A stretch of DNA of 64,000 nucleotides from G963667145 sp963676515 [NCBI: Candidatus Cloacimonadota bacterium] (lineage in GTDB: Bacteria > Cloacimonadota > Cloacimonadia > G963667145). The notes beneath the pieces were generated by a model. It had not been told where the DNA came from, did no database searches, and saw nothing but the letters and a program-made list of their open reading frames with translations. Below are positions 1 through 64,000 of the stretch, piece after piece. The position numbers and the translations under genes were made by a program. The DNA lies in contig OY781061.1 of assembly GCA_963676515.1 (NCBI GenBank), positions 1,178,001-1,242,000 on the forward strand. The letters run 5' to 3'. Within the stretch, counting starts at the first letter, position 1; each line of letters begins with the position of its first letter.

Positions 1-455
1 TTCATAATGCAGAAAGTTTTAATAAATCTATTACAGATTGGGGATTAGTTGCTAATCAAGATTTAAAAAGTGTAACAAATATGAGCCATATGTTTGATGG
101 AGCCAATAGTTTTAATCAAGGTTTCGTTTGGGAAGAGATGCCTAATGTGAAAGATATGAGCTATATGTTTGCAAATACTAATTCTTTTAATCAAGATATA
201 TCAGCTTGGGGCTTTTATGGAATACCTAAAATTGAAAATATGAGCTATATGTTTTATAACGCTACTGCCTTCAATCAAGACATTGCTATGTGGAGTTCTA
301 TTATAAGTGTTTCTTCTTTATCAAATGTAAGCCATATGTTCGATGGAGCTACTATTTTTAATTATGACCTTAGCTCTTGGGACATTACTAGTATCACTCA
401 TACTGGATTTGCTGATAATACCACTCTTGGTTGGGCTACGCCTACTGGGTTTTAA
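1..455 (+). CDS. BspA-like surface protein with DUF285 repeats (5'-truncated)
   Basis: Only the C-terminal end lies in the window; the frame is open from base 3, so the gene starts upstream. The visible roughly 150 residues are imperfect repeats of about 25-45 residues built around the motifs N-M-S-Y/H-M-F and F-N-Q-D-I-S-x-W, which are diagnostic of the bacterial surface protein DUF285 (BspA-like leucine-rich) family. The chain ends in W-A-T-P-T-G-F, a typical DUF285 terminus, so the 3' end appears intact. Family members are usually exported and act in adhesion or contact with other cells. The signal peptide and any anchor are outside the window. A hairpin terminator follows directly. The family assignment is secure; the role is inferred from the family only. 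Confidence 0.85.
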   Translation, partial: HNAESFNKSITDWGLVANQDLKSVTNMSHMFDGANSFNQGFVWEEMPNVKDMSYMFANTNSFNQDISAWGFYGIPKIENMSYMFYNATAFNQDIAMWSSIISVSSLSNVSHMFDGATIFNYDLSSWDITSITHTGFADNTTLGWATPTGF

Positions 456-480
456 AATACGACAATAACTTTTAAAAAAG

Positions 481-516
481 AAGTGGATGCGACTAGAGTT
501 CGTGTCCACTTTTTTA
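481..516 (+). terminator. Rho-independent terminator after the DUF285 gene
   Basis: A 7-bp stem (aagtgga at 481-487 with tccactt at 505-511) is followed by a T run. It is preceded by an A run, so it might also work on the minus strand. It lies 26 bp after the stop codon. Confidence 0.65.
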
Positions 517-1292
517 TTGGGTGCTTTTAGCCACTCCTTCCACACACCACTCGCTTTGTGCCAGCACTCCCGCCCGTGGATTCCCGCTTCCGCGGGAATG
601 AGGGAGAGAGCAAGCAAGAAGCATCCGCCAGCCCTCGTTCTGAGTTAAAATGGGAATTTATTCTTTTTGTCTTGGTCTCCTGACGGAGGGTCTTTCCCCT
701 CGTTCCCAAGCTCCAGCTTGGGAATGCATACGAAACAAAGCATACAGTCAAAATACCAAATCTGTAAGCTAAATTCTAAACCTTTTTCGCACGCTGAAGA
801 CGCAAAATTTTGCGTCTCTACAGTTCCTTGCACAGCCATTTGTTTCAGTCGGCAAACGAATTTCACGCTTCCTGCTTTAAGTATTTGTTAGCCCAACCCT
901 AACCCGCCTCTGGATTCCCGCTTTCGCGGGAATGAGGAAGAGAAGCAAGGAAGCACACGCTTTTAAAAACCTCGTCATTGCGGGCTCCGACCCGCAATCT
1001 CCTGAGGCGGGGCAGAAGCCATAGTCACAGCATTCATCTGTGTTCATCTGTGGTTTCTAGTTTCCTTACACCGCAAGCTTTGTGTTCTCACTCACCCTTA
1101 TTGTGGCTCACCACTCGTTTTTCACTCCCACCACCCCTCATTCCTGCGGAAGCAGGAATCCATTCTCCCACACGATGCACAAAAGCAGCAAATTCGTAAT
1201 GAGGCGAACATTTCAGCCAAATACAATTTAGAAGAAAATCAGCTCTCCTTATCAGGCAAAGTTGTTTTTTTACGCCAGAAACTTTTTTTTAA
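517..1292. repeat. Mosaic of dispersed palindromic repeats, no gene
   Basis: No credible gene is visible. The stretch is made of modules seen again near 18.1-18.5 kb and 38.6-40.1 kb. They are: the palindrome attcccgcttccgcgggaat (580-599) and its variants at 914-933 and 1140-1159; the palindrome ttcccaagctccagcttggg (from 703); a perfect palindrome agacgcaaaattttgcgtct (798-817); a segment around 765-795 containing taagctaaattctaaacc; and a segment around 858-895 containing cgcttcctgctttaagtatt. Open frames here are translations of the repeats. Confidence 0.8.
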
Positions 1293-1321
1293 TTGACATC
1301 AAATGAGCTTTCTTTTTTTTG
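1293..1321 (+). promoter_or_regulatory. Promoter motif TTGACA-N20-TTG upstream of the Omp85-like gene
   Basis: TTGACA at 1293-1298 and TTG at 1319-1321 span exactly 29 bp. The same arrangement and spacing occur upstream of secG, rpmE, ilvN and the lipoprotein gene at 40219. There is no TATAAT at the usual place. The last eight bases (TTTTTTTG) resemble the -7 box TAnnTTTG of Bacteroidota promoters. The start codon lies 66 bp downstream. Confidence 0.55.
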
Positions 1322-1332
1322 ATAAGACACTG

Positions 1333-1359
1333 GGGGTTGTGAAGGCAACCTCTTTTTTT
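1333..1359 (+). terminator. Intrinsic terminator/attenuator in the 5' leader of the Omp85-like gene
   Basis: The sequence ggggttg (1333-1339), loop tgaagg, caacctc (1346-1352) forms a 7-bp stem with one G-U pair, followed at once by seven T. It sits between the predicted promoter (1293-1321) and the start codon (1388), so it could terminate or attenuate transcription into the operon. It could alternatively stop transcripts arriving from the repeat region. Confidence 0.6.
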
Positions 1360-1387
1360 AGTAAAAATATTTTAGGAAGGATAAGAA

Positions 1388-3187
1388 TTGAACAAAATTA
1401 GCATCGTTTTATTGACACTTTTTTGCTTGCTGTGGGGGGCTGGTTGGTCTGCTACCAAGAAAAAGAACGAGTCAAATATCTATCAAGAATGGGAAAAGTC
1501 AGCCTCGAAATACAGGGTTACCAAAGAGCTTTTTAAAGCTGTTTTTGATGTGCAAGAGAAAGAGAAGAAAAAATCGAAAGTAAGAAACAATGTTAGCTCC
1601 AGTGCTTCTCGTTTTCAAAAGCATTCGGGGAAGAGGATTCGCAAAATCTATGTCAGGCAAGAAGATGTCTTTAGTAGCAAAAATTTTGTGTCGCGGCTAG
1701 GCAATGGTGCACATATGAACACCAAAGAGTTTATCATCATAAACAACCTTTTTTTCCAAGAGTACTCTATCGTGAATCCTGAGCTTTTAGCAGAAAACGA
1801 AAAATACTTGAGTGATTTGTCTTATATCAAAAATGCTGAATTTTTTTTGGTGCCAGTGAAAGGGAGTCTGACTTTTGTAGATTTGGTGCTGGTGATCCGC
1901 GACAAATGGTCTGTCGGGATAGACGGCTCTTTTACGGATTTGGACAAATTTCGGCTTGGTGGTTTTGATAAGAACTTTTTCGGTTTTGGTAACGAGTTCG
2001 AGTACAAAGCGAAATACAACAAAAATAACAGCCCAGAGTGGGGACACGATTTTTCTTACGAGATTCGCAATGTTGACCAGAGTTTTATGAATTTGAAGGT
2101 TGATTATTACGATGACTACAGCAAACAAAAATACGGTGGAAGTCTGAATAGAGGATATATCTCGGGGAAGAAGTATGGTGGTGGCGGAAGCTGGTGCATC
2201 ATCGAAGAGAAAGAGCAAGAGTCTGAGGTGGACAGCGTGCTCACCATCACAGAGCCGAGATCGAAAAGGGTTGATTTGGATTTTTGGTTTGGTCGCAAAT
2301 TCAAACTAAGAGGCTCTTTTTTGGGGTTCGAGCAGTTAGCGTGGGCGGTTCGGCACAATTCCCGAGATTATGAGATTCGCCCTGATGGAGTTACCCAGGA
2401 TTCCTTGAGGGATTATCACGACATCAACTTTTTTCGCATGATTTCGTTTAGTTTGAGCAAGGAGCTTTTTTATCGCAGTAGCCTTATTTACGGTTTTGGC
2501 GTTACCGAGCATATTCCGTATGGTAGGAATTTTGAGTTGGTGTACGGCAAAGAAAGCGGCGAGTATTGGAAGAGGGACTATCTTGGCATCTCTTACGCCC
2601 AAGGTAAGTTTTATAAAAATGTCGGATATCTGTATAATAAGGTTTCGATGGGAGGATTTTGGCTAGATAGCGAAAGTCACATAGAAGATTTGACAGTCAG
2701 ACTGAAAGTCTCTTACTTTAGTTTGCTATACAAATGGGGAACTTATTACACGCGTTATTTTGCCAATTTGGATTATGTGACTAGCCTGAATAGGTCGCTA
2801 GAAGATAGCATAAGCATAAGCGATGATGAGATAAGGGAACTGTCTTGGGACAAAGATGATGAGCAAAAACTGGTGCTGAGTACGGAGATGGTTACTTTTG
2901 CTCCTTGGGATTTGGCTGGGTTTAGGTTTGCTTTTTTCTCGTTTGCCGATGGAGGGTATTTGGCAGCGAACGAGAATATTGCAGTGGGAGGCTCTTTTGC
3001 TTCTAGTGTCGGCTTGGGTGTTAGGATTCGCAACGATAATTTGGTGTTCAAGACTTTGCAACTCAGGATTGCTTATTTCCCTACACAACAAGAAGATGGC
3101 GAGTATAAATTCCGCTTGTCGGGCGAGAAGGATTACTCATTGCCGAGTTTCGATGCGGGTACGCCGAGTGTAGTGGAATATTATTAA
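1388..3187 (+). CDS. Omp85-like outer membrane beta-barrel protein (BamA/TamA-type)
   Basis: This 599-residue protein starts at TTG, chosen because AGGAAGG (1374-1380) lies 7 bp upstream and the first residues form a signal peptide (positively charged start, hydrophobic core, cleavage near W-S-A). Residues of about 85-175 look like a POTRA-type domain (I-R-K-I-Y-V-R-Q, then a segment ending in L-V-I-R-D-K-W-S). The remainder is rich in alternating aromatic and polar strands, as in an outer-membrane barrel. This layout resembles Omp85/surface-antigen proteins with few POTRA domains. It is probably exported to the outer membrane; the substrate is unknown. It heads a likely operon with lon 41 bp downstream. 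Family placement is moderately sure, and a different barrel family remains possible. Confidence 0.6.
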   Translation: MNKISIVLLTLFCLLWGAGWSATKKKNESNIYQEWEKSASKYRVTKELFKAVFDVQEKEKKKSKVRNNVSSSASRFQKHSGKRIRKIYVRQEDVFSSKNFVSRLGNGAHMNTKEFIIINNLFFQEYSIVNPELLAENEKYLSDLSYIKNAEFFLVPVKGSLTFVDLVLVIRDKWSVGIDGSFTDLDKFRLGGFDKNFFGFGNEFEYKAKYNKNNSPEWGHDFSYEIRNVDQSFMNLKVDYYDDYSKQKYGGSLNRGYISGKKYGGGGSWCIIEEKEQESEVDSVLTITEPRSKRVDLDFWFGRKFKLRGSFLGFEQLAWAVRHNSRDYEIRPDGVTQDSLRDYHDINFFRMISFSLSKELFYRSSLIYGFGVTEHIPYGRNFELVYGKESGEYWKRDYLGISYAQGKFYKNVGYLYNKVSMGGFWLDSESHIEDLTVRLKVSYFSLLYKWGTYYTRYFANLDYVTSLNRSLEDSISISDDEIRELSWDKDDEQKLVLSTEMVTFAPWDLAGFRFAFFSFADGGYLAANENIAVGGSFASSVGLGVRIRNDNLVFKTLQLRIAYFPTQQEDGEYKFRLSGEKDYSLPSFDAGTPSVVEYY

Positions 3188-3228
3188 AAGTATAAATAAA
3201 ACATAAATAAAAGTAGATGAGATAAAAA

Positions 3229-5586
3229 ATGAAAGAAGATATTTTGCTGGAAAGTCCAGAAGTTGAATTTTTAGAAACTTTGAATGTAGTGCCATTGCGG
3301 AACATTATGATGGTGCCCAAGATAGTTGCTCCTATTTTGATAGGGCGTAAAGTGACTATCGATGCTGTGGAGGATGCTCTAGCTAAACACAAAAGAATAG
3401 TTTGTCTGACCCAAAAAAATGATAATAATCACACCTCTTATCCAGAGGGGAAAAATTTGTATCGCGTGGGGACTTATTGCAGCATTTTGCAGGTGTTCAG
3501 ATTGCCCGATGGTAATCTGCGGATACTGGTGGAAGGGCTCAAGTGCGTGCTGGTGGATAGGTTGTCCAAGAATAAGGACGGCTTTTTCAAAGCAAGAGTG
3601 CACGAGATGGTTTATGAGAAGACAAACGATCTGGAGTTGCAGGCGGAAGTAAGGGCGATCAAGAAACTTTTTGCAGAGTACATCTCCATCGATGGGAATA
3701 TCCCACAAGAGGTGCTGAAGCCTCTGGACGAGATTTCCAAGCCGAGCGAGTTTTTCTATTATGTTTTGGCTAATATTTCTTCGTCCGTGGATAAGAAGAT
3801 TGACCTTTTAAAGATTGGGAATATCAATCAGGCCTTGAGCCAACTCTTGCGACTTTTGCACAAAGAGCTGGAAATCTTGAAGTTGGAAAAGAAGATTGAT
3901 GTAAATGTGAATAACAAGCTGAATAAATTGCAACGAGAGTATTATCTGCGGGAGCAGCTCAAAGAGATAGAGAAAGAGCTGGGCTTGGACAAGGAGAGCA
4001 GTGCAGAGGTGGACGATCTGGAGAAAGATTTGCTCAAACTTCCTTTGAACGAGGACATTCGCAAGATTGCCGATAGTGAGCTGCAAAAGCTGAAGAGGAT
4101 ACCGACTGGCTCGCAAGAGTACACTGTGATTTACAACTATCTGGACTGGATGCGTTGCTTGCCGTGGAGTGCAGATGAGGTGAAAGATTTTGATCTGGTG
4201 CAGGCACAAAAAGATTTGGATGCTAATCACTACGGGTTGGATAAGGTCAAAGATGTCGTCTTGGAGTATGTTGCCGTGCTGAAGTTTGTGCAAGAGAACC
4301 GTGGCAAGATTTTGTGCTTCGTGGGAGCTCCTGGAGTGGGTAAGACCTCTCTGGGTAAGGCTATCGCCAAGTCACTAGGCAAAAAGTTTGCTCGGCTGTC
4401 GCTGGGCGGAGTGCGAGACGAAGCGGAGATAAGAGGGCATCGTCGGACTTATGTGGGTGCTGTCCCGGGTGTAATCATCAACTCTATAAAGAAAGCTGGC
4501 ACTCTCAACCCCGTGATAATGATGGACGAGATAGATAAGCTCTCGAGCGACTTTCGGGGCGATCCTGCCTCGGCATTACTAGAGGTGCTAGATCCCGAGC
4601 AGAACAACAGCTTTCGTGACCATTACCTAGATTTTGATTACGACCTCTCGAAAGTGACCTTCATCACTACCGCAAACACCTTGTCGTCTATCCCATCACC
4701 GCTGCTAGATAGGATGGAGATTGTGCGTTTGCCGGGCTATACGATGTTCGAGAAGGTCAACATCGCCGAGAGGCACCTGATCCGTAGGCAAATAGACGCT
4801 TTCAAAACGAAGGGTAAAGTGGAGCTCGAGTTTAGCGATGAGATTATCCGTTACATCGTGAAGAACTACACCCAAGAGGTGGGCGTGCGACAGTTGGAGA
4901 AGCAGATAGAGAAGATTTATCGCAAAGTTATTCGTGAGATTATCCAGAGTAAAAAAGTGAAAATCAAACTGAAATTGAACAAGAAGCTGGTGGAAAAATA
5001 TCTGGGTGTGTCCAAGGTGATACCAACTAAGGTGGAGAAAAAAGCCGTTGTCGGTGTGGTCAACGGACTTGCGTGGACGATGGTCGGTGGCGAGATGCTC
5101 AAGATAGAAATTAGCAAGTTCCCCGGCACTGGCAAGATAAAGCTGACGGGGAATCTGGGCGATATAATGAAAGAGTCGGCACAAGCCGCTTACACTTTTG
5201 CCAGAGTAAATGCCAAAAAGTACAAGTTGGACAAAGATTTCCACAAGAATACGGATTTGCATCTGCATATCCCTGAGGGTGCTGTCCCCAAAGACGGTCC
5301 TTCGGCAGGCGTAACGATGGCTACGGCGATTATTTCGGTGCTCTCGGATAGGAAAGTGAAAGCTAATATCGCGATGACGGGTGAAATCTCTCTCAAGGGT
5401 GAGGTGATGGCTATCGGTGGATTGGCAGAGAAGCTAGTAGCCGCTGGGCAAGCGGAGATAAAGAAGGTCTTGATACCCAAAGATAACCTTCCTATTTTGC
5501 AAGAGATACCCGACGAGATCAAGCATGGCTTGGAAATAGTACCGATGGAGACGATTGATCAGGTGCTTGGTGAGGCTTTAGTGTGA
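3229..5586 (+). CDS. lon: ATP-dependent protease Lon
   Basis: The protein has 785 residues, the normal length for bacterial Lon. It has an N-terminal substrate-binding LON domain (about 1-210), a coiled helical segment, an AAA+ module with Walker A G-A-P-G-V-G-K-T near residue 365 and Walker B I-M-M-D-E-I-D-K, and a C-terminal protease domain. The catalytic Ser is in D-G-P-S-A-G (near residue 691) and the catalytic Lys is in G-G-L-A-E-K-L. It degrades misfolded and regulatory proteins in the cytoplasm. Its stop codon overlaps the GTG start of the next small gene by 4 bp, which suggests translational coupling. The assignment is secure. Confidence 0.98.
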   Translation: MKEDILLESPEVEFLETLNVVPLRNIMMVPKIVAPILIGRKVTIDAVEDALAKHKRIVCLTQKNDNNHTSYPEGKNLYRVGTYCSILQVFRLPDGNLRILVEGLKCVLVDRLSKNKDGFFKARVHEMVYEKTNDLELQAEVRAIKKLFAEYISIDGNIPQEVLKPLDEISKPSEFFYYVLANISSSVDKKIDLLKIGNINQALSQLLRLLHKELEILKLEKKIDVNVNNKLNKLQREYYLREQLKEIEKELGLDKESSAEVDDLEKDLLKLPLNEDIRKIADSELQKLKRIPTGSQEYTVIYNYLDWMRCLPWSADEVKDFDLVQAQKDLDANHYGLDKVKDVVLEYVAVLKFVQENRGKILCFVGAPGVGKTSLGKAIAKSLGKKFARLSLGGVRDEAEIRGHRRTYVGAVPGVIINSIKKAGTLNPVIMMDEIDKLSSDFRGDPASALLEVLDPEQNNSFRDHYLDFDYDLSKVTFITTANTLSSIPSPLLDRMEIVRLPGYTMFEKVNIAERHLIRRQIDAFKTKGKVELEFSDEIIRYIVKNYTQEVGVRQLEKQIEKIYRKVIREIIQSKKVKIKLKLNKKLVEKYLGVSKVIPTKVEKKAVVGVVNGLAWTMVGGEMLKIEISKFPGTGKIKLTGNLGDIMKESAQAAYTFARVNAKKYKLDKDFHKNTDLHLHIPEGAVPKDGPSAGVTMATAIISVLSDRKVKANIAMTGEISLKGEVMAIGGLAEKLVAAGQAEIKKVLIPKDNLPILQEIPDEIKHGLEIVPMETIDQVLGEALV

Positions 5587-5822
5587 AGATAGAGGCTGCC
5601 AAGCCAGTAGTGTCAGACGATGAGGGGAACTATTACTATTTGCGGATTCCACAAAAAGAGCAATATTTTTTTGCGAGCATCGTAGAATCTCTTTCGGGGC
5701 TTGCCAATCACACTACAGCAAGGGACGATAAGAGCGTCTTGATTTTTTTTGTTAGCCGTACACAGATTGCGGATTTTGAGAGGTTATTAAAATTTTTGGT
5801 AGGTTATGAAAATTTGGAATAA
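5583..5822 (+). CDS. Small protein, possibly DUF4911
   Basis: A 79-residue cytoplasmic protein begins at GTG and overlaps the lon stop (GTGA). Its 3' end overlaps the next gene by 17 bp, so it is firmly embedded in the operon. There is no signal peptide or membrane segment. The core, Y-Y-Y-L-R-I-P and F-A-S-I-V-E-S-L-S-G-L-A-N-H-T-T, then a hydrophobic strand and a short helix, recalls the DUF4911 pattern by eye. Function is unknown. The tight overlaps are the main reason to accept it as real. Confidence 0.65.
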   Translation: MKIEAAKPVVSDDEGNYYYLRIPQKEQYFFASIVESLSGLANHTTARDDKSVLIFFVSRTQIADFERLLKFLVGYENLE

Positions 5823-7626
5823 ACTTATATTTTGTTTTTTAGCTTGGGGTTCTTTGTCGTGGGCAGTAGAGATAGATACTATGCAAGGCATTAGTGGGGG
5901 GAAAGATTACCTTTTCCAGATGAGCACAGGCGACTCTCTCGGGCGTGAGCGGAGCGAATTTGAAAAGCTGGTGGAAGGCGATACTCTTGCACAGGGGATT
6001 TCAGACAGCATTCCTCTGGAGGACGAAGACAAGAAGCTAGACCTCTTTCGGCAAAGAATGAATGTAGAGGTGAATTCGTATCTGGAAAAAGACCGCAGGA
6101 GCGAAAAAGTCCCTTTGTTTTTGTATAAAGAGAACAACCATTACTACTCTCCGGCACCCGTAAGGCAAGAGCTCCAGTTCGATGAGCTTACGATTCATCC
6201 TTTTCTTTTGCGTAAATACCAACTGTACCAAGATTATAGAGCGTTTTGGTCGGAATCGGAAAGACAGGGGAATGTCTATTTCTCTAAATTCCAGTACGAT
6301 ATGCCTATCTTGCTAGCCAAAGCTCAGCTCTCGCAAGGTTACAACGGCTCGGATTTAGATCAGGCGATAATCAATATTTACAAGAGTCAAGTTTACGATT
6401 GTTTAGATTTTCAACTGGGCTTCAACGGTTCTTCGGGCAAATGGCTATCCGAGGAGCTACGAGAGAAGACCAAAGATTTGTACGGTAATATCCGCTACTA
6501 TTGGGGCGATTACCTCTCGCTCGATTACTCATATTTGTATTTTGATCACAATTTGCCTAGCGAGAAGTTGTTTTTCAGTCAACTAAACACGACCTCTGTA
6601 TACGACTCGCTTTTGGATTTGGAGTATGTCGCTTACACATCGCAGCAACATTTTGTGGTGTTCCGCTCTGTGGTGTTCGATGCTGGTTACAGCTACTCCC
6701 ACAGCGAATATTTGTTGGATAGTTTGCTTGCCTTGGACAAAAAATACAACGACGAGAGTTATTTTTACGCCTTGGATTTGGACTTTTGGGGGCAAAATTT
6801 GGCTGTCGGCCGCAAGAGTTACAACAATTACGAATCGACCAGAATAGACGATAGGCTTTATTACAAAGGGAAACTGCAAGCCGACTGGTGGTATGGCTCA
6901 TCGGTGAGAGGCTATTACGATGAGGTCAACAAAAGCTTTTCCGCTCAAAAAGGGCTACCGTGGGGCTTTACTTTGTTTGCCGATTACACGGACAAAGAAA
7001 ATCAAGCGGTGGACACAGCTTTGTTCCTCTATTCTGACATTTTTTTTCAGAGGGTGGAATCTTACAAATCCAGCTTTTGCGGGATTGTTTTTGACAACCA
7101 AATTTTTAGCGGAAGGCTGGCTGTGGGCACTCTGCAACAAGAGATAGCTGAGTACACAGTGCAAGCGGACAGTGCTATTGTGGTGCAGACGGAGATCTAC
7201 GACAACGATGTGTTGCAGGCGGATATGAGGGTGCGATTGCCGTTTAGTCTGTGGGGTCAGAAGATGGCTTTGGCTTATGGAGTGGAGGCTCGTAAGTTCT
7301 TGTCGGGCGATACTCCTTACATTTACCCCGAGGTGCAGACGCTGCAAAACTACGAGATTGTTTTTTACTTCGATTACGGCAATGTCTTGACGCTTGGCTG
7401 GAGAAATCACAACGCAACTGATTATTTTGCTAGCTTTTCCGATCAGAGCAAGTTAGAGGCTGTCTCGTCGGATAAGATGTTGGACTACTATCTGCAGCTC
7501 GATCTGACCAATAAGTTCTCTGTGCTGATGGATATCAAAAATTACGATAAGGACGAAGATTACTTGGGGACGAAAATATATCGTCGGCACTTTAAGATAA
7601 ATTTCATCTGGTATCTGTTCGATTAG
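5806..7626 (+). CDS. Putative outer membrane beta-barrel protein
   Basis: A 606-residue protein with a clear N-terminal signal peptide (residues 1 to about 20, ending S-L-S-W-A). The mature part has no hydrophobic helix but many alternating strands rich in Tyr, Phe, Asp and Ser (for example L-S-L-D-Y-S-Y-L-Y-F-D), and it ends W-Y-L-F-D. This is what an outer-membrane barrel looks like, but I do not recognise the family. It overlaps the preceding small gene and is followed within 2 bp by the antiporter gene, so it is expressed from the lon operon. Transport or structural roles are equally possible. Confidence 0.55.
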   Translation: MKIWNKLIFCFLAWGSLSWAVEIDTMQGISGGKDYLFQMSTGDSLGRERSEFEKLVEGDTLAQGISDSIPLEDEDKKLDLFRQRMNVEVNSYLEKDRRSEKVPLFLYKENNHYYSPAPVRQELQFDELTIHPFLLRKYQLYQDYRAFWSESERQGNVYFSKFQYDMPILLAKAQLSQGYNGSDLDQAIINIYKSQVYDCLDFQLGFNGSSGKWLSEELREKTKDLYGNIRYYWGDYLSLDYSYLYFDHNLPSEKLFFSQLNTTSVYDSLLDLEYVAYTSQQHFVVFRSVVFDAGYSYSHSEYLLDSLLALDKKYNDESYFYALDLDFWGQNLAVGRKSYNNYESTRIDDRLYYKGKLQADWWYGSSVRGYYDEVNKSFSAQKGLPWGFTLFADYTDKENQAVDTALFLYSDIFFQRVESYKSSFCGIVFDNQIFSGRLAVGTLQQEIAEYTVQADSAIVVQTEIYDNDVLQADMRVRLPFSLWGQKMALAYGVEARKFLSGDTPYIYPEVQTLQNYEIVFYFDYGNVLTLGWRNHNATDYFASFSDQSKLEAVSSDKMLDYYLQLDLTNKFSVLMDIKNYDKDEDYLGTKIYRRHFKINFIWYLFD

Positions 7627-7627
7627 C

Positions 7628-8575
7628 ATGGTGATTTGCTGGATGAACATCTATATCGCTTTCGCTCTGCTATTAGTGGGGTTCTATTTCCTTTTTGTAG
7701 CCGCCGAGAAGTTTGTGGATTTGGCGGTGGTGATATCTGCTTACTTTGGCATACCTGGGATTGTCACGGGTACGATCATCGTCGGTTTTGCTACTTCCGC
7801 TCCTGAGTTCGCGGTGAGCATCTTGGCATCTATGCAGGGCTTGTCCCAGATGGGTTTAGGTAATGGCGTGGGTAGCGTCATCTGCAACGAAACGCTTGGG
7901 TTAGGTCTTGGTTTTGTTGCCCTTGGTTTGGGCAGTGTAGCTACTTTTGATAAGAAATATTTGGGCAAAGTCATCTTGTTTTTGGATGCAGGACTTTTGG
8001 CTCTGTACTTTTTTATGAGAGATGGAGTCTTATTACGGACTGAGGCTATTTTTTTTGTGGTTTGCTTGGGATTGTACTTCTTGGTAGTAGGTAGGAGCTC
8101 GCAGAAAGCAAAGCTGGAGAGAGTAACTCCACCTAAACATATTGGGTTGTATCTTATGAGCTTCGCTTTGATTTTGCTGACTGTGGTTGTACTTAGCAGG
8201 GTGGTTGTGTTTTCTGCGGTGTATATCGCCGAGTTCTTCCAGATGAGCAAAACGATCATCGCTGTGACGATAGTGGCTTTGGGGACATCTCTGCCCGAGG
8301 TAGCTACCGCTTTTGCCGCTTCTCGCAAAGGTCATCTCGATATAGCTGTCGGCAATATTATTGGCTCGGATGTGCTGAACATCTTCGGTATCGTGGGTAT
8401 CTCTGCGATTATACATCCAGTGGTTATCAGCCCTGCGGAGGTGCATTTCGTGTTTGGTTGGCTGTTTGTGGTGATGTTGGCTACCGCTTTTACTTTTTAC
8501 AAAGGTTATAAGAGACCTTTTGTGTGGGGATTAGGGCTGATTTCACTCTATTTTCTTTATCTTTTTTTCGCTTAA
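7628..8575 (+). CDS. Calcium/sodium antiporter family protein (YrbG-like)
   Basis: A 315-residue inner-membrane protein of about ten helices with the two inverted alpha-repeats of the CaCA superfamily. Repeat one has G-F-A-T-S-A-P-E-F and repeat two has A-L-G-T-S-L-P-E-V-A-T, followed by G-N-I-I-G-S-D-V-L-N. The acidic residues in these motifs bind the cations. Members exchange Ca2+ (or K+) for Na+. The first ATG (7628) lies 2 bp after the previous stop; an in-frame ATG at 7643 (M-N-I-Y-I) is an equally plausible start. The family call is firm, the ion is inferred. Confidence 0.9.
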   Translation: MVICWMNIYIAFALLLVGFYFLFVAAEKFVDLAVVISAYFGIPGIVTGTIIVGFATSAPEFAVSILASMQGLSQMGLGNGVGSVICNETLGLGLGFVALGLGSVATFDKKYLGKVILFLDAGLLALYFFMRDGVLLRTEAIFFVVCLGLYFLVVGRSSQKAKLERVTPPKHIGLYLMSFALILLTVVVLSRVVVFSAVYIAEFFQMSKTIIAVTIVALGTSLPEVATAFAASRKGHLDIAVGNIIGSDVLNIFGIVGISAIIHPVVISPAEVHFVFGWLFVVMLATAFTFYKGYKRPFVWGLGLISLYFLYLFFA

Positions 8576-8591
8576 AAAGTAATTTTATTAG

Positions 8592-8620
8592 TTGACACAA
8601 AGGCACAAAAAAAAATTTTG
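8592..8620 (+). promoter_or_regulatory. Promoter motif TTGACA-N20-TTG upstream of secG
   Basis: TTGACA (8592-8597) and TTG (8618-8620) span 29 bp, with AAATTTTG at the downstream end, close to the Bacteroidota -7 box TAnnTTTG. The start of secG is 30 bp downstream. The motif lies between the antiporter stop and secG, so secG and possibly the two tRNAs have their own promoter. Confidence 0.55.
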
Positions 8621-8650
8621 TTAAGACTAGATGCAAAATAAGGAGATTTA

Positions 8651-8938
8651 ATGTTTTATCTTTTGCTTGGAGTTCATATTGTGATTTCACTTTTATTGAT
8701 TTTGGTGATTTTGTCCCAAACCTCAAAAGGCGGTGCTTTGGGTGGTGCTTTTGGTGGTGCTACGAGTACGGCATCTTTTGGCGATGAGGCAGAGACTATA
8801 TTGAAAAAGTGGACTAAATACTTTATTTTGCTCTTTGTGGTTTCTTGCTTGGCATTGGCATTTTATACCAAAGGTATGAATGTAGAAAAAAACAATGGTG
8901 AAGTGAGCAAGGAGTTGCAAAAGGAACTAGCCGAATAG
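8651..8938 (+). CDS. secG: Protein translocase subunit SecG
   Basis: A 95-residue protein with two membrane helices separated by the conserved loop S-Q-T-S-K-G-G-A-L-G-G-A-F-G-G-A, the hallmark of SecG. It joins SecY and SecE in the inner-membrane preprotein channel and aids the SecA cycle. Start ATG is preceded by AAGGAG at a normal distance. The charged C-terminal tail (K-E-L-Q-K-E-L) is usual. Two tRNA-Leu genes follow, an arrangement (secG then tRNA-Leu) also seen in other bacteria. Confidence 0.95.
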   Translation: MFYLLLGVHIVISLLLILVILSQTSKGGALGGAFGGATSTASFGDEAETILKKWTKYFILLFVVSCLALAFYTKGMNVEKNNGEVSKELQKELAE

Positions 8939-8976
8939 TTTTAGTTTTCTTTTTTCTCAAGAAATATATACTGAGT

Positions 8977-9065
8977 GCAGAAGTGGTGGAATTGGTAGAC
9001 ACGCAAGACTAAGGATCTTGTGCCCGTTATTGGGTGTGCTGGTTCAAGTCCAGTCTTCTGCACCA
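8977..9065 (+). tRNA. tRNA-Leu, anticodon AAG
   Basis: An 89-nt class II tRNA with encoded CCA. The acceptor stem is GCAGAAG/CTTCTGC, the D-arm has AATTGGTAGA, and the anticodon stem is CAAGA/TCTTG with loop CTAAGGA, so the anticodon is AAG. The long variable arm is GCCC/GGGT and the T-loop is TTCAAGT. A34 in a bacterial tRNA-Leu is unusual, since CUU/CUC is normally read by GAG. Confidence 0.93.
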
Positions 9066-9079
9066 TTTCCTTTTATAGT

Positions 9080-9168
9080 GCAGGGGTGGTGAAATTGGTA
9101 GACACGCAAGATTCAGGTTCTTGTGCCCGTTATTGGGTGTGCTGGTTCAAGTCCAGTCTTCTGCACCA
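9080..9168 (+). tRNA. tRNA-Leu, anticodon CAG
   Basis: An 89-nt class II tRNA with encoded CCA, 14 bp after the preceding tRNA. The anticodon loop TTCAGGT gives anticodon CAG. Its 3' half, from the anticodon stem to CCA, is identical to the first tRNA, while the acceptor 5' strand is GCAGGGG, making two G-U pairs with the shared CTTCTGC. This points to a tandem duplication followed by divergence of the 5' half. Confidence 0.95.
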
Positions 9169-9169
9169 T

Positions 9170-10138
9170 TTACAATATTTCCCAGTGACCACCTTTGTTT
9201 GCTCCAATCCGTTTGATTTTCTTTTCTTCGCTTAGTTTAGCCAAAGCTCTGGTTATAGTTCGGCGGTCTTTTTGCAGTATTTTGGACATCTCTTTTCCCG
9301 TAATGTATTTATCTGATTTTATTAGATTTAAGATGTTTATAGGGACATTTGTAGGGGCGTTTGTAGAGACATTTGTAGGGACATTTTTTTCTTCAGGATG
9401 GAAAAGTTCGATTTGCATCGCTTCGAGGATGAATTCGACAAATTCAGTGCAGTCGCCAGCAATATCTGACTTTCTCAGAGCTTGGTAGTATTTTTTTTGG
9501 TGTTCTTTAATGATATTTTCCATGGGCAAGTTTAAGAAAACTTTTTTCCATTTGGAGAGAATCAGCGTGTTCCAAACTCTTCCCATCCTCCCATTACCAT
9601 CGATAAAAGGGTGGATGAACTCCAGCTCGTAGTGGAAGATAGCTTCTAGCACGAGAGGATGTACTTCTTTCTTGTTTAGCCAGCTGAAAAGGTCGCCCAT
9701 TAGTTTCGGCACCATTTTGTGAGGCGGAGCCATATGTACGATTTTTTGCTGATCGTGGATGCCCACTCCCGTGTTGCGATATTTGCCACTATTTTCTAAT
9801 ACTTCTCCCATCATCAGGCTGTGGGTTGCCAGCAGGTGGTTTTCTTGGAAAGGGTCGAGAGTTTCTAGTTGTTCGTAGGCTTTGATAGCACCTTTTACTT
9901 CGGCAATTTCTCTGATGTTACCGATGATATGCTTGCCGTCAACAATGGCTGTAATTTGCTCTTCGCTGAGAGTGTTGCCCTCGATAGCTAGAGTTCCCGC
10001 TATCGTTTTGATGCGGTTCTTTTTTCGCAAGCTCGGAGAGTTCAGCAAGCCGCTTTGCTCTAGCCAGCCCGCTTTTTCGCTAATGTCAGCCACGCTATTC
10101 AAAATGTTGGCTGTTATGTTAAATGGTGGTTTATACAT
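9170..10138 (-). CDS. Fic family protein with C-terminal winged helix
   Basis: A 322-residue protein with the complete Fic motif H-P-F-I-D-G-N-G-R-M-G-R (about residues 176-187), which transfers AMP or a related group to target proteins. The N-terminal helix has T-L-A-I-E-G-N (49-55), fitting the inhibitory motif (S/T)xxxE(G/N), so it is a class II Fic that blocks its own ATP site. Residues of about 265-322 form a winged-helix domain (K-D-R-R-T-I-T-R-A-L-A-K-L). A stretch T-N-V-S-T-N-A-P-T-N-V-P links the two parts. The stop codon lies one base beyond the tRNA on the opposite strand. It is the last gene of the rpmE-led minus-strand cluster. The target is unknown. Confidence 0.93.
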   Translation of the reverse strand: MYKPPFNITANILNSVADISEKAGWLEQSGLLNSPSLRKKNRIKTIAGTLAIEGNTLSEEQITAIVDGKHIIGNIREIAEVKGAIKAYEQLETLDPFQENHLLATHSLMMGEVLENSGKYRNTGVGIHDQQKIVHMAPPHKMVPKLMGDLFSWLNKKEVHPLVLEAIFHYELEFIHPFIDGNGRMGRVWNTLILSKWKKVFLNLPMENIIKEHQKKYYQALRKSDIAGDCTEFVEFILEAMQIELFHPEEKNVPTNVSTNAPTNVPINILNLIKSDKYITGKEMSKILQKDRRTITRALAKLSEEKKIKRIGANKGGHWEIL

Positions 10139-10166
10139 AATTTTACTCTCCAGCTAATATTAGGGG

Positions 10167-10532
10167 CTATCTTTTCTTCTCTAAGTTTTCCTTTATCTGT
10201 GTCAAGGCTTTGTTGTTTTTGGTTACAGTTGGAGGGATTTTGTTTATCCTGCTGAAAAAAAAGATAGTAGTGGGAGCGACTAAAATTACTGCGAATTGCT
10301 CCGAAAATACTTTTTTTAGCGTGGTGAGGAACTCTACATCAGAGAAAAAATTTGTCAGATAAGGCAGCAAAAAGTAAAGAAGTAGCACAAACAAAATTAT
10401 CACCATCGTTTCTGCGACAGTATTCTTTAGTTGCTTTTTTTTGAGGGCTCTATTTCTTTTTGCTATTTGAGATTGCTTTCCGAGGAGTTTTTGGTAACTC
10501 ATCTTTTGCCAATTTATTTTACTTAGTTCCAT
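10167..10532 (-). CDS. Small membrane protein of unknown function
   Basis: A 121-residue protein with a basic, probably coiled N-terminus (about residues 12-38, rich in K, R and Q), then two hydrophobic segments (about 42-66 and 78-97), then a basic tail. It probably sits in the inner membrane with both ends in the cytoplasm. Its start overlaps the end of the yhhQ gene by 14 bp, which supports a real, coupled gene. I do not recognise the family. Confidence 0.6.
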   Translation of the reverse strand: MELSKINWQKMSYQKLLGKQSQIAKRNRALKKKQLKNTVAETMVIILFVLLLYFLLPYLTNFFSDVEFLTTLKKVFSEQFAVILVAPTTIFFFSRINKIPPTVTKNNKALTQIKENLEKKR

Positions 10533-11145
10533 CTTTTTCCAGCCATTTTACCAGACCATAGACCAGAGGAGTGTCGCACAGGGCAAAAAGTATTTTGAGA
10601 GTAAGATAAGGTAAAGCGAGTTGGAACACGAAAAGAGCATCGAATTTTGGTGTCATTTTGTAAAGGAACAGATACATAAAGATAAAGGTGTCAACAGTTT
10701 GTGAGATGATAGTGGAGACATTATTTCGTAGCCAAAGAAATTTACCGTTGGTTTTCTTTTTTAGGTAAGAAAAGATGAACATATCGTTGAGCTGAGAGAT
10801 GAAAAAGGCGGTGATGCTGGCGAAAATCATTCGCAGAGAGAAGCCGAAAATTGTGGTGTACTCTTGGTTGTAAGTGAATCTTGCAGCTGGATCCATCCAG
10901 ATGGAGAGAGCCAAAAATCCAAAGACTAAAACTAAGCTGAAGATGGCTGCGGTGATGAGGTTAAAGACGATTTTCTTGCCGTAAACTTCTTCGATGGCAT
11001 CGGTAATTAAGAAGAGGAAAGGAGCGATAAAGATGCTCACGGATGTGCTAACGCCCCAGATGGTTACAATCTTGATGCCCAGCAGATTGGAGGCGGTATA
11101 CAGAGAGATAAAAACGGAAAAAAGGATAGTTAGTTTCCTGCTCAT
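10519..11145 (-). CDS. yhhQ: Queuosine precursor transporter (VUT/YhhQ family)
   Basis: A 208-residue inner-membrane protein with about six helices. The motifs S-N-L-L-G-I-K near the N-terminus and F-L-I-T-D-A-I-E-E-V-Y-G-K are typical of the VUT/YhhQ family, which imports preQ0/preQ1 for queuosine. A tgt gene, which uses these bases, is in the same window at 43678. The gene lies 3 bp after moaA in the same direction. Confidence 0.88.
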   Translation of the reverse strand: MSRKLTILFSVFISLYTASNLLGIKIVTIWGVSTSVSIFIAPFLFLITDAIEEVYGKKIVFNLITAAIFSLVLVFGFLALSIWMDPAARFTYNQEYTTIFGFSLRMIFASITAFFISQLNDMFIFSYLKKKTNGKFLWLRNNVSTIISQTVDTFIFMYLFLYKMTPKFDALFVFQLALPYLTLKILFALCDTPLVYGLVKWLEKDGTK

Positions 11146-11148
11146 AAT

Positions 11149-11973
11149 CTAACCGCCTATTTGGTTTATTTTGTATTGGGTGTTGCTTAGTCCCGACTTT
11201 GGTTTTATTTGGATAGCCTTGTGGATGGAGGCTTCGATGGAATTTTCCGCTTTTATATCCACGGCACGGTCTGAAAATAGGCAAGGCAGTATTTTGCCAT
11301 CGCAAGTGATGCGGAGCTTGTTGCATTTGTGGCAGACTCCAGCGGTAGTGTCTGGCTCGTCTGTGATGAGTGCCTCGAAAGAGCCGTTTTCCAGATTCAT
11401 CTCTTTGATTGTCCTGCCGATGATGTTTTGTTCTTGGCAAAATTGCTGCATAGCTTCTCGATCTGCGGCGGAGTCGTTGAACCCTTTGATGAGAACGGTG
11501 TTAATCTTGATAGGGCTAAACCCTTCGTCTTGGGCGGCTTTTATGCCAGCCAGTACTGTAGCGAGGTCGCCACGCCTAGTGATGTAGTGGAACTTCTCGG
11601 GATCGAGTGTGTCCAGCGAAAAGTTGACGCGGTTTAGTCCAGCCAGCTTTAGCTCTCGGGCGTATTGGGCAAAAAGTGAGCCGTTGGTCGTCAGGCACAA
11701 ATCTTTTACTCCGTCTAGCTTGCCGATTTTTTGCACTAACCACATAAAGTTCTTTTTCACCAGAGGTTCGCCACCAGTGAGTCTTACTTTGGTTATCCCC
11801 AAGCGAACAAATTCTTTGACGATCTGGTACATTTTTTCCAAGCTGAGGATGTTTTGGTGCGGAATATTATCTACGCCACTCTCCTCTCGGCAGTAGCGAC
11901 AGCAGAAGTTACATTTGTCGGTAAGAGAGAGCCTAATATAGTCGATCTTACGACCATAAGCGTCTATTAACAT
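11149..11973 (-). CDS. moaA: MoaA-like radical SAM GTP 3',8-cyclase (short form)
   Basis: The N-terminus has the radical SAM signature C-N-F-C-C-R-Y-C (CxxxCxxC), binding the first 4Fe-4S cluster. The C-terminal part has C-H-K-C-N-K-L-R-I-T-C-D-G-K-I-L-P-C, matching the second cluster site of MoaA, and the chain ends in the conserved G-G. MoaA starts molybdenum cofactor synthesis by converting GTP to 3',8-cyclo-GTP. At 274 residues it is about 50 shorter than usual, the loss appearing to lie in the middle of the barrel. No other Mo-cofactor gene (moaC, moaE, mogA, moeA) is in the window. The family is firm; activity is likely but unproven. Confidence 0.85.
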   Translation of the reverse strand: MLIDAYGRKIDYIRLSLTDKCNFCCRYCREESGVDNIPHQNILSLEKMYQIVKEFVRLGITKVRLTGGEPLVKKNFMWLVQKIGKLDGVKDLCLTTNGSLFAQYARELKLAGLNRVNFSLDTLDPEKFHYITRRGDLATVLAGIKAAQDEGFSPIKINTVLIKGFNDSAADREAMQQFCQEQNIIGRTIKEMNLENGSFEALITDEPDTTAGVCHKCNKLRITCDGKILPCLFSDRAVDIKAENSIEASIHKAIQIKPKSGLSNTQYKINQIGG

Positions 11974-11983
11974 CTATGTTTGG

Positions 11984-12448
11984 CTAGTTTTTGGCTTTGA
12001 AGTCGTCGAGCACAGACTTAATAGATTCGGGCTTGAGATTGCCAAAAGTTTGGTCATCGATCATCAAAACTGGAGACAGCGAACAGCAACCCAGACAAGC
12101 CACGCCTTCGATAGAGTAGTATTTGTCTTTGGTGACTTCGTTCTCTGAGATGTTCAGGTGCTTTAGCACAGCTGCTTTGATAGCTTTTGCTCCGTTCACA
12201 TGGCAAGCAGTACCCTCGCACACTTTGATGAGATGTTTGCCCACGGGATTTAGTTTGAACTGAGCGTAAAAGGTGATGACTCCCATGAGTTGCGTCGGTG
12301 GCAATTTCGTAAATTCGGAAATCTTCTCGATAGTCTCGCGAGAGAGGTAAGAGTGTTGCTCTTGTGCATATTGCAATATTTTGATCAGATTTGCTTGCTT
12401 GTTGTCGATAGAAGCGATTTTTTCTTCTAGTTTGGTGTATTTACCCAT
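11984..12448 (-). CDS. nuoE: NuoE-like 2Fe-2S thioredoxin-fold subunit
   Basis: A 154-residue protein of the 24-kDa NADH dehydrogenase subunit family. It has a helical N-terminus and a thioredoxin-like 2Fe-2S domain with C-E-G-T-A-C and C-L-G-C-C, giving the CxxxxC and CxxxC ligands. Such subunits act with a NuoF-like flavoprotein in complex I, NADP-reducing or bifurcating hydrogenases, or NAD-dependent formate dehydrogenases. No NuoF or other partner is nearby. It lies between moaA and prfA, 6 bp from prfA, so it is expressed with housekeeping genes. Confidence 0.9.
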   Translation of the reverse strand: MGKYTKLEEKIASIDNKQANLIKILQYAQEQHSYLSRETIEKISEFTKLPPTQLMGVITFYAQFKLNPVGKHLIKVCEGTACHVNGAKAIKAAVLKHLNISENEVTKDKYYSIEGVACLGCCSLSPVLMIDDQTFGNLKPESIKSVLDDFKAKN

Positions 12449-12454
12449 TTTGAT

Positions 12455-13519
12455 TTACTCCTTTCCTTTTTCTTCGTAAAATGCGACTTGCAGAGATTTG
12501 GTAATCTCTAAAATATCGCCACTCATAATGTTATCTAGTTTATATAAGGTCAAATTGATTCTATGGTCGGTTACTCGCCCTTGGGGGAAGTTGTAGGTGC
12601 GGATCTTGCCGCTACGGTCGCCTGTGCCGATTTGTGTCTTGCGAGTTCTGGCGATTTTGGCTTCTTGGGCTGCTATTTCTGTATCCAGCAGGCGAGAGAG
12701 TAACACCTTCATAGCTTTGTTTTTGTTTTTCAGTTGTGACTTTTCGTCTTGGCAAGTCACCACAGTGCCAGTAGGTATGTGAGTGATGCGTACGGCAGAG
12801 TCTGTAGTGTTCACCGACTGTCCACCGTTGCCACTGGAGCGGTAAACATCGATTTTCAAATCTTTGGGGTCGATCTGCACATCCACTTCGTCCGCTTCGG
12901 GTAATACGGCTACAGTCACCGCTGATGTGTGTATCCTGCCGTTTGCTTCGGTCAGTGGGACTCTCTGCACCCTGTGTACGCCACTTTCAAACCTCATCGT
13001 GCCGTAAACATTCTCTCCACTCAGAGAGAAGACAATCTCTTTGAAACCGCCTTTCTCGCTCGGGTTGGAGCTGATTACTTGCTTTTTCCATTTATTTTGC
13101 TCGGAGAAGTAGGTGTACATCCTGTAGAGGTCGCCCACGAAAAGTCCCGACTCATTGCCACCAGTGCCCGCTCTGATCTCCACGATGCAGTCTCTTTTGT
13201 CGTTTGGGTCTTTGGGGATGAGCATTTTCTTTAGAGCGTCTGTATTGCTCTCTAGATCTGCTTCCAAGGAGGCGATCTCATCTTTGGTCATCTCTAGCAT
13301 CTCTTTGTCCGACTCTGATTCTAGTAGCTCATTCGCTTCTTTTAGTTCTTGGTTTAGCTCTTGCACGCAGGTAGCGAGGCTCAAGATTTTTCCTAATTCG
13401 TTGAAGCGAGAGCTGAGCTTGCTGTACTCTCGTTGGTCGCTCATATATTTGGGGTCGGCTACTTTGATAGCCAGTTCTTGGTGCTCAGATTTTAGTCTTT
13501 CTATTTTTTGGCTGAACAT
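12455..13519 (-). CDS. prfA: Peptide chain release factor 1
   Basis: A 354-residue class I release factor. It carries the ribosome-reaching G-G-Q loop ([12 protein letters not shown]) and the tripeptide anticodon P-L-T (in V-P-L-T-E-A-N), which fits the P-x-T of RF1, so it recognises UAA and UAG. Length and domain order are normal. The start codon overlaps the end of the DUF1385 gene, a common neighbour. Confidence 0.97.
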
Positions 13520-14457
13520 TAGTTCTCTATCCTTCTTATTGCTGAGTCGATGGGCAGGTCTAGCACCGCTTTGAGGGCTACCACAGCTACAGCTATCTGC
13601 TCCAGAGTAGGTTCTTTGGTGGTGATTTTTTGCAGGAGCAATCCAGGACTGATAAAGAGGGCAACAAGTTTGTTGTCTATATGTTTGTCGCTAAATTTCA
13701 AGATTTCGTAGGAGATGCCAGCTACCAAGGGAATGCACAAAAGGTGGTAGGCGATCCTTACCAGCAGGTCAGGTCTGCCGAAGCGGATATTGACCAAACT
13801 GTCCAAGATAGAAAAAAGAAAAATCGAGATAAGCAAAACCAAAAAAATAAAGCTCGTCCCACAGCGTGGGTTGATCCGAGATGATTTGCTGATGATGGCA
13901 GGGGTTAGCTCCAGTTTTTTTTCGTAGGTGTTGATAGTTTTGTGCTCTGCACCGTGGAACTGGAAAAGCTCTTTGACATCTTTTAGCAAGCCGATACTCA
14001 GCAGATACGCAAGGAAAACCACTATTCGCAAAACTCCAGCTGTGAGGTTGAACCAGATGTCATCTTGGCTTTGGGGGATTTGCTCTGCCAAAAAGTACGG
14101 TAAGCCGACGAAAAGACCAACGCCCAGCACGAGCGAAAAGAGAAAGGTTAGCCCGTTCTCCAGTTTTTCGCGGAAGCCAGATTTTGCTTTTTGCTCTTTC
14201 TCGTCCAGCATTGCCCTATCAGCGGAGTAGAGCAGCACAGAGTAGCCGATCTTCATCATCTGCAAGAGGTTCACAAAACCTCTGACAATCGGTAGCCCGA
14301 AAATTTTGCTTTTTTGGGATAAACTGCTAAAGCTCTTTTTCTGCAGTTCGATAGTGCTATTCTCGCGGATAGTAGCTGTGGCTATGGACTCGCCAGAGAG
14401 CATCATCACGCCTTTGATTACGGCTTGTCCGCCTGCTTTGTTTAGTTTTTGTTTCAT
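13519..14457 (-). CDS. DUF1385 membrane protein
   Basis: A 312-residue protein starting with the conserved [11 protein letters not shown] of DUF1385. It has several hydrophobic segments and a conserved [12 protein letters not shown] motif, and R-C-G-T-S-F later. It is an inner-membrane protein of unknown function, often found between rpmE and prfA as here. The ATG follows a T run directly, so there is no ordinary ribosome binding site in front of it. Confidence 0.92.
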
Positions 14458-14486
14458 AAAAAAATAGACCTTATTTTCTAAGGTCT
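14458..14486 (-). terminator. Hairpin with T run between rpmE and DUF1385
   Basis: On the minus strand an 8-bp stem (agacctta/taaggtct, 14486-14479 with 14473-14466) is followed by one A and seven T that touch the DUF1385 start codon. It should terminate part of the rpmE transcripts. The only possible Shine-Dalgarno of DUF1385 (AAGG) is inside this stem. Confidence 0.65.
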
Positions 14487-14507
14487 TTAGATTAGATTAC
14501 TCTACTT

Positions 14508-14714
14508 TTATGCTTTGTATTTTTTCTTGAATTTTTCTACTCTACCAGCAGAGTCGACGATTTTTTGCTTGCCTGTGTAAAAAGGATGGCAGTTTGAACA
14601 AATCTCTACGGTCATATTTTTGCTCTCGCATTTGCAACTTTTGGTCGTGAAAATGTTGCCACAAGCACATTTAACTTCGACGGTATCGTATTTTGGGTGA
14701 ATATCTTTTTGCAT
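14508..14714 (-). CDS. rpmE: 50S ribosomal protein L31 (bL31), zinc type
   Basis: A 68-residue protein with M-Q-K-D-I-H-P at the start and several Cys residues, including C-A-C-G and [13 protein letters not shown], the zinc-binding C+ form of bL31. It is a surface protein of the large ribosomal subunit. AAGGAG precedes the ATG. A promoter of the 29-bp type lies 30 bp upstream, and this gene leads the minus-strand cluster. Confidence 0.97.
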
Positions 14715-14743
14715 TGTAAAACTCCTTATAAAACTAATTAGAA

Positions 14744-14772
14744 CAAGATTTTATTTGTCGTTCGTTTGTCAA
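14744..14772 (-). promoter_or_regulatory. Promoter motif TTGACA-N20-TTG upstream of rpmE
   Basis: On the minus strand TTGACA (14772-14767) and TTG (14746-14744) span 29 bp, with AAATCTTG at the end. It lies 30 bp upstream of rpmE and is probably the promoter of the whole rpmE to fic cluster. Confidence 0.55.
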
Positions 14773-14804
14773 TAAAAACATAGCGGGTTGTGGAATTAGG
14801 GGTG

Positions 14805-15914
14805 CTAAGCCGATGCTTTTTTGTTTACAGCTGTTTTGGTAGCTTTTATTTTCTTGTCGGCGTAGAGGACGACATCTTTTATCACCAGTTTTTGGATAGC
14901 GGAGATAAAAGTTTCCATAGCCGAGTAGTCGGGTTGGTGGGCTTGGGTGGGGAGAGAGATGTTTTGACTTCCGATAATTTTCACGCTAAAACTTGAACTA
15001 CCCCAAGTAAATGAACGGAAAGATTTTGTCATTGTAGAAATAAAAAATTGTGCATTTAATTTGTTGAATTTATTGCTTTTTGATTTTATAATCTTGATTT
15101 TGTCCCCTGTGAAATAGGGCTTTTCTTGGTAAAACATAGTTGCTGTGTCTTGCCCAAAAGAAATTGTATTCCCTTCGTTTAGAAATTTCTCATCTTCTTT
15201 TATATATCCACGAACACCGTTGTTTAAGGCTGTTCTTACTATATAGGGCTTGCCAGTTTCTGATATAAAGACTTTGTTTGCATCAAATCTTTTTTTATAA
15301 GTATTTATTTCAAAAAGTTCTCCAATTTCAAATTCATTCCACTCAAATTTTCCTTTTTCAAAATCTGCCAAAACCTTTTTTTCTTCTGCTGTTAGGTTGT
15401 AATCTTTTAATCCAGTCGCCAGCAAATAAGCTTCTAGCTCCGCTATTCGCTCCGCTTCTAGCTCCGCTATTCGCTCCGCTTCTAGCTCCGCTATGAAGTT
15501 CTCCATAAACTGAAAATCTATCTCGCCGTCTTTGGTGGGGAGTTGGATTTTGGTCTCATTTAGTCTGTCTCGGCTAATTTTACTAGCATAATTATATCTA
15601 GCATTGTTTCTTTTTAAAAGAGGAACTACGAATAAGCTAATGTCTTTAGTTAACCAGTTTGCTCTTAGAACAAGAATATTTACAGAAGCACAGAAATCAT
15701 TTTTTTGATAAAATACATTTTGGGCATAATTAACAGAAATTGTAATTGCATTACCTTTTATAATATTTTTTGAATAAGCTTTTTTAGTAATTCCATTATT
15801 AGTGGAAATCTCATTTATCATATTATAAGTTCCATCAGCAACCCTATTTGGTGCTGCTTCTTTACCTCTTTCTTGGTCAAACAAATCTTCAATCTTATAC
15901 TCGCCCCACTCCAC
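14805..15914 (-). CDS. Restriction-modification specificity subunit S
   Basis: A 369-residue protein with two half-sites, each starting with a similar segment (W-G-E-Y-K-I-E-D-L-F and W-N-E-F-E-I-G-E-L-F) as in S subunits with two target recognition domains. The halves are joined by a helical hinge with a tandem repeat A-E-L-E-A-E-R-I (DNA repeat 15431-15494). It directs the methylase/nuclease encoded just upstream to its bipartite target. The start is GTG, 30 nt after the stop of the partner gene; the ribosome binding site is weak, so translation may depend on coupling. It resembles the B subunit of BcgI-type systems, but a type I HsdS cannot be excluded from sequence alone. Confidence 0.88.
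   Translation of the reverse strand: MEWGEYKIEDLFDQERGKEAAPNRVADGTYNMINEISTNNGITKKAYSKNIIKGNAITISVNYAQNVFYQKNDFCASVNILVLRANWLTKDISLFVVPLLKRNNARYNYASKISRDRLNETKIQLPTKDGEIDFQFMENFIAELEAERIAELEAERIAELEAYLLATGLKDYNLTAEEKKVLADFEKGKFEWNEFEIGELFEINTYKKRFDANKVFISETGKPYIVRTALNNGVRGYIKEDEKFLNEGNTISFGQDTATMFYQEKPYFTGDKIKIIKSKSNKFNKLNAQFFISTMTKSFRSFTWGSSSFSVKIIGSQNISLPTQAHQPDYSAMETFISAIQKLVIKDVVLYADKKIKATKTAVNKKASA
15431..15494. repeat. 24-bp tandem repeat in the hinge of the S subunit
   Basis: Unit cttctagctccgctattcgc plus tccg occurs at 15431-15454 and 15455-15478, and its first 16 bp occur again at 15479-15494. The copies are identical. Each unit encodes eight residues of the helical spacer between the two recognition domains, so a change in copy number keeps the frame and changes spacer length. 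Confidence 0.9.
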
Positions 15915-15943
15915 GCTTGCTAGTTTCTCGTGAAGTGGGGAAA

Positions 15944-17977
15944 CTATTTTCCCAGGCGGTCGTCCTCCGAGTTGCTTTGTTTGAGGATATTACTCACTTC
16001 CCATGCTAGATAGTCGCCCACAGTTTTTTTGAAATCTTGCAGAGTTGGTCTGGTGTCTATCTTTTGATGATGACCGTAATTCCAATCTTCTCCATTATCG
16101 GTGATTACATCCATCGCTACCTGTTTTGGCAAGTCCCACAACTCTTTGGATACATTTGCAGTTACACCATTTTTGTAAATTTCTATGATGTCTTTGTAGC
16201 GTTGCATAGGCTTGTCTATTTCGTTCAGCCCTCGTCCCGTGCGTTTGTAGCCGTCCACCCGAAAGTCGATAAATTTCACTTGTTTAGCGTAATCGTGCGT
16301 TTTGCCAGTGTGTTCTACCACATAGATAGAAGTTTGCACGCCTGCCATCGGTTGGAAGAGGTCAACGGGCATTTTGATGCTGGCGAGCAGTTGATTTTGG
16401 CTGAGTATCGATTTACAACTTCTCACGCCTTTGCCATTGCCAGCAGAGTCTTGGATGATGATAGCAGCTTTGCCGCCGATTTGCATATGCTCCAGCCCAA
16501 ATCTGATGAATGGCATACCGTTTTCTTTAAAGCTAAACGGAGGATTGAGCAGGAGCCTGTCGGCGTTGAACTCTTGGTAAAGCTCCTGCGGTTCGTTGAA
16601 AGATGAGCCTTTTCGGATGTTGCTAGAGCCATCGCCTCGTAAAATCATATTTGTAGATGCCAGTGTGAACATCTCGGCGTTAAGCTCCACACCGAGTAGC
16701 TGTTCTTTTTTTATTTGCTTTATTTTATCATTCGCTTTTTTGGTTCCTTTGCCATATTTTTGTTCGGCAAGTTCTATCATTAGCTCCATCGATGAGATTA
16801 GAAATCCCGCTGAACCTGTGGCTAAATCCATAACTTTGGAGTTTTCGTCCACTTCCAAGATTTGAGTCATCATCTTGGTAACATAAGGCGGAGTGAGGAC
16901 AATCCCAATCTCTTTGCCATCGCCCAAAGCGTATTTCAAAAATTCGGAATACATTTCGCCCATTATGTCCAGATGCCCACTCATAGATTCGATAGACAAA
17001 AAGATGTTTTCATAGATATAGGTGAAAATTTGTTTATTTATACTTGCATTTTCGGGTAATAATTTAGCCACAATCTTATCTAACTCTGTTTTTTTGTCGC
17101 GGTCGGTGTCTTTGCTTATTTCCTTAAAAGATGACATCATCAAATCTCTTTTACTTTGAGGGATTTCTTTGTTTTTCAGGTAGTTTTCCAGATGTGTTAT
17201 GATGGTGTCGCCGTCTCTTTGTTTGTCGAGGTCGACACCTTTTAGGTCGTCGGGTATTAAGCCTTTTTTTTGATCGGCAATATCTTGCATTGCCAAGAGC
17301 ATACTCGAAACATACAAAACCCTCTGTGGAGCGGTGATAGCGTGGTTGTGCATCAGTTTGTTCAGCTTTTTGGCATACTCTTGTAATTTAGCTCGTGAAT
17401 CGATTAAGATTTTGTGCTTTTCGTTTTCGGTAAGTTTTACCGCTTTGTAAAATTCCGCAAAAGATTTTTTGGATTCTAAAAAATCTAAGGTGGTGTAGCT
17501 CTCGATAAATTTGTAAGTTTCGTCCGTAGAGCCAAAAACATAATAAACTTTTATGCTAACATTTTCCGCATTGTCCCCAGCGATACCGATTGCGATTGCT
17601 TCTTTGTATTTTTTGCTCATAAGAGCACACTGTGCATAGTGGATTGCTCCATTTACAGCGAAGTTTTTCACAGACTTTATGTCGTTCTTTACTTTTTCGC
17701 CATTACTGGATAATAGTTTGTTAAGCCCTAATTTGTTTTCAATTAAAACGGGTATTTTTTCATAAGTTTCAAGCTCGAAGTCGGGCTTCCAAGACTTGCC
17801 TTTTTCTTTTTCTCCTGCTTGTTCCAGTTCTATCCGTTTAAGTTTTACCCCTTCTTGGATGGCATCTTTAAGATATTCACTCATTGCAGATTCTACAGTA
17901 TAATTACTCTGTTTTATTCTTGCAAACTCCGATTTTACCCAGTCGTTTACCTTGTCTTCTAATTTCCAGTTTTTCAT
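15944..17977 (-). CDS. Combined restriction endonuclease/N6-adenine methyltransferase (type IIB/BcgI-like)
   Basis: A 677-residue protein. The N-terminal domain has K-P-D-F (PD at 65-66) and L-I-E-N-K (E80, K82), a PD-(D/E)xK nuclease core. The middle and C-terminal domain is an HsdM/N6_Mtase methylase with motif I D-L-A-T-G-S-A-G-F-L near residue 385 and motif IV N-P-P-F near 477. Having nuclease and methylase in one chain, with a separate S subunit and no HsdR helicase, matches type IIB systems such as BcgI. The start ATG has AAAGGA upstream. A TTGACA lies at 18071-18066 on this strand. The methylase call is certain; the nuclease call rests on the motif. Confidence 0.85.
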   Translation of the reverse strand: MKNWKLEDKVNDWVKSEFARIKQSNYTVESAMSEYLKDAIQEGVKLKRIELEQAGEKEKGKSWKPDFELETYEKIPVLIENKLGLNKLLSSNGEKVKNDIKSVKNFAVNGAIHYAQCALMSKKYKEAIAIGIAGDNAENVSIKVYYVFGSTDETYKFIESYTTLDFLESKKSFAEFYKAVKLTENEKHKILIDSRAKLQEYAKKLNKLMHNHAITAPQRVLYVSSMLLAMQDIADQKKGLIPDDLKGVDLDKQRDGDTIITHLENYLKNKEIPQSKRDLMMSSFKEISKDTDRDKKTELDKIVAKLLPENASINKQIFTYIYENIFLSIESMSGHLDIMGEMYSEFLKYALGDGKEIGIVLTPPYVTKMMTQILEVDENSKVMDLATGSAGFLISSMELMIELAEQKYGKGTKKANDKIKQIKKEQLLGVELNAEMFTLASTNMILRGDGSSNIRKGSSFNEPQELYQEFNADRLLLNPPFSFKENGMPFIRFGLEHMQIGGKAAIIIQDSAGNGKGVRSCKSILSQNQLLASIKMPVDLFQPMAGVQTSIYVVEHTGKTHDYAKQVKFIDFRVDGYKRTGRGLNEIDKPMQRYKDIIEIYKNGVTANVSKELWDLPKQVAMDVITDNGEDWNYGHHQKIDTRPTLQDFKKTVGDYLAWEVSNILKQSNSEDDRLGK

Positions 17978-18678
17978 TTGTTCAAAATCCTTTATAAATT
18001 TGCAATCATTTGTGTTTTATTATCTTATTATCAAGTTTTCCCCACATTCTTTTAGCCTAGCTAGCTGTCAAGTTCAATTCTGGCTGTGAGTTTCGCTCAC
18101 AGTTAAGAGTTAATTTCCATTTTTAGCATTATTGCCAGAATGGATTCCCGTTTTCACGGGAATGAGGTTTGGTGGGCAGGAATAAGGATTGGTGGGAACG
18201 CAAATTTGATAGTGAGATAAAGCGGAGCTGGTGGGTGCTTCCTTGCGTTTCTTCCTCATTCCCTCAGAAGCGGGAATCCACGGGCGGGATTAGGCTAGTA
18301 AATACATAAAGCAGGAAGCGTGAAATTCGTTGACCGCCCTGAGCTTACGCTGGTGTGCTATGTGCTATATCACATTTGAAAAGACAGTTGTGATTTATAG
18401 CACAAGACTGACAGCGTGCGAAGAAGGTTTAGAATTTAGCTTTCGGCTTTGGTATTTTGATTTTTTCTTTCGTTACATTTATTTTTGCTCAGGCAAAAAG
18501 AAAGGTAAATCACTCTGATAAGAGAGCAAGCAAAGAAGAACTACGCCTTACTTGAAACCCGTGTGTCAAACTGTAAACCTTTGTAGGCTATTTTGGTGTA
18601 ATGGCTTTTTGTGAAAGGTCGTCTTATTGTGGAGGCAAACATCCAAAGGGATAGAAGCGAGTAAAGAGTAAAAAACTA
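17978..18678. repeat. Repeat mosaic between the RM system and butyrate kinase, no gene
   Basis: No gene is visible. There is a short hairpin ctgtgag/ctcacag (18084-18102), the palindromes attcccgttttcacgggaat (18144-18163) and an imperfect one at 18258-18277, and then, in the opposite orientation to the other islands, the modules found at 39.0 and 39.5 kb (aaagcaggaagcgtgaaatt at about 18308, the cruciform at 18347-18417, and gcgtgcgaagaaggtttaga near 18414). An open frame at 18330-18518 is only the repeat read through. Confidence 0.75.
18347..18417. repeat. Long cruciform/hairpin, copy C (inverted orientation)
   Basis: Outer arms acgctg/cagcgt and inner arms gtgctatatcaca (18362-18374) and tgtgatttatagcac (ending 18403) form a long stem. 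It corresponds to the hairpins at 38983-39051 and 39480-39548, but reversed, and has different yet still pairing bases in the inner arm. Confidence 0.7.
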
Positions 18679-18679
18679 G

Positions 18680-18709
18680 TTGACATATATCAACTAAAGC
18701 CAAAGGTTG
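18680..18709 (+). promoter_or_regulatory. Putative promoter and operator of buk
   Basis: TTGACA (18680-18685) and TTG (18707-18709) span 30 bp, one more than the other copies, with AGGTTG at the end as in the ilvN and 40181 promoters. An inverted repeat gttga-catata-tcaac (18679-18694) overlaps the TTGACA box and could be a repressor site. Confidence 0.45.
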
Positions 18710-18740
18710 GAGAAAATCCTTATAAATAGGAGGAGAAAAA

Positions 18741-19814
18741 ATGAGTAAGAAAGCTCTTGTTATCAATCCTGGTTCTACTTCGACGAAGATAGCCATTTAT
18801 GATGAAAGCGGTGAACTTTTTGAAAGTACCATTAGGCATAAAAGTAGCGAGCTGTCGCAGTTTGAGGGTGTGATGCAGCAGGCTGATTTTCGGAAGAAGC
18901 TGATATTGCAGACAGTGGCAGAAGCGGGAATGAGGATGGAGGATATGGCGGTGGTAGTGGGGCGTGGAGGTTTGGTGCGAGCTGTGCCGGGTGGAGTGTA
19001 TCGTGTGAATCAGAAGATGCTGGACGATCTGGCGACCGATAAGCTCTGGGGGCGGATGCACGCTTCCAATTTGGGTGCTTCGTTGGCGAAGTCGCTGGCA
19101 GACTCTGTGGGATTGCCTAGCTATATCGCGGACCCTGTGACAGTGGATGAGATGAGCCCGACAGCCAAAATTTCTGGCGTGCCAGAGATTAGCAGGCATT
19201 CACTGTTTCATGCTCTGAATATTCGGGCGTGCATCAGGAAAGTGGCTACAGATATGGGGAAATCGATGGAGGAGTGCAATTTCGTGGCGATCCATATGGG
19301 CGGAGGAATATCGGTGGTGTCTGTGGTGCATGGCAGGTGTGTGGATGTGAATAACGGCTTGCTGGGGATGGGACCGTTTTCTCCACAGAGGGCAGGTTCT
19401 TTGCCTCTAGGCGACTTGTTGGATATGGCTTACTCTGGCAAATACACTTTGCAGGAGATGGAGCATAAGCTGACAAAAGAGAGCGGGTTGATAGGCTACC
19501 TCGGCACTGACGATGGGCAAGAGATAGCCAAGAGGATAGAGAGCGGAGACGAGAGAGCGGAGTTCATCTTGCGGGCGTTTGCTTACCATATTGCCAAAGA
19601 GGCTGGAGCGTCTGCAGCGGTGCTAAAGGGCAAGGTGGATGGCGTGATATATACGGGAGGATTGGCGTATTCCAAGTTGGTGCTCTCTTATTTGCAGGAG
19701 CATCTGAGCTTTTTGGGCAAGCAGATAGAGATTCCCGGAGAGATGGAGATGCAGGCTTTGGGCTTTGGTGGATTGCGTGTGGTGAATGGCGAAGAAGAGG
19801 CGAGAGAGTATTGA
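18741..19814 (+). CDS. buk: Butyrate kinase
   Basis: A 357-residue ASKHA-fold acyl kinase with N-P-G-S-T-S-T-K at the N-terminus (phosphate loop), H-M-G-G-G-I-S-V-V in the middle and G-V-I-Y-T-G-G-L near the end. It converts butyryl-phosphate and ADP to butyrate and ATP, or works on branched-chain acids; the two cannot be separated by sequence alone. A strong ribosome binding site (AGGAGG) lies before the ATG. No phosphotransbutyrylase gene is adjacent. It converges with the ilv-leu operon across a shared terminator. Confidence 0.92.
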   Translation: MSKKALVINPGSTSTKIAIYDESGELFESTIRHKSSELSQFEGVMQQADFRKKLILQTVAEAGMRMEDMAVVVGRGGLVRAVPGGVYRVNQKMLDDLATDKLWGRMHASNLGASLAKSLADSVGLPSYIADPVTVDEMSPTAKISGVPEISRHSLFHALNIRACIRKVATDMGKSMEECNFVAIHMGGGISVVSVVHGRCVDVNNGLLGMGPFSPQRAGSLPLGDLLDMAYSGKYTLQEMEHKLTKESGLIGYLGTDDGQEIAKRIESGDERAEFILRAFAYHIAKEAGASAAVLKGKVDGVIYTGGLAYSKLVLSYLQEHLSFLGKQIEIPGEMEMQALGFGGLRVVNGEEEAREY

Positions 19815-19842
19815 GCTGATTTGCCCAGAAAAAGACAAATAA

Positions 19843-19882
19843 AAGCCCCAAAAGATTTTTTCTAAAGGGGCTTATTTTTTTA
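19843..19882. terminator. Bidirectional terminator between buk and ilvB
   Basis: A 7-bp GC-rich stem, aagcccc (19843-19849) and ggggctt (19867-19873), has a T-rich tail on each side. It ends the convergent buk (+) and ilvB (-) transcripts. Confidence 0.85.
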
Positions 19883-21541
19883 TTTGGTCATCGCTTTTTC
19901 TATCGCTTTGCCCGGAGGCACCATAGGGTAAACGCATTCGTCGATGTCTATCTTGCAGTGCAATAGTGCCGGCCCTGAGCAAGAGATGAACTTTTGCATG
20001 GTGGAGTCTAGCTTGTCGCTCTTGTCCAGATGATAGTATGCGAAATCGTAGGCGTCAGCGAGTTTGTCCCAGTGTGGTCCTCGCTCCAGCGTGGTGGCAG
20101 AGTAGCGTTTGTCGAAGAACAGCGTTTGCCATTGTCGCACCATTCCCAGAGTGCCGTTGTCGATTAGGAGTATCTTGATGGGCAAATCGTAAGCTGTTAC
20201 CGTGGAGAGCTCGTGGAGGTTCATGCGGAACGATCCGTCGCCTGTGACCAAGATGACGGGTGTATCGGGGAAGGCAACTTGTGCACCGATGGCTGCTCCG
20301 AGTCCGAAGCCCATGGTGCCTAAACCACCTGAGGTGATGAACTTGCGGGGCTCGTCGAACTTGTAGTATTGGGCTGTCCACAGCTGATGTTGCCCTACAT
20401 CTGTGGTAACGATGCTCTCTCGTGGTGCAGTTTGGCTCATCTTGCTCAAGATGGCTTGAGGTGTGAGCCTGTCGCTGGCAGGTGGCAGAGTGATGTCGTA
20501 TTTTTCTTTGAGTGCTAAGATGGTTTTGTTCCACTCCAGATTTTCTTTGGGTGCTACCAGCTCTGTGAGCTCTTCCAAGATTTTGCTAGCATCTCCGACG
20601 AGGTTTGTGGCACAGAGGACATTTTTGTCGATTTCCGACTCGTCGATGTCGATATGCACGATTTGCGTGTTTTGCAGGAATGTATCGGGATTACTGGTGA
20701 CGCGGTCGCTAAATCTGGCACCGACTGCTAGCACCAGATCGCTCTGCTGGATAGCCACATTGGTGAATTTGGTGCCGTGCATCCCCACAAGCCCTGTGTA
20801 GTAAGGGTAATCGGGGTCGATAGAGCCGAGTCCCATTAGGCTGGAGGTCGCTGGGCTGTTGATTTTTTTCACGAATTTGTTCAGAGCTTTTGCCGCTTGG
20901 GGATTGTTCACTCCGCCGCCGAAATATATGTAAGGTCTTTGGCAATTGTTAATTTTTTGAGCGACTTCTACCAGCTGGGATTTTTGGGGATGAGGAATTT
21001 CCATAGGAATGATGTTTGGTGATTTGTACTCGACTTCTTGCAGAGCTACATCTTTGGGGATGTCGATTAACACCGCTCCTTTGCGTCCTGAGCTAGCTAT
21101 CAAGAAAGCTTTTTTCACGATTTTCGCCAGATATTTGGCGTCTTTCACAAAGTAGTTGTATTTGGTGATGCCGATGGTGATGCCCACGATGTCCACTTCT
21201 TGGAAGCTGTCTTTGCCGATTAGCGAGAGAGGTACATTGCTGGTGATGGCTATGATGGGGCTGGAGTCGATGTGGGCGGTGGCGATACCAGTGACCAGGT
21301 TAGTAGAGCCGGGTCCCGATGTTGCTAGGCACACTCCGACTTTGCCCGTAGTCCTTGCGTAGGCATCGGCTGCGTGGGCAGCGTTTTGCTCGTGTGAGGG
21401 GAGTATATTGGTGATTTTGTCTTGGTTCTTGTAAAGCTCGTCGTACAAAGGCAAGGCAGTGCCACCAGGATAGCCGAAAACCGTATCGACACCTTCTTCT
21501 ATCAAGGTTTTTATTACTATTTGTGCTCCTGTTAATTTCAT
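19880..21541 (-). CDS. ilvB: Acetolactate synthase, large (catalytic) subunit
   Basis: A thiamine-diphosphate enzyme of 553 residues that joins two pyruvates (valine/leucine) or pyruvate and 2-oxobutyrate (isoleucine). Visible: G-Y-P-G-G-T-A-L-P with the activating Glu in L-P-S-H-E-Q-N-A-A-H, and the ThDP motif G-D-G-S-F-R-M-N and I-D-N-G-T-L-G-M-V-R-Q-W. The start is set at the ATG of M-K-L-T-G-A-Q; an upstream ATG at 21559 (M-Q-K-E-E-H) would place the GAGGAG ribosome site inside the gene. It is the last gene of the operon, whereas its regulatory partner ilvN is the first. Confidence 0.96.
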   Translation of the reverse strand: MKLTGAQIVIKTLIEEGVDTVFGYPGGTALPLYDELYKNQDKITNILPSHEQNAAHAADAYARTTGKVGVCLATSGPGSTNLVTGIATAHIDSSPIIAITSNVPLSLIGKDSFQEVDIVGITIGITKYNYFVKDAKYLAKIVKKAFLIASSGRKGAVLIDIPKDVALQEVEYKSPNIIPMEIPHPQKSQLVEVAQKINNCQRPYIYFGGGVNNPQAAKALNKFVKKINSPATSSLMGLGSIDPDYPYYTGLVGMHGTKFTNVAIQQSDLVLAVGARFSDRVTSNPDTFLQNTQIVHIDIDESEIDKNVLCATNLVGDASKILEELTELVAPKENLEWNKTILALKEKYDITLPPASDRLTPQAILSKMSQTAPRESIVTTDVGQHQLWTAQYYKFDEPRKFITSGGLGTMGFGLGAAIGAQVAFPDTPVILVTGDGSFRMNLHELSTVTAYDLPIKILLIDNGTLGMVRQWQTLFFDKRYSATTLERGPHWDKLADAYDFAYYHLDKSDKLDSTMQKFISCSGPALLHCKIDIDECVYPMVPPGKAIEKAMTK

Positions 21542-21562
21542 ATGCTCCTCTTTTTGCAAATT

Positions 21563-23221
21563 TTAACTTTCCAATACCGCTCCGGTATCGGCAGATTGTA
21601 CCATTTTGGCGTAGCGTGCTAGATAGCCTGTTTTTATTTTTGGCTCTTCTAGGGTCGTCTCTTTTTTCCGCTTGGCGAGTTCTGCGGCATCCACGAGGAT
21701 GTCGAGCGTGCCTTTGTGCAGGTCGATTTTGACTAAGTCTCCTTCTTGCAGATAGGCGATAGGTCCTCCTGAGGCTGCTTCGGGCGAAATATGCCCGATG
21801 GCAAGTCCGCGAGTGGCTCCCGAGAATCTGCCGTCTGTCAAGAGGGCAACATCTTTGTCGAGCCCCATACCAGCCAGTAGAGAGGTGGGCGAGAGCATCT
21901 CACGCATTCCCGGTCCGCCTTTGGGTCCTTCGTAAGCGATGGCGATCACATCGCCTTTGTGGATTTTGCCAGCGATGATAGCCGCTACACAATCTTGCTC
22001 GCTGTGGAATACCCTTGCTTTACCGGTAAACTCGAAGATGGACTTGTCCACGGCAGATTTCTTGATAACCGCACCGTTGGGAGCCAAAGAGCCTTTGAGG
22101 ATCAAGAGTCCGCCTTGCTCTGAGTGTGGGTCTTCGCTAGGGCGTATCGTGGAGAAATCTTTGTTGTGGGCGTGTTCTATCCTGCTTTGCACGCTCCCTA
22201 GCACGGTCATCAGGTGAGTGTGCAGGAGTCCTTTTTTATTCAACTCTGCCATCACAGCACCTATGCCACCTGCTCTGTCGAGGTCTTCGATGTGCTTGTC
22301 GCCAGATGGCGATAGCTTGCAGAGGTTCGGCGTTTTGGCGCTGATTTGGTTTACTTTGTCCAATGAGATGTTGACATCGGCTTCTTTGGCGATAGCTGGC
22401 AGGTGCAGGATCGAGTTGGTACTGCATCCCAGTGCCATATCTACAGCCAGAGCGTTCTCGAAGGCGAGTTCGCTCATGATCTCTTTGGGCAAGATGTTGT
22501 GCTCCAGCAGATGCATAATGCGGTAGCCAGTCTCTTTAGCTAGGCGGATTCTCTTGCTATACACAGCTGGCACGGTGGCAGCTCCGGGCAATGACATCCC
22601 GATAGCTTCCGTCAGGCAGTTCATGGAGTTGGCAGTGAACATCCCCGAGCATGAGCCACAAGTCGGACAGCTCTCGTCTTCGTACTCTTTGAGTTTGGCT
22701 GCGTCGATTTTGTTGGAGTTGAATAGTCCGACCGCCTCGAAAGTGGATGCCAAGCTAATGGCTTTGTTGTCGAGCCTGCCAGCGAGCATCGGGCCGCCCG
22801 AGATGAAGATAGCTGGTAAGTTCAGTCTGGCGGCTGCCATGAGCATCCCAGGGACTATCTTGTCGCAATTGGGGATGAACACGAGAGCATCGAAGCCGTG
22901 GGCTCTTGCCATTATCTCTACGGAGTCGGCGATGATCTCGCGGGAGACTAACGAGTAGTGCATCCCTTGGTGTCCCATAGCGATACCGTCGCACACGCCG
23001 ATGGTGTTGAACTCTATGGGCGTGCCACCAGCGGCTAGGACGCCTGCTTTCACAGCGGAGGCTATCTTGTCTAGCTCTGTGTGTCCGGGCACTATTTCGT
23101 TTTTGGAATTTACTATGCCGATTAGTGGTCTTTCTATTTCTCTATCGGTGTAGCCACAAGCTTTCATCAAACTTCTGTGAGGAGTCTTATCGCTACCTTT
23201 TTTTACAACATCGCTTTTCAT
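21563..23221 (-). CDS. ilvD: Dihydroxy-acid dehydratase
   Basis: A 552-residue enzyme that removes water from 2,3-dihydroxy acids in valine and isoleucine synthesis. Cluster and metal ligands are visible in [17 protein letters not shown] and [12 protein letters not shown]. Length and motifs are those of the IlvD/Edd family, and the operon decides for IlvD over Edd. It lies 16 bp after leuB and 21 bp before the ilvB start. Confidence 0.97.
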
Positions 23222-23237
23222 ATCTTCACCTTAATTT

Positions 23238-24359
23238 CTAAATGTTTTCTGCTACTAAATCTCCCATCTGGGTCGTTCCCACCACTTTCGGGGAGTTTGT
23301 GCGACAAAGTTTGCTCCACCATGTTTCACAAACTTTTTGTTGTTGCGTCGCTTTTTGGGAATCTGTAGCGATATCTTGGGTGCGGTAACCGAGCTCCAAG
23401 ACTTTGGTTACAGCGTTTTCTATGCTTTGGGCTTCTTGCTCTAGGTCAAAGCTGTGGCGGAGCATCATGGCGATAGAGAGGATGGTAGCCAAGGGGTTGG
23501 CTTTGTTTTGTCCTGCGATGTCGGGAGCTGAGCCATGGATGGGCTCGTAGAGTCCGAACTTGCCTGTGCTCACGGATGAGGACGGCAGCATGCCGATGCT
23601 ACCTGTGAGCATTGAGGATTGGTCGGAGAGGATGTCGCCGAACATATTGCCTGTGACCAGCACATCGAATTGCGACGGATTGCGGACGAGTTGCATAGCG
23701 GCGTTGTCCACATACATATGCACCAGCTCCACTTCGGGGAACTCTTGGTGGACTTTTTCTACGGTTCTTCGCCAGAGGCGGGAGGAGTCCAGAACATTGG
23801 CTTTGTCCACGCTGGTAACTTTGTTGTTTCTCTTTTTAGCCATCTGGAACGCTAAACGGGCGATTCTCTCTACCTCGCTTGTGGTGTAGAGCAAAGTGTC
23901 GTAGGCACTATCGCCAGTGTCTGCTCGCTTGCCAAAATAGATGCCACCAGTTAATTCGCGGATAATCATGATGTCGATGCCTTGCTTGGCGATTTCTTCT
24001 TTTAGTAGGCAAGATTTGTAGAGAGCTTGGTGCATTTTGGAGGGTCTGATATTGGCGAAAAGTCCCAGCTCTTTGCGGATTTTCAAAAGTCCAGCTTCGG
24101 GGCGGTTATCGCCTTTCAGGTTGTCCCACTTGGGTCCACCCACAGCACCCAGCAGCACAGCGTCGGCGTTTTTGCAGATGTCGATAGTTTTTTGGGGCAG
24201 AGGGTTGTTCTCGGCATCCAGAGCTTCGCCACCTATAGGTGCGTATTCGTAGGAGAACTTTTTCCCGAACTTTTCACCGACTTTGTCCAAAACTTTCAGA
24301 GCTTCCCTTACGATGTCGGGACCGACACCATCACCTTTTAAAACAGCTATTTTCATCAT
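23238..24359 (-). CDS. leuB: 3-isopropylmalate dehydrogenase
   Basis: A 373-residue NAD-dependent enzyme oxidising 3-isopropylmalate in leucine synthesis. The N-terminus [25 protein letters not shown] (substrate loop) and G-S-A-P-D-I-A-G-Q near the C-terminus are typical. The start is put at 24359 because AAGGAG lies 7 bp upstream and the ATG overlaps the leuD stop (ATGA); the frame is open further upstream but only as leuD read in another frame. The C-terminal 30 residues extend slightly beyond the usual end. Confidence 0.97.
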
Positions 24360-24835
24360 TTTTTGCTCCTTAATTTGTTCATCAATCCGCCATCGGCGAT
24401 GATCTCTTGCATAAACTTGGGGAAAGGCATCGCTTGGTATTTTTTCCCTGAGGTAAGATTTTCGATTTTGCCAGTTGCCAGCTCGACTTTTAGGTTGTCG
24501 CCCGACTTTATTTCTTGGGCAGCTGCTTCGCATTCCAAGATAGGCAAGCCGATATTGATGGCGTTGCGGTAAAAGATGCGAGCGAAATTTTTGGCGATGA
24601 TGCAATAGATGCCAGAGGCACTAATAGCGATGGGTGCATGCTCACGCGATGAGCCACAGCCGAAGTTCGCACCTGCGACGATGATGTCGCCCTTTTCCAC
24701 AGTAGTGGGGAAGCTGGTGTCGATGTCTTCCATGCAATGTTTGGCAAGCTCTTGATGAGAAGATGTATTCAAAAATCTAGCGGGGATGATTACATCTGTA
24801 TCAACATTGTCGCCGTATTTATAAACTTTATTCAT
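24356..24835 (-). CDS. leuD: 3-isopropylmalate dehydratase, small subunit
   Basis: A 159-residue swivelling subunit with [14 protein letters not shown] at the start and [14 protein letters not shown], the substrate-recognition loop. Its short length puts it in the stand-alone (archaeal-type/HACN-like) LeuD group, matching the 419-residue LeuC. It pairs with LeuC to isomerise 2- to 3-isopropylmalate, and probably also citramalate. Confidence 0.96.
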
Positions 24836-24851
24836 AATTGGCTATTTCTCC

Positions 24852-26111
24852 TTATATTTCTCTGGGGTCGGTTATCTTGCCCGTGAGTGCAGAGGCTGCG
24901 GCGACTGTGGGCGATGCCAGATATACTTCCGACTTCACATGTCCCATTCTGCCGACGAAGTTTCTGTTGGTGGTCGATACGCACCGCTCGCCAGCTGCCA
25001 AGATGCCCATATGTCCACCGAGGCACGGTCCACAAGTAGGCGTGGACACTACCGCTCCAGCTCGCACGAAATCTTGCACGAGACCTTCCTCGATAGCTTG
25101 CAGATATATTTTTTGCGTGCCGGGCAAGATGATCACTCGCACGCCTTTGGCAACTTTCTTATCTCTCATTATCGCAGCCGCTTGGCGTAAATCTTGCATC
25201 CTTCCGTTGGTGCAAGAGCCGATGACCACTTGGTCTATCTTCAGTCCCTTAGCCTGCGAGATGGTTCTGGTGTTGTCTGGCAAAAATGGAAAAGAGACGG
25301 TTGGTTCGAGTTGGGCAAGGTCGATGGTAATCTCGCGAGAATATTCGGCATCTGGGTCGGCTTGGAACTCTTGGTACTCTCTTTTGGAATGCTCTTGCAA
25401 ATACTTTCTGGTCTTATCATCCACAGGGAAAATGCCGTTTTTAGCACCCGCTTCGATAGCCATATTGGCGACGGTAAACCTGTCTTCCATACTCAATGAG
25501 GCGATTCCCTCTCCGCAGAACTCCATCGACTCGTACAACGCTCCGTCCACGCCGATCATCCCGATGATGTGCAAGATGAGGTCTTTGCCGCTTACCATCG
25601 GTTGCATCTTGCCCTTGATGATAAACTTGATTGCTGAGGGCACTTTGAACCAAGTCTCGCCTGTCGCCATGCCATACGCCATATCTGTAGAGCCGATGCC
25701 CGTGGAGAAAGCTCCCAGTGCGCCGTAGGTGCAGGTGTGAGAGTCCGCTCCGATTACCACATCTCCAGCTACCACTAGCCCTTTCTCGGGTATCAGGCAA
25801 TGCTCGATGCCCATTTCGCCCACTTCGAAGTAGTTCTCTACCATCATCTCTTTGGCGAACTCGCGAACTTTTTTGCATTGCTCGGCGGCTTTGATGTCTT
25901 TGTTGGGCGTGAAGTGATCTGGCACGATAGCCACTTTCTTCTTGTCAAAAATTTTCTTTACTCCAGCTTTGTTAAATTCATCGATAGCCACTGGAGTGGT
26001 GATGTCGTTGCCCAACACTAAGGACAATTTTGCTTCTATCAACTCGCCGGCTTTTACTTCTTGTTTCCCAGCGGCGTGGGCTAAAATTTTTTGGGTCATG
26101 GTCATTCCCAT
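24852..26111 (-). CDS. leuC: 3-isopropylmalate dehydratase, large subunit
   Basis: A 419-residue aconitase-family protein. The 4Fe-4S ligands lie in V-I-G-S-C-T-N-G-R and C-G-P-C-L-G-G-H, and the active-site region [10 protein letters not shown] is present. The length fits the shorter HacA/LeuC type. AAGGAG lies 9 bp before the ATG. It precedes leuD by 16 bp. Confidence 0.96.
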
Positions 26112-26117
26112 AATAAG

Positions 26118-27683
26118 TTACTCCTTATTCATTAGTTTGTATTCCAGAGAGTCCACCAAGGCTATCCAACTGGCTTGGATGATGTTGGTCGAGACTCCCA
26201 CTGTTGTCCATGAGTCGTGATCATCGCCCGAGGTTATCAGCACCCGTACTTTGGCTTGACTCGCCTTTTTCTGATTTAATACTCGGACTTTGTAGTCGAT
26301 CAGGTTCACTTTCTTCAGACAAGGGTAAAACTCCTCTAACACCTTGCGGAGAGCTTCGTCCAGTGCGTTCACAGGGCCATTGCCCTCTGCTGCGGTGAAT
26401 CCCACTTTGCCATCAACCAAAATCTTGATGATAGCCGAAGATGTTTCGTTGTCGGACTCTTGGTCTCCAGCGATTATCTTGTAATGTTTGAGCTCGAACG
26501 AGGGCGTAAAAAGCCCTAAATGTTGCTTTATCAAAAGGGCAAAACTGGCATCTGCTCCTTCGTAAACATAGCCTTCAAACTCTTTTTCTTTTAGATATTG
26601 CACCAGCTCTTTTGCTTTTTGGGAGTCAATTTTGAGATTGGGTACAATTTTCAGAGCTTTTTCCAAAATCAAACTTTTGCCTCCCACTTCACTTACCAAA
26701 AATCTGCGTTTACCACCGATGGTTTCGGGGTTCAGATGCTCAAAGCTTTTGGAGTTCTTCCGCACGCCGTCCACATGCATTCCGCCTTTGTGAGCGAAAG
26801 CACTTCTGCCCACGAAAGGTGCACGGCTGGCTATTCTGATGTTGGCTATTTCGGCTACCTCTTTGGCGACACCAGTGAGCGTTCTCAGATTTTCTGGGGG
26901 TATGCAGCGGTAGCCTTTTTTCAGTTGCATATTCACGATGATGGACACAAGGTTTGCGTTGCCGCATCGCTCGCCAAAGCCCAAAAGCGTGCCTTGCACA
27001 TGTGTGGCTCCTGCCAGCACTGAGGCGATGGAGTTGGCGACTGCCATGTCGGAGTCGTTGTGAGCGTGTATGCCAATTTTTGCTTGCTTCCCGAATTTTG
27101 CGACCACCACTTTGGTAATTGCCTCCACTTCGTGGGGGAAACAGCCACCGTTGGTTTCGCACAGACACAAAACATCGGCGTTGCCATCTACGGCAGCTTG
27201 CAAGCATTGCATAGCGTACTCGGGGTTGCTTTTGTAGCCATCGAAAAAGTGCTCGGCATCGAAGATAACTTCTTTGTTTTTCCCTTTTAGATAAGCGATA
27301 GTCTCTTTTATCATCAGCAGATTTTCTGCTAAATCGCAGTTGATGATTTTCTCTACATGGAAATCCCAGCTTTTACCGAAAATGGCGACGACATCGCTAT
27401 TAGAGAGCAACAGGGAGTTTAAGTTTTCGTCATCTTCCGCTTTTATGAACTTGCGTCTGGTGGCACCAAAAGCCACGACTTTACTTGCTTGCGTGTCGAT
27501 AGAGTGCAAGCGGGAGAAGAAGTCCAAATCTTTAGGATTGGAGCCAGGATTGCCCGCCTCTATGTAGGCGACACCCAAGCGAGCCAAAGATTTGCTGATG
27601 GCGAGTTTGTCTTCCACGGAAAAAGAGATCCCTTCAGCTTGCGAGCCGTCCCGCAAAGTAGTGTCGAGGATATCTAATCGCAT
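26118..27683 (-). CDS. cimA: Citramalate synthase
   Basis: A 521-residue enzyme of the HMGL-like TIM-barrel family with an N-terminal D-T-T-L-R-D-G-S-Q-A-E-G-I and a C-terminal regulatory domain. The variant S-Q-A-E-G-I-S-F and the A-G-N-P-G-S-N-P-K segment mark the CimA group and set it apart from LeuA. It condenses pyruvate and acetyl-CoA to citramalate, giving 2-oxobutyrate for isoleucine without threonine deaminase. Its start overlaps the end of leuA by 10 bp. Confidence 0.93.
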   Translation of the reverse strand: MRLDILDTTLRDGSQAEGISFSVEDKLAISKSLARLGVAYIEAGNPGSNPKDLDFFSRLHSIDTQASKVVAFGATRRKFIKAEDDENLNSLLLSNSDVVAIFGKSWDFHVEKIINCDLAENLLMIKETIAYLKGKNKEVIFDAEHFFDGYKSNPEYAMQCLQAAVDGNADVLCLCETNGGCFPHEVEAITKVVVAKFGKQAKIGIHAHNDSDMAVANSIASVLAGATHVQGTLLGFGERCGNANLVSIIVNMQLKKGYRCIPPENLRTLTGVAKEVAEIANIRIASRAPFVGRSAFAHKGGMHVDGVRKNSKSFEHLNPETIGGKRRFLVSEVGGKSLILEKALKIVPNLKIDSQKAKELVQYLKEKEFEGYVYEGADASFALLIKQHLGLFTPSFELKHYKIIAGDQESDNETSSAIIKILVDGKVGFTAAEGNGPVNALDEALRKVLEEFYPCLKKVNLIDYKVRVLNQKKASQAKVRVLITSGDDHDSWTTVGVSTNIIQASWIALVDSLEYKLMNKE

Positions 27684-29197
27684 AAAAGCTCCATTTTGTT
27701 TACAGCGTTGAGGAAAGCTTTGATGCTGGCTTCTACCACATCTGTGGCGAGTCCGTATCCGCTGGCAGATTTTTTGTTTTCTCTGTTTTCTAGGGTAATG
27801 CTCACTTGCCCTTGGGCGTCTTCGCCACTGCCGATAGCTTTTACGATGTAGCTATTGAGGTTGTATTTTCGGGCAATAAGCTCTTCGATAGCTTTAAAAG
27901 CCGCATCGACTAGTCCATCGCCGTTTTTGGTGGCAGACAGAGAGCCGTTCTTTTCATCTTTCAAGGTGATGTTCACTGTAGGCGTGATATCCATTCCCGA
28001 GTTGAAAGTAAAATCTTCTAAGCTGTAGCGGGGCTTGAGAGTACTGCTGACTTTGCTTTGTGCCAGAGCTTCCAAATCCAAATCGGTAATGTCTTTCTTT
28101 TTGTCTGCCAAAGTCTTGAAATTCACAAAAATTTCTTCTAGTTGCTTTTTGTCAAAAGTGTATCCCAGCTCGCTTAGCTTGTTCTCAAAAGCGTGCTTCC
28201 CTGAATGTTTGCCCAAGACGAAAGAGTTCTGGAGGATGCCGACCGACTGTGGTGTCATTATCTCGTAGGTCTCTTTGTTCTCTAGCACGCCGTGCTGATG
28301 GATACCAGCTTCGTGAGCAAAAGCGTTCTTGCCGACGATAGCTTTGTTGGCTTGCACCACGCTGCCCGTGATGGAGCTGATCATCTTGGAGCTGTGGAAG
28401 ATTTCTTCGGTGGCTATTTTGGTCTGCACGCCGAAGTGATCTTTACGCACGGTAAGTCCCATCACCACCTCTTCCAAGGCGGCGTTGCCTGCTCGCTCGC
28501 CGATACCGTTGATGGTGCATTCCACTTGGTCAGCCCCTGCTTTCACCGCTGCCAAGGAGTTAGCGACAGCCAGCCCCAGATCGTTGTGGCAATGCACGGA
28601 AATCGTGGCTTTGTCTATATTGGGGACATGCTCTTTCAGATATGATATGAGTGCTGCGAATTCATCGGGAGTGGTGTAGCCCACAGTGTCAGGCACATTG
28701 ATTACCGTAGCTCCAGCATCTATCACCGCGGTGATTATCTCCACGAGGTAGTCCCTATCGCTGCGGGTGGCATCCTCGGCGGAGAACTCGATGTCCTCGC
28801 ACAGAGATTTGCCGTATGCTACCATCTCTCGTGCCTTCTGCAGAGCTTGCGTGCGACTCATTTTCAGCTTGTACTGCAGGTGAATGTCAGATGTAGCGAT
28901 GAAGATGTGTATCCTGGGCTTTTTGGCGTGCTGTACCGCTTCCCAAGCTCTGTCGATGTCTTTCTTGTTAGCTCTTGCCAGAGATGCCACTCCGATGTTT
29001 TTCACGGTCTTGGCAATTTGGGAGATAGACTCAAAATCTTCGTTAGATGATATAGCAAATCCTGCTTCGATCACATCCACGCCGAGCTTCTCTAGTTGCA
29101 AAGCTATCTGTAGTTTTTCCTTTAGGCTCATCGAGCAGCCGGGTGATTGTTCTCCATCGCGTAAGGTGGTGTCGAAAATTTTGATAGTCCTGTCCAT
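27674..29197 (-). CDS. leuA: 2-isopropylmalate synthase
   Basis: A 507-residue enzyme that commits 2-oxoisovalerate to leucine. The catalytic barrel has [12 protein letters not shown] and the metal-binding H-C-H-N-D-L-G-L-A; the C-terminal LeuA dimer domain binds leucine for feedback control. The adjacent cimA is a paralogue, so the pair covers leucine and isoleucine entry. Confidence 0.96.
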
Positions 29198-29211
29198 TTT
29201 TTCTCCTAATA

Positions 29212-30709
<1,498 letters not shown>

Positions 30710-30751
30710 ATATTTCTCCTTAAAAAAATCTTTTGAAATTTGGTTGATTAC

Positions 30752-30786
30752 GCTGTCTTTATAAAGTCTGAGACTATAAAGACAGC
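30752..30786 (-). promoter_or_regulatory. Hairpin of the ilv attenuator
   Basis: A 12-bp perfect inverted repeat (gctgtctttata/tataaagacagc) with a short inner arm agtct/agact. On the minus strand its 5' arm begins at the last base of the leader peptide stop codon. It is not itself followed by a T run; a run of seven T is 25-35 nt further on, before the ilvN ribosome site. The CTGTCT of its 5' arm is repeated inside the leader gene at 30845-30840. Confidence 0.8.
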
Positions 30787-30872
30787 TAGATGAGGACTAG
30801 AATAATGCAAATAATGGAAATCAAGCGTAGCTCTCTGAGAGACAGAGATAAAAGAAATAAATTTCTATACAT
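30786..30872 (-). CDS. ilvL: ilv-leu operon leader peptide
   Basis: A 28-codon gene lying in the leader of the ilvN-to-ilvB operon. It begins ATG-TAT-AGA-AAT, with AAGGTG 6 bp upstream. It has nine Leu, six Ile and one Val codon; its last eleven residues read I-S-I-I-C-I-I-L-V-L-I before TAG. This is the signature of ribosome-mediated attenuation, in which lack of charged tRNA-Leu or tRNA-Ile stalls the ribosome. The stop overlaps the hairpin at 30786. The enterobacterial IlvL is a functional parallel; I claim no homology. The opposite-strand open frame here is its shadow. Confidence 0.85.
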   Translation of the reverse strand: MYRNLFLLSLSLRELRLISIICIILVLI

Positions 30873-30936
30873 AAACTACACCTTGATTAATCATTTTCAA
30901 TACCTTGATAAGAAACACAGATATTGTTTAACTTCC

Positions 30937-30965
30937 CAACCTGATAAGGTTCGCTTTTTTGTCAA
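30937..30965 (-). promoter_or_regulatory. Promoter motif TTGACA-N20-TTG of the ilv-leu operon
   Basis: On the minus strand TTGACA (30965-30960) and TTG (30939-30937) span 29 bp, ending in AGGTTG. The leader peptide starts 65 bp downstream, a suitable distance for a short 5' UTR. Confidence 0.6.
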
Positions 30966-31100
30966 ACAGAAAAAAGGTAATTTTTGCTGAAAGCTTTTAA
31001 ATTGCAGGTTTTAAGAGATTTTCTGGGTAGAGGTTCGCGAGGAAAAGATGAAAAACAGGAGTTAAAAAGTGGTTACAATAATGAAACCGAATAGACAGAA

Positions 31101-31138
31101 AATGAGACTTTGCTAAAAAACAAAGCCTCATTTTTTTT
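31101..31138 (+). terminator. Terminator hairpin between the ilv-leu operon and the EIIA gene
   Basis: Stem aatgag-a-ctttg (31101-31112) and caaag-c-ctcatt (31121-31132), with one mismatch, is followed by eight T on the plus strand. No plus-strand gene ends here, so its main job is probably to end the minus-strand EIIA transcript, whose gene stops at 31152. Confidence 0.65.
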
Positions 31139-31151
31139 GAGATATTTCTTA

Positions 31152-31820
31152 TTAAAAATCGAAATTGGGTTTGAGCAGAAGTTGTAAAATCTCGTTAGGA
31201 TCGGTACTGGTTTTCAATATTTTCATACTGTCTTTGTTGAGCAAAATTTTGTTCAGATAAGACAGAGAGAAAAGGTGCTCTTTTTCGTTGCGTAGGAGCA
31301 GGAGGAACATAAGGTGCACAGGTTTGTTGTCCAGAGCACCGAAATCTATGCCTTGGGCTGATCTGGCTATCAGGACGCTGGGGGTGCTGATCTTGGTAGG
31401 GTGGGGAGCTCTGGTGTGCAAAAAGGCGATACCATCTCCTACAGCGGTGGTGGCCATATTTTCTCGTGCCACTATTGTCTCGTTGAGCCAGCGATGATTT
31501 TGCACGATTTCACAGTCTTTGGCAAAGCTCGAAATTTTGGCGATAGCGTCGAATTTGTTGCCAGCTTCAAAGTTCAGATTGATGTATTCGGGCTTGATAT
31601 AGTCCGAAAATCGGCAAGTAATCCTTTTGATAGCAAGTTGTTTTTGCTCTTCTTCTTCCAGATTGGAAATCCATTCATCGATTTTATCTTTGTTCAATTT
31701 TATCGTCTTGCCCGATTTTACCGTTTTAAATCCGTTCACTTTGATCAGTTCGTTCAAGATAGTCTCGTTGACTCTCAGATAAGCTACGCATTTTTTAAAG
31801 GTTATAAGATTTTCTGCCAT
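31152..31820 (-). CDS. PTS EIIA-type (PtsN-like) domain with N-terminal helix-turn-helix
   Basis: A 222-residue protein. Residues 1-55 look like an excisionase-type helix-turn-helix (V-A-Y-L-R-V-N-E-T-I-L...I-D-E-W). Residues of about 70-222 are a mannitol/nitrogen-type EIIA domain with A-V-G-D-G-I-A-F-L-H-T-R, in which H135 is the expected phosphorylated residue. The combination suggests a phosphorylation-controlled regulator, not a sugar transporter part; no EIIB or EIIC gene is near. It ends the minus-strand cluster that starts at 38428. Confidence 0.85.
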   Translation of the reverse strand: MAENLITFKKCVAYLRVNETILNELIKVNGFKTVKSGKTIKLNKDKIDEWISNLEEEEQKQLAIKRITCRFSDYIKPEYINLNFEAGNKFDAIAKISSFAKDCEIVQNHRWLNETIVARENMATTAVGDGIAFLHTRAPHPTKISTPSVLIARSAQGIDFGALDNKPVHLMFLLLLRNEKEHLFSLSYLNKILLNKDSMKILKTSTDPNEILQLLLKPNFDF

Positions 31821-31844
31821 AGTGCCTCCAAAGTTATTTAAAGT

Positions 31845-32510
31845 TTATATTTTTTGATAGAGAAAGAAGTTGGGTGCAAATCCTTGCTCCAATTTTAAGG
31901 TTTCGAAATAGGTAGATTGTCTGTTTGCCAACAATCTTTCTTGTTCTTTTGCCGTTACTTTTTTTAGCTTTTTCTCGCTAGCGAGAGTCTCTGCTATTTG
32001 CAGAGCGTAATTTTGGTCGTCGGTGATTATCTGCAATACACCTTTCTTTGCAAGTAAATCTGAGATTAGCTGGATGAACTGCTCGTTGATGAGTCTGTTT
32101 TTGTGGTGCTTTGTTTTCGGCCACGGGTCAGGATAGTTGATGTATATTTTTTGGAAGCAAGCAGAGGGCAATATTTTAGTCGTATCTTGGTCTAAAAAGA
32201 GTCGCAGAAGTTTAACATTGTCGTTTGCTACTAAGTCCAATTTTTGGATGATAGAGACGATCCTTTTTTGTTTTGTTTCTATTCCCAAGAAGTTTACATT
32301 TTTTTCTACCTTTGATTTGTGAGCGATAAATTCGCCTTTACCACAGCCTATCTCTAGCTCTGTGGGCGATGAACTTGCGGGGAAAATGTTAGCTAGGGAG
32401 AGTTTTTCTTGCAGGAGTTGCTCTTTTTCTTTGGGTAAGCTTACCACAAACTTTTCTAGTTTGGCGAGAATATCTTTTCTGGTGAGCAAATTTGTCCACC
32501 CTCTACTCAT
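31845..32510 (-). CDS. trmB: tRNA (guanine-N7-)-methyltransferase
   Basis: A 221-residue SAM enzyme with E-I-G-C-G-K-G-E-F (SAM site) and Y-P-D-P-W-P-K-T-K-H-H-K-N-R, the TrmB signature. It makes m7G46 in tRNA. The start overlaps the end of the AI-2E gene by 8 bp. Confidence 0.96.
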   Translation of the reverse strand: MSRGWTNLLTRKDILAKLEKFVVSLPKEKEQLLQEKLSLANIFPASSSPTELEIGCGKGEFIAHKSKVEKNVNFLGIETKQKRIVSIIQKLDLVANDNVKLLRLFLDQDTTKILPSACFQKIYINYPDPWPKTKHHKNRLINEQFIQLISDLLAKKGVLQIITDDQNYALQIAETLASEKKLKKVTAKEQERLLANRQSTYFETLKLEQGFAPNFFLYQKI

Positions 32511-33585
32511 CTACATCTCCACTGAGCAAGATAGAGATTGTCCGCATAGATGGTATCTCTTTGATGATAAGGTTTATACAAGCTGTCAGGGGGATAGCCA
32601 AGACCATACCTACAGCACCCCAGACCCAAGCCCAAAAGATTAAGGAGAGCAAGATGAACAGGGGCGAGATGTTGAGAGTGTTGCCGATGTATTTGGGCTC
32701 GATCAGATTGCCGAACGAAAACTGGGTAACGGTGAGGGCAATAGCGATGGCAAAAGGTTGCCAGCTAAGTCCGTATTCCAAGAAGCCGACCAAAACGGGA
32801 AAAGCAGAGGCGGTGATAGAGCCGAAGTTGGGGATGAAGTTGAAAAAGAAAAGCAAGAGTCCGCTGAAAAGAACAAAGTCAATGCCAAAAAATGCCATAA
32901 AAATCATACTTACCAGTGCTGTGCCGAGGGATATGAGAGATTTTACGGCGAAATATTTGCCGATGGAATTTTCTATCTCCCTTAGCGAGCGAGTTAAGTT
33001 GGACTCTCCGTATTTCTCTTTATGGGAGATTTCCAGAGCTTCGATTAGGCGGTCTTTACTCGCCATCAAAAAGAGCATAAACACCAAAGAAAGCAGAAGT
33101 TTAACTAAGAAGTCCACAAAAGTTCCCATGGTGGTTTTGAGGATCTTGGAGATAGAGAGTCTGTCCCACATACTAGCCCAATCTATCTTGAAGAGGTAAT
33201 CTTTGAAGTTTTCTTTTAGGTCAGGGAGGTAAATTTTTAGTGTTTCGATGGTGCTGTTGAACCTCGCGGAGAGGATGTTTTCGTATTTGGGGAATTCGCT
33301 CACAAAAGACTGAGAACCGAGGAATATAAGGTAGCCGACGAGGTACATCACGCTAAACACGATGATTAGCACGATGAGCACCGCTAAAGAGTTAGGAACT
33401 TTTTTTTTGGTCAGTATTCTGTGGAGGGGGTCGAAAAGGAAAGTAAAAAAAACAGCAAACATCAAAGGGATAAAGAGAGATTGCATATTTTTGAGTGCTA
33501 AGATTATGATAGAAGCTGAAATGAGCAACAAAGAGAAGCTGATAATCTTAAAAGTTGTTTCGTGATTTGTTTGAGTCCTTTTCAT
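32503..33585 (-). CDS. AI-2E family transporter (PerM/YdiK-like)
   Basis: A 360-residue inner-membrane protein with about eight helices. Two N-terminal helices with F-I-P-L-M-F-A-V-F-F-T-F-L-F-D-P-L are followed by a soluble loop and a C-terminal helical group with F-N-F-I-P-N-F-G and E-P-K-Y-I-G. These are the marks of the AI-2E exporter superfamily; members also include Na+/H+ antiporters, so the substrate is open. It overlaps deoB by 4 bp. Confidence 0.9.
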   Translation of the reverse strand: MKRTQTNHETTFKIISFSLLLISASIIILALKNMQSLFIPLMFAVFFTFLFDPLHRILTKKKVPNSLAVLIVLIIVFSVMYLVGYLIFLGSQSFVSEFPKYENILSARFNSTIETLKIYLPDLKENFKDYLFKIDWASMWDRLSISKILKTTMGTFVDFLVKLLLSLVFMLFLMASKDRLIEALEISHKEKYGESNLTRSLREIENSIGKYFAVKSLISLGTALVSMIFMAFFGIDFVLFSGLLLFFFNFIPNFGSITASAFPVLVGFLEYGLSWQPFAIAIALTVTQFSFGNLIEPKYIGNTLNISPLFILLSLIFWAWVWGAVGMVLAIPLTACINLIIKEIPSMRTISILLSGDVDE

Positions 33586-34760
33586 CGATAAATTTCCTTT
33601 AAAAAACTGTCTCCCAGGAGGTTAGTCTCGAGGGCAAAGTAGTCGGCGATGGTCGCTCCGATATCGGCGAAGCTACAGCGGACGCCGAGGTCTTGGGGCA
33701 ATACTCTAGCACCTACTACTAGCAGTGGGGTGTACTCTCTGGTGTGGTCTGTACCCGGGAAGGTAGGGTCGCAACCGTGATCGGCGGTGAGGATCAAGAT
33801 GTCTTCTTCTTGGAGCGAGTTCAAGATGGCGGGAAGCTGTTGGTCGAAGTAGCTCAGTCCAGTGGCGAACTCTCGGGGCAGATTGCGGTGTCCCCATTTG
33901 CTGTCGAAATCCACAAGGTTCGTAAAGATGAGCCCTTCCTCTTTGAAATTTTTGATATGCTCGATGGTGGAGGCGATGCCCTCTTGGTTACTCTTGGTGT
34001 GGTCGATTTTGGTTAGACCCTGCTTGTTGAAGAGGTCTTCGATTTTACCGATGCCGACCACCGCTTTGCCAGCGGACTTCAGGTAATCTAGCACTGTCTT
34101 GCCTGTGGGCGAGATAGCAAAATCTTTTCTATTGCCTGTGCGATAAAAGCTGCTAGCGTCATTACCCAGAAAAGGTCTGGCGATGATGCGTCCGATGCAG
34201 GTGTTGCTGTCGAAGACTTGCTCTCGGGCGATTTGGCACATAGTGTAAAGCTCAGTGGGTGAGTAGACCTCTTCGTGGCAAGCTATCTGGAATACACTGT
34301 CTGCTGAGGTGTAAACGATGGGCTTCTTGCTTTTGAGGTGCTCTTCGCCGTAGTGGGCGATAGCTTCCGTCCCAGAGTAAGGCTTGTTTAGCAGTACTCC
34401 GGGTACTCCGCTCAGGCGGACAAACTTAGCGATGATTTCGTCAGAGAACCCTTCGGGGAAGAAGTCGAACTTTAGTTTGGGGGATAGTCCTGCTATCTCC
34501 CAGTGTCCCGAGATGGAATCTTTTGATGCTGAGATTTCATTCATCTTGCCCGTAGCTGCCAGAGGGTTGTCGTTGGTGGCTACTCCGAGGATGGGAGTGA
34601 TGTTGCCTAGCCCAAGGCTCTGCAAGTGGGGCAAATCTAGTCCTCCTAACTCTTGGGCGATGTTGGGCAGTGTAGCCGCTCCCTCGTCGCCGAATCTCTT
34701 GGCATCGGGCAGAGAGCCTACGCCCACACCGTCTAAGACGATGAGGATTACTCTTTTCAC
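33582..34760 (-). CDS. deoB: Phosphopentomutase
   Basis: A 392-residue alkaline-phosphatase-fold mutase with V-L-D-G-V-G-V-G-S-L-P-D-A at the start, G-H-W-E-I-A-G and A-D-H-G-C-D-P-T-F-P-G-T-D-H-T-R-E, the metal-binding motifs of DeoB. It interconverts ribose (or deoxyribose) 1- and 5-phosphates in nucleoside salvage, in line with cdd in the same cluster. Both ends overlap neighbours by 4 bp. Confidence 0.96.
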   Translation of the reverse strand: MKRVILIVLDGVGVGSLPDAKRFGDEGAATLPNIAQELGGLDLPHLQSLGLGNITPILGVATNDNPLAATGKMNEISASKDSISGHWEIAGLSPKLKFDFFPEGFSDEIIAKFVRLSGVPGVLLNKPYSGTEAIAHYGEEHLKSKKPIVYTSADSVFQIACHEEVYSPTELYTMCQIAREQVFDSNTCIGRIIARPFLGNDASSFYRTGNRKDFAISPTGKTVLDYLKSAGKAVVGIGKIEDLFNKQGLTKIDHTKSNQEGIASTIEHIKNFKEEGLIFTNLVDFDSKWGHRNLPREFATGLSYFDQQLPAILNSLQEEDILILTADHGCDPTFPGTDHTREYTPLLVVGARVLPQDLGVRCSFADIGATIADYFALETNLLGDSFLKEIYR

Positions 34761-35320
34761 TTCTTATCTCCAAAAAAGTAAGTAACTCCTGAGGCGATGG
34801 TGATGAGCACGCTTACCCAGATGCAGGTGATAATGAAAATGTCCAGAGCATAAGCTACGCCTGAGGGCAAAGGTAACCAGTATTTGAGTAAGTGGAAAAT
34901 AAAAGCAGCGATGACCACTCCGATTTGAGTGCCAGTTTTCAGCTTACCCCAGTAGTTGGCAGGGATGAAGATGTTTTTTTTGATGTAGTAGCTACGCAAA
35001 ACGGTCACGACCAGTTCTCTTGCCAAAACGACGATCAGAGGCCAAAAGCTGACAATGGCAACTGGAGCGATAGCGAGCAAATAAAAAGCTACCCCGATAA
35101 GTCCTTTGTCGGCTATGGGGTCCATTATTTTGCCGAAATTGGTGATGTTGTATTTGCGGGCAAACTTGCCGTCGTAGTAGTCGGTGATAGATGCGATGAT
35201 GAAGATGATTAGGGCATAAAAAACTCCCCAAGGTTGGCTTAGCTCTGCATAGCACCACCACATAAAAGGGATGAGCACGATGCGCGACATAGTTAAAATG
35301 TTTGGTAGGAGTTTTTTCAT
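34757..35320 (-). CDS. pgsA: CDP-diacylglycerol-glycerol-3-phosphate 3-phosphatidyltransferase
   Basis: A 187-residue inner-membrane enzyme with the complete CDP-alcohol phosphotransferase motif D-Y-Y-D-G-K-F-A-R-K-Y...G...D...D (D-I-T-D-Y-Y-D-G to M-D-P-I-A-D-K). It makes phosphatidylglycerophosphate, precursor of phosphatidylglycerol and cardiolipin. Overlaps of 4 bp with both neighbours. Confidence 0.95.
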   Translation of the reverse strand: MKKLLPNILTMSRIVLIPFMWWCYAELSQPWGVFYALIIFIIASITDYYDGKFARKYNITNFGKIMDPIADKGLIGVAFYLLAIAPVAIVSFWPLIVVLARELVVTVLRSYYIKKNIFIPANYWGKLKTGTQIGVVIAAFIFHLLKYWLPLPSGVAYALDIFIITCIWVSVLITIASGVTYFFGDKK

Positions 35321-36222
35321 TGGGCAAGTTTCCTAAAGCGTAAATGGATAAGCAAAGATGAAAATAAGATGGCGGTTAGCTCGAACAAAGGTAGGTGGAT
35401 AAAGAGCTTTACGATGGACGAGTAGCTGAGTTTTACCTTGAAGAGAAGGTTGTATTTATTGATAAACACGCAGAAGATGATGCCAAAGATGATCGGTAGG
35501 CAGAAATAGAGCAGCGAGCTCAGGAACAGGCGAACTTTGCGATGCGAGGTGTTTATCCCGAGTTTTTTGTATATCGTCCAGCGGTGGTGATTGCACCAGA
35601 TGGTGGATTTCCGCATAGAGTAGAGCAGGAGGATGAGGAAAAGAGCCAGACAGAGGTTGGCGATCCAGTAGATTTTGTCCAATAGCTCTCTCTCTTCTAA
35701 TTTTTGTTTAATCTCCAAGATAGGACCTTTGAGCAGCGTGCTGGTTTGGTAATTTTGGAAAAGCTGTAGTTGAGCAGCGAAAGTTTCGCGGTCTAAAGAT
35801 TGTCCGTTGATTTGGATGTTGAGGATGTTGGGCATCTTCCCCAGGCTTTCGTTGAGCAGATAGTTTTCTTTGAGGTTGTATTTGGTGAGCAAGTTTTGGG
35901 TGAGTTTCACATTGGATGAGATGCTCAGCTGACCAAAAAGCGGATCTGTTTCTCTATCAGCGATATAGGTCAATTCTTTGGAGAGGTAAGCGAATTTTTG
36001 CAGTTTGGATGGAATAGCATCTTGTCTGCTGATATCTAGCTCCAGCAGTTCGGACTTTAGTAGTTTCAGGGTGTTAATATTCAGAGATAGAACCTTGATA
36101 TTGTAATGGGAAATTTGCTGGAAGTTTTGCTCTAGCACCATACAGAAAAGGAAGCTAAACCCTGTCCAAAAAAGGAGATAGAAAAGAACAATAAATGAGT
36201 GCTTAAGGTTGCTGTGTTTCAA
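35317..36222 (-). CDS. ftsX: FtsX-like cell-division membrane protein
   Basis: A 301-residue protein with a short cytoplasmic N-terminus, one helix, a periplasmic domain of about 150 residues, and three C-terminal helices, the FtsX topology. I place the start at TTG 36222 because GAAGGAG lies 7 bp upstream; the open frame reaches 36276 with no ribosome site. It overlaps the upstream ATPase gene by 20 bp. FtsX with FtsE normally activates peptidoglycan hydrolases at the septum. Sequence similarity is low; the call relies on topology, position and the neighbour. Confidence 0.7.
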   Translation of the reverse strand: MKHSNLKHSFIVLFYLLFWTGFSFLFCMVLEQNFQQISHYNIKVLSLNINTLKLLKSELLELDISRQDAIPSKLQKFAYLSKELTYIADRETDPLFGQLSISSNVKLTQNLLTKYNLKENYLLNESLGKMPNILNIQINGQSLDRETFAAQLQLFQNYQTSTLLKGPILEIKQKLEERELLDKIYWIANLCLALFLILLLYSMRKSTIWCNHHRWTIYKKLGINTSHRKVRLFLSSLLYFCLPIIFGIIFCVFINKYNLLFKVKLSYSSIVKLFIHLPLFELTAILFSSLLIHLRFRKLAQ

Positions 36223-36826
36223 TTTGCACTCCTTCGGGGCAGAGATTTCCCTCTTTGATGATGAAATTTTGCTCAAATCCGAAGAGCTTGCGTCCCGAGC
36301 TGGCGATCACCGTAGCACCTTCTTGCGTAGCAAAAGACAAGATGCCCGCAGCTTTTATTACATTGAGGTCGTCGAAATATTTGTCGAGGTCGTCCACCAA
36401 AATCAAAAGCGGATTTATGGCGGTGGCTCTGATGATTTCCACTAACTTTTTGTGCGAGTAGCAGAGAGTGCCAGCTTTATTATTTAGGTAGTTATCCAGA
36501 TTTACTTTTCCCAAGAGCGTTTTGATTAAGCTCTTTTTGGTAGCGGTAGGCTTATTTACGCCTACGCAGAGGTTCTCCCAAACGGTTTTGTCGTCGAAAA
36601 GGTTGTTTTGGCAGTCTATCAAGACAGAGCGAACTCGTTTCTCTTTGCCCTTGTCTATCTCTAGGCATTCGCCCGAGTGGATGTAGCTCAGAAACACGCT
36701 TTTGCCCGTGTTGTTCGGACCCAAGATTAGATATTTATTTTGGTTCTCTAGGGTAATCTGGGGAACGGTCAAAACGACTTTGTTTGTTTTTTTTAGCTCT
36801 AATTCTCTTATTTTTATCATATACAT
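36203..36826 (-). CDS. ftsE: FtsE-like ABC ATPase with degenerate motifs
   Basis: A 207-residue ABC ATPase domain. Walker A is good (G-P-N-N-T-G-K-S, 36-43) and a Q-loop is present (D-C-Q-N-N). The signature region reads L-C-Y-S-H-K-K (121-127) in place of LSGGEQQ, Walker B ends in D-D instead of D-E (145-146), and the H-loop His is missing (A-S-S-G). It should bind ATP but may hydrolyse it poorly. The neighbouring FtsX-like gene decides for FtsE. ATG 36826 or the ATG two codons later could be the start. Confidence 0.72.
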   Translation of the reverse strand: MYMIKIRELELKKTNKVVLTVPQITLENQNKYLILGPNNTGKSVFLSYIHSGECLEIDKGKEKRVRSVLIDCQNNLFDDKTVWENLCVGVNKPTATKKSLIKTLLGKVNLDNYLNNKAGTLCYSHKKLVEIIRATAINPLLILVDDLDKYFDDLNVIKAAGILSFATQEGATVIASSGRKLFGFEQNFIIKEGNLCPEGVQIETQQP

Positions 36827-36851
36827 TACTCTTTTTGAGTATCTTATTTAG

Positions 36852-37250
36852 TCAATATTTTTTTCTCTTTTCGAGTGAGAAGCTCTGTGGGAGCAGTTCC
36901 CCAAGTGTGGTGACGACGCTCTCGTGGTCGTTACCATAGACTATGGGCAGTGATGCTGGGCAAAACTCGCTGAGAACCTGTCTGCACGCTCCACAAGGAG
37001 GAAATAGCTGTGAGCTCTGGACATACACAGCCAGTGCCGTGAATTCTCGCTCACCCTGTGTAATGGCGGTGAACACCGCCGAGCGTTCGGCACAGTTGGT
37101 CAGACCGTAAGAGGCGTTCTCAACATTTACACCAGTATATACCTTCTGCGATTTGCCGAGTAACGCCGCTCCTAGAGGGTAGCCAGAGTATTTTGCGTAG
37201 GCGTTTTTGCTGGCTTGTTTGGCTTTTTCCAGTAATTTTTCCAAGCTCAT
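36852..37250 (-). CDS. cdd: Cytidine deaminase
   Basis: A 132-residue zinc enzyme with C-A-E-R-S-A-V-F (catalytic Glu and first Cys) and P-P-C-G-A-C-R-Q-V-L (two further Cys). It converts cytidine and deoxycytidine to uridines, in pyrimidine salvage alongside deoB. The ATG overlaps the stop of the U32 gene by 4 bp. Confidence 0.96.
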   Translation of the reverse strand: MSLEKLLEKAKQASKNAYAKYSGYPLGAALLGKSQKVYTGVNVENASYGLTNCAERSAVFTAITQGEREFTALAVYVQSSQLFPPCGACRQVLSEFCPASLPIVYGNDHESVVTTLGELLPQSFSLEKRKKY

Positions 37251-38428
37251 AATTTTTTCCTTATTATTCCGTGCGGTGGTATTTGTTTGTCCAGCGGCAG
37301 CGTGATGATGCTATTGGGGTCTGTCTTGCTGATGGGAGTGCCTCGCTCGTTTTTTATCGACACTACGCTGTAGCAGAAGTCTTGCTCGACTGCGGGGAAG
37401 ACAAACTCTATGGTGTCACCGATTTCAAATTTTGCTTTAATCTCTATTTTCACCAAGCCTTGAGTTTGTTCCACGATTGTCCCCAGAAATTGATACTGGC
37501 GGACATATGCTGACGATTCTTGGTTTTGCTCGCCTTTGGTAGCAGGGGAGATGAAGCCGCTGCTGTATGTGCGGTGGCTCGTTTTTTCTAGTTCACTTTT
37601 CAGCTTGGGCAAGTTTGCATTGCCTGCCAGAGCTTGCTTGTAGATGCGAGTGGTATTGGCGACATAGTAGAGGCTTTTCATGCGTCCTTCGATCTTGACG
37701 CTCGTCACGCCGATGGCTTCCAGCTGGCTCAGATAGTCGAGCAGACACAGGTCTTTGGAGTTCAAGATGTAAGAGCCGTAGTCGTCCTCTTGCAGCTCGA
37801 ACCATTGCCCCTCGTGCTTCCGCTCGCTGATGGCGAAACCCCAGCGACAGACCTGCGTGCAAGCTCCCTGATTGGCACTTCTATCATTGATGAAAGCCGA
37901 CAGTAGGCAACGCCCCGAGTAGGCGATGCACATAGCTCCGTGCACGAACACCTCTAGCTCTAGCGTGGGAATCTCTTGCTTGATCTTGGCTATCTCGTCT
38001 AGGTTTAGCTCGCGTGCCAGCACGACTCTGGTAGCACCCTGTTCGTGCCAGAATTTGGCACTCTGGTAGTTGGTGACATTGGCTTGCGTGGATATATGCA
38101 GTGCAATATTGGGGATAATGCGGCGGCAAAGTGAGAACACGCCCGGGTCGGAGACGATTACGCCATCGGGACGGACTGTCTTCAGGAATTCCAAGAATTT
38201 TGTCAGCTCGGGCAAATCTTGGTTGTGGGCGAAGATGTTGAGGGTGATGTAAAGTTTTTTGCCTAGCTGCGTGCAGATTGCTCTGGCTTGCTCTATCTCA
38301 GCGAGTGAGAGGTTGCCAGCTTTTGCTCGCAGGCTGAAATTTTTGCCAGCACAGTAGACGGCGTCTGCTCCGTAATGGAGGGCATATTTTAATTTCTCTA
38401 AACTTCCAGCAGGGGAAAGGATTTCCAT
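37247..38428 (-). CDS. U32 family peptidase-like protein (TrhP/YegQ-type)
   Basis: A 393-residue protein beginning M-E-I-L-S-P-A-G-S-L-E-K-L with the U32 signature E-V-F-V-H-G-A-M-C-I-A-Y-S-G-R-C, and further Cys (A-C-T-Q-V-C) that probably bind an Fe-S cluster. A C-terminal beta-barrel domain follows. TrhP relatives hydroxylate tRNA uridine-34 with prephenate; related RlhA modifies 23S rRNA. Which applies cannot be told here. GGAGG lies before the ATG. Confidence 0.88.
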   Translation of the reverse strand: MEILSPAGSLEKLKYALHYGADAVYCAGKNFSLRAKAGNLSLAEIEQARAICTQLGKKLYITLNIFAHNQDLPELTKFLEFLKTVRPDGVIVSDPGVFSLCRRIIPNIALHISTQANVTNYQSAKFWHEQGATRVVLARELNLDEIAKIKQEIPTLELEVFVHGAMCIAYSGRCLLSAFINDRSANQGACTQVCRWGFAISERKHEGQWFELQEDDYGSYILNSKDLCLLDYLSQLEAIGVTSVKIEGRMKSLYYVANTTRIYKQALAGNANLPKLKSELEKTSHRTYSSGFISPATKGEQNQESSAYVRQYQFLGTIVEQTQGLVKIEIKAKFEIGDTIEFVFPAVEQDFCYSVVSIKNERGTPISKTDPNSIITLPLDKQIPPHGIIRKKL

Positions 38429-38730
38429 ACTTTTTTTACCTCCAAAGCAAAAGCGGTTTTTTGTCAGGGAGTGAATTGGTTTGCGAGCTCTTTGCTTTTC
38501 CCTATTTGAGTGTCGGCGGCTCTCGTGTCAAATTAAAAATGGGGATTGTCGGCTGGTGGGTGCTTCTTGCTTTTCTCCAATGTAGAGACGCCATTTATGG
38601 CGTCTGTGCCTTCGTCCCTAAGCTGGAGCTTGGGAGCAAGAAAAAAAGCCAAACGCGAACCCGCCTTTGGATTCCCGCTTTTGCGGGAATGAGGAAGAAG
38701 GGCAAGGAAGCACCCATCAAGCCTCATTCC

Positions 38731-39144
38731 TGCTTTTTCCTCTCGTTCCCAAGCTCCAGCTTGGGAATGCATACGAGCAGCAATCATCCGTGTCCATCCA
38801 TGGTCACTGCCTCCTCTGCATTTCCACCAACCATCATTCCTGCGGAAGCAGGAATCCATTCTTTTTGTCTTACTCTCCTGACGGAGGGTCTTACTTTTCC
38901 CTTTGGCTGACCAAAGCGAAAAGTAACAAAAGGTAAAATCAAAATACCAAAGCCGAAATCTAAATTCTAAACCGACTTCGCACGCTGAAAGGCTTGTGCT
39001 AGAAATTACAACTGTTTTAATAGAGGTAATATAGCACCTCGCTCTTCAGCGTAAGCTCAGGACGGCTAACGAATTTAACGCTTCCTGCTTTAAGTATTTA
39101 TTAGCCCAGCCCACCTCTGGATTCCCGCTTCCGCGGGAATGAGG
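38731..39144. repeat. Composite repeat unit, direct copy 1
   Basis: This about 415-bp block matches 39208-39641 in order: aagctccagcttgggaatgc, tcatccgtgtccatcc, a GC-palindrome, tctcctgacggagggtctta, ttccctttggctgaccaaag, the cruciform, cgcttcctgctttaagtatt and cacctctggattcccgc. From tctcctgacgg onward the offset between copies is a constant 497 bp, with scattered substitutions. Confidence 0.85.
38983..39051. repeat. Long cruciform/hairpin, copy A
   Basis: Outer arms cgctgaa (38983-38989) and ttcagcg (39045-39051); inner arms gtgct...attac (from 38996) and gtaatatagcac (to 39037). Copy A pairs with ATTAC/GTAAT where copy C pairs with ATCAC/GTGAT. Confidence 0.7.
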
Positions 39145-39207
39145 CAAGAGGAGCAAGAAGCACCACACGCTTTGCACTTCCACCAGCCTTCATTCCTGCT
39201 CAACTAC

Positions 39208-39641
39208 TGCTTTGTCCTCTCGTTCCCAAGCTCCAGCTTGGGAATGCATACGAGCAGCAATCATCCGTGTCCATCCGTGGTCACTGCACGCCTCGTGCCA
39301 TCACCACCCCTCATTCCCGCTCTCCCGCCATCATTCCTGCGGAAGCAGGAATCCATTCTTTTTAGCTTGGTCTCCTGACGGAGGGTCTTACTTTTCCCTT
39401 TGGCTGACCAAAGCGAAAAGTAACAAAAGGTAAAGTCAAAATACCAAATCAGTAAGCTAAATTCTAAACCTTCTTCGCACGCTGAAAGGCTTGTGCTAGA
39501 AATCACAATTGTCTTAATAGAGGAGATATAGCACATCGCTCTTCAGCGTAAACTCAGGGCGGCTAACGAATTTAACGCTTCCTGCTTTAAGTATTTATTA
39601 GCCCAGCCCACCTCTGGATTCCCGCGGAAGCGGGAATCCAT
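39208..39641. repeat. Composite repeat unit, direct copy 2
   Basis: Second copy of the unit at 38731-39144, with about 20 bp extra near 39290-39330. It ends in the variant palindrome attcccgcggaagcgggaat. Confidence 0.85.
39480..39548. repeat. Long cruciform/hairpin, copy B
   Basis: Outer arms cgctgaa/ttcagcg and inner arms gtgctagaaatcac and gatatagcac. The inner arm is less perfect than in copies A and C. Confidence 0.65.
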
Positions 39642-40180
39642 TCTCTCACACGCTGAAGACGCAAAATTTTGCGTCTCTACAGCTTCACGGGCTAGAGCCA
39701 GAGACACAGTCCACCGTCTTTGGCACTGCAACGCCAGCAATCGGAAAAGGACAGCTAAGAACAAATCTCGGAGGTGCTCTTCACCACGGACAGCTTACAC
39801 ACCTCACGCAATGTCTCTGGCGGATTGAAGCGGAGCGGTTTTCTTTTCTCCTCTATATTTTCTTTGAGCGTTCAAAGAAAAGATGGAGTCCCGCTGAAGG
39901 CAATTAACACTTATACACTCCCAAGCTAGAGCTTGGGAGCGAGAAAAGGGAAGTGGGTGTTTGCCTGCCTTACTTCCTCATTCCCGCGAAAGCGGGAATC
40001 CATTCTCTCATACGATGCCCAAGAGGGGCAGGCGTGGGGAATCTGTGTTCATCTGTGGTTTCTGTTTCCCAGCACACCATCTGCTTTAGAGTTCCTCATC
40101 TTGAGCGGGAGCGGGAATGAGGGCTACGACTCGCTGAAAGCGAGCCTTTCCTTCCATTACTACAAAAATGGTTTTCTTGT

Positions 40181-40209
40181 TTGACAAAAGCAGTTTTCCT
40201 CAGAGGTTG
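40181..40209 (+). promoter_or_regulatory. Promoter motif TTGACA-N20-TTG of the 40-53 kb cluster
   Basis: TTGACA (40181-40186) and TTG (40207-40209) span 29 bp, ending in AGGTTG. It is only 9 bp before the ATG at 40219, so the transcript would have almost no leader. Confidence 0.5.
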
Positions 40210-40218
40210 GTTAGTTAT

Positions 40219-41562
40219 ATGATGTTTTTAAAAAGATTTTTGTCCCCAAATATTTTGGGCGTTATTTTGAGTTTGCTTTTGGTGGCTTGCGGTAGCCAAG
40301 GCGAGATTTCGGGAGGTCCACTGGACGAGCTCAAGCCGAGTGTTGTTGGTACTGAGCCCAGTGAATTCCGTTCTATTAAGGGGAAACTCCTGAAGGTCGT
40401 TTTCAATAAGCCGATAAACGAAGCGAGTGCTAAGGATCACATTAGGTTTTATCCCAAGCTGAAATATAGCACTTACGCTACGGACAAAACGCTGACTATC
40501 GCCATCAAGTCTGATTTGCTGATGGGTAAGAACTACTATCTGATAATCGAAAAGGGGCTAAAGTGCTATCACAGCATCCCGATGGAGAGGAGCGAGAGCT
40601 TGATTTTTTGCAACGATTATTTAGCGACGAACGAAATTTCTGGAGAATTTATTTTTGAAAAAGAGGAAGACAAGAGAGATACGGTTTTAATCGAAGTTTA
40701 CGACGAAGATACAATTCTCATCTTCGAGCAAGAGGCACTATCGCCCGGATACCAGCTGAAATATCTTAGCCAAGGCTCTTATCAGGTAAAAGCTTTTATC
40801 GACAAAAATAACAACGGTAAAGCCGATGCGAAGAGTGAGCCTTTTTGGGAGAAAGATTTTTTGGTGAACAAAAAATATCTGGTTGAGCCGATGCTGATGG
40901 GCTACACGGATACTATTGCCCCAAAGCTGAAGTCGGTGAAGGTCGCCTCCGATCGACGACTGACGGCAGTGTTTGACGAAGACCTGACGAAGCTAGCGAA
41001 GTTTGCCATTACCGCTGTGGCGGATACTCTGGTGAGCGTGAGCGAGGCGGGCGATACGGTGCGGACTGCTAGGGGCGAGGACAAGGTGGAGATTATGGCG
41101 TCTCATCTGCAAGAGGGCAGGTTGAGCCTTTTGACCTCTGTGATGGAGGAGCGAGAGTATGCGTTTGCTTGCAAAGGGCTTAGCGATTGGAAGCAGAACC
41201 AGACTAAGGGCGACACGGTTTATTTCCATGGGGTAAAGGAGAGTCTGGCTACAGAGGTGCAGCTGACCAAAAGTGACCCTGCCAAGAACTCGGGAGTGAC
41301 CTCTTTGTTGCCGACTTTTGCGTTTGCTTTTGATAGATTGCTGCTGCCTACGCAAGTGAAAGCGGCTCTTGTGGGCAAAGAGGATGGGCAGAAGATAGCT
41401 TTGAGCCTCAAGAGTAACAATGGCTTTGAGTTTGTTTATTTTCCCCAAAAAGAGCTGGAGAATTTTACTAGCTACCTTTTGCGAGTCAGTGCGACGGATA
41501 CAGAGGGTAATGCTATGAAAGATAGAGAGATAGAGTTTATCACGACAGAGCAAAAGGAGTAA
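40219..41562 (+). CDS. Lipoprotein with bacterial Ig-like (Big_5) domain
   Basis: A 447-residue lipoprotein. The start is set at ATG 40219, which gives a normal signal (M-M-F-L-K-R-F-L-S) and lipobox L-L-V-A-C; the ATG at 40168 lies inside the promoter. After the Cys comes G-S-Q-G-E-I-S-G-G-P-L-D-E-L-K-P and a Big_5 domain (L-K-V-V-F-N-K-P-I), a layout common in Bacteroidota-like lipoproteins. The rest is beta-rich with a second similar domain near 360-445. It probably sits in the outer membrane facing the periplasm. Its role is unknown. Confidence 0.8.
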   Translation: MMFLKRFLSPNILGVILSLLLVACGSQGEISGGPLDELKPSVVGTEPSEFRSIKGKLLKVVFNKPINEASAKDHIRFYPKLKYSTYATDKTLTIAIKSDLLMGKNYYLIIEKGLKCYHSIPMERSESLIFCNDYLATNEISGEFIFEKEEDKRDTVLIEVYDEDTILIFEQEALSPGYQLKYLSQGSYQVKAFIDKNNNGKADAKSEPFWEKDFLVNKKYLVEPMLMGYTDTIAPKLKSVKVASDRRLTAVFDEDLTKLAKFAITAVADTLVSVSEAGDTVRTARGEDKVEIMASHLQEGRLSLLTSVMEEREYAFACKGLSDWKQNQTKGDTVYFHGVKESLATEVQLTKSDPAKNSGVTSLLPTFAFAFDRLLLPTQVKAALVGKEDGQKIALSLKSNNGFEFVYFPQKELENFTSYLLRVSATDTEGNAMKDREIEFITTEQKE

Positions 41563-41566
41563 TGCT

Positions 41567-43429
41567 ATGAGAATGGATAAAAGAGGTCTTTTGACCGCAT
41601 TGAGTAAGTTTTTCTTGGTTAATTTCCTTTTAAGTTTGGCTCTGGGTTACCGCTATTTGCCCGATGGATTGAGTTTTGTTTCCACGATTTTTGTTTGGGT
41701 GTCTCTGGTGGCAAACACGGTGATGCTTTATCTGCCGCTACTTTTGCTTGGTTTCTTTTTTGTATGGGTTTTGCCTTATCGTAAAGTTACACTTATTTTT
41801 AATGCAATTCTGCTTTTTCTGTTTCAGTTTTTTTTGCTGATAGATACGGTTGTCTATTCCATTTATAATTTCCACATCAACGGAGCGGTGATTACCATTT
41901 TTACCAGCGGAGGATTTGGCGACAGTGTCAGCCTTGGTGGATTTACCTCTATTTTGGCAGGTGCGATAATACTCGGATTTTTGGTCTTGGAGTTTTTCCT
42001 CTTGCGATTTTTTATGAAATCTTCGCAGGATAATGGCTACAAAAAAAAGACGAAGCTGTTTTTATTTCTTTGGATTGGATTTGCTTTTTTGGCAACGGAC
42101 AAAGTGACTTACGCCGTGGCGGATATGTATAATGTGACTTCGATTATTAGGTTTGTCAAAATATTGCCTCTGTACCAGCCACTGACTATCAAGAGCTTTA
42201 TGGAGAAAAGTTTTGGTTTTAAGATAGATAGAGAAGACGACATTCGGGTGTCTGGCGATAACAAAAGTTTGAATTATCCCAAGAGTCCGATAATCTATCA
42301 CGAGCAAAATATCAAGAGACCGAATATCTTGGTGATTTTTTTTGATGCTTGGCGTTACGATATGTTTACCCCCGAGACGACTCCCAATGTGTGGGAATTT
42401 AGCCAGAAAGCGTCTGTGTTTACACAGCATTACAGCGGAGGTAACGCTTCTCGCTTTGGGGTGTTTTCGCTTTTTTATGGGATTAGCGGCTACTATTGGC
42501 ACAAGGTGCTGGGTGAGCGACGCTCGTGCGTGCTGATAGATGAGTTGCAGGATTTGGGCTACGATTTTTACATCTCGGCGAGCACGCGGCTGACTTACCC
42601 AGAGTTTCGCAAGACTTGCTTTGTGAATATCCCCGACTATCTGCACGACAAGATAGAAGGTGAAAATGCGATAGAGAAAGATCCCAAGCTAGCCAAAGGG
42701 TTTGTGGATTATCTGCACAAAAGAAAAGCCGAGGGCGAGCAAAAGCCTTTCTTCTCTTTCTTGTTTTTCGATGGTCCGCACGGCACAGACTACCCACCAG
42801 AGTGTGAGAAGTTCACGCCGACACAGCGGTCGGTGAATTACCTGAAGATAGACGATGACAGTGAGAATGTGAAGATGATGCGGAATACTTACAAGAACAC
42901 GATATATTTTGACGACTCTCTGATGAAAGAGGTGCTGAGCACTTTGGAGGAAGACGGTTATCTGGAAAACACCATCGTCGTTTTTAGTGCCGACCACGGG
43001 CAGGAGTTCTACGAGAACGGCTTTTTCGGGCATTGCAGTGCTTTTGACAAGTATCAGACGAAAGTTCCCTTTGTGGTCTACTGGCCGGGCAAAGAGCCAG
43101 CTAAGCACGAAAAGATGACCTCACATCTGGATTTCGTGCCGACGATCCTCACAGAGCTGGGAGTGAGCAATCCTACTAGCGACTACTCGCAAGGGAAAGA
43201 TTTGTGGCAAGCAGACACGCATAAGTTCGTGCAGTCTAGCGGTTGGGACGATGCAGCACTCATCTATCCAGATGGATATTTCGTGTTTTCGGTGGAGACA
43301 TACAAAGCTGGACTTTTCGAGGTGCGGGACGAAAATTATAAATTGCAGGAAAATCAAAAAGAGCGAGTCTCTCAGAAGAGGGGAGATTTGCTGAAAACGA
43401 TAAAAGGGTTTAGCGAGTTCTCTCGTTGA
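41567..43429 (+). CDS. Membrane-anchored sulfatase/alkaline-phosphatase-fold protein (YejM/PbgA-like)
   Basis: A 620-residue protein with about five N-terminal helices (to about residue 190), a linker, and a periplasmic sulfatase domain. This has N-I-L-V-I-F-F-D-A-W-R-Y-D, S-G-G-N-A-S-R-F-G-V-F and F-S-A-D-H-G-Q-E-F. The segment F-S-L-F-Y-G-I-S-G-Y-Y-W is very like YejM/PbgA, which senses lipopolysaccharide and controls LpxC in enterobacteria. The same role here is an inference. AAGGAG lies 7 bp before the ATG. Confidence 0.85.
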   Translation: MRMDKRGLLTALSKFFLVNFLLSLALGYRYLPDGLSFVSTIFVWVSLVANTVMLYLPLLLLGFFFVWVLPYRKVTLIFNAILLFLFQFFLLIDTVVYSIYNFHINGAVITIFTSGGFGDSVSLGGFTSILAGAIILGFLVLEFFLLRFFMKSSQDNGYKKKTKLFLFLWIGFAFLATDKVTYAVADMYNVTSIIRFVKILPLYQPLTIKSFMEKSFGFKIDREDDIRVSGDNKSLNYPKSPIIYHEQNIKRPNILVIFFDAWRYDMFTPETTPNVWEFSQKASVFTQHYSGGNASRFGVFSLFYGISGYYWHKVLGERRSCVLIDELQDLGYDFYISASTRLTYPEFRKTCFVNIPDYLHDKIEGENAIEKDPKLAKGFVDYLHKRKAEGEQKPFFSFLFFDGPHGTDYPPECEKFTPTQRSVNYLKIDDDSENVKMMRNTYKNTIYFDDSLMKEVLSTLEEDGYLENTIVVFSADHGQEFYENGFFGHCSAFDKYQTKVPFVVYWPGKEPAKHEKMTSHLDFVPTILTELGVSNPTSDYSQGKDLWQADTHKFVQSSGWDDAALIYPDGYFVFSVETYKAGLFEVRDENYKLQENQKERVSQKRGDLLKTIKGFSEFSR

Positions 43430-43462
43430 TGGAATAAGCAAAGATTGTGAGAAGGAGTTTAG

Positions 43463-43669
43463 ATGAAGAAAATGATAGGACTGCTTTTCTTGGCAGTCGG
43501 AGTGGCTGCGGGCTACTATTTCTATGGAATGAAGCCACCGAGCTCTGTAGAGCAGGCTTTGATGAGCTTTGATCGAGTTAAGTTTGCTAATATGAACCAA
43601 TATTATTTCAGCTTGGCTGGAGCGGGCTTTGTGTTTTTGCTGGGCGTTTTTCTTAGCTTGAGGAAGTAA
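43463..43669 (+). CDS. Small two-helix membrane protein (DUF3185-like)
   Basis: A 68-residue protein with helices at about residues 4-23 and 46-65. AAGGAG lies 5 bp before the ATG, and the gene fits between the sulfatase and tgt without overlap. The pattern M-K-K-M-I-G-L-L-F-L-A-V-G-V-A-A-G-Y resembles DUF3185 proteins. Function unknown. Confidence 0.7.
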   Translation: MKKMIGLLFLAVGVAAGYYFYGMKPPSSVEQALMSFDRVKFANMNQYYFSLAGAGFVFLLGVFLSLRK

Positions 43670-43677
43670 GCAAACCT

Positions 43678-44796
43678 GTGAAAGACTTTTTCAAGCTGGA
43701 GGCGACTTCTGGATTGGCTAGAGCAGGCGAGATATCGACAAAGCATGGCAAGATAAGCACGCCGATCTTTATGCCTGTGGGCACTAGAGGCAGTGTGAAG
43801 GGCGTAATGCCCCGAGACCTGCAAGAAGAGGTGCAAGCTCAGATAATCTTGGGGAACACCTACCATTTGCATCTGCGACCCACCAGCGAACTGATAGCGA
43901 AGATGGGCGGTCTGCACAAGTTTATCGGTTGGGATAGACCGATGTTGACAGACAGTGGTGGCTTTCAGGTGATGAGTCTCTCGGATTTCCGCAAGATTAC
44001 CCCCGAAGGGGTGAAGTTCCGCTCGCATATCGATGGCTCTTACCATTTCTTTTCGCCGCAGAGGGTAATCGAGATAGAGAACAACTTGGGAGCGGATATC
44101 ATCATGTCTTTTGATGAGTGTCCTGCTGCTGGGCAAAGTTACGACTATGTGAAGAAGTCTCTTGCGACAACGCTAAGGTGGGCGAAGCTCGGCAAAGAGG
44201 CTCACAGACGAGCAGGCGAGCAGGCTTTATTTGGTATAGTGCAGGGTGGTGTGTACGACGAGCTCCGCAGGGAGTCGGCACAGCGACTCATGGAGATAGG
44301 CTTCCCAGGGTACTCTATCGGCGGACTGGCGGTGGGCGAGCCCAAGGAAGATATGTTCCGCATTACAGAGCTAATGGACGGTGTACTGCCAGCTGATAAG
44401 CCTCGCTACCTGATGGGAGTGGGGACTCCTGGTGATTTGCTCGATGGCATCCGCACAGGGGTGGACATGTTCGATTGTGTGATGCCTACTCGTAATGCGC
44501 GCAAGGGTTCGGTGTTTACATGGCAAGGGCGGATGGTGCTCAAAGCCGCAAGGTACAAAGAAGACCCAAGACCAATCGATGAGAACTGCAGTTGCTACGC
44601 GTGTCGTAATTTTTCTCGCGGATACATTCGGCATTTGCTCTCGGTAGGCGAGGCTCTAGGGGGCACTTTGGCGTCGATTCACTCACTGCATTTTTATCTG
44701 GAGCTAGTGGGCAAAGCCCGAGAGGCTATCTTGCGAGGCGAGTACGAGCAGTTTTACCAGAAGCACGCCCAGATAGTGAAAGGGAAGTGCGACTAA
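43678..44796 (+). CDS. tgt: tRNA-guanine transglycosylase
   Basis: A 372-residue enzyme that swaps G34 of GUN-anticodon tRNAs for preQ1 on the way to queuosine. It has G-T-R-G-S-V-K-G-V, the catalytic D-S-G-G-F-Q-V, D-E-C-P-A, and the zinc site C-S-C-Y-A-C plus H-S-L-H near the end. The start is GTG, as nothing else fits. The YhhQ transporter at 10519 could bring in the base. Confidence 0.97.
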   Translation: MKDFFKLEATSGLARAGEISTKHGKISTPIFMPVGTRGSVKGVMPRDLQEEVQAQIILGNTYHLHLRPTSELIAKMGGLHKFIGWDRPMLTDSGGFQVMSLSDFRKITPEGVKFRSHIDGSYHFFSPQRVIEIENNLGADIIMSFDECPAAGQSYDYVKKSLATTLRWAKLGKEAHRRAGEQALFGIVQGGVYDELRRESAQRLMEIGFPGYSIGGLAVGEPKEDMFRITELMDGVLPADKPRYLMGVGTPGDLLDGIRTGVDMFDCVMPTRNARKGSVFTWQGRMVLKAARYKEDPRPIDENCSCYACRNFSRGYIRHLLSVGEALGGTLASIHSLHFYLELVGKAREAILRGEYEQFYQKHAQIVKGKCD

Positions 44797-44797
44797 G

Positions 44798-45208
44798 ATG
44801 AAAAGATATTTGGCAGGGAATGCTGAGACTTTTCGTCATCAGATTTTTCGTTACGCTATCGGCGGACAGGTGTCAACTTTGATAGACTTTTTGGTGCTCA
44901 TCGCTTTGACAGATATGTTGTCTATTTATTATATGTTTTCGGTGACTATCGCTTTCGCTTGTAGCGTACTGGTCTCTTATTTTTTTAATGTTTATTGGGT
45001 TTTCCATGAGCGGAAATACGACAAAAGGCATCACGAGATATTTTTGTTTCTCTCCATTAGCGTGGTGGGACTCTTGCTCACGAATCTTTTGATGTATTTT
45101 TTTACGGAAAAGATCGGGTTATTTTATGTCAATTCAAAGATAGTTTCGGCGACGATTGTCTTTGTTTGGAACTTTATAGCTCGCAAATATTTACTGTTTA
45201 ACAACTAA
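44798..45208 (+). CDS. GtrA family membrane protein
   Basis: A 136-residue protein with four helices and the GtrA pattern F-R-Y-A-I-G-G at the first helix and N-F-I-A-R-K-Y-L-L-F at the end. GtrA proteins probably flip undecaprenyl-linked sugars. It starts one base after the tgt stop. No glycosyltransferase is next to it. Confidence 0.9.
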   Translation: MKRYLAGNAETFRHQIFRYAIGGQVSTLIDFLVLIALTDMLSIYYMFSVTIAFACSVLVSYFFNVYWVFHERKYDKRHHEIFLFLSISVVGLLLTNLLMYFFTEKIGLFYVNSKIVSATIVFVWNFIARKYLLFNN

Positions 45209-45229
45209 AAACTGAAGGTGTAGAAGAAG

Positions 45230-47635
45230 ATGAAAGTTTTGAAATTTTGCGGAAGCATTTTTGAGTCGAAAGAGCTTCTTGAGAACTCTTTGTGGGTGGT
45301 GCGTCACAAAAAAGATTTGGCGATGATCGTGGTGGATGTGCCCCGGGGAAGTCGGGAAATATTGCTCTCGATGAAAAAAGCTGTCTTGGAAGAAGACCCT
45401 AGTTGGAGACAGGAGCTAGAGCTTTTTTGCAAGAAGATTTGTGCACTCAAGAACGACTATTTGCCCAGCGAGAGTATCGATAGCGTTTTCCCGTATTTGC
45501 AGAAGATAAAAGATGTTTACGCAGGATTGGAGCTGACGGCTTGCGATTTTGCTGGCTCGTTGGAGAAACTTTTGGCTTTGACCTCTTTCATCTACACCAA
45601 ACTTTATTCGCTTATCTTGGAAAAGGAAGGCATCGCGACGAAACTTTTTTTGGGTGAAGATTATTTCTTACGGCAGATGGGTGATAAGCTAATAGGTAAA
45701 GACAACTTGGAGCTGGAAGAGGGCAAAATATTGCTTTACCCATCGGGAGCGGTGCTAGATGAGAAAGGTAAGCTCAGCGTGGTGCTCGGTGGAGCAGACT
45801 ATCTGACTTGCTATTTGGTGAAACTATTTTCAGCAGAGGAGATAGAGTTCTGGGCGGTGGATGCTGGCGTGCCAGTGTGCGATCCAAAGTTAGTGCCAGG
45901 GACGAAGCATATAGAGTCGATGAGCTACCAAGAGGCGATGGAGCTTTCACATTTTGGCTCGGACTTGATTAACCACCGAGCTATCAATCTTGCGAAGAAG
46001 CAAAACGCTCGCATCAAGATTTTTTCGCTTTCCGATTTGGATTTCGTAGGCACGAAGATAGAGCAAGAGGTGGCTGGCGAGCAAAATCTGATTACGGGAA
46101 TATCGCACATCGACGACATCGCCTTATTCCGTGTGTATGGTAGCGGAATGGTGGGCAGGATCGGCACAGCTAAGCGATTGTTTGGTTCTCTTGCCAAGGC
46201 GAATATTAGCTTGGTGATGATCTCGCAAGCCTCTAGTGAGCAGTCTATTTGCTTTGCCATCCGCTCGGATAGGCAGAATGTGCTGGCAGCGACACAAGCT
46301 ATTCGCAAAGAGTTTTATTACGAGTTCGAGCAGGGGATACTGGAGAATATCGATTACGATACGGATTTGGCGTCTGTGTCGATAGTGGGGCACAACATGG
46401 TGAAGCGAGTGGGCTTATCGGGCAAGATGTTCGGTGCATTGGGGAAAAACGGCGTGAATGTGCGTGCGATGGCACAAGGCTCTTCTGAGCTAAATGTGAG
46501 CGTGGTGATAGCCAAAGCAGATGTCCCCAAAGCTGTAGCTTCTTTGTATAGTGAGTTTTTCGACCGAAAAAACATCAACCTCTTTTTAGTCGGCACAGGG
46601 CTTATCGGAGCGACACTCCTAGAGCAGATAGATGAGCAGAAGCGATTTCTGAAAGCTAACTATGGGCTGACGATGACTTTGCGGGGCGTAGCTGATGTAG
46701 AGAAGATGAGCTTCGACCAAGAGTTGACTTTTGCGAACTGGCAAGAGAAACTTATCACGGGGCAAAAGAGCGATTTGTCTGAGTTTGTAAAAAATATCAA
46801 GAAAATAAACTGTGCTAACTCAATTTTCATCGATTGCACAGCGACAGAGAAGATGACGCCTTTGTACAAGGAGCTTTTGGCTGGCTCGGTGTCGGTGGTT
46901 ACTCCCAATAAGAAAGCCAATTCTGACGATTTCGCTGTCTATCAAGATATCCGACAGACTGCTACAGACCACAACGCTAAGTTTAATTACGAGACTAATG
47001 TCGGTGCAGGATTGCCCATCATCAGTACGCTCAAAGACCTTTTGCAATCGGGCGACGAGATTCAAGAGATACAGGCGGTGCTTTCGGGGACGCTTAGTTA
47101 TATTTTTAATAATTTCAGCTCGGGAAATCGGTTTGTAGATGTGGTAGCCAAAGCAAAAGAGCTGGGCTACACAGAGCCGAATCCGAAAGACGATTTGACA
47201 GGTCAAGATGTGGCACGCAAAGCGTTGATCCTCTCTAGGGAGATGGGCAGGCAGATTAACTTGCCAGATATAGAGTCTGTGTCTATCTTGCCTCCAGCAT
47301 GTTTAGCACAGGAGCAGGTAGACAAGTTTATGCAAAGTCTGGAGGAGCACGACGGCTACTTCGCCCAGATGATGAACTCAGCGGAGAAGCAAGGTAAGAA
47401 GCTTCGCTTTTTGGCGACGATTTCGCAGGAGGGAGCCAAAATCGGTCTGGAAGAGGTCGATAGTTCTAGTCCATTTTACTCTCTTACAGGGAGCGACAAT
47501 ATGGTGGTGTTTGTCACCAAGAGATACAATAAAAACATGCCGCTGGTGGTCTCGGGACCAGGAGCTGGTGCTGCTGTGACAGCAGCTGGCGTATTTGCAG
47601 ATATTATCAAGATAGCCAACTATCTTATTTATTAG
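45230..47635 (+). CDS. thrA: Bifunctional aspartokinase/homoserine dehydrogenase with degenerate kinase half
   Basis: An 801-residue ThrA-type fusion. The order is kinase-like (1 to about 280), two ACT repeats (about 285-445, with I-T-G-I-S-H-I-D-D-I-A and Q-A-S-S-E-Q-S), then homoserine dehydrogenase (about 450-801) with L-F-L-V-G-T-G-L-I-G, T-P-N-K-K-A-N and D-D-L-T-G-Q-D-V-A-R-K. The dehydrogenase looks active. The kinase half has lost K-F-G-G-T-S-V (now K-F-C-G-S-I-F), R-G-E and the G-R-x-G-S-D motif (now L-G-G-A-D), so it is probably not an active kinase. It makes homoserine for threonine and methionine. Confidence 0.93.
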   Translation: MKVLKFCGSIFESKELLENSLWVVRHKKDLAMIVVDVPRGSREILLSMKKAVLEEDPSWRQELELFCKKICALKNDYLPSESIDSVFPYLQKIKDVYAGLELTACDFAGSLEKLLALTSFIYTKLYSLILEKEGIATKLFLGEDYFLRQMGDKLIGKDNLELEEGKILLYPSGAVLDEKGKLSVVLGGADYLTCYLVKLFSAEEIEFWAVDAGVPVCDPKLVPGTKHIESMSYQEAMELSHFGSDLINHRAINLAKKQNARIKIFSLSDLDFVGTKIEQEVAGEQNLITGISHIDDIALFRVYGSGMVGRIGTAKRLFGSLAKANISLVMISQASSEQSICFAIRSDRQNVLAATQAIRKEFYYEFEQGILENIDYDTDLASVSIVGHNMVKRVGLSGKMFGALGKNGVNVRAMAQGSSELNVSVVIAKADVPKAVASLYSEFFDRKNINLFLVGTGLIGATLLEQIDEQKRFLKANYGLTMTLRGVADVEKMSFDQELTFANWQEKLITGQKSDLSEFVKNIKKINCANSIFIDCTATEKMTPLYKELLAGSVSVVTPNKKANSDDFAVYQDIRQTATDHNAKFNYETNVGAGLPIISTLKDLLQSGDEIQEIQAVLSGTLSYIFNNFSSGNRFVDVVAKAKELGYTEPNPKDDLTGQDVARKALILSREMGRQINLPDIESVSILPPACLAQEQVDKFMQSLEEHDGYFAQMMNSAEKQGKKLRFLATISQEGAKIGLEEVDSSSPFYSLTGSDNMVVFVTKRYNKNMPLVVSGPGAGAAVTAAGVFADIIKIANYLIY

Positions 47636-47662
47636 TTTAGTTAGAAGAGGAAATTAACATTT

Positions 47663-48391
47663 ATGAAAGAAAATAATAGAACACTTTTGGGAGTGAATAT
47701 CGACCATGTCGCTACCCTGAGGAATGCTCGTGGCGGTATGAGTCCGCAACCTGTGCAAGCTGTGCTGATAGCGGAGCAAGCAGGAGCAGACCAGATTACT
47801 ATTCACCTGAGGGAAGACCGTAGGCACATAAAGGATGCCGATCTGGCGATGATCAGCAAAGTGGTGACTACCAAGCTAAATCTGGAGATGGCTCTGACCA
47901 AAGAGATTATCGATATCGCTATCAAAGCCATGCCCGATACAGTGACAATCGTGCCCGAGAAGAGGGAAGAGGTTACCACAGAGGGTGGTCTTCTGCTACA
48001 CAGAGCGATGCAGCCCGATGTGCAGAGACTCAAGGATGCAGGCATAGAGGTGAGCCTTTTCATAGAGCCGGATGAGCAGATGATAGCTCTGGCAGCGGAG
48101 TTGGGTGCTGACGCGGTGGAGATACACACTGGGGCTTACGCCAATAGCTGTGGCACGCCAGCAGGGGACAAGGAGCTAGAGAGGATAAGAAGAGCTTGCA
48201 GCACGATAGATAAGCTGGGAATGCGTGTGGTGGCAGGGCACGGGCTAGATTACCATAACATCTTCCCTTTGCTGGGGATGCCTATCGCCGAGTTCAATAT
48301 AGGGCACAGCATCATCTCCGAGAGTGTTTTTGTGGGGCTACATCAGGCGGTGCAGCGGATGAAGAGAATAGTAGTGAAAGGGGTGTTTTAG
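47663..48391 (+). CDS. pdxJ: Pyridoxine 5'-phosphate synthase
   Basis: A 242-residue TIM-barrel enzyme with G-V-N-I-D-H-V-A-T-L-R-N-A-R-G at the start and H-L-R-E-D-R-R-H-I near residue 50. It closes the pyridine ring in DXP-dependent vitamin B6 synthesis. Its stop directly abuts the bamA start. Confidence 0.97.
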   Translation: MKENNRTLLGVNIDHVATLRNARGGMSPQPVQAVLIAEQAGADQITIHLREDRRHIKDADLAMISKVVTTKLNLEMALTKEIIDIAIKAMPDTVTIVPEKREEVTTEGGLLLHRAMQPDVQRLKDAGIEVSLFIEPDEQMIALAAELGADAVEIHTGAYANSCGTPAGDKELERIRRACSTIDKLGMRVVAGHGLDYHNIFPLLGMPIAEFNIGHSIISESVFVGLHQAVQRMKRIVVKGVF

Positions 48392-50593
48392 ATGCGGAGA
48401 TTATTTTTGATTTTGGGTTTTGTATTTTTGGGTTCGTTTTTGTTTGCCAAAGATGTGCAAAAAATATCTTTTAAGGGTTTGCAAAATGTGCAAGAAGGTG
48501 CGGCTCTGTCTTTGATGGGATTGCGAGTTGGTGATTATTATGACCAAAAAGTGCTGGATGATTGTAAGTATCATTTACTCAAAAGTGGGATGTTTTCTGT
48601 GGTAAGCGTAGTGGATTGGGCGGGGAGCATATCTGTGAGCGTAGAGGAAAATCCGATTGTGAAAAAAGTTACCATTGAAGATTATAGTGGCATTAGCAGG
48701 GCTGAGCTGGATAAGATGATCGATTTGCAAACGGGTTCTTTTTGGTCTGCGAGTATCAAAGACAGTTTCGTAGTGAGATTAGAGAGCTTTTATCAAGAAG
48801 ATGGCTACTATAATTCAAAGATAGATTTTACAGAGGAAAAGTTGGAGAGCAACTATGTGAATATCTCCCTTTCTTGCGATGAAGGTGAGCGAGTGAAAGT
48901 AGAGAAGATAGCTTTCTACGGGAACAAGAATTTTTCTGACGACGAGATAAAAGAGGTGATGAAGACCAAAACTACGGGTTGGTTTCGCTCTGGCAAGTAC
49001 AACCAACGAGAGCTGGCAGAGGATCGTTCTCTGATAGAAGCTTTTTATAATGAGCGAGGGTATATCGACGCTACGGTGTCCGAGCCAGAGGTAGAGAGCC
49101 TTGCGGATAGCAATCGTCTGAAAGTCTCTTTTTATATCAAGCCGGGAGCGAAGTTTTACTTGGGCGATATTTTCGTGGTTGGTAATGTTCATTTCCCTCA
49201 GATGCAGATTCTGAGTAAGTTTAAGTTCAAGAAAGACGAAATTTTTGACAAGCAAGAGTTTGAGAAAAAGCTTTATGCGGTTTATACTATGTATCACGAA
49301 GATGGCTTTGTTTATAGCAAAGTTGATTATGAACTGGAAAAAGAGGATGGCAAAGTCAATGTGATTATTACTATTACTGAAAATCCCAGAGCGAAAGTGC
49401 GAAAGGTGATAATTAAAGGAAATAAGCGGACGAAAGAAAAAATTGTTCGCAGGAAATTGGATATTCATCCCGGCTCTTATTACAAACGCTCGGACATCGT
49501 CTCCTCTCAACGAAGAATTTACAACTCGGGATTTTTTGAAGCGGATATGGGGATAGACACCAGAGTGATAAATAACAGTGGCGACATGGATGTGATTTTT
49601 GACCTTACGGATCGCAACTCGAACACGCTCAATGGTTCGGTTGGTTACAACAGTTTGGACGGCATGGTGGGAGAGTTCAGTGTGCAGATGAAGAACCTTC
49701 TGGGGAACGCTTGGCAATCTGCGGCTTCTGTGAAATTTGCCGAGGAGTTAATGAACTACGAGCTGAGTTTTACCAACCCTTATTTGTATGATACCGATGT
49801 TTTGGGTGGATTTTCGCTTTACAATACAGAAAGAGATTACGACGACTACGACTGGCAAAAAGTAGGTAGCTCTTTCACTTTAGGAAAGTACATCTATTGG
49901 CTCGATTTTGCCAATGTCAAGCTGACTTACAGCAACTACATCACCAAATATTCCAGCCTAAGCAGTGATGCTAGCGACGAGTTGGAAGAAGAGGCGGACA
50001 AAGGTTGGCAAAACACGAGTAGCATGGGTCTGAGTTTTTCCAGAGCCAAAAAGGACAATGTCTTTTTTCCCAGTCTTGGCTCGGATTTTAGTGTCTATTC
50101 AGAGTTTGCAGGAGCTTTGCTTGGCGGAGACGAGCATTTTTTCAAGCAAGTATATCAACTTAGCTGGTATTTGGATCTGCCGGGAAGCTTTGCTTTTCGC
50201 ACCAAATGGCGTACAGGTTTTATAGAGCCGATTTATAGCAGTGAAGGCGTGCCTACAGCGGAGAAATTTTACATCGGAGGCATGGGATATAACGGTCTGC
50301 GTGGCTATAGCAGTAATAGCATCCCCGATGATGGAGATGGTGCTACGAGGATGCTGATTTTCTCCAGTGAGCTTGCCTATCCGATAGTGGGAGAGACTTT
50401 TATCGGTTTGCTTTTTTATGATGCTGGAGATGCCCAAAATAAATATGAGCAGATAAACTTTAGTAATCTGAAAAACGGTGCAGGTTTTGGTTTTAGATTT
50501 AATAGTCCTATCGGGATAATCGGTATCGACTATGGATACAATTTGGACGAAAACTCTTGGAAACCGCAGTTTCAGATTGGGATGACATTCTAA
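48392..50593 (+). CDS. bamA: Outer membrane protein assembly factor BamA
   Basis: A 733-residue Omp85 protein with signal peptide (cleavage near L-F-A-K), five POTRA-like domains (to about residue 400) and a 16-strand barrel. The barrel has G-M-G-Y-N-G-L-R-G-Y (the lid-lock VRGF-type motif), and the chain ends F-Q-I-G-M-T-F with terminal Phe. It inserts barrel proteins, including the TpsB encoded downstream. No skp or lpxD follows, unlike in proteobacteria. Confidence 0.94.
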   Translation: MRRLFLILGFVFLGSFLFAKDVQKISFKGLQNVQEGAALSLMGLRVGDYYDQKVLDDCKYHLLKSGMFSVVSVVDWAGSISVSVEENPIVKKVTIEDYSGISRAELDKMIDLQTGSFWSASIKDSFVVRLESFYQEDGYYNSKIDFTEEKLESNYVNISLSCDEGERVKVEKIAFYGNKNFSDDEIKEVMKTKTTGWFRSGKYNQRELAEDRSLIEAFYNERGYIDATVSEPEVESLADSNRLKVSFYIKPGAKFYLGDIFVVGNVHFPQMQILSKFKFKKDEIFDKQEFEKKLYAVYTMYHEDGFVYSKVDYELEKEDGKVNVIITITENPRAKVRKVIIKGNKRTKEKIVRRKLDIHPGSYYKRSDIVSSQRRIYNSGFFEADMGIDTRVINNSGDMDVIFDLTDRNSNTLNGSVGYNSLDGMVGEFSVQMKNLLGNAWQSAASVKFAEELMNYELSFTNPYLYDTDVLGGFSLYNTERDYDDYDWQKVGSSFTLGKYIYWLDFANVKLTYSNYITKYSSLSSDASDELEEEADKGWQNTSSMGLSFSRAKKDNVFFPSLGSDFSVYSEFAGALLGGDEHFFKQVYQLSWYLDLPGSFAFRTKWRTGFIEPIYSSEGVPTAEKFYIGGMGYNGLRGYSSNSIPDDGDGATRMLIFSSELAYPIVGETFIGLLFYDAGDAQNKYEQINFSNLKNGAGFGFRFNSPIGIIGIDYGYNLDENSWKPQFQIGMTF

Positions 50594-50612
50594 GGTGCTT
50601 GTTTAGAATCTG

Positions 50613-51425
50613 ATGCGAGCATTTCGTCTTTTTCTCTTTTCCTTTCTTTTGCTAGCAAATGCTTCTTGTAAAGTTCGCCAGCAGGGTGGTTTGGTGGTAA
50701 CTTCGCCAGAGATAGCCGACATCTTGGTAGAACTAGATGCCGAAGATTTGGTGGTGGGTGCTACAAGGGAATGCTCTTTGCCTTCGGCGGTGGTCGTAGG
50801 GAGTTTTGGGAATGTTAATTTCGACAAGCTGATGAGGCTTGCACCTACAGCGGTGCTGGCTACAGGGTTAGAACAAGATCTTTTGGTCTCTAAACTGCAA
50901 AAAATGAAAATGCCTGTTTACCGTTTTTATGCTCAAGATGTTCAGCAGATGCTAGATAATGTTTTAGAGGTTGGCAAGATTTGTGGTAAGCAAAAAGAAG
51001 CTCAGGAGTTAATTCGTTCCTTCCAAGACTCTTTGTTAGCTTTGACACAGACTCAGGTGTGTGGTCTGAGAGTGTATGTGGAAATCGCCACTAAACCCCT
51101 GATGAGTGCTTCGGGGAGCTCTTTTGTCGGGGATTTGCTCCAGCTAGCCGGAGGAAAAAACATCTTTGCAACTTTACCACGGGACTATTCGCGTATCCGC
51201 CAGGAGGATGTGGTGAGGGCTGATCCGCAAGTTATTTTTTGCTTCGTGCCGGGTGTCAAAAAAGAAGATATTGCCAATCGTCTAGGTTGGGAAAATCTCT
51301 CTGCTGTCCGCACTGGGCGGATATTCACCGTGCAAGATGTAAATCCTGATGAGGTGCTTAGAGCCACGCCCTCTTGTTTGCAGGGTATTAAACGGATGCA
51401 AGAGCTGATGATCGGCGAAGAGTGA
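50613..51425 (+). CDS. ABC transporter substrate-binding protein (BtuF/iron-siderophore type)
   Basis: A 270-residue periplasmic binding protein of the helical-backbone class. It has a signal peptide ending L-A-N-A-S-C, possibly a non-standard lipobox. The N-lobe has V-T-S-P-E-I-A-D-I-L-V-E-L, the C-lobe G-S-S-F-V-G-D-L-L-Q-L-A-G-G. The family binds vitamin B12, haem or siderophores. The permease follows after 4 bp. Confidence 0.87.
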   Translation: MRAFRLFLFSFLLLANASCKVRQQGGLVVTSPEIADILVELDAEDLVVGATRECSLPSAVVVGSFGNVNFDKLMRLAPTAVLATGLEQDLLVSKLQKMKMPVYRFYAQDVQQMLDNVLEVGKICGKQKEAQELIRSFQDSLLALTQTQVCGLRVYVEIATKPLMSASGSSFVGDLLQLAGGKNIFATLPRDYSRIRQEDVVRADPQVIFCFVPGVKKEDIANRLGWENLSAVRTGRIFTVQDVNPDEVLRATPSCLQGIKRMQELMIGEE

Positions 51426-51429
51426 TAAG

Positions 51430-52326
51430 TTGAAAAAAAGCTTTCTTTTATTTTTTATTGTATCTGCGATTTACCTTTTTTTCGAGTTTAGTTCGTGGCA
51501 ACTCCTTTGGCAACTTCGCCTGCCTAGATACCTTTTGTCGCTTTTTGCGGGCGGTTCTTTGTGTTTGGTAGGGCATATTTATCAGCAGATTTTTCGCAAT
51601 CAATTAGTAGAACCTTACATCTTGGGGATCTCCTCTGGAGCTGCTTTTGGGTCTTGTTTGGCATTTTTATCAGGCTTCTTTTTATTGATGCCTCTCTTTG
51701 GATTTCTGGGAGCGTTGCTTACGATGTTGATCGTATTCAGAGTCGCCAACTCTGCGGGAATTTTCAGCAGTTCCAAGCTGATTATTTGCGGGGTTGTTTT
51801 GAATTTCTTGTTTTACTCGCTTATCTCTTTGCTCCTCTACCTTTTAGCGGACTCGAGGATTTTGGGCATCTTGCTCGGCAATTTTGACTACATCTTCTTA
51901 AAGCAAGAGTTTTATCTTTTCTTGTTTTTTTTACTTTTTATGGTAATAATAATTTTTTCATTGTTTCGTCTGCGTCGCCAAGTAGAGATTCTCTCTTTTG
52001 GCAATCAGTTGGCACACTCGGTGGGAGTTGATATTTATCGATTAAAGAAAAGAATCTTTCTCTTTTCCTCGATCCTTGTCGGATTTTTCACCGCTTTTAT
52101 TGGCATTGTGCCTTTTGTGGGGTTGATAGTGCCCAACCTTTTACGCAGGATGAAAGTTAAAGAGTTTAGCAGCTTCTTCTGGTTTGGAGCGTCTTTTTTG
52201 CTTTTTTGTGATTTCATCTGCCAGTTTTTGTTGCCGTGGGTTTTGCCTGTGGGTGTGGTAACCTCTATCTTGGGAAGTTTTCTTTTTCTTTTAATCTTAG
52301 GCAAAGGGGGAAAAGTTTCTTCTTAG
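51430..52326 (+). CDS. ABC transporter permease (FecCD/BtuC family)
   Basis: A 298-residue permease with about eight or nine helices and the family motifs R-L-P-R-Y-L-L-S-L-F-A-G-G-S-L, L-V-E-P-Y-I-L-G-I-S-S-G-A-A-F-G and F-V-G-L-I-V-P-N-L-L-R. It is slightly short for the family. The start is TTG, 5 bp after the previous stop. No ATPase gene follows. Confidence 0.9.
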   Translation: MKKSFLLFFIVSAIYLFFEFSSWQLLWQLRLPRYLLSLFAGGSLCLVGHIYQQIFRNQLVEPYILGISSGAAFGSCLAFLSGFFLLMPLFGFLGALLTMLIVFRVANSAGIFSSSKLIICGVVLNFLFYSLISLLLYLLADSRILGILLGNFDYIFLKQEFYLFLFFLLFMVIIIFSLFRLRRQVEILSFGNQLAHSVGVDIYRLKKRIFLFSSILVGFFTAFIGIVPFVGLIVPNLLRRMKVKEFSSFFWFGASFLLFCDFICQFLLPWVLPVGVVTSILGSFLFLLILGKGGKVSS

Positions 52327-52467
52327 TATCATATAAGGGGAAGCTTATACTAGAGACTAGCAAACAGTGGGTTTGACTGCTATTATATTTTATTTTTTTC
52401 CTTGTCAAAGCGTTTACCAGCAAAGAAAGTGGGTAAGAAGTAAAAAACAATTAAGAAGGAGACAATT

Positions 52468-53844
52468 ATGGATCTAAAAAACAGAGGTTCTTTTGGGACT
52501 AAACTCGGCATTATAGCTGCCGCTGCTGGTTCTGCGATTGGACTAGGTAATATTTGGAAATTTCCCTATATTACAGGAGTACACGGAGGAGCTGCTTTTT
52601 TGATAGTTTACCTTGTGTGTATCGTTTTGGTGGGCGTTACGGTTATGCTCGCAGAATTCACAATGGGTCGGTTGACCCAGCGAAACGGGGTAGGTGCTTT
52701 CAAAGCTTTAGCTCCTGGGACTAAATGGTATCTTGTAGGATTTTTGGGAATTTTGGCTGGCTTTTTTATCTTGTCATTTTACTCTGTAGTGGCAGGCTGG
52801 ACAGTAGATTACATTTTCAAGGCAGCAACTGGAGCTTTCACAGGCAAATCTGCTGCTGAGATTGGTGGAATCTTTGGTGGCTTTATATCTTACTGGTATG
52901 CTCCTATTTTTTGGCATTTTTGCTTTATGTTTTGTACTGCAGGGGTGATCGTGATGGGTGTGCAAAAGGGCATTGAAAAAACTTCTAAGATTTTGATGCC
53001 AGTTTTACTGTTCATTTTGTTAATTCTTTGTGTGCGTGCAGTAACTTTGCCAGGAGCTTCCAAAGGTCTTGCTTTTCTCTTTTCGCCTAACTGGGCAGAT
53101 CTAGATGGTGAAGCTATTTTGGTGGCTTTGGGACACGCTTTTTTCTCATTGTCTTTGGGTATGGGTACTATGCTTATTTATGGATCTTATATTCAGAAAA
53201 AAGAGAATCTTGGTTTGATAGCGGTGCAGGTGAGTGTTGCGGATACAGTTATAGCAATCTTGGCTGGTGTAGCTATTTTCCCTGCTGTGTTTGCTTTTGG
53301 CATAGAGCCAGGAGCTGGTCCAGGACTTGTGTTTGTTACTTTGCCTAATGTTTTCAACCAGATGCCTGGTGGTCAGTTTTTCTGCTTCCTTTTCTTCGTT
53401 CTTTTGGCGTTGGCAGCCTTGACTAGTTCTGTGTCTATTTTGGAATGTTTGGTTTCTTATTTGATAGAAGAGAAAGGTATATCGCGTAAAAAAGCAACTA
53501 TTGCAATGGCTTCAGCTTGCTTCATCATTGGAATTCCTTGTTCTTTGTCTATGGGTGTTATTTCAGATTTTCGTCCTTTACCATTTTTGGACAAAAACTT
53601 CTTCGACGCTTTGGATTATTTGTCTGCTAATTGGCTCTTGCCTCTTGGCGGTATGTTGATTAGTTACTTTGTGGGTTGGAAATTAGATGTAAAAGAACTG
53701 AGCAAAGAGCTTAGCAGTGAAGGGAAGTACTCTATAGCTTATATGCCTATATTTGTGTTTATTTGCAAATTTATAGCTCCTGTGATTATCTTTATTGTAT
53801 TTTTACACGGACTTGGTATTTTAAATTGGATAGGTCTTTTTTAG
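52468..53844 (+). CDS. Sodium-dependent transporter of the NSS/SNF family
   Basis: A 458-residue symporter with the LeuT-fold signature G-S-A-I-G-L-G-N-I-W-K-F-P-Y near the start (Na+ and substrate site). Around eleven helices are predicted. Substrates are usually amino acids; the exact one is open. AAGGAG precedes the ATG, and a terminator follows. Confidence 0.95.
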   Translation: MDLKNRGSFGTKLGIIAAAAGSAIGLGNIWKFPYITGVHGGAAFLIVYLVCIVLVGVTVMLAEFTMGRLTQRNGVGAFKALAPGTKWYLVGFLGILAGFFILSFYSVVAGWTVDYIFKAATGAFTGKSAAEIGGIFGGFISYWYAPIFWHFCFMFCTAGVIVMGVQKGIEKTSKILMPVLLFILLILCVRAVTLPGASKGLAFLFSPNWADLDGEAILVALGHAFFSLSLGMGTMLIYGSYIQKKENLGLIAVQVSVADTVIAILAGVAIFPAVFAFGIEPGAGPGLVFVTLPNVFNQMPGGQFFCFLFFVLLALAALTSSVSILECLVSYLIEEKGISRKKATIAMASACFIIGIPCSLSMGVISDFRPLPFLDKNFFDALDYLSANWLLPLGGMLISYFVGWKLDVKELSKELSSEGKYSIAYMPIFVFICKFIAPVIIFIVFLHGLGILNWIGLF

Positions 53845-53873
53845 TTAATAAGAGAAGATTTGTAGAAATAACA

Positions 53874-53902
53874 AAACCCGTCCTAGTTGGCGGGTTTTTT
53901 TT
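53874..53902 (+). terminator. Terminator after the NSS transporter
   Basis: Stem aaacccg/cgggttt with further inner pairs, followed by eight T (53895-53902), 30 bp after the stop codon. Confidence 0.9.
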
Positions 53903-53938
53903 GAGAGAAAGGAGAATCTGAAGGGGTGTATAACTAGA

Positions 53939-56152
53939 ATGAAGATTTTTGTTATTGCTTTGGCAATGTTGTTCTGTGGAAATTTGTATTCTGAGCAGTC
54001 TCTAAAAGTACTAGATAAAGCTAAAGAGATGAGAGACGAGAATAAGATTTATCAGGAAGAGCAGAAGCTAGAAAAGGAGTTTGAACAGTTACAAGAAAAG
54101 GCTGAAAATGTTCAGATTAGAAAAGATAGACAGTTTGAATTGGACTCTGCAGGTGCAAAAAATTTGTCGTCTTTTTATATTTCAGAAATAATCTTGTTGG
54201 GCGATTTTTTAGGCTCTTTGGAGGTCGAAAATATTCTAAATGAAAGCAAAGGGACGATGGTTAACATCGTGGATGTGCAAAACATTATCAAAAAGTTAAC
54301 CAATTATTATATAAAAATGGGTTATTTTACTACCAGAGTTCAGTTGAAAGTTGGGCAAGATATGAGTAAAGGGAAACTTTTTTTATCTGTTTTTTCAGGC
54401 AAGATTAAGGAGTTTAATTATAGAGATTCTAATTGGTGGTGTCGTTCACAAATCTTTATGGTATTTCCATTTATGAAGGGAGACAGACCAAATATTAACA
54501 GAATTGATGCTGGACTGGAGGTTCTAAATAGATTATCTTCAAACCAATTTGTGATGAAAGTGGTTCCAGGAGATAGTTTTGGTTGGTCAAATGTTTTGCT
54601 TGATAACAAAAAAGGTGATTTCTTGCGTCTGAATTATTCTGTGGATGATAAAGGTAGTGAGAATACAGGAAAATATACGCATTCTTTTTTTTTAGAGATG
54701 GATAATTTGTTATTTTTGAGCGATAACTGGAATTATTCTTATAGTGAAAATCTGGGGTATAAGGGTTTCAAAAATAAAAAAAGTCATTCTGTAAATGGTT
54801 CAATACCGTTTGGAACTTTTATGTTTCAAGGAGGTTATAGTTTTTCCCGATATTTGATGACGATAGAAGGAGAAAGTTTAGATTATCAGACTTCTGGTAA
54901 TTCCCAAACTCAGAATTACGGGTTGAATAAGGAGTTGTTTCGCTCTAAATTTCGGAAGTTGATTCTGGGAGCAAATTTGACAGTTAGCGACGAAGGAAAT
55001 TATTTGGAAGATACAAAATTGTTTACGAGTTCTTTTCGTTCTGCGGGTATGCATTCTACGATTACTTATAGTGATTTGTTTTTTGGGAGTCCTATTAGTT
55101 CCACATTTTCTTATCATCGTGGTTTAGACTGGTTTGGTGCAAAAGAGGATACTTCAGGATTGTCAAAAGAAGATCCTAAAGCGGAGTTTGAAAAGTATAA
55201 GTTTAGTTTTTTTTGGAGTAAAAGACTGAAATTTGGAATAAATGCGAGTATTTTTGCAAGTGGACAGTATACTGATATGGAACTTTATGCAGGAGAGATA
55301 TTTTCAGGTGGAGGTGTTTCTGATGTCAAAGGTTTCAGTTTGAGAAGTTCTATTTCGCATAGGTATAAAAATTTTTTATACAAATCAAGATGGTTACCTA
55401 TCATCTCACCAACTTTTTCCTTTGAATATGGTCATGTGCAATCAAGAACAAATAGTGTAAAAGAAGATGGAGGAAGTTTGACTATGTCTATGGGACTTAT
55501 CTGGGAGATGATAACATTTCGCACGGACTACCAAAAACCTTTGTTTTTACCAGGCAAAGGAGGTTTGGCAGATCATTGTACATTTAGTTTAAACTTTGCT
55601 TTTAACGATTTTTATCATTTAGGTCAGGGTCTTTTGTCTAAAGAAAAAAAACCGCGACAACACACTAAGAGGATCAAAGGAGAGGAAGCTGTATTGGATG
55701 CGTTGGAATTGGATTTAGGCTTGGATAAATTGGATCTTTATTCGGGAAATATGGGGAAATACTTGTTAGTTGCAAACCAAGAATCGCTAGTGCTTTATGC
55801 TAAATGGCTTGATGTGAGTTTAGACAGGCTGAAGCAAATAAATGCAGGTGTTTCAGAGGAAGATGTGATATATTGTTCGCAAAAAATTTATCTTCCTCAA
55901 AAGGCAAATTTTGAAAAGTTTTTAGAGTACAGAATTGAGTATTTATCTGAATTAGAAAAAAAGTTCTGGAAGAGTAGGAAATTGGTTAGACTGGCATCTT
56001 ATACGATTAAGGATAAAGCTCAGCTTTGGAATTTAGCCAGAGAAGATTTTGATTTGCCTTTTTGGCTTTTGCAACGCTATAATAGGGGAATAAATCTTAA
56101 AGATGTGAAGTCAGGTCAGAAATTAGTCGTGCCAATAGTAGAAATAAAATAG
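53939..56152 (+). CDS. Two-partner secretion transporter TpsB with C-terminal LysM-like domains
   Basis: A 737-residue protein: signal peptide (1 to about 20), charged coiled segment (about 25-65), POTRA domains (about 75-210), barrel (about 215-560, its last strand ending N-F-A-F-N-D-F), and an extension of about 175 residues. The extension has two LysM-like units. The first (about 607-653) runs K-Y-L-L-V...L-D-R-L-K-Q-I-N-A-G to Q-K-I-Y-L-P, and the second (about 688-732) Y-T-I-K-D-K-A-Q-L-W-N-L-A to G-Q-K-L-V-V-P. TpsB proteins move a TpsA partner through the outer membrane. Both termini of the barrel face the periplasm, so the LysM units could bind peptidoglycan. Its presumed substrate starts at 56739. 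Low GC relative to the genes before it hints at separate origin. Confidence 0.87.
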   Translation: MKIFVIALAMLFCGNLYSEQSLKVLDKAKEMRDENKIYQEEQKLEKEFEQLQEKAENVQIRKDRQFELDSAGAKNLSSFYISEIILLGDFLGSLEVENILNESKGTMVNIVDVQNIIKKLTNYYIKMGYFTTRVQLKVGQDMSKGKLFLSVFSGKIKEFNYRDSNWWCRSQIFMVFPFMKGDRPNINRIDAGLEVLNRLSSNQFVMKVVPGDSFGWSNVLLDNKKGDFLRLNYSVDDKGSENTGKYTHSFFLEMDNLLFLSDNWNYSYSENLGYKGFKNKKSHSVNGSIPFGTFMFQGGYSFSRYLMTIEGESLDYQTSGNSQTQNYGLNKELFRSKFRKLILGANLTVSDEGNYLEDTKLFTSSFRSAGMHSTITYSDLFFGSPISSTFSYHRGLDWFGAKEDTSGLSKEDPKAEFEKYKFSFFWSKRLKFGINASIFASGQYTDMELYAGEIFSGGGVSDVKGFSLRSSISHRYKNFLYKSRWLPIISPTFSFEYGHVQSRTNSVKEDGGSLTMSMGLIWEMITFRTDYQKPLFLPGKGGLADHCTFSLNFAFNDFYHLGQGLLSKEKKPRQHTKRIKGEEAVLDALELDLGLDKLDLYSGNMGKYLLVANQESLVLYAKWLDVSLDRLKQINAGVSEEDVIYCSQKIYLPQKANFEKFLEYRIEYLSELEKKFWKSRKLVRLASYTIKDKAQLWNLAREDFDLPFWLLQRYNRGINLKDVKSGQKLVVPIVEIK

Positions 56153-56170
56153 GAATTATGAATCAAATTG

Positions 56171-56200
56171 AAGGGCATTGAATTTATCAACGCCCTTTTT
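56171..56200 (+). terminator. Terminator after tpsB
   Basis: Stem aagggc (56171-56176) and gccctt (56192-56197), followed by T, just after the tpsB stop. It separates tpsB from the opposite-strand small gene. Confidence 0.75.
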
Positions 56201-56213
56201 AAATTGCCTTATT

Positions 56214-56573
56214 TCACTTCGCTGCAGAGATTATTTTTTTTATGATTCCTTGGTAAAATTCTGCATCTCCGCCTGAGATGACGGCGTCTTGTGTAAAAGA
56301 GACAAATCCTTGGGCTACTTCCATTGGCATCTGTAGATTTACGACATCTTTGGCTTTCTTTTTTTTATTACTTTCAACGGTACTTATAAAAAAGTCCTTG
56401 GTTTTTAGATAAGTTTCTACTTCTGCTCCTCTGATGTTGACTGTGTTTAAAAGTCTGGCTGCAAAAACGCATTCGCCAAGATTTAGTTTTATGCTAATGC
56501 TAGATTTTTCGCCTGCGGCAAAGGCGAAGCTTAATAAAAGAAAGCTTAGTACTGTTAAGATTGTTTTTTTCAC
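56214..56573 (-). CDS. Small secreted protein of unknown function
   Basis: A 119-residue protein with a good signal peptide (K-K-T-I-L-T-V-L-S-F-L-L-L-S-F-A-F-A-A-G). The start is GTG with GGAGG 8 bp upstream; an ATG in between is out of frame. The mature 100 residues are mixed alpha/beta with a basic patch (N-K-K-K-K-A-K) and end in a helix. It lies between tpsB and tpsA on the other strand. Family not recognised. Confidence 0.7.
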   Translation of the reverse strand: MKKTILTVLSFLLLSFAFAAGEKSSISIKLNLGECVFAARLLNTVNIRGAEVETYLKTKDFFISTVESNKKKKAKDVVNLQMPMEVAQGFVSFTQDAVISGGDAEFYQGIIKKIISAAK

Positions 56574-56738
56574 AATTCATTCCTCCGTTTTTCTCTTTAC
56601 TCAAAAATTTTGGCTGATTTGAGTCAACCCTTTTTCTATATTTTGCAGAAGGAAGGCAAATTATATTTTCTATTTGACATTTTGCCTGTCTAGTTTGGAC
56701 AATGTCCTTGTAGGTTTTATAATGGATGGAGGAGAGTT

Positions 56739-59700
56739 ATGAAGCGAAAAAAAATAGTTCTGTATTCCCAGCGAAGAGATTTAAAATCCAAATTTATTTT
56801 GCTTTTTGTTAGTTTTCAAATAATTTTTTCGCCAATTTTGGCAGATGCAAATATCATCGTTGATCAGACGAAAAACCAAAAAACCAGTGTAGATCAGACT
56901 CAGAGCGGAGTGGATCAGGTGAATATTTCTTCGCCCTCGGCGGCGGGTGTCTCGCACAACAGTTTCGATAAATTTAATGTCAGCAGCAAGGGTGTGGTGA
57001 TTAACAATAGTGCTGCAGATGGTGTAAGTGTCATTGGCGGAGCTGTTTACAAGAATCCCAATTTCCAGACGGACAAAAGGGAAGCTTCTATTATTTTGAA
57101 TGAGGTTACAGGTACAAGTCGTTCAGATTTGCTCGGGTGGACGGAAATTTTTGGTAAATCTGCGGAGTATGTGCTGGCGAATCCTAACGGGATTTATGTG
57201 AATGGAGCTGGTTTTATCAATACACCAAAAGTGACTTTGACTACTGGAGTACCTGAGGTGCGAGGCGGTGAACTTTTGGGAATTGGGGTGAAGCAAGGAA
57301 CCATCATGGTGGGAGAGCAAGGTGTTGACATCACGGGGCTTAGCTATTTTGGGATATTGGCTAGAGCTGCTCAAATTGGGGGTCAGATTGCAGATAATTT
57401 GGGTAAGACTCAGATAGATTTTGTGTTGGGACAAAACGATATTGATTATGAGAGCAAAGAGATCGAAAGTAGCTCTCAAGGAGCAGGGAAGCCAGAAGTG
57501 GCGTTGGATGCTTCTGCCTTGGGGAGCATTTTTGCGGGTAGTATCAAGATAATCAGCACTGAAAATGGTGTGGGTGTCAACAGCAAAGGGTTACTGTGGG
57601 CTGGTGTGGGAGATGTAGAGATAACTTCAAGTGGGAAAGTGGTTTGCAAAGATATTTATGCAAAAAACCGTGTGAAGCTGGAATCTGAAAAGGCGATGGA
57701 GCAGACCGAAAGCGGACTAATTACTGCGGAAAGCGGGGATATTGATTTGCACTCAGATGAGTCGATGATGGTAAGAGCAATCCAAGCAGGTGGGGAGATT
57801 GATGCTTTCAGTGGGAAAGAGATGACGATAGCTGGGGATGTTGTGGCTCTGGGGGATGTGAGTCTGGAGAGTAGCGAAGGTGCGGTAGTGGTGCAGGCAG
57901 ATGATGCTCACGCTTGGAAAGTGTTTTCTGATAAAGATTTAACCGTCAAAGGAAAAGATTTTTTCAATGAAAACGGAATATTGCGTTCGGGTCAAGAGTT
58001 GGTGATAGAGGTCTTAAATAAAGTGAGAAATACTGGAGAAATTTTGGCTGGAGAGAGCTTGTCGTTGCAGGGCAAAGAGATAGAGAATTCCAATCTAATT
58101 TCTTCCGATGGAGATTTTTTTCTAAATAGTGAAAATTTTGCAAATGAAGGCTTTGTATATGCTGGTGAAAATCTAAGATTGGGACTAACTGAAAACCTGC
58201 AAAATGCAGGAGCAATCTACAGTTTGGGGTTGATGAAAATAGAGGCTGAGAGTGTGGAAAACTTTGTTGAAAGTGAAATGGTTTCGAAAGGTGATTTGAA
58301 TTTATTGGCTCAGAATTTAGAACAAAGTGGCTTGTTAAAGTCAGAATTAAATGTAGATATTGATGTGAGCGATTTTGAGAATAAAGGGACGATAAGTGGT
58401 AATTGCATTGATTTGACGGGGGAAAATTTGCAAAATAAGGGGAGCATTTTGAGCAGTGGTTCTCTTTTATCAATCGTTTCCAGTGGTGAGATTAATAATT
58501 ACGACACAATAGTTGCTGAGGGGAGTTTGCAGATTAGCTCAAAAAATGGTTTTTTTAACGAGCAAAATTCTGTCCTATCTGGTGAGGATATCACATTGCA
58601 AAGCGAAGAGATTGCTAATGATGGTTTAATCTCTGCCGGAGGAGATTTTTTCGCTAAGGGTGAAAATTTCATCAATAGCGATTTGGTGGTTGCTGGAGAA
58701 AATCTGGACTTAAAAATTGGGCAAATTCTAGAAAATGCGGGGACGATTTATAGCCTTGAGCTGTTGAAGATAGAAACTGGGAGTGTGGAAAATCTTCTGG
58801 GAGCAGAGGTGGAATCTGAAGGCGATTTGGAGCTTTTGGCAGAAAGCTTGCAGCAAAAGGGTTTACTGAAGTCGGCAGGGGATATGAAGCTGGATTTGGC
58901 GGAGAGCGAATTTGAAAATCAAGGGACGATAAGTGGAAAATCGCTGGAGTTGACGGTTGGAGATGTGCTTAATCGTGGAAGTATTTTGACGAGTGGTGAA
59001 CTTTTGTCTATCGTTTCCAGCGGGAGTTTCGTGAATTACGATACAATAGTCGCTGGGGGAAGTTTGCAGATTCATTCAGAAAATGGTTTGTTAAACGCTG
59101 AAAACTCAGTTGTGGCAGCGGATGGCGATGCTTTACTGTGCGATGAGACGAGCATTGAGAATCAACAAAATTCCCAGATTTTTGCTGAAGGCAGTTTGGA
59201 CTTAAAATCGACAGAAAAGATAACAAACGATGGTGGCAACATCTTTTCTGGCGGTGATTTGTCTATCGGAGCTCTTACTGAAAGCGGTTTGCAAATGGTG
59301 GAGAATTTAAGTGGAACAATCTTGTCCGAGGGTGATTTTGTTTTGCAAACTGATGAGCTGATAAACGAAGGGGAGATGACCTCATTCGCCGAGATGAGTT
59401 TGCAGATTGAGGAGCGAGATTTTACGAATGCTGGCGATATTTTTGCTCAAGGGCTGTTGAATCTTGACTTGGGGCAGACAAACAGTTTGCAAAACGGTGG
59501 ATTGCTCGCAGGTGGTGGCATGCAGATTAACGCCAAAGAGATAGATAATGCGAGCAAAATAGTCGCAGGATCTGGAGGCGGAGAGTTCAGCATCGTTAGC
59601 GATTTTGTTAATAACGGGCAACTTTTTTCGCAAGGTAATTTAGATTTGAGGGTTGGTGCAGATTTTGCAAACAACGCAAACGCTACGCTTTTTGCCGAGG

Positions 59701-62700
59701 GTGATTTGAGCATTATCACAGGTGGAGACTTGAGCAATCGTGCTATTCAGGGAATTTATGCTGGGCAAAACATGAGTCTGAAAGTGGACGGTGAACTGAG
59801 CAACGATGCATCCGAATTTACGGCTGTGGGCGATCTGGACTTGGAGACTGGTTACCTAACATCCAGCGGGAATTTTTATGCAAAAGACAGCCTACGGATG
59901 CTGATAAGAAGCGGGAATTTTGAGAATAAGGGCGAGTTGGTGGGTGAGAATTTGGCATCTGTGGAGCTTGCTAGTGGCAAAAATTTCATCAATAGAGGTT
60001 TGGTCAGTGGGGATAGCGTAAATGTGTCCGCCTACAACATAACCAATTATAGTAATATTTTAATCGGAAACAAAGGCGGGAAGCTAAAAGCTGGTTGCGA
60101 TATTTTAAATCACAAAACTATCTCTTCACAGGGCGGTTTGCTGTTGGATGCAAAATTTGATTTAGCTAATTATACTGGTAGTAGTTTACTTTCAGGTGGG
60201 AAAATGGAAATAGTTACTGGAAGCGATGTTTACAATTATACCAATAGCACTATTTACAGCGGAGGAGATTTGACGGCAGAAGTGGCGAATTTGCTCTATA
60301 ATTATAAGGGTTCCATTTTGTCGAAAGGGAAAATGAGCTTAATGGGAATAAATCGTGATAGTATAAATTATCTTTATAATTTTGCTGGCGATATACAATC
60401 TGAGGGTAATTTGGTAATTAAATCTGACAAAATTGATAATATTAGTGAATTTATTAGTAGTAATATTATTATTATAGAAAATAGAGTGAATAGTCAATTA
60501 AGCTATGATTGTTATGATGATCATAGACCTGAATACCATTACAGAAAGATTATTCTAGAATATGATAATTCTGTAAGTAGTAGCTCAAAAATTTATGTTA
60601 ACTCTTCAAATATTCAGGCTTTAGGAAATGTTTCTATAGAAGCAAAAACAATATTTAACAATAGAAGTAAGATTTTATCCAATAACAATATTATACTAAA
60701 AGGGAATCTTAGTAATGAGTCTAATTCTAATTATACTTTGACTAACGGGAAGAAAACTGTTACCATTATCGAAGGACAAAAAGCTTGGAAAAATTGGCGT
60801 GGGCAAACAAAAACAGGAAGTAAATATGAAGAAAGTAGAAGCTATGTATGGGAATCCCAAAATTATAATATTGATATAAAAAATTTTGACGGCAGTAGCG
60901 GAGAGGCTTTAATAAAAGCCAAAAATGGAGTAAATGTAACAGGTCAAAATGTAGTAAACGGCAATCCTTCTGTGGGTGCAGTTTCCACTTGTTCTATTTC
61001 CTCTTCGACATCTGTAAATACCGACGCTTTTTCTTCTGCTACCATTGCAGTTTCTTTTTTGGACAATATCTTTGTCGAAAAACATCAAAATCTTCCTTTG
61101 ATGGATATTTCTCAGCTTGTTACTGAGAAGAATAGTGCAAACAGCCAAGGAAAAGACAAGCACAAAAAGGTGGTGGTAAATCCCGTTGGGGAAAAAATTA
61201 TCGCCGATGCCGAGGGAAAACCTCTGAACAGTCCGATTACTTCTGTGGAAATTGATGCAGATTTTGGCTCGAAGCTTTACAAAAAAAGTAAGGGTGAAAA
61301 TCCGAAATATGTGGTGGAGACTCGGGACGCTTTTGTGATGCTGGAAAGTTTATACGGTAGTGAGTATTTGCTGGATCGGATCGATTACCATCCCGAGCAG
61401 GAGTTGACTTTTACGGGCGATCCATTTTACGAGATGCGTGAGGTGAATAAGGCGATCGAGCGGGAGTATCGCCAGCGATACATCTTGGAAGGTTGTGCGA
61501 GCGAGCAGGAGCAATACGAGAAGCTCTTGGAGAACGGTGCGAAGGCTTACCGCGACTACAATTTGGCTGTGGGGATAGAGCTGAGTGCCGAGCAGATAAA
61601 TAGCTTGCAGGAGCCGATAGTGTGGTTGGTGGAGGCGGAGGTGGATGGAAAGAAAGTGCTGACGCCGAAGTTGTATTTCCCTGAGTCTCTGCAGGTTAAG
61701 CTGGGTGTGGGCTCAGATGGCAAGATAACCAGCATGAAGGAAGAGAGCAGCAATCTTACCGAAAATCTGGATAAAGAGTTGGCGATGATGCAGGCAGAGA
61801 TAGCCTCTGCCGAGAGTGGGCGATCTGCTTATCTGGAAGCGATGTCGTTGCAAGCGGAGGAGCTTGCTCAGCAAAAGAGCTTGCTGCAAGAGTCTGGCGA
61901 TAAGTTGATAGCTGAGATGGGCACTGACGACCTGCAAGGCTCTGTGATAAAGGGGCAGACCGTGTCTATCAGCGGTGGAGCGGTGAGCAACAGTTGTAGC
62001 ATTATCGGCGAGAAATCGCTGAGAATGGATGTGGAGTCTATCGTCAACGACGGCGGGGATTTGCTGGGAGAGCAGGTGAGTTTGCAAACGGAAGCAGATT
62101 TGATTAACAAGTCTGGTGGCAATATTTTTGCTGATTCGGCTCTTGTCCTGCGAGTGGGCGGAAATCTGAGCAATCTAACTGATAAGAATACAGTTAATTA
62201 CGGAGATGAATATATCCACGAGGAGTTGGGCGAGAGGTCGTCTATCGGCAGTGGTGGTAGTTTGGATATGATGGTGAAGGGCGATTTTACCAATCGGGCT
62301 GGAGACCTAGCTGTGGCTGGCGATGCGAGGATTTTGGTGGATGGGAAAACGACTTTCGAGACGGTGAAGTTGCGAGATAAGGAGAGTCACCAAGAGGGCG
62401 ACAAATCGGTAAGCACCGACTCAACTAAAAGTGTCGGAGCTACTATGGCTATTGGGGGTAATCTGTTTTGGCGGAACACCGACAGTATCAATATTACTGC
62501 TGGGAAAATAGATGTGGGCGGTTATGGCGATGTCGATTCTAAAGCTAGCATCAATATTATGAACGATTACAACACGGGCTATCGCCAGGAGGTCAGCGAG
62601 GATGATGGTTGGATTAGTAGTAAAAAAACTACCGAGGTTTGGGAATCGCAAACGGTGGTAGGCTCAGAGGTTAATTTTGGTACGAAATTTGAGGAGAGTG

Positions 62701-64000
62701 ACAAGAGTAAATTTTCTGGGATGGAGGCTGAGAAGCAGACGGAAGTAATAGACGACTTGGAAAAGCGACTGCTGGATGGGGAAGATTTTAGTGAGAACAA
62801 GAAAGTTAATAGCTACGCATTGCAGATGGCAACGGCAAAAGCTACCAGTAAAAAAAACGAAGAGTGGGAGAAACTGACCAACAAGGACGATTTGTTGAAG
62901 CAGGGGAAAGAGGCTTATTTGGCTGCTTACAAAAAAAATAAAGATTTTGATGTTTCAGCTAAGCTAACCAAGTTGCAGAGCGAGGATCCGCTGATGTATA
63001 GCGTATTGCAGAACCAAGCCAGGCAAGCTGTTTTGGATGAAAAGTATGAGGAGTTTGAGAAATTCTCGACTGAAGAGCAAGAGAGTATTTCTGCGATGGT
63101 GGACGATTATTTGCTGGGAGATGTGGAAGCAATTAAGGAAATTAGTGCGAAATCTGCTGACGAGCGATTGCTAGCAAATGCGGTAATCAGCAAGAAACAG
63201 AAAGAGTATTCTGCCGATCTGGAAGAGAATTTCGAGAAAAATCATGAGAAGAGTGATTTTGTGCAAGAGCTTATCGCTTCTGTGGAGAGTTATAAAAAGA
63301 TGGTAGCTGATGAGGACGCAGAAGTTTCTTCTTTGTCTGAATTTACACCTGAGCAAGTGGGAAAGTTAGAGGAGATTAAGGCTGGCAATCCGCTGCTCTA
63401 TAAGAAGATAGTCGCTTATGCGGAAGAGGAGTCCGAGCGGAACTTGGAGTACGATTTTGATTATCAAGATAAGCTGGGCTCTTTCGAGCAGCAGCTGGCG
63501 AAAGTGGCTGCTAGCGAAGGATCATCGATGAGAGCAGATGGAGATATTTTATTGCAGGGTAGTAAGTTGACAGCGGGCGGAGACTTAGAGCAGCGAGCTG
63601 GAGGAGATATCAATATTTATTCTGTGGAAGATTATGAATACCATGACAAAAGTGTGGAGAAAAGCGGAATGATGAGTGATATTGTCAAAGGTATGGGAAT
63701 GGCAGCGGGTATAATGGGCATGGGTGAAGCTTATTCTGGATTAATAAAAGCTGCTAACTTAGACAATCTGACGGGTAAAGAAGAAGAGACTCAAAAATAC
63801 ATCAAGCAAATAGCTTCTGAAACTAATGTGGACGGTGATTTGAGCCTACTAGCAGGTAATGATATAAATATGATAGGCAGTGATATTACTACTACCGGTA
63901 ATGCTGATATAGATGCTGGGGGAGATCTGACTATAGCGGCAGCACCAGAGAGTAGCTACGAGCGGACAATGAGCCAGAAGACCGAGTTTGGCAAAGCGGG
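56739..64000 (+). CDS. TpsA/CdiA-like filamentous haemagglutinin (3'-truncated by the window)
   Basis: The frame is open from ATG 56739 (GGAGGAG upstream) to the window end, over 2,400 codons. A long signal peptide (about 37 residues) is followed by a TPS domain with N-P-N-G-I-Y-V-N-G, then filamentous haemagglutinin repeats. Near residues 1556-1640 a segment with R-Y-I-L-E-G, E-L-S-A-E-Q-I-N-S-L and P-I-V-W-L-V-E matches the segment conserved in CdiA and FhaB. Two charged helical stretches (about 1665-1730 and 1980-2260) interrupt the repeats. It is exported by the TpsB at 53939. CdiA proteins carry toxins at the C-terminus, which here lies beyond the window, so toxin and immunity genes cannot be judged. 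Confidence 0.92.
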   Translation, partial: MKRKKIVLYSQRRDLKSKFILLFVSFQIIFSPILADANIIVDQTKNQKTSVDQTQSGVDQVNISSPSAAGVSHNSFDKFNVSSKGVVINNSAADGVSVIGGAVYKNPNFQTDKREASIILNEVTGTSRSDLLGWTEIFGKSAEYVLANPNGIYVNGAGFINTPKVTLTTGVPEVRGGELLGIGVKQGTIMVGEQGVDITGLSYFGILARAAQIGGQIADNLGKTQIDFVLGQNDIDYESKEIESSSQGAGKPEVALDASALGSIFAGSIKIISTENGVGVNSKGLLWAGVGDVEITSSGKVVCKDIYAKNRVKLESEKAMEQTESGLITAESGDIDLHSDESMMVRAIQAGGEIDAFSGKEMTIAGDVVALGDVSLESSEGAVVVQADDAHAWKVFSDKDLTVKGKDFFNENGILRSGQELVIEVLNKVRNTGEILAGESLSLQGKEIENSNLISSDGDFFLNSENFANEGFVYAGENLRLGLTENLQNAGAIYSLGLMKIEAESVENFVESEMVSKGDLNLLAQNLEQSGLLKSELNVDIDVSDFENKGTISGNCIDLTGENLQNKGSILSSGSLLSIVSSGEINNYDTIVAEGSLQISSKNGFFNEQNSVLSGEDITLQSEEIANDGLISAGGDFFAKGENFINSDLVVAGENLDLKIGQILENAGTIYSLELLKIETGSVENLLGAEVESEGDLELLAESLQQKGLLKSAGDMKLDLAESEFENQGTISGKSLELTVGDVLNRGSILTSGELLSIVSSGSFVNYDTIVAGGSLQIHSENGLLNAENSVVAADGDALLCDETSIENQQNSQIFAEGSLDLKSTEKITNDGGNIFSGGDLSIGALTESGLQMVENLSGTILSEGDFVLQTDELINEGEMTSFAEMSLQIEERDFTNAGDIFAQGLLNLDLGQTNSLQNGGLLAGGGMQINAKEIDNASKIVAGSGGGEFSIVSDFVNNGQLFSQGNLDLRVGADFANNANATLFAEGDLSIITGGDLSNRAIQGIYAGQNMSLKVDGELSNDASEFTAVGDLDLETGYLTSSGNFYAKDSLRMLIRSGNFENKGELVGENLASVELASGKNFINRGLVSGDSVNVSAYNITNYSNILIGNKGGKLKAGCDILNHKTISSQGGLLLDAKFDLANYTGSSLLSGGKMEIVTGSDVYNYTNSTIYSGGDLTAEVANLLYNYKGSILSKGKMSLMGINRDSINYLYNFAGDIQSEGNLVIKSDKIDNISEFISSNIIIIENRVNSQLSYDCYDDHRPEYHYRKIILEYDNSVSSSSKIYVNSSNIQALGNVSIEAKTIFNNRSKILSNNNIILKGNLSNESNSNYTLTNGKKTVTIIEGQKAWKNWRGQTKTGSKYEESRSYVWESQNYNIDIKNFDGSSGEALIKAKNGVNVTGQNVVNGNPSVGAVSTCSISSSTSVNTDAFSSATIAVSFLDNIFVEKHQNLPLMDISQLVTEKNSANSQGKDKHKKVVVNPVGEKIIADAEGKPLNSPITSVEIDADFGSKLYKKSKGENPKYVVETRDAFVMLESLYGSEYLLDRIDYHPEQELTFTGDPFYEMREVNKAIEREYRQRYILEGCASEQEQYEKLLENGAKAYRDYNLAVGIELSAEQINSLQEPIVWLVEAEVDGKKVLTPKLYFPESLQVKLGVGSDGKITSMKEESSNLTENLDKELAMMQAEIASAESGRSAYLEAMSLQAEELAQQKSLLQESGDKLIAEMGTDDLQGSVIKGQTVSISGGAVSNSCSIIGEKSLRMDVESIVNDGGDLLGEQVSLQTEADLINKSGGNIFADSALVLRVGGNLSNLTDKNTVNYGDEYIHEELGERSSIGSGGSLDMMVKGDFTNRAGDLAVAGDARILVDGKTTFETVKLRDKESHQEGDKSVSTDSTKSVGATMAIGGNLFWRNTDSINITAGKIDVGGYGDVDSKASINIMNDYNTGYRQEVSEDDGWISSKKTTEVWESQTVVGSEVNFGTKFEESDKSKFSGMEAEKQTEVIDDLEKRLLDGEDFSENKKVNSYALQMATAKATSKKNEEWEKLTNKDDLLKQGKEAYLAAYKKNKDFDVSAKLTKLQSEDPLMYSVLQNQARQAVLDEKYEEFEKFSTEEQESISAMVDDYLLGDVEAIKEISAKSADERLLANAVISKKQKEYSADLEENFEKNHEKSDFVQELIASVESYKKMVADEDAEVSSLSEFTPEQVGKLEEIKAGNPLLYKKIVAYAEEESERNLEYDFDYQDKLGSFEQQLAKVAASEGSSMRADGDILLQGSKLTAGGDLEQRAGGDINIYSVEDYEYHDKSVEKSGMMSDIVKGMGMAAGIMGMGEAYSGLIKAANLDNLTGKEEETQKYIKQIASETNVDGDLSLLAGNDINMIGSDITTTGNADIDAGGDLTIAAAPESSYERTMSQKTEFGKA
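58008..59085 (+). repeat. Tandem 179-codon repeat in tpsA
   Basis: Two successive blocks of 537 bp match in order of motifs, e.g. atcgtttccag at 58473 and 59010, gtgtggaaaa near 58252 and 58789, and agggacgataagtgg near 58384 and 58921. Substitutions are many, so the duplication is old, but the frame and length are kept. Confidence 0.75.

What the first reader, a model, noticed from the sequence alone, without database searches (positions are those of the whole stretch)
30786..30872. Leader peptide with 16 branched-chain codons in 28 upstream of the ilv-leu operon
The minus strand carries ATG 30872 to TAG 30786 with its own Shine-Dalgarno (AAGGTG). Nine Leu, six Ile and one Val codon, nine of them in the last eleven sense codons, can hardly be chance. 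It lies between a promoter and ilvN, where leader peptides lie in enterobacterial ilv and leu attenuators. The order ilvN-C-leuA-cimA-leuC-D-B-ilvD-B is not enterobacterial, so this would be an independent or widely spread use of ribosome-mediated attenuation. Too short for ordinary gene callers.
Basis: partly seen in the sequence, partly recalled or inferred. Interest (0 to 1): 0.85.

Follow-up and report, generated by a model that had tools for sequence, protein, structure and literature searches.

The report
Amino-acid-sensing leader peptide before ilv operon
A tiny gene full of isoleucine and leucine codons sits in front of the genes that make those amino acids and very probably acts as a ribosome-read sensor of their supply, a known kind of control that appears here in an uncommon form without the usual transcription stop signal.

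Summary
Minus strand 30872-30786 encodes MYRNLFLLSLSLRELRLISIICIILVLI*, 16 Leu/Ile/Val codons of 28, 9 in the last 11, behind an SD and ahead of ilvN-C-leuA-cimA-leuC-D-B-ilvD-B. Such an ATG frame arises in 5 of 20000 shuffles (0 with share and SD too). A second signal is a 13-bp helix starting inside the stop codon (3 of 5000). Distant loci show the same plan: BCAA frames before ilvN in 43 of 47 spirochaete-group loci and before ilvD in 30 of 30 Bacteroidetes-group loci. Clostridial L001 and L044, with the identical gene order, carry a T-box instead. So 'leader peptide' is supported; a classical transcription attenuator is not, as no terminator was found between leader and ilvN. Folding suggests that the Ile/Leu codons pair with the ilvN start site and that a stalled ribosome frees it, but that test is weak. 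No close relative was found and the phylum is unknown. A known kind of regulation, in an uncommon variant.

The parts
30786..30872 (-). leader peptide frame, 28 codons, MYRNLFLLSLSLRELRLISIICIILVLI*
30879..30884 (-). Shine-Dalgarno AAGGTG of the leader frame
   Evidence: read from sequence; one search scores 5 letters
30789..30821 (-). sensing run: last 11 codons, I S I I C I I L V L I, 9 branched-chain
30752..30786 (-). stop-anchored helix: 13-bp arms 30786-30774 and 30764-30752, beginning with the G of the stop codon
   Evidence: 3 of 5000 shuffles; the region 30700-30800 folds with z -2.65, 3 of 200 shuffles as well
30805..30811 (-). UUUGCAU across the Ile-Cys-Ile codons, complementary to AUGCAAA at the ilvN start (30709-30703); with UCCU 30796-30793 against AGGA 30720-30717 it closes the predicted start-site lock
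   Evidence: weak null tests
30722..30728 (-). U7 tract, 23 bases behind the helix, directly before the ilvN Shine-Dalgarno
30716..30721 (-). Shine-Dalgarno AAGGAG of ilvN
30215..30709 (-). ilvN, acetolactate synthase small subunit, first gene of the operon
19880..30204 (-). rest of the operon: ilvC, leuA, cimA, leuC, leuD, leuB, ilvD, ilvB
31099..31134 (-). terminator-like hairpin behind the preceding PTS IIA-like gene, upstream boundary of the transcription unit

Best explanation
It is the leader peptide of a ribosome-read sensor of charged Ile/Leu tRNA that controls the ilv-leu operon. SHOWN by sequence: a non-random frame ending in an Ile/Leu run, its own SD, a strong helix that begins in its stop codon, and no recognisable intrinsic terminator before ilvN. 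INFERRED: when Ile and Leu are plentiful the ribosome reads through and leaves, and the Ile/Leu codons then pair with the SD and AUG of ilvN, with the stop-anchored helix holding the two segments side by side, so ilvN is translated poorly and the operon is expressed poorly. When Ile or Leu is short, the ribosome dwells on codons 23-28, covers the locking segment and frees the ilvN start. The confidence given is for 'leader-peptide attenuation of some form'; for the translational form I give 0.45.
For: Chance tests for the frame and for the stop-anchored helix. Operon of exactly the matching pathway. The same plan in distant groups: 43 of 47 and 30 of 30 loci with BCAA frames (loci within a group are related, not independent); CCRCGR directly behind the leader stop in 40 of 47; a 9-pair helix in the Bacteroidetes group with both-side changes kept in 3 pairs, better than shuffles at 5% in 25 of 30. 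Leaders without a U-run next to that helix are the rule there: U5+ within 10 bases in 0 of 26, four loci dropped. Predicted fold of the free RNA: mean unpaired probability of ilvN SD plus AUG 0.13-0.14, rising to 0.52 with the A site on codons 23-26 and 0.43 on codons 23 and 25. The LEU element of Actinobacteria, where leucine codons are predicted to pair with the leuA SD, is a described precedent (PMC1262725, section on leucine read).
Against: The start-site lock is not much stronger than in controls: both criteria (locked when free, opened when stalled) are met by 29 of 200 permutations of synonymous codons, 10 of 200 random synonymous recodings and 5 of 200 leader shuffles. A ribosome at the stop codon opens the start about as well (SD 0.56, AUG 0.48), and stalls at the first Ile codons, 18 to 22, do not open it (SD 0.24-0.32, AUG 0.07-0.28). 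In the Bacteroidetes group the same calculation shows no change between states (SD 0.37 free, 0.36 stalled), so the lock is not shared there. No close relative was found, so no covariation test was possible. Neither comparison model finds the window's leader, though the models are narrow. One locus with the same gene order, L028, has no such frame. In Streptomyces coelicolor, changing the ilvB leader codons had no effect (reported in PMC1262725), so leaders can mislead.
Confidence: 0.82

Rival explanations
1. Transcription attenuation: the stop-anchored helix is the antiterminator (2:3). When the ribosome reaches the stop it blocks the 5' arm, and RNA polymerase then terminates at the U7 tract with a weak hairpin, or with Rho. 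(This and the translational form together make up the 0.82 of the best explanation.)
For: The helix sits where the antiterminator sits in the spirochaete group, where 27 of 27 loci of the set L177-L203 have CCRCGR behind the stop, CCGTGG, and a C/TGGG arm followed by T4+ (alignment). The window's U7 lies 23 bases behind the helix; in the Bacteroidetes group U5+ tracts, present in 13 of 26, lie 12-32 bases behind.
Against: No terminator-like site on the minus strand between leader and ilvN. With the stop region covered, the predicted fold shows no stable hairpin before the U7. No C-rich unstructured stretch for Rho is evident in the 76 bases between stop and ilvN (read from sequence, not computed).
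Confidence: 0.37
2. A small hydrophobic membrane peptide (or a toxin-like peptide) with its own function, next to the operon by coincidence.
For: The C-terminal half is hydrophobic; by L/I/V share alone three other short frames in the window score higher.
Against: Same strand, directly before a BCAA operon; the last 11 codons are Ile, Leu and Val but for one Ser and one Cys, without Ala, Gly or Phe; a helix starts in its stop codon; BCAA frames recur at this place in distant groups.
Confidence: 0.06
3. Chance frame in an AT-rich intergenic region; the operon is controlled by other means.
For: No close relative was available for a conservation test; a loose chance test gave 48 of 5000.
Against: Strict tests 0-5 of 20000 for ATG frames, 3-24 of 20000 with all three starts; separate helix signal 3 of 5000.
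Confidence: 0.08
4. An unrecognised T-box or riboswitch, as in clostridial operons of the same gene order.
For: T-box directly before ilvN in L001 (sequence motif) and L044 (Rfam), both with the same nine-gene order.
Against: No Rfam match at gathering level in the window other than two tRNAs, and no T-box in the permissive scan of 30500-31300 (ten matches, all far under their cut-offs, the only riboswitch SAM-V at 17.7 bits against 41).
Confidence: 0.03

Closest known systems
Enterobacterial ilv and leu leader-peptide attenuators (anatomy recalled; mentioned in passages of PMC5794164)
   Same: Short frame rich in BCAA codons ahead of a BCAA biosynthesis operon; an RNA helix tied to the position of the stop codon.
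   Different: No terminator with a U-run found between leader and first gene; other gene order.
LEU element upstream of leuA in Actinobacteria (PMC1262725, leucine section and passages read)
   Same: Leader frame with a codon run; the codon run is predicted to pair with the SD of the first gene, around an inner structure.
   Different: Here a plain stop-anchored helix; a pseudoknot was not looked for; first gene ilvN, sensing run richer in Ile; no conservation data. The published authors favoured a protein-binding role.
ilvB-II, ilvB-OMG and Leptospira ilvB motifs (PMC10272879, abstract, section 10 part 1 and section 14 read)
   Same: BCAA-rich upstream frame before an ilv operon; ilvB-OMG has 41 representatives from various phyla, the ilvB motif is in Leptospira.
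   Different: ilvB-II ends in a stem followed by uridines; those motifs precede ilvB. No direct comparison with their alignments was made.
S. aureus ilv-leu attenuator (PMC5794164, passages read)
   Same: Leu/Ile-rich leader of a whole ilv-leu operon, found where B. subtilis has a T-box.
   Different: Putative terminator 52 nt behind the stop in S. aureus; none found here.
Leaders before ilvN in the spirochaete group and before ilvD in the Bacteroidetes group (found here)
   Same: BCAA frame, helix behind the stop, same or similar operon; the Bacteroidetes group also lacks a U-run next to the helix.
   Different: Covariance models of subsets of both groups do not match the window's leader.

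Membership tests
Leader-peptide (uORF) attenuators of amino-acid operons, broad kind | short frame enriched in codons of the pathway's end products | tested here: met
Leader-peptide (uORF) attenuators of amino-acid operons, broad kind | directly upstream, same strand, of a biosynthesis operon for those amino acids | tested here: met
Leader-peptide (uORF) attenuators of amino-acid operons, broad kind | frame conserved in close relatives | tested here: inconclusive
   no close relative found; analogous frames in distant groups
Leader-peptide (uORF) attenuators of amino-acid operons, broad kind | expression responds to Ile/Leu supply through leader translation | not testable with these tools
   needs experiments
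Classical transcription attenuator (enterobacterial ilv/leu type) | intrinsic terminator (hairpin plus U-run) between leader and first gene | tested here: not met
   none on the minus strand by the consensus scan; U7 lies 23 nt behind the helix
Classical transcription attenuator (enterobacterial ilv/leu type) | helix (2:3) whose 5' arm is covered by a ribosome at the leader stop | tested here: met
   5' arm starts in the stop codon, 3 of 5000 shuffles; that the ribosome covers it is inferred
Classical transcription attenuator (enterobacterial ilv/leu type) | mutually exclusive 3:4 helix | tested here: not met
   no stable alternative seen with the stop region covered (prediction only)
LEU-element-like translational attenuator | codon run pairs with the SD of the first gene | tested here: inconclusive
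   predicted, but null tests weak (29, 10 and 5 of 200)
LEU-element-like translational attenuator | conserved pseudoknot of the LEU element | not tested
   the folding programs used here do not predict pseudoknots
T-box | match to RF00230 | tested here: not met
Spirochaete-group ilvN leader (model R1 of 27 loci) | match to the covariance model | tested here: not met
   no match at the leader. The model is narrow: of 35 other sources it finds only L159, L161 and L162 and misses known leader loci such as L147 and L153-L158
Bacteroidetes-group ilvD leader (model R2 of 30 loci) | match to the covariance model | tested here: not met
   no match at the leader; 0 matches in 23 loci of other groups
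ilvB-II / ilvB-OMG / Leptospira ilvB motifs | match to their published alignments | not tested
   alignments not at hand; I did not check whether Rfam 15 holds them; no Rfam match of any such name appeared

The most novel reading that the evidence does not exclude
A broad, largely undescribed set of BCAA leader attenuators in non-model phyla works with a helix anchored at the leader stop codon and without an intrinsic terminator beside it, acting on translation start (or through delayed termination). Operons of one and the same gene order have exchanged T-box control for this leader control when they moved between phyla, the window being one case in which the sensing codons themselves lock the start site of ilvN.
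Probability: 0.25. Interest if true: 0.6.

Novelty: new variant of a known kind. Interest (0 to 1): 0.4.

Why it matters
Leader-peptide sensors are too short for ordinary gene callers, and the cases I know come from a limited set of phyla. If the reading is right, BCAA operons of one gene order are run by T-boxes in some clostridia and by leader peptides elsewhere, a clean natural case of regulator replacement. A leader without a terminator would test whether stalling can act on translation start in amino-acid operons, a question left open for the LEU element. If only the broad reading holds, it is one more member of a well-known kind.

Tried and rejected
Phylum of the window: release factor PrfA reached at most 56% identity over most of its length (25 genomes, 145 genomes, 116 matched at E <= 1e-100, 4 genomes, 0 of 80 at E <= 1e-124), Tgt at most 57% (38 of 40 genomes matched). 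Two partial PrfA matches of 62 and 64% cover only about residues 104-353. The phylum stays unknown; my guess of an FCB-type bacterium rests on gene content alone and is not claimed.

Rfam: nothing at gathering level at the leader, only noise in permissive scans of the window, L027 and L013. A leader before thrA (45230) was considered and rejected: that stretch holds a longer frame, which I take for a GtrA-like small membrane protein (name recalled; sequence). Start-site opening as a shared feature of the Bacteroidetes group: tested, not seen. Of the 80 loci I looked at the upstream regions of 39 for leader frames, without a chance control; these are not counted. Errors of mine: the leuB query was out of frame, so leuB in those gene orders is unreliable; it was redone for eleven loci. 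(ilvN in two phyla, 149 and 148 genomes) gave loci with only 1.5 kb flanks, which I mapped for gene order but did not scan for leaders. Literature: seven searches. No listed paper that I looked into describes BCAA leaders before ilvN in spirochaetes or ilvD in Bacteroidetes; PMC7366714 (passages) mentions short frames reminiscent of leader peptides in 5' UTRs of Bacteroides, and Lopatovskaya et al. 2010 (seen only as a reference in PMC4833913) may cover part of it and was not read.

Full report
WHAT IS THERE. The minus strand 30872-30786 carries ATG...TAG for 28 residues, MYRNLFLLSLSLRELRLISIICIILVLI, with 9 Leu, 6 Ile and 1 Val, 9 of them in the last 11 codons. The SD AAGGTG stands six bases before the ATG. 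After a gap of 76 bases behind the stop begins ilvN (30709), followed by ilvC, leuA, cimA, leuC, leuD, leuB, ilvD and ilvB; all nine score above the cut-off of their NCBIfam families. In the nine genes ATC is five times as common as ATT, yet five of the six Ile codons of the leader are ATT; this may reflect base composition.

IS IT CHANCE. In dinucleotide shuffles of the 442 bases upstream of ilvN, 5 of 20000 contain an ATG frame with at least 9 branched-chain codons in its last 11, 3 of 20000 one with at least 16 such codons making 57%, and 0 of 20000 one with run, share and an SD together (24, 6 and 3 when GTG and TTG count as starts). A looser test gave 48 of 5000. A second signal, not built on the codons, is a 13-bp helix whose 5' arm begins with the G of the stop codon (30786-30774 with 30764-30752): 3 of 5000 shuffles do as well.

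WHAT IS NOT THERE. The consensus scan finds no terminator and no sigma-70-like promoter on the minus strand between the preceding gene's terminator-like hairpin (31134-31099) and ilvN. The helix is followed by GUAAUCAACC, not by U; a U7 stands 23 bases further on, just before the ilvN SD. Rfam has nothing at its gathering level here, T-box included.

COMPARISON WITH OTHER GENOMES. The ilvC search kept 80 loci of many phyla, none closer than 72%. At least four of them, L001, L013, L028 and L044, have the identical nine-gene order (leuB was checked in eleven loci only). L001 and L044 carry a T-box directly before ilvN (sequence motif; Rfam), L013 (titled Spirochaetia) carries a BCAA leader, and L028 shows neither. 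From relatives of the L013 and L027 genomes 60 loci were fetched, 30 from each search (39 of 61 and 51 of 60 genomes matched). In 47 of these ilvN is not preceded by ilvB (46 distinct places, since L162 and L205 are one); L147, L177 and L184 are the loci L013, L027 and L019 seen again, and many others are close to each other, so the count is not one of independent events. 43 of 47 have a frame ending 50-170 bases before the aligned ilvN start with at least 7 of the last 12 codons branched-chain, and in 40 of 47 CCRCGR follows the stop; of the 13 loci where ilvN follows ilvB, 0 have such a frame; of 2350 shuffles 50 do. The misses are L152, L160, L184 (6 of 12) and L204. Of the set L177-L203, 27 of 27 have CCRCGR, CCGTGG and a C/TGGG arm followed by T4+, which reads as a classical antiterminator-terminator pair. 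Of the eleven loci L147-L151 and L153-L158, closer to L013, only L149 and L155 have a run of five or more T between leader and ilvN (folds).

THE BACTEROIDETES GROUP. Relatives of the L058 genome (titled Bacteroidetes; 45 of 77 genomes matched, 30 loci fetched) have a BCAA frame before ilvD in 30 of 30 (no shuffle control was run on this group). It is followed by a 9-pair helix GTCAATCCC:GGG(A/G)TTGAC in which 3 pairs show both-side changes that keep the pair; 5 of the 9 pairs have one or two sequences that break them. That helix beats shuffles at 5% in 25 of 30 by a simple contiguous-helix score, not in L213, L220, L230, L233 and L234. By the same score only 2 of 27 spirochaete loci pass at 5%, so the measure is weak for their shorter helix, and the helix there rests on its conserved letters. 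U5+ within 10 bases of the Bacteroidetes-group helix occurs in 0 of 26; four loci were dropped because the pattern did not find their 3' arm. Covariance models of the two groups find no match at the window's leader, but R1 at least is narrow: it finds 3 of 35 other sources and misses known leader loci among them. The window shares the plan; common descent is not shown.

HOW IT MAY WORK. In the predicted fold of the free RNA the leader's UUUGCAU and UCCU pair with AUGCAAA and AGGA of the ilvN start, around the stop-anchored helix. Mean unpaired probability of SD plus AUG is 0.13-0.14; a ribosome with its A site on codons 23-26 raises it to 0.52, on codons 23 and 25 to 0.43 (slightly different 3' end). 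Stalls at codons 5, 9, 13 and 17 leave it locked (0.16), and so do stalls at the first Ile codons (A site on codons 18-22: SD 0.24-0.32, AUG 0.07-0.28), whereas a ribosome at the stop opens it about as well as a stalled one (SD 0.56, AUG 0.48). The model therefore needs quick release at the stop. Against controls the lock is weak: 29 of 200 synonymous permutations, 10 of 200 recodings and 5 of 200 leader shuffles do as well on both counts. In the Bacteroidetes group no such opening is predicted. I hold leader-peptide attenuation at 0.82, the translational form at about 0.45 and a transcriptional form at about 0.37, these two being shares of the whole.

WHAT IS KNOWN. BCAA leaders are known or proposed in enterobacteria, Corynebacterium, Lactococcus, Streptococcus and Staphylococcus (PMC5794164, passages), in Mycobacterium and Streptomyces (PMC1262725, leucine section and passages), in Leptospira and, as ilvB-OMG, in various phyla (PMC10272879, sections 10 part 1 and 14). 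The LEU element of actinobacterial leuA pairs a leucine-codon run with the SD (PMC1262725); its authors doubted classical attenuation, because changes to leucine codons had not affected regulation as expected. The window is thus a new case of a known kind, in the uncommon form without a recognisable terminator.

LIMITS. 

Noticed in passing
L147-L206, upstream of ilvN: A conserved BCAA leader attenuator before ilvN in the spirochaete group, many ending in SSALLLSVLVITC-like peptides, with CCRCGR behind the stop, CCGTGG and, in the set L177-L203, a U-run terminator. The three members scanned with Rfam (L013, L019, L027) have no match there.
   Followed up: partly
L207-L236, upstream of ilvD: A conserved BCAA leader before ilvD in the Bacteroidetes group, many ending in LLGIIILSLLGIIILVG-like peptides, with a 9-pair helix behind the stop and no U-run next to it. 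The one member scanned with Rfam (L058) has no match.
   Followed up: partly
window 8977-9168 (+): Two tandem tRNA-Leu genes with anticodons AAG and CAG as called by ARAGORN; AAG would be unusual in a bacterium (recalled).
   Followed up: no
window 30894-30865 (-): A nine-codon frame MINQGVVYV* overlaps the leader ATG in another frame (read), and the leader's own SD can pair with its later codons (AUCAAGGUGUAG with CUACGCUUGAU); meaning unknown.
   Followed up: no
window 14805-17977 (-): Type I restriction-modification-like pair (names from reading the sequence, no family search); the S-like subunit repeats ERIAELEA in its middle.
   Followed up: no
L014 7480-7720, L038 7600-7800: Further BCAA-rich frames with a hairpin and U-run before ilvB in Oligosphaera ethanolica and in a Clostridiales MAG.
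   Followed up: no
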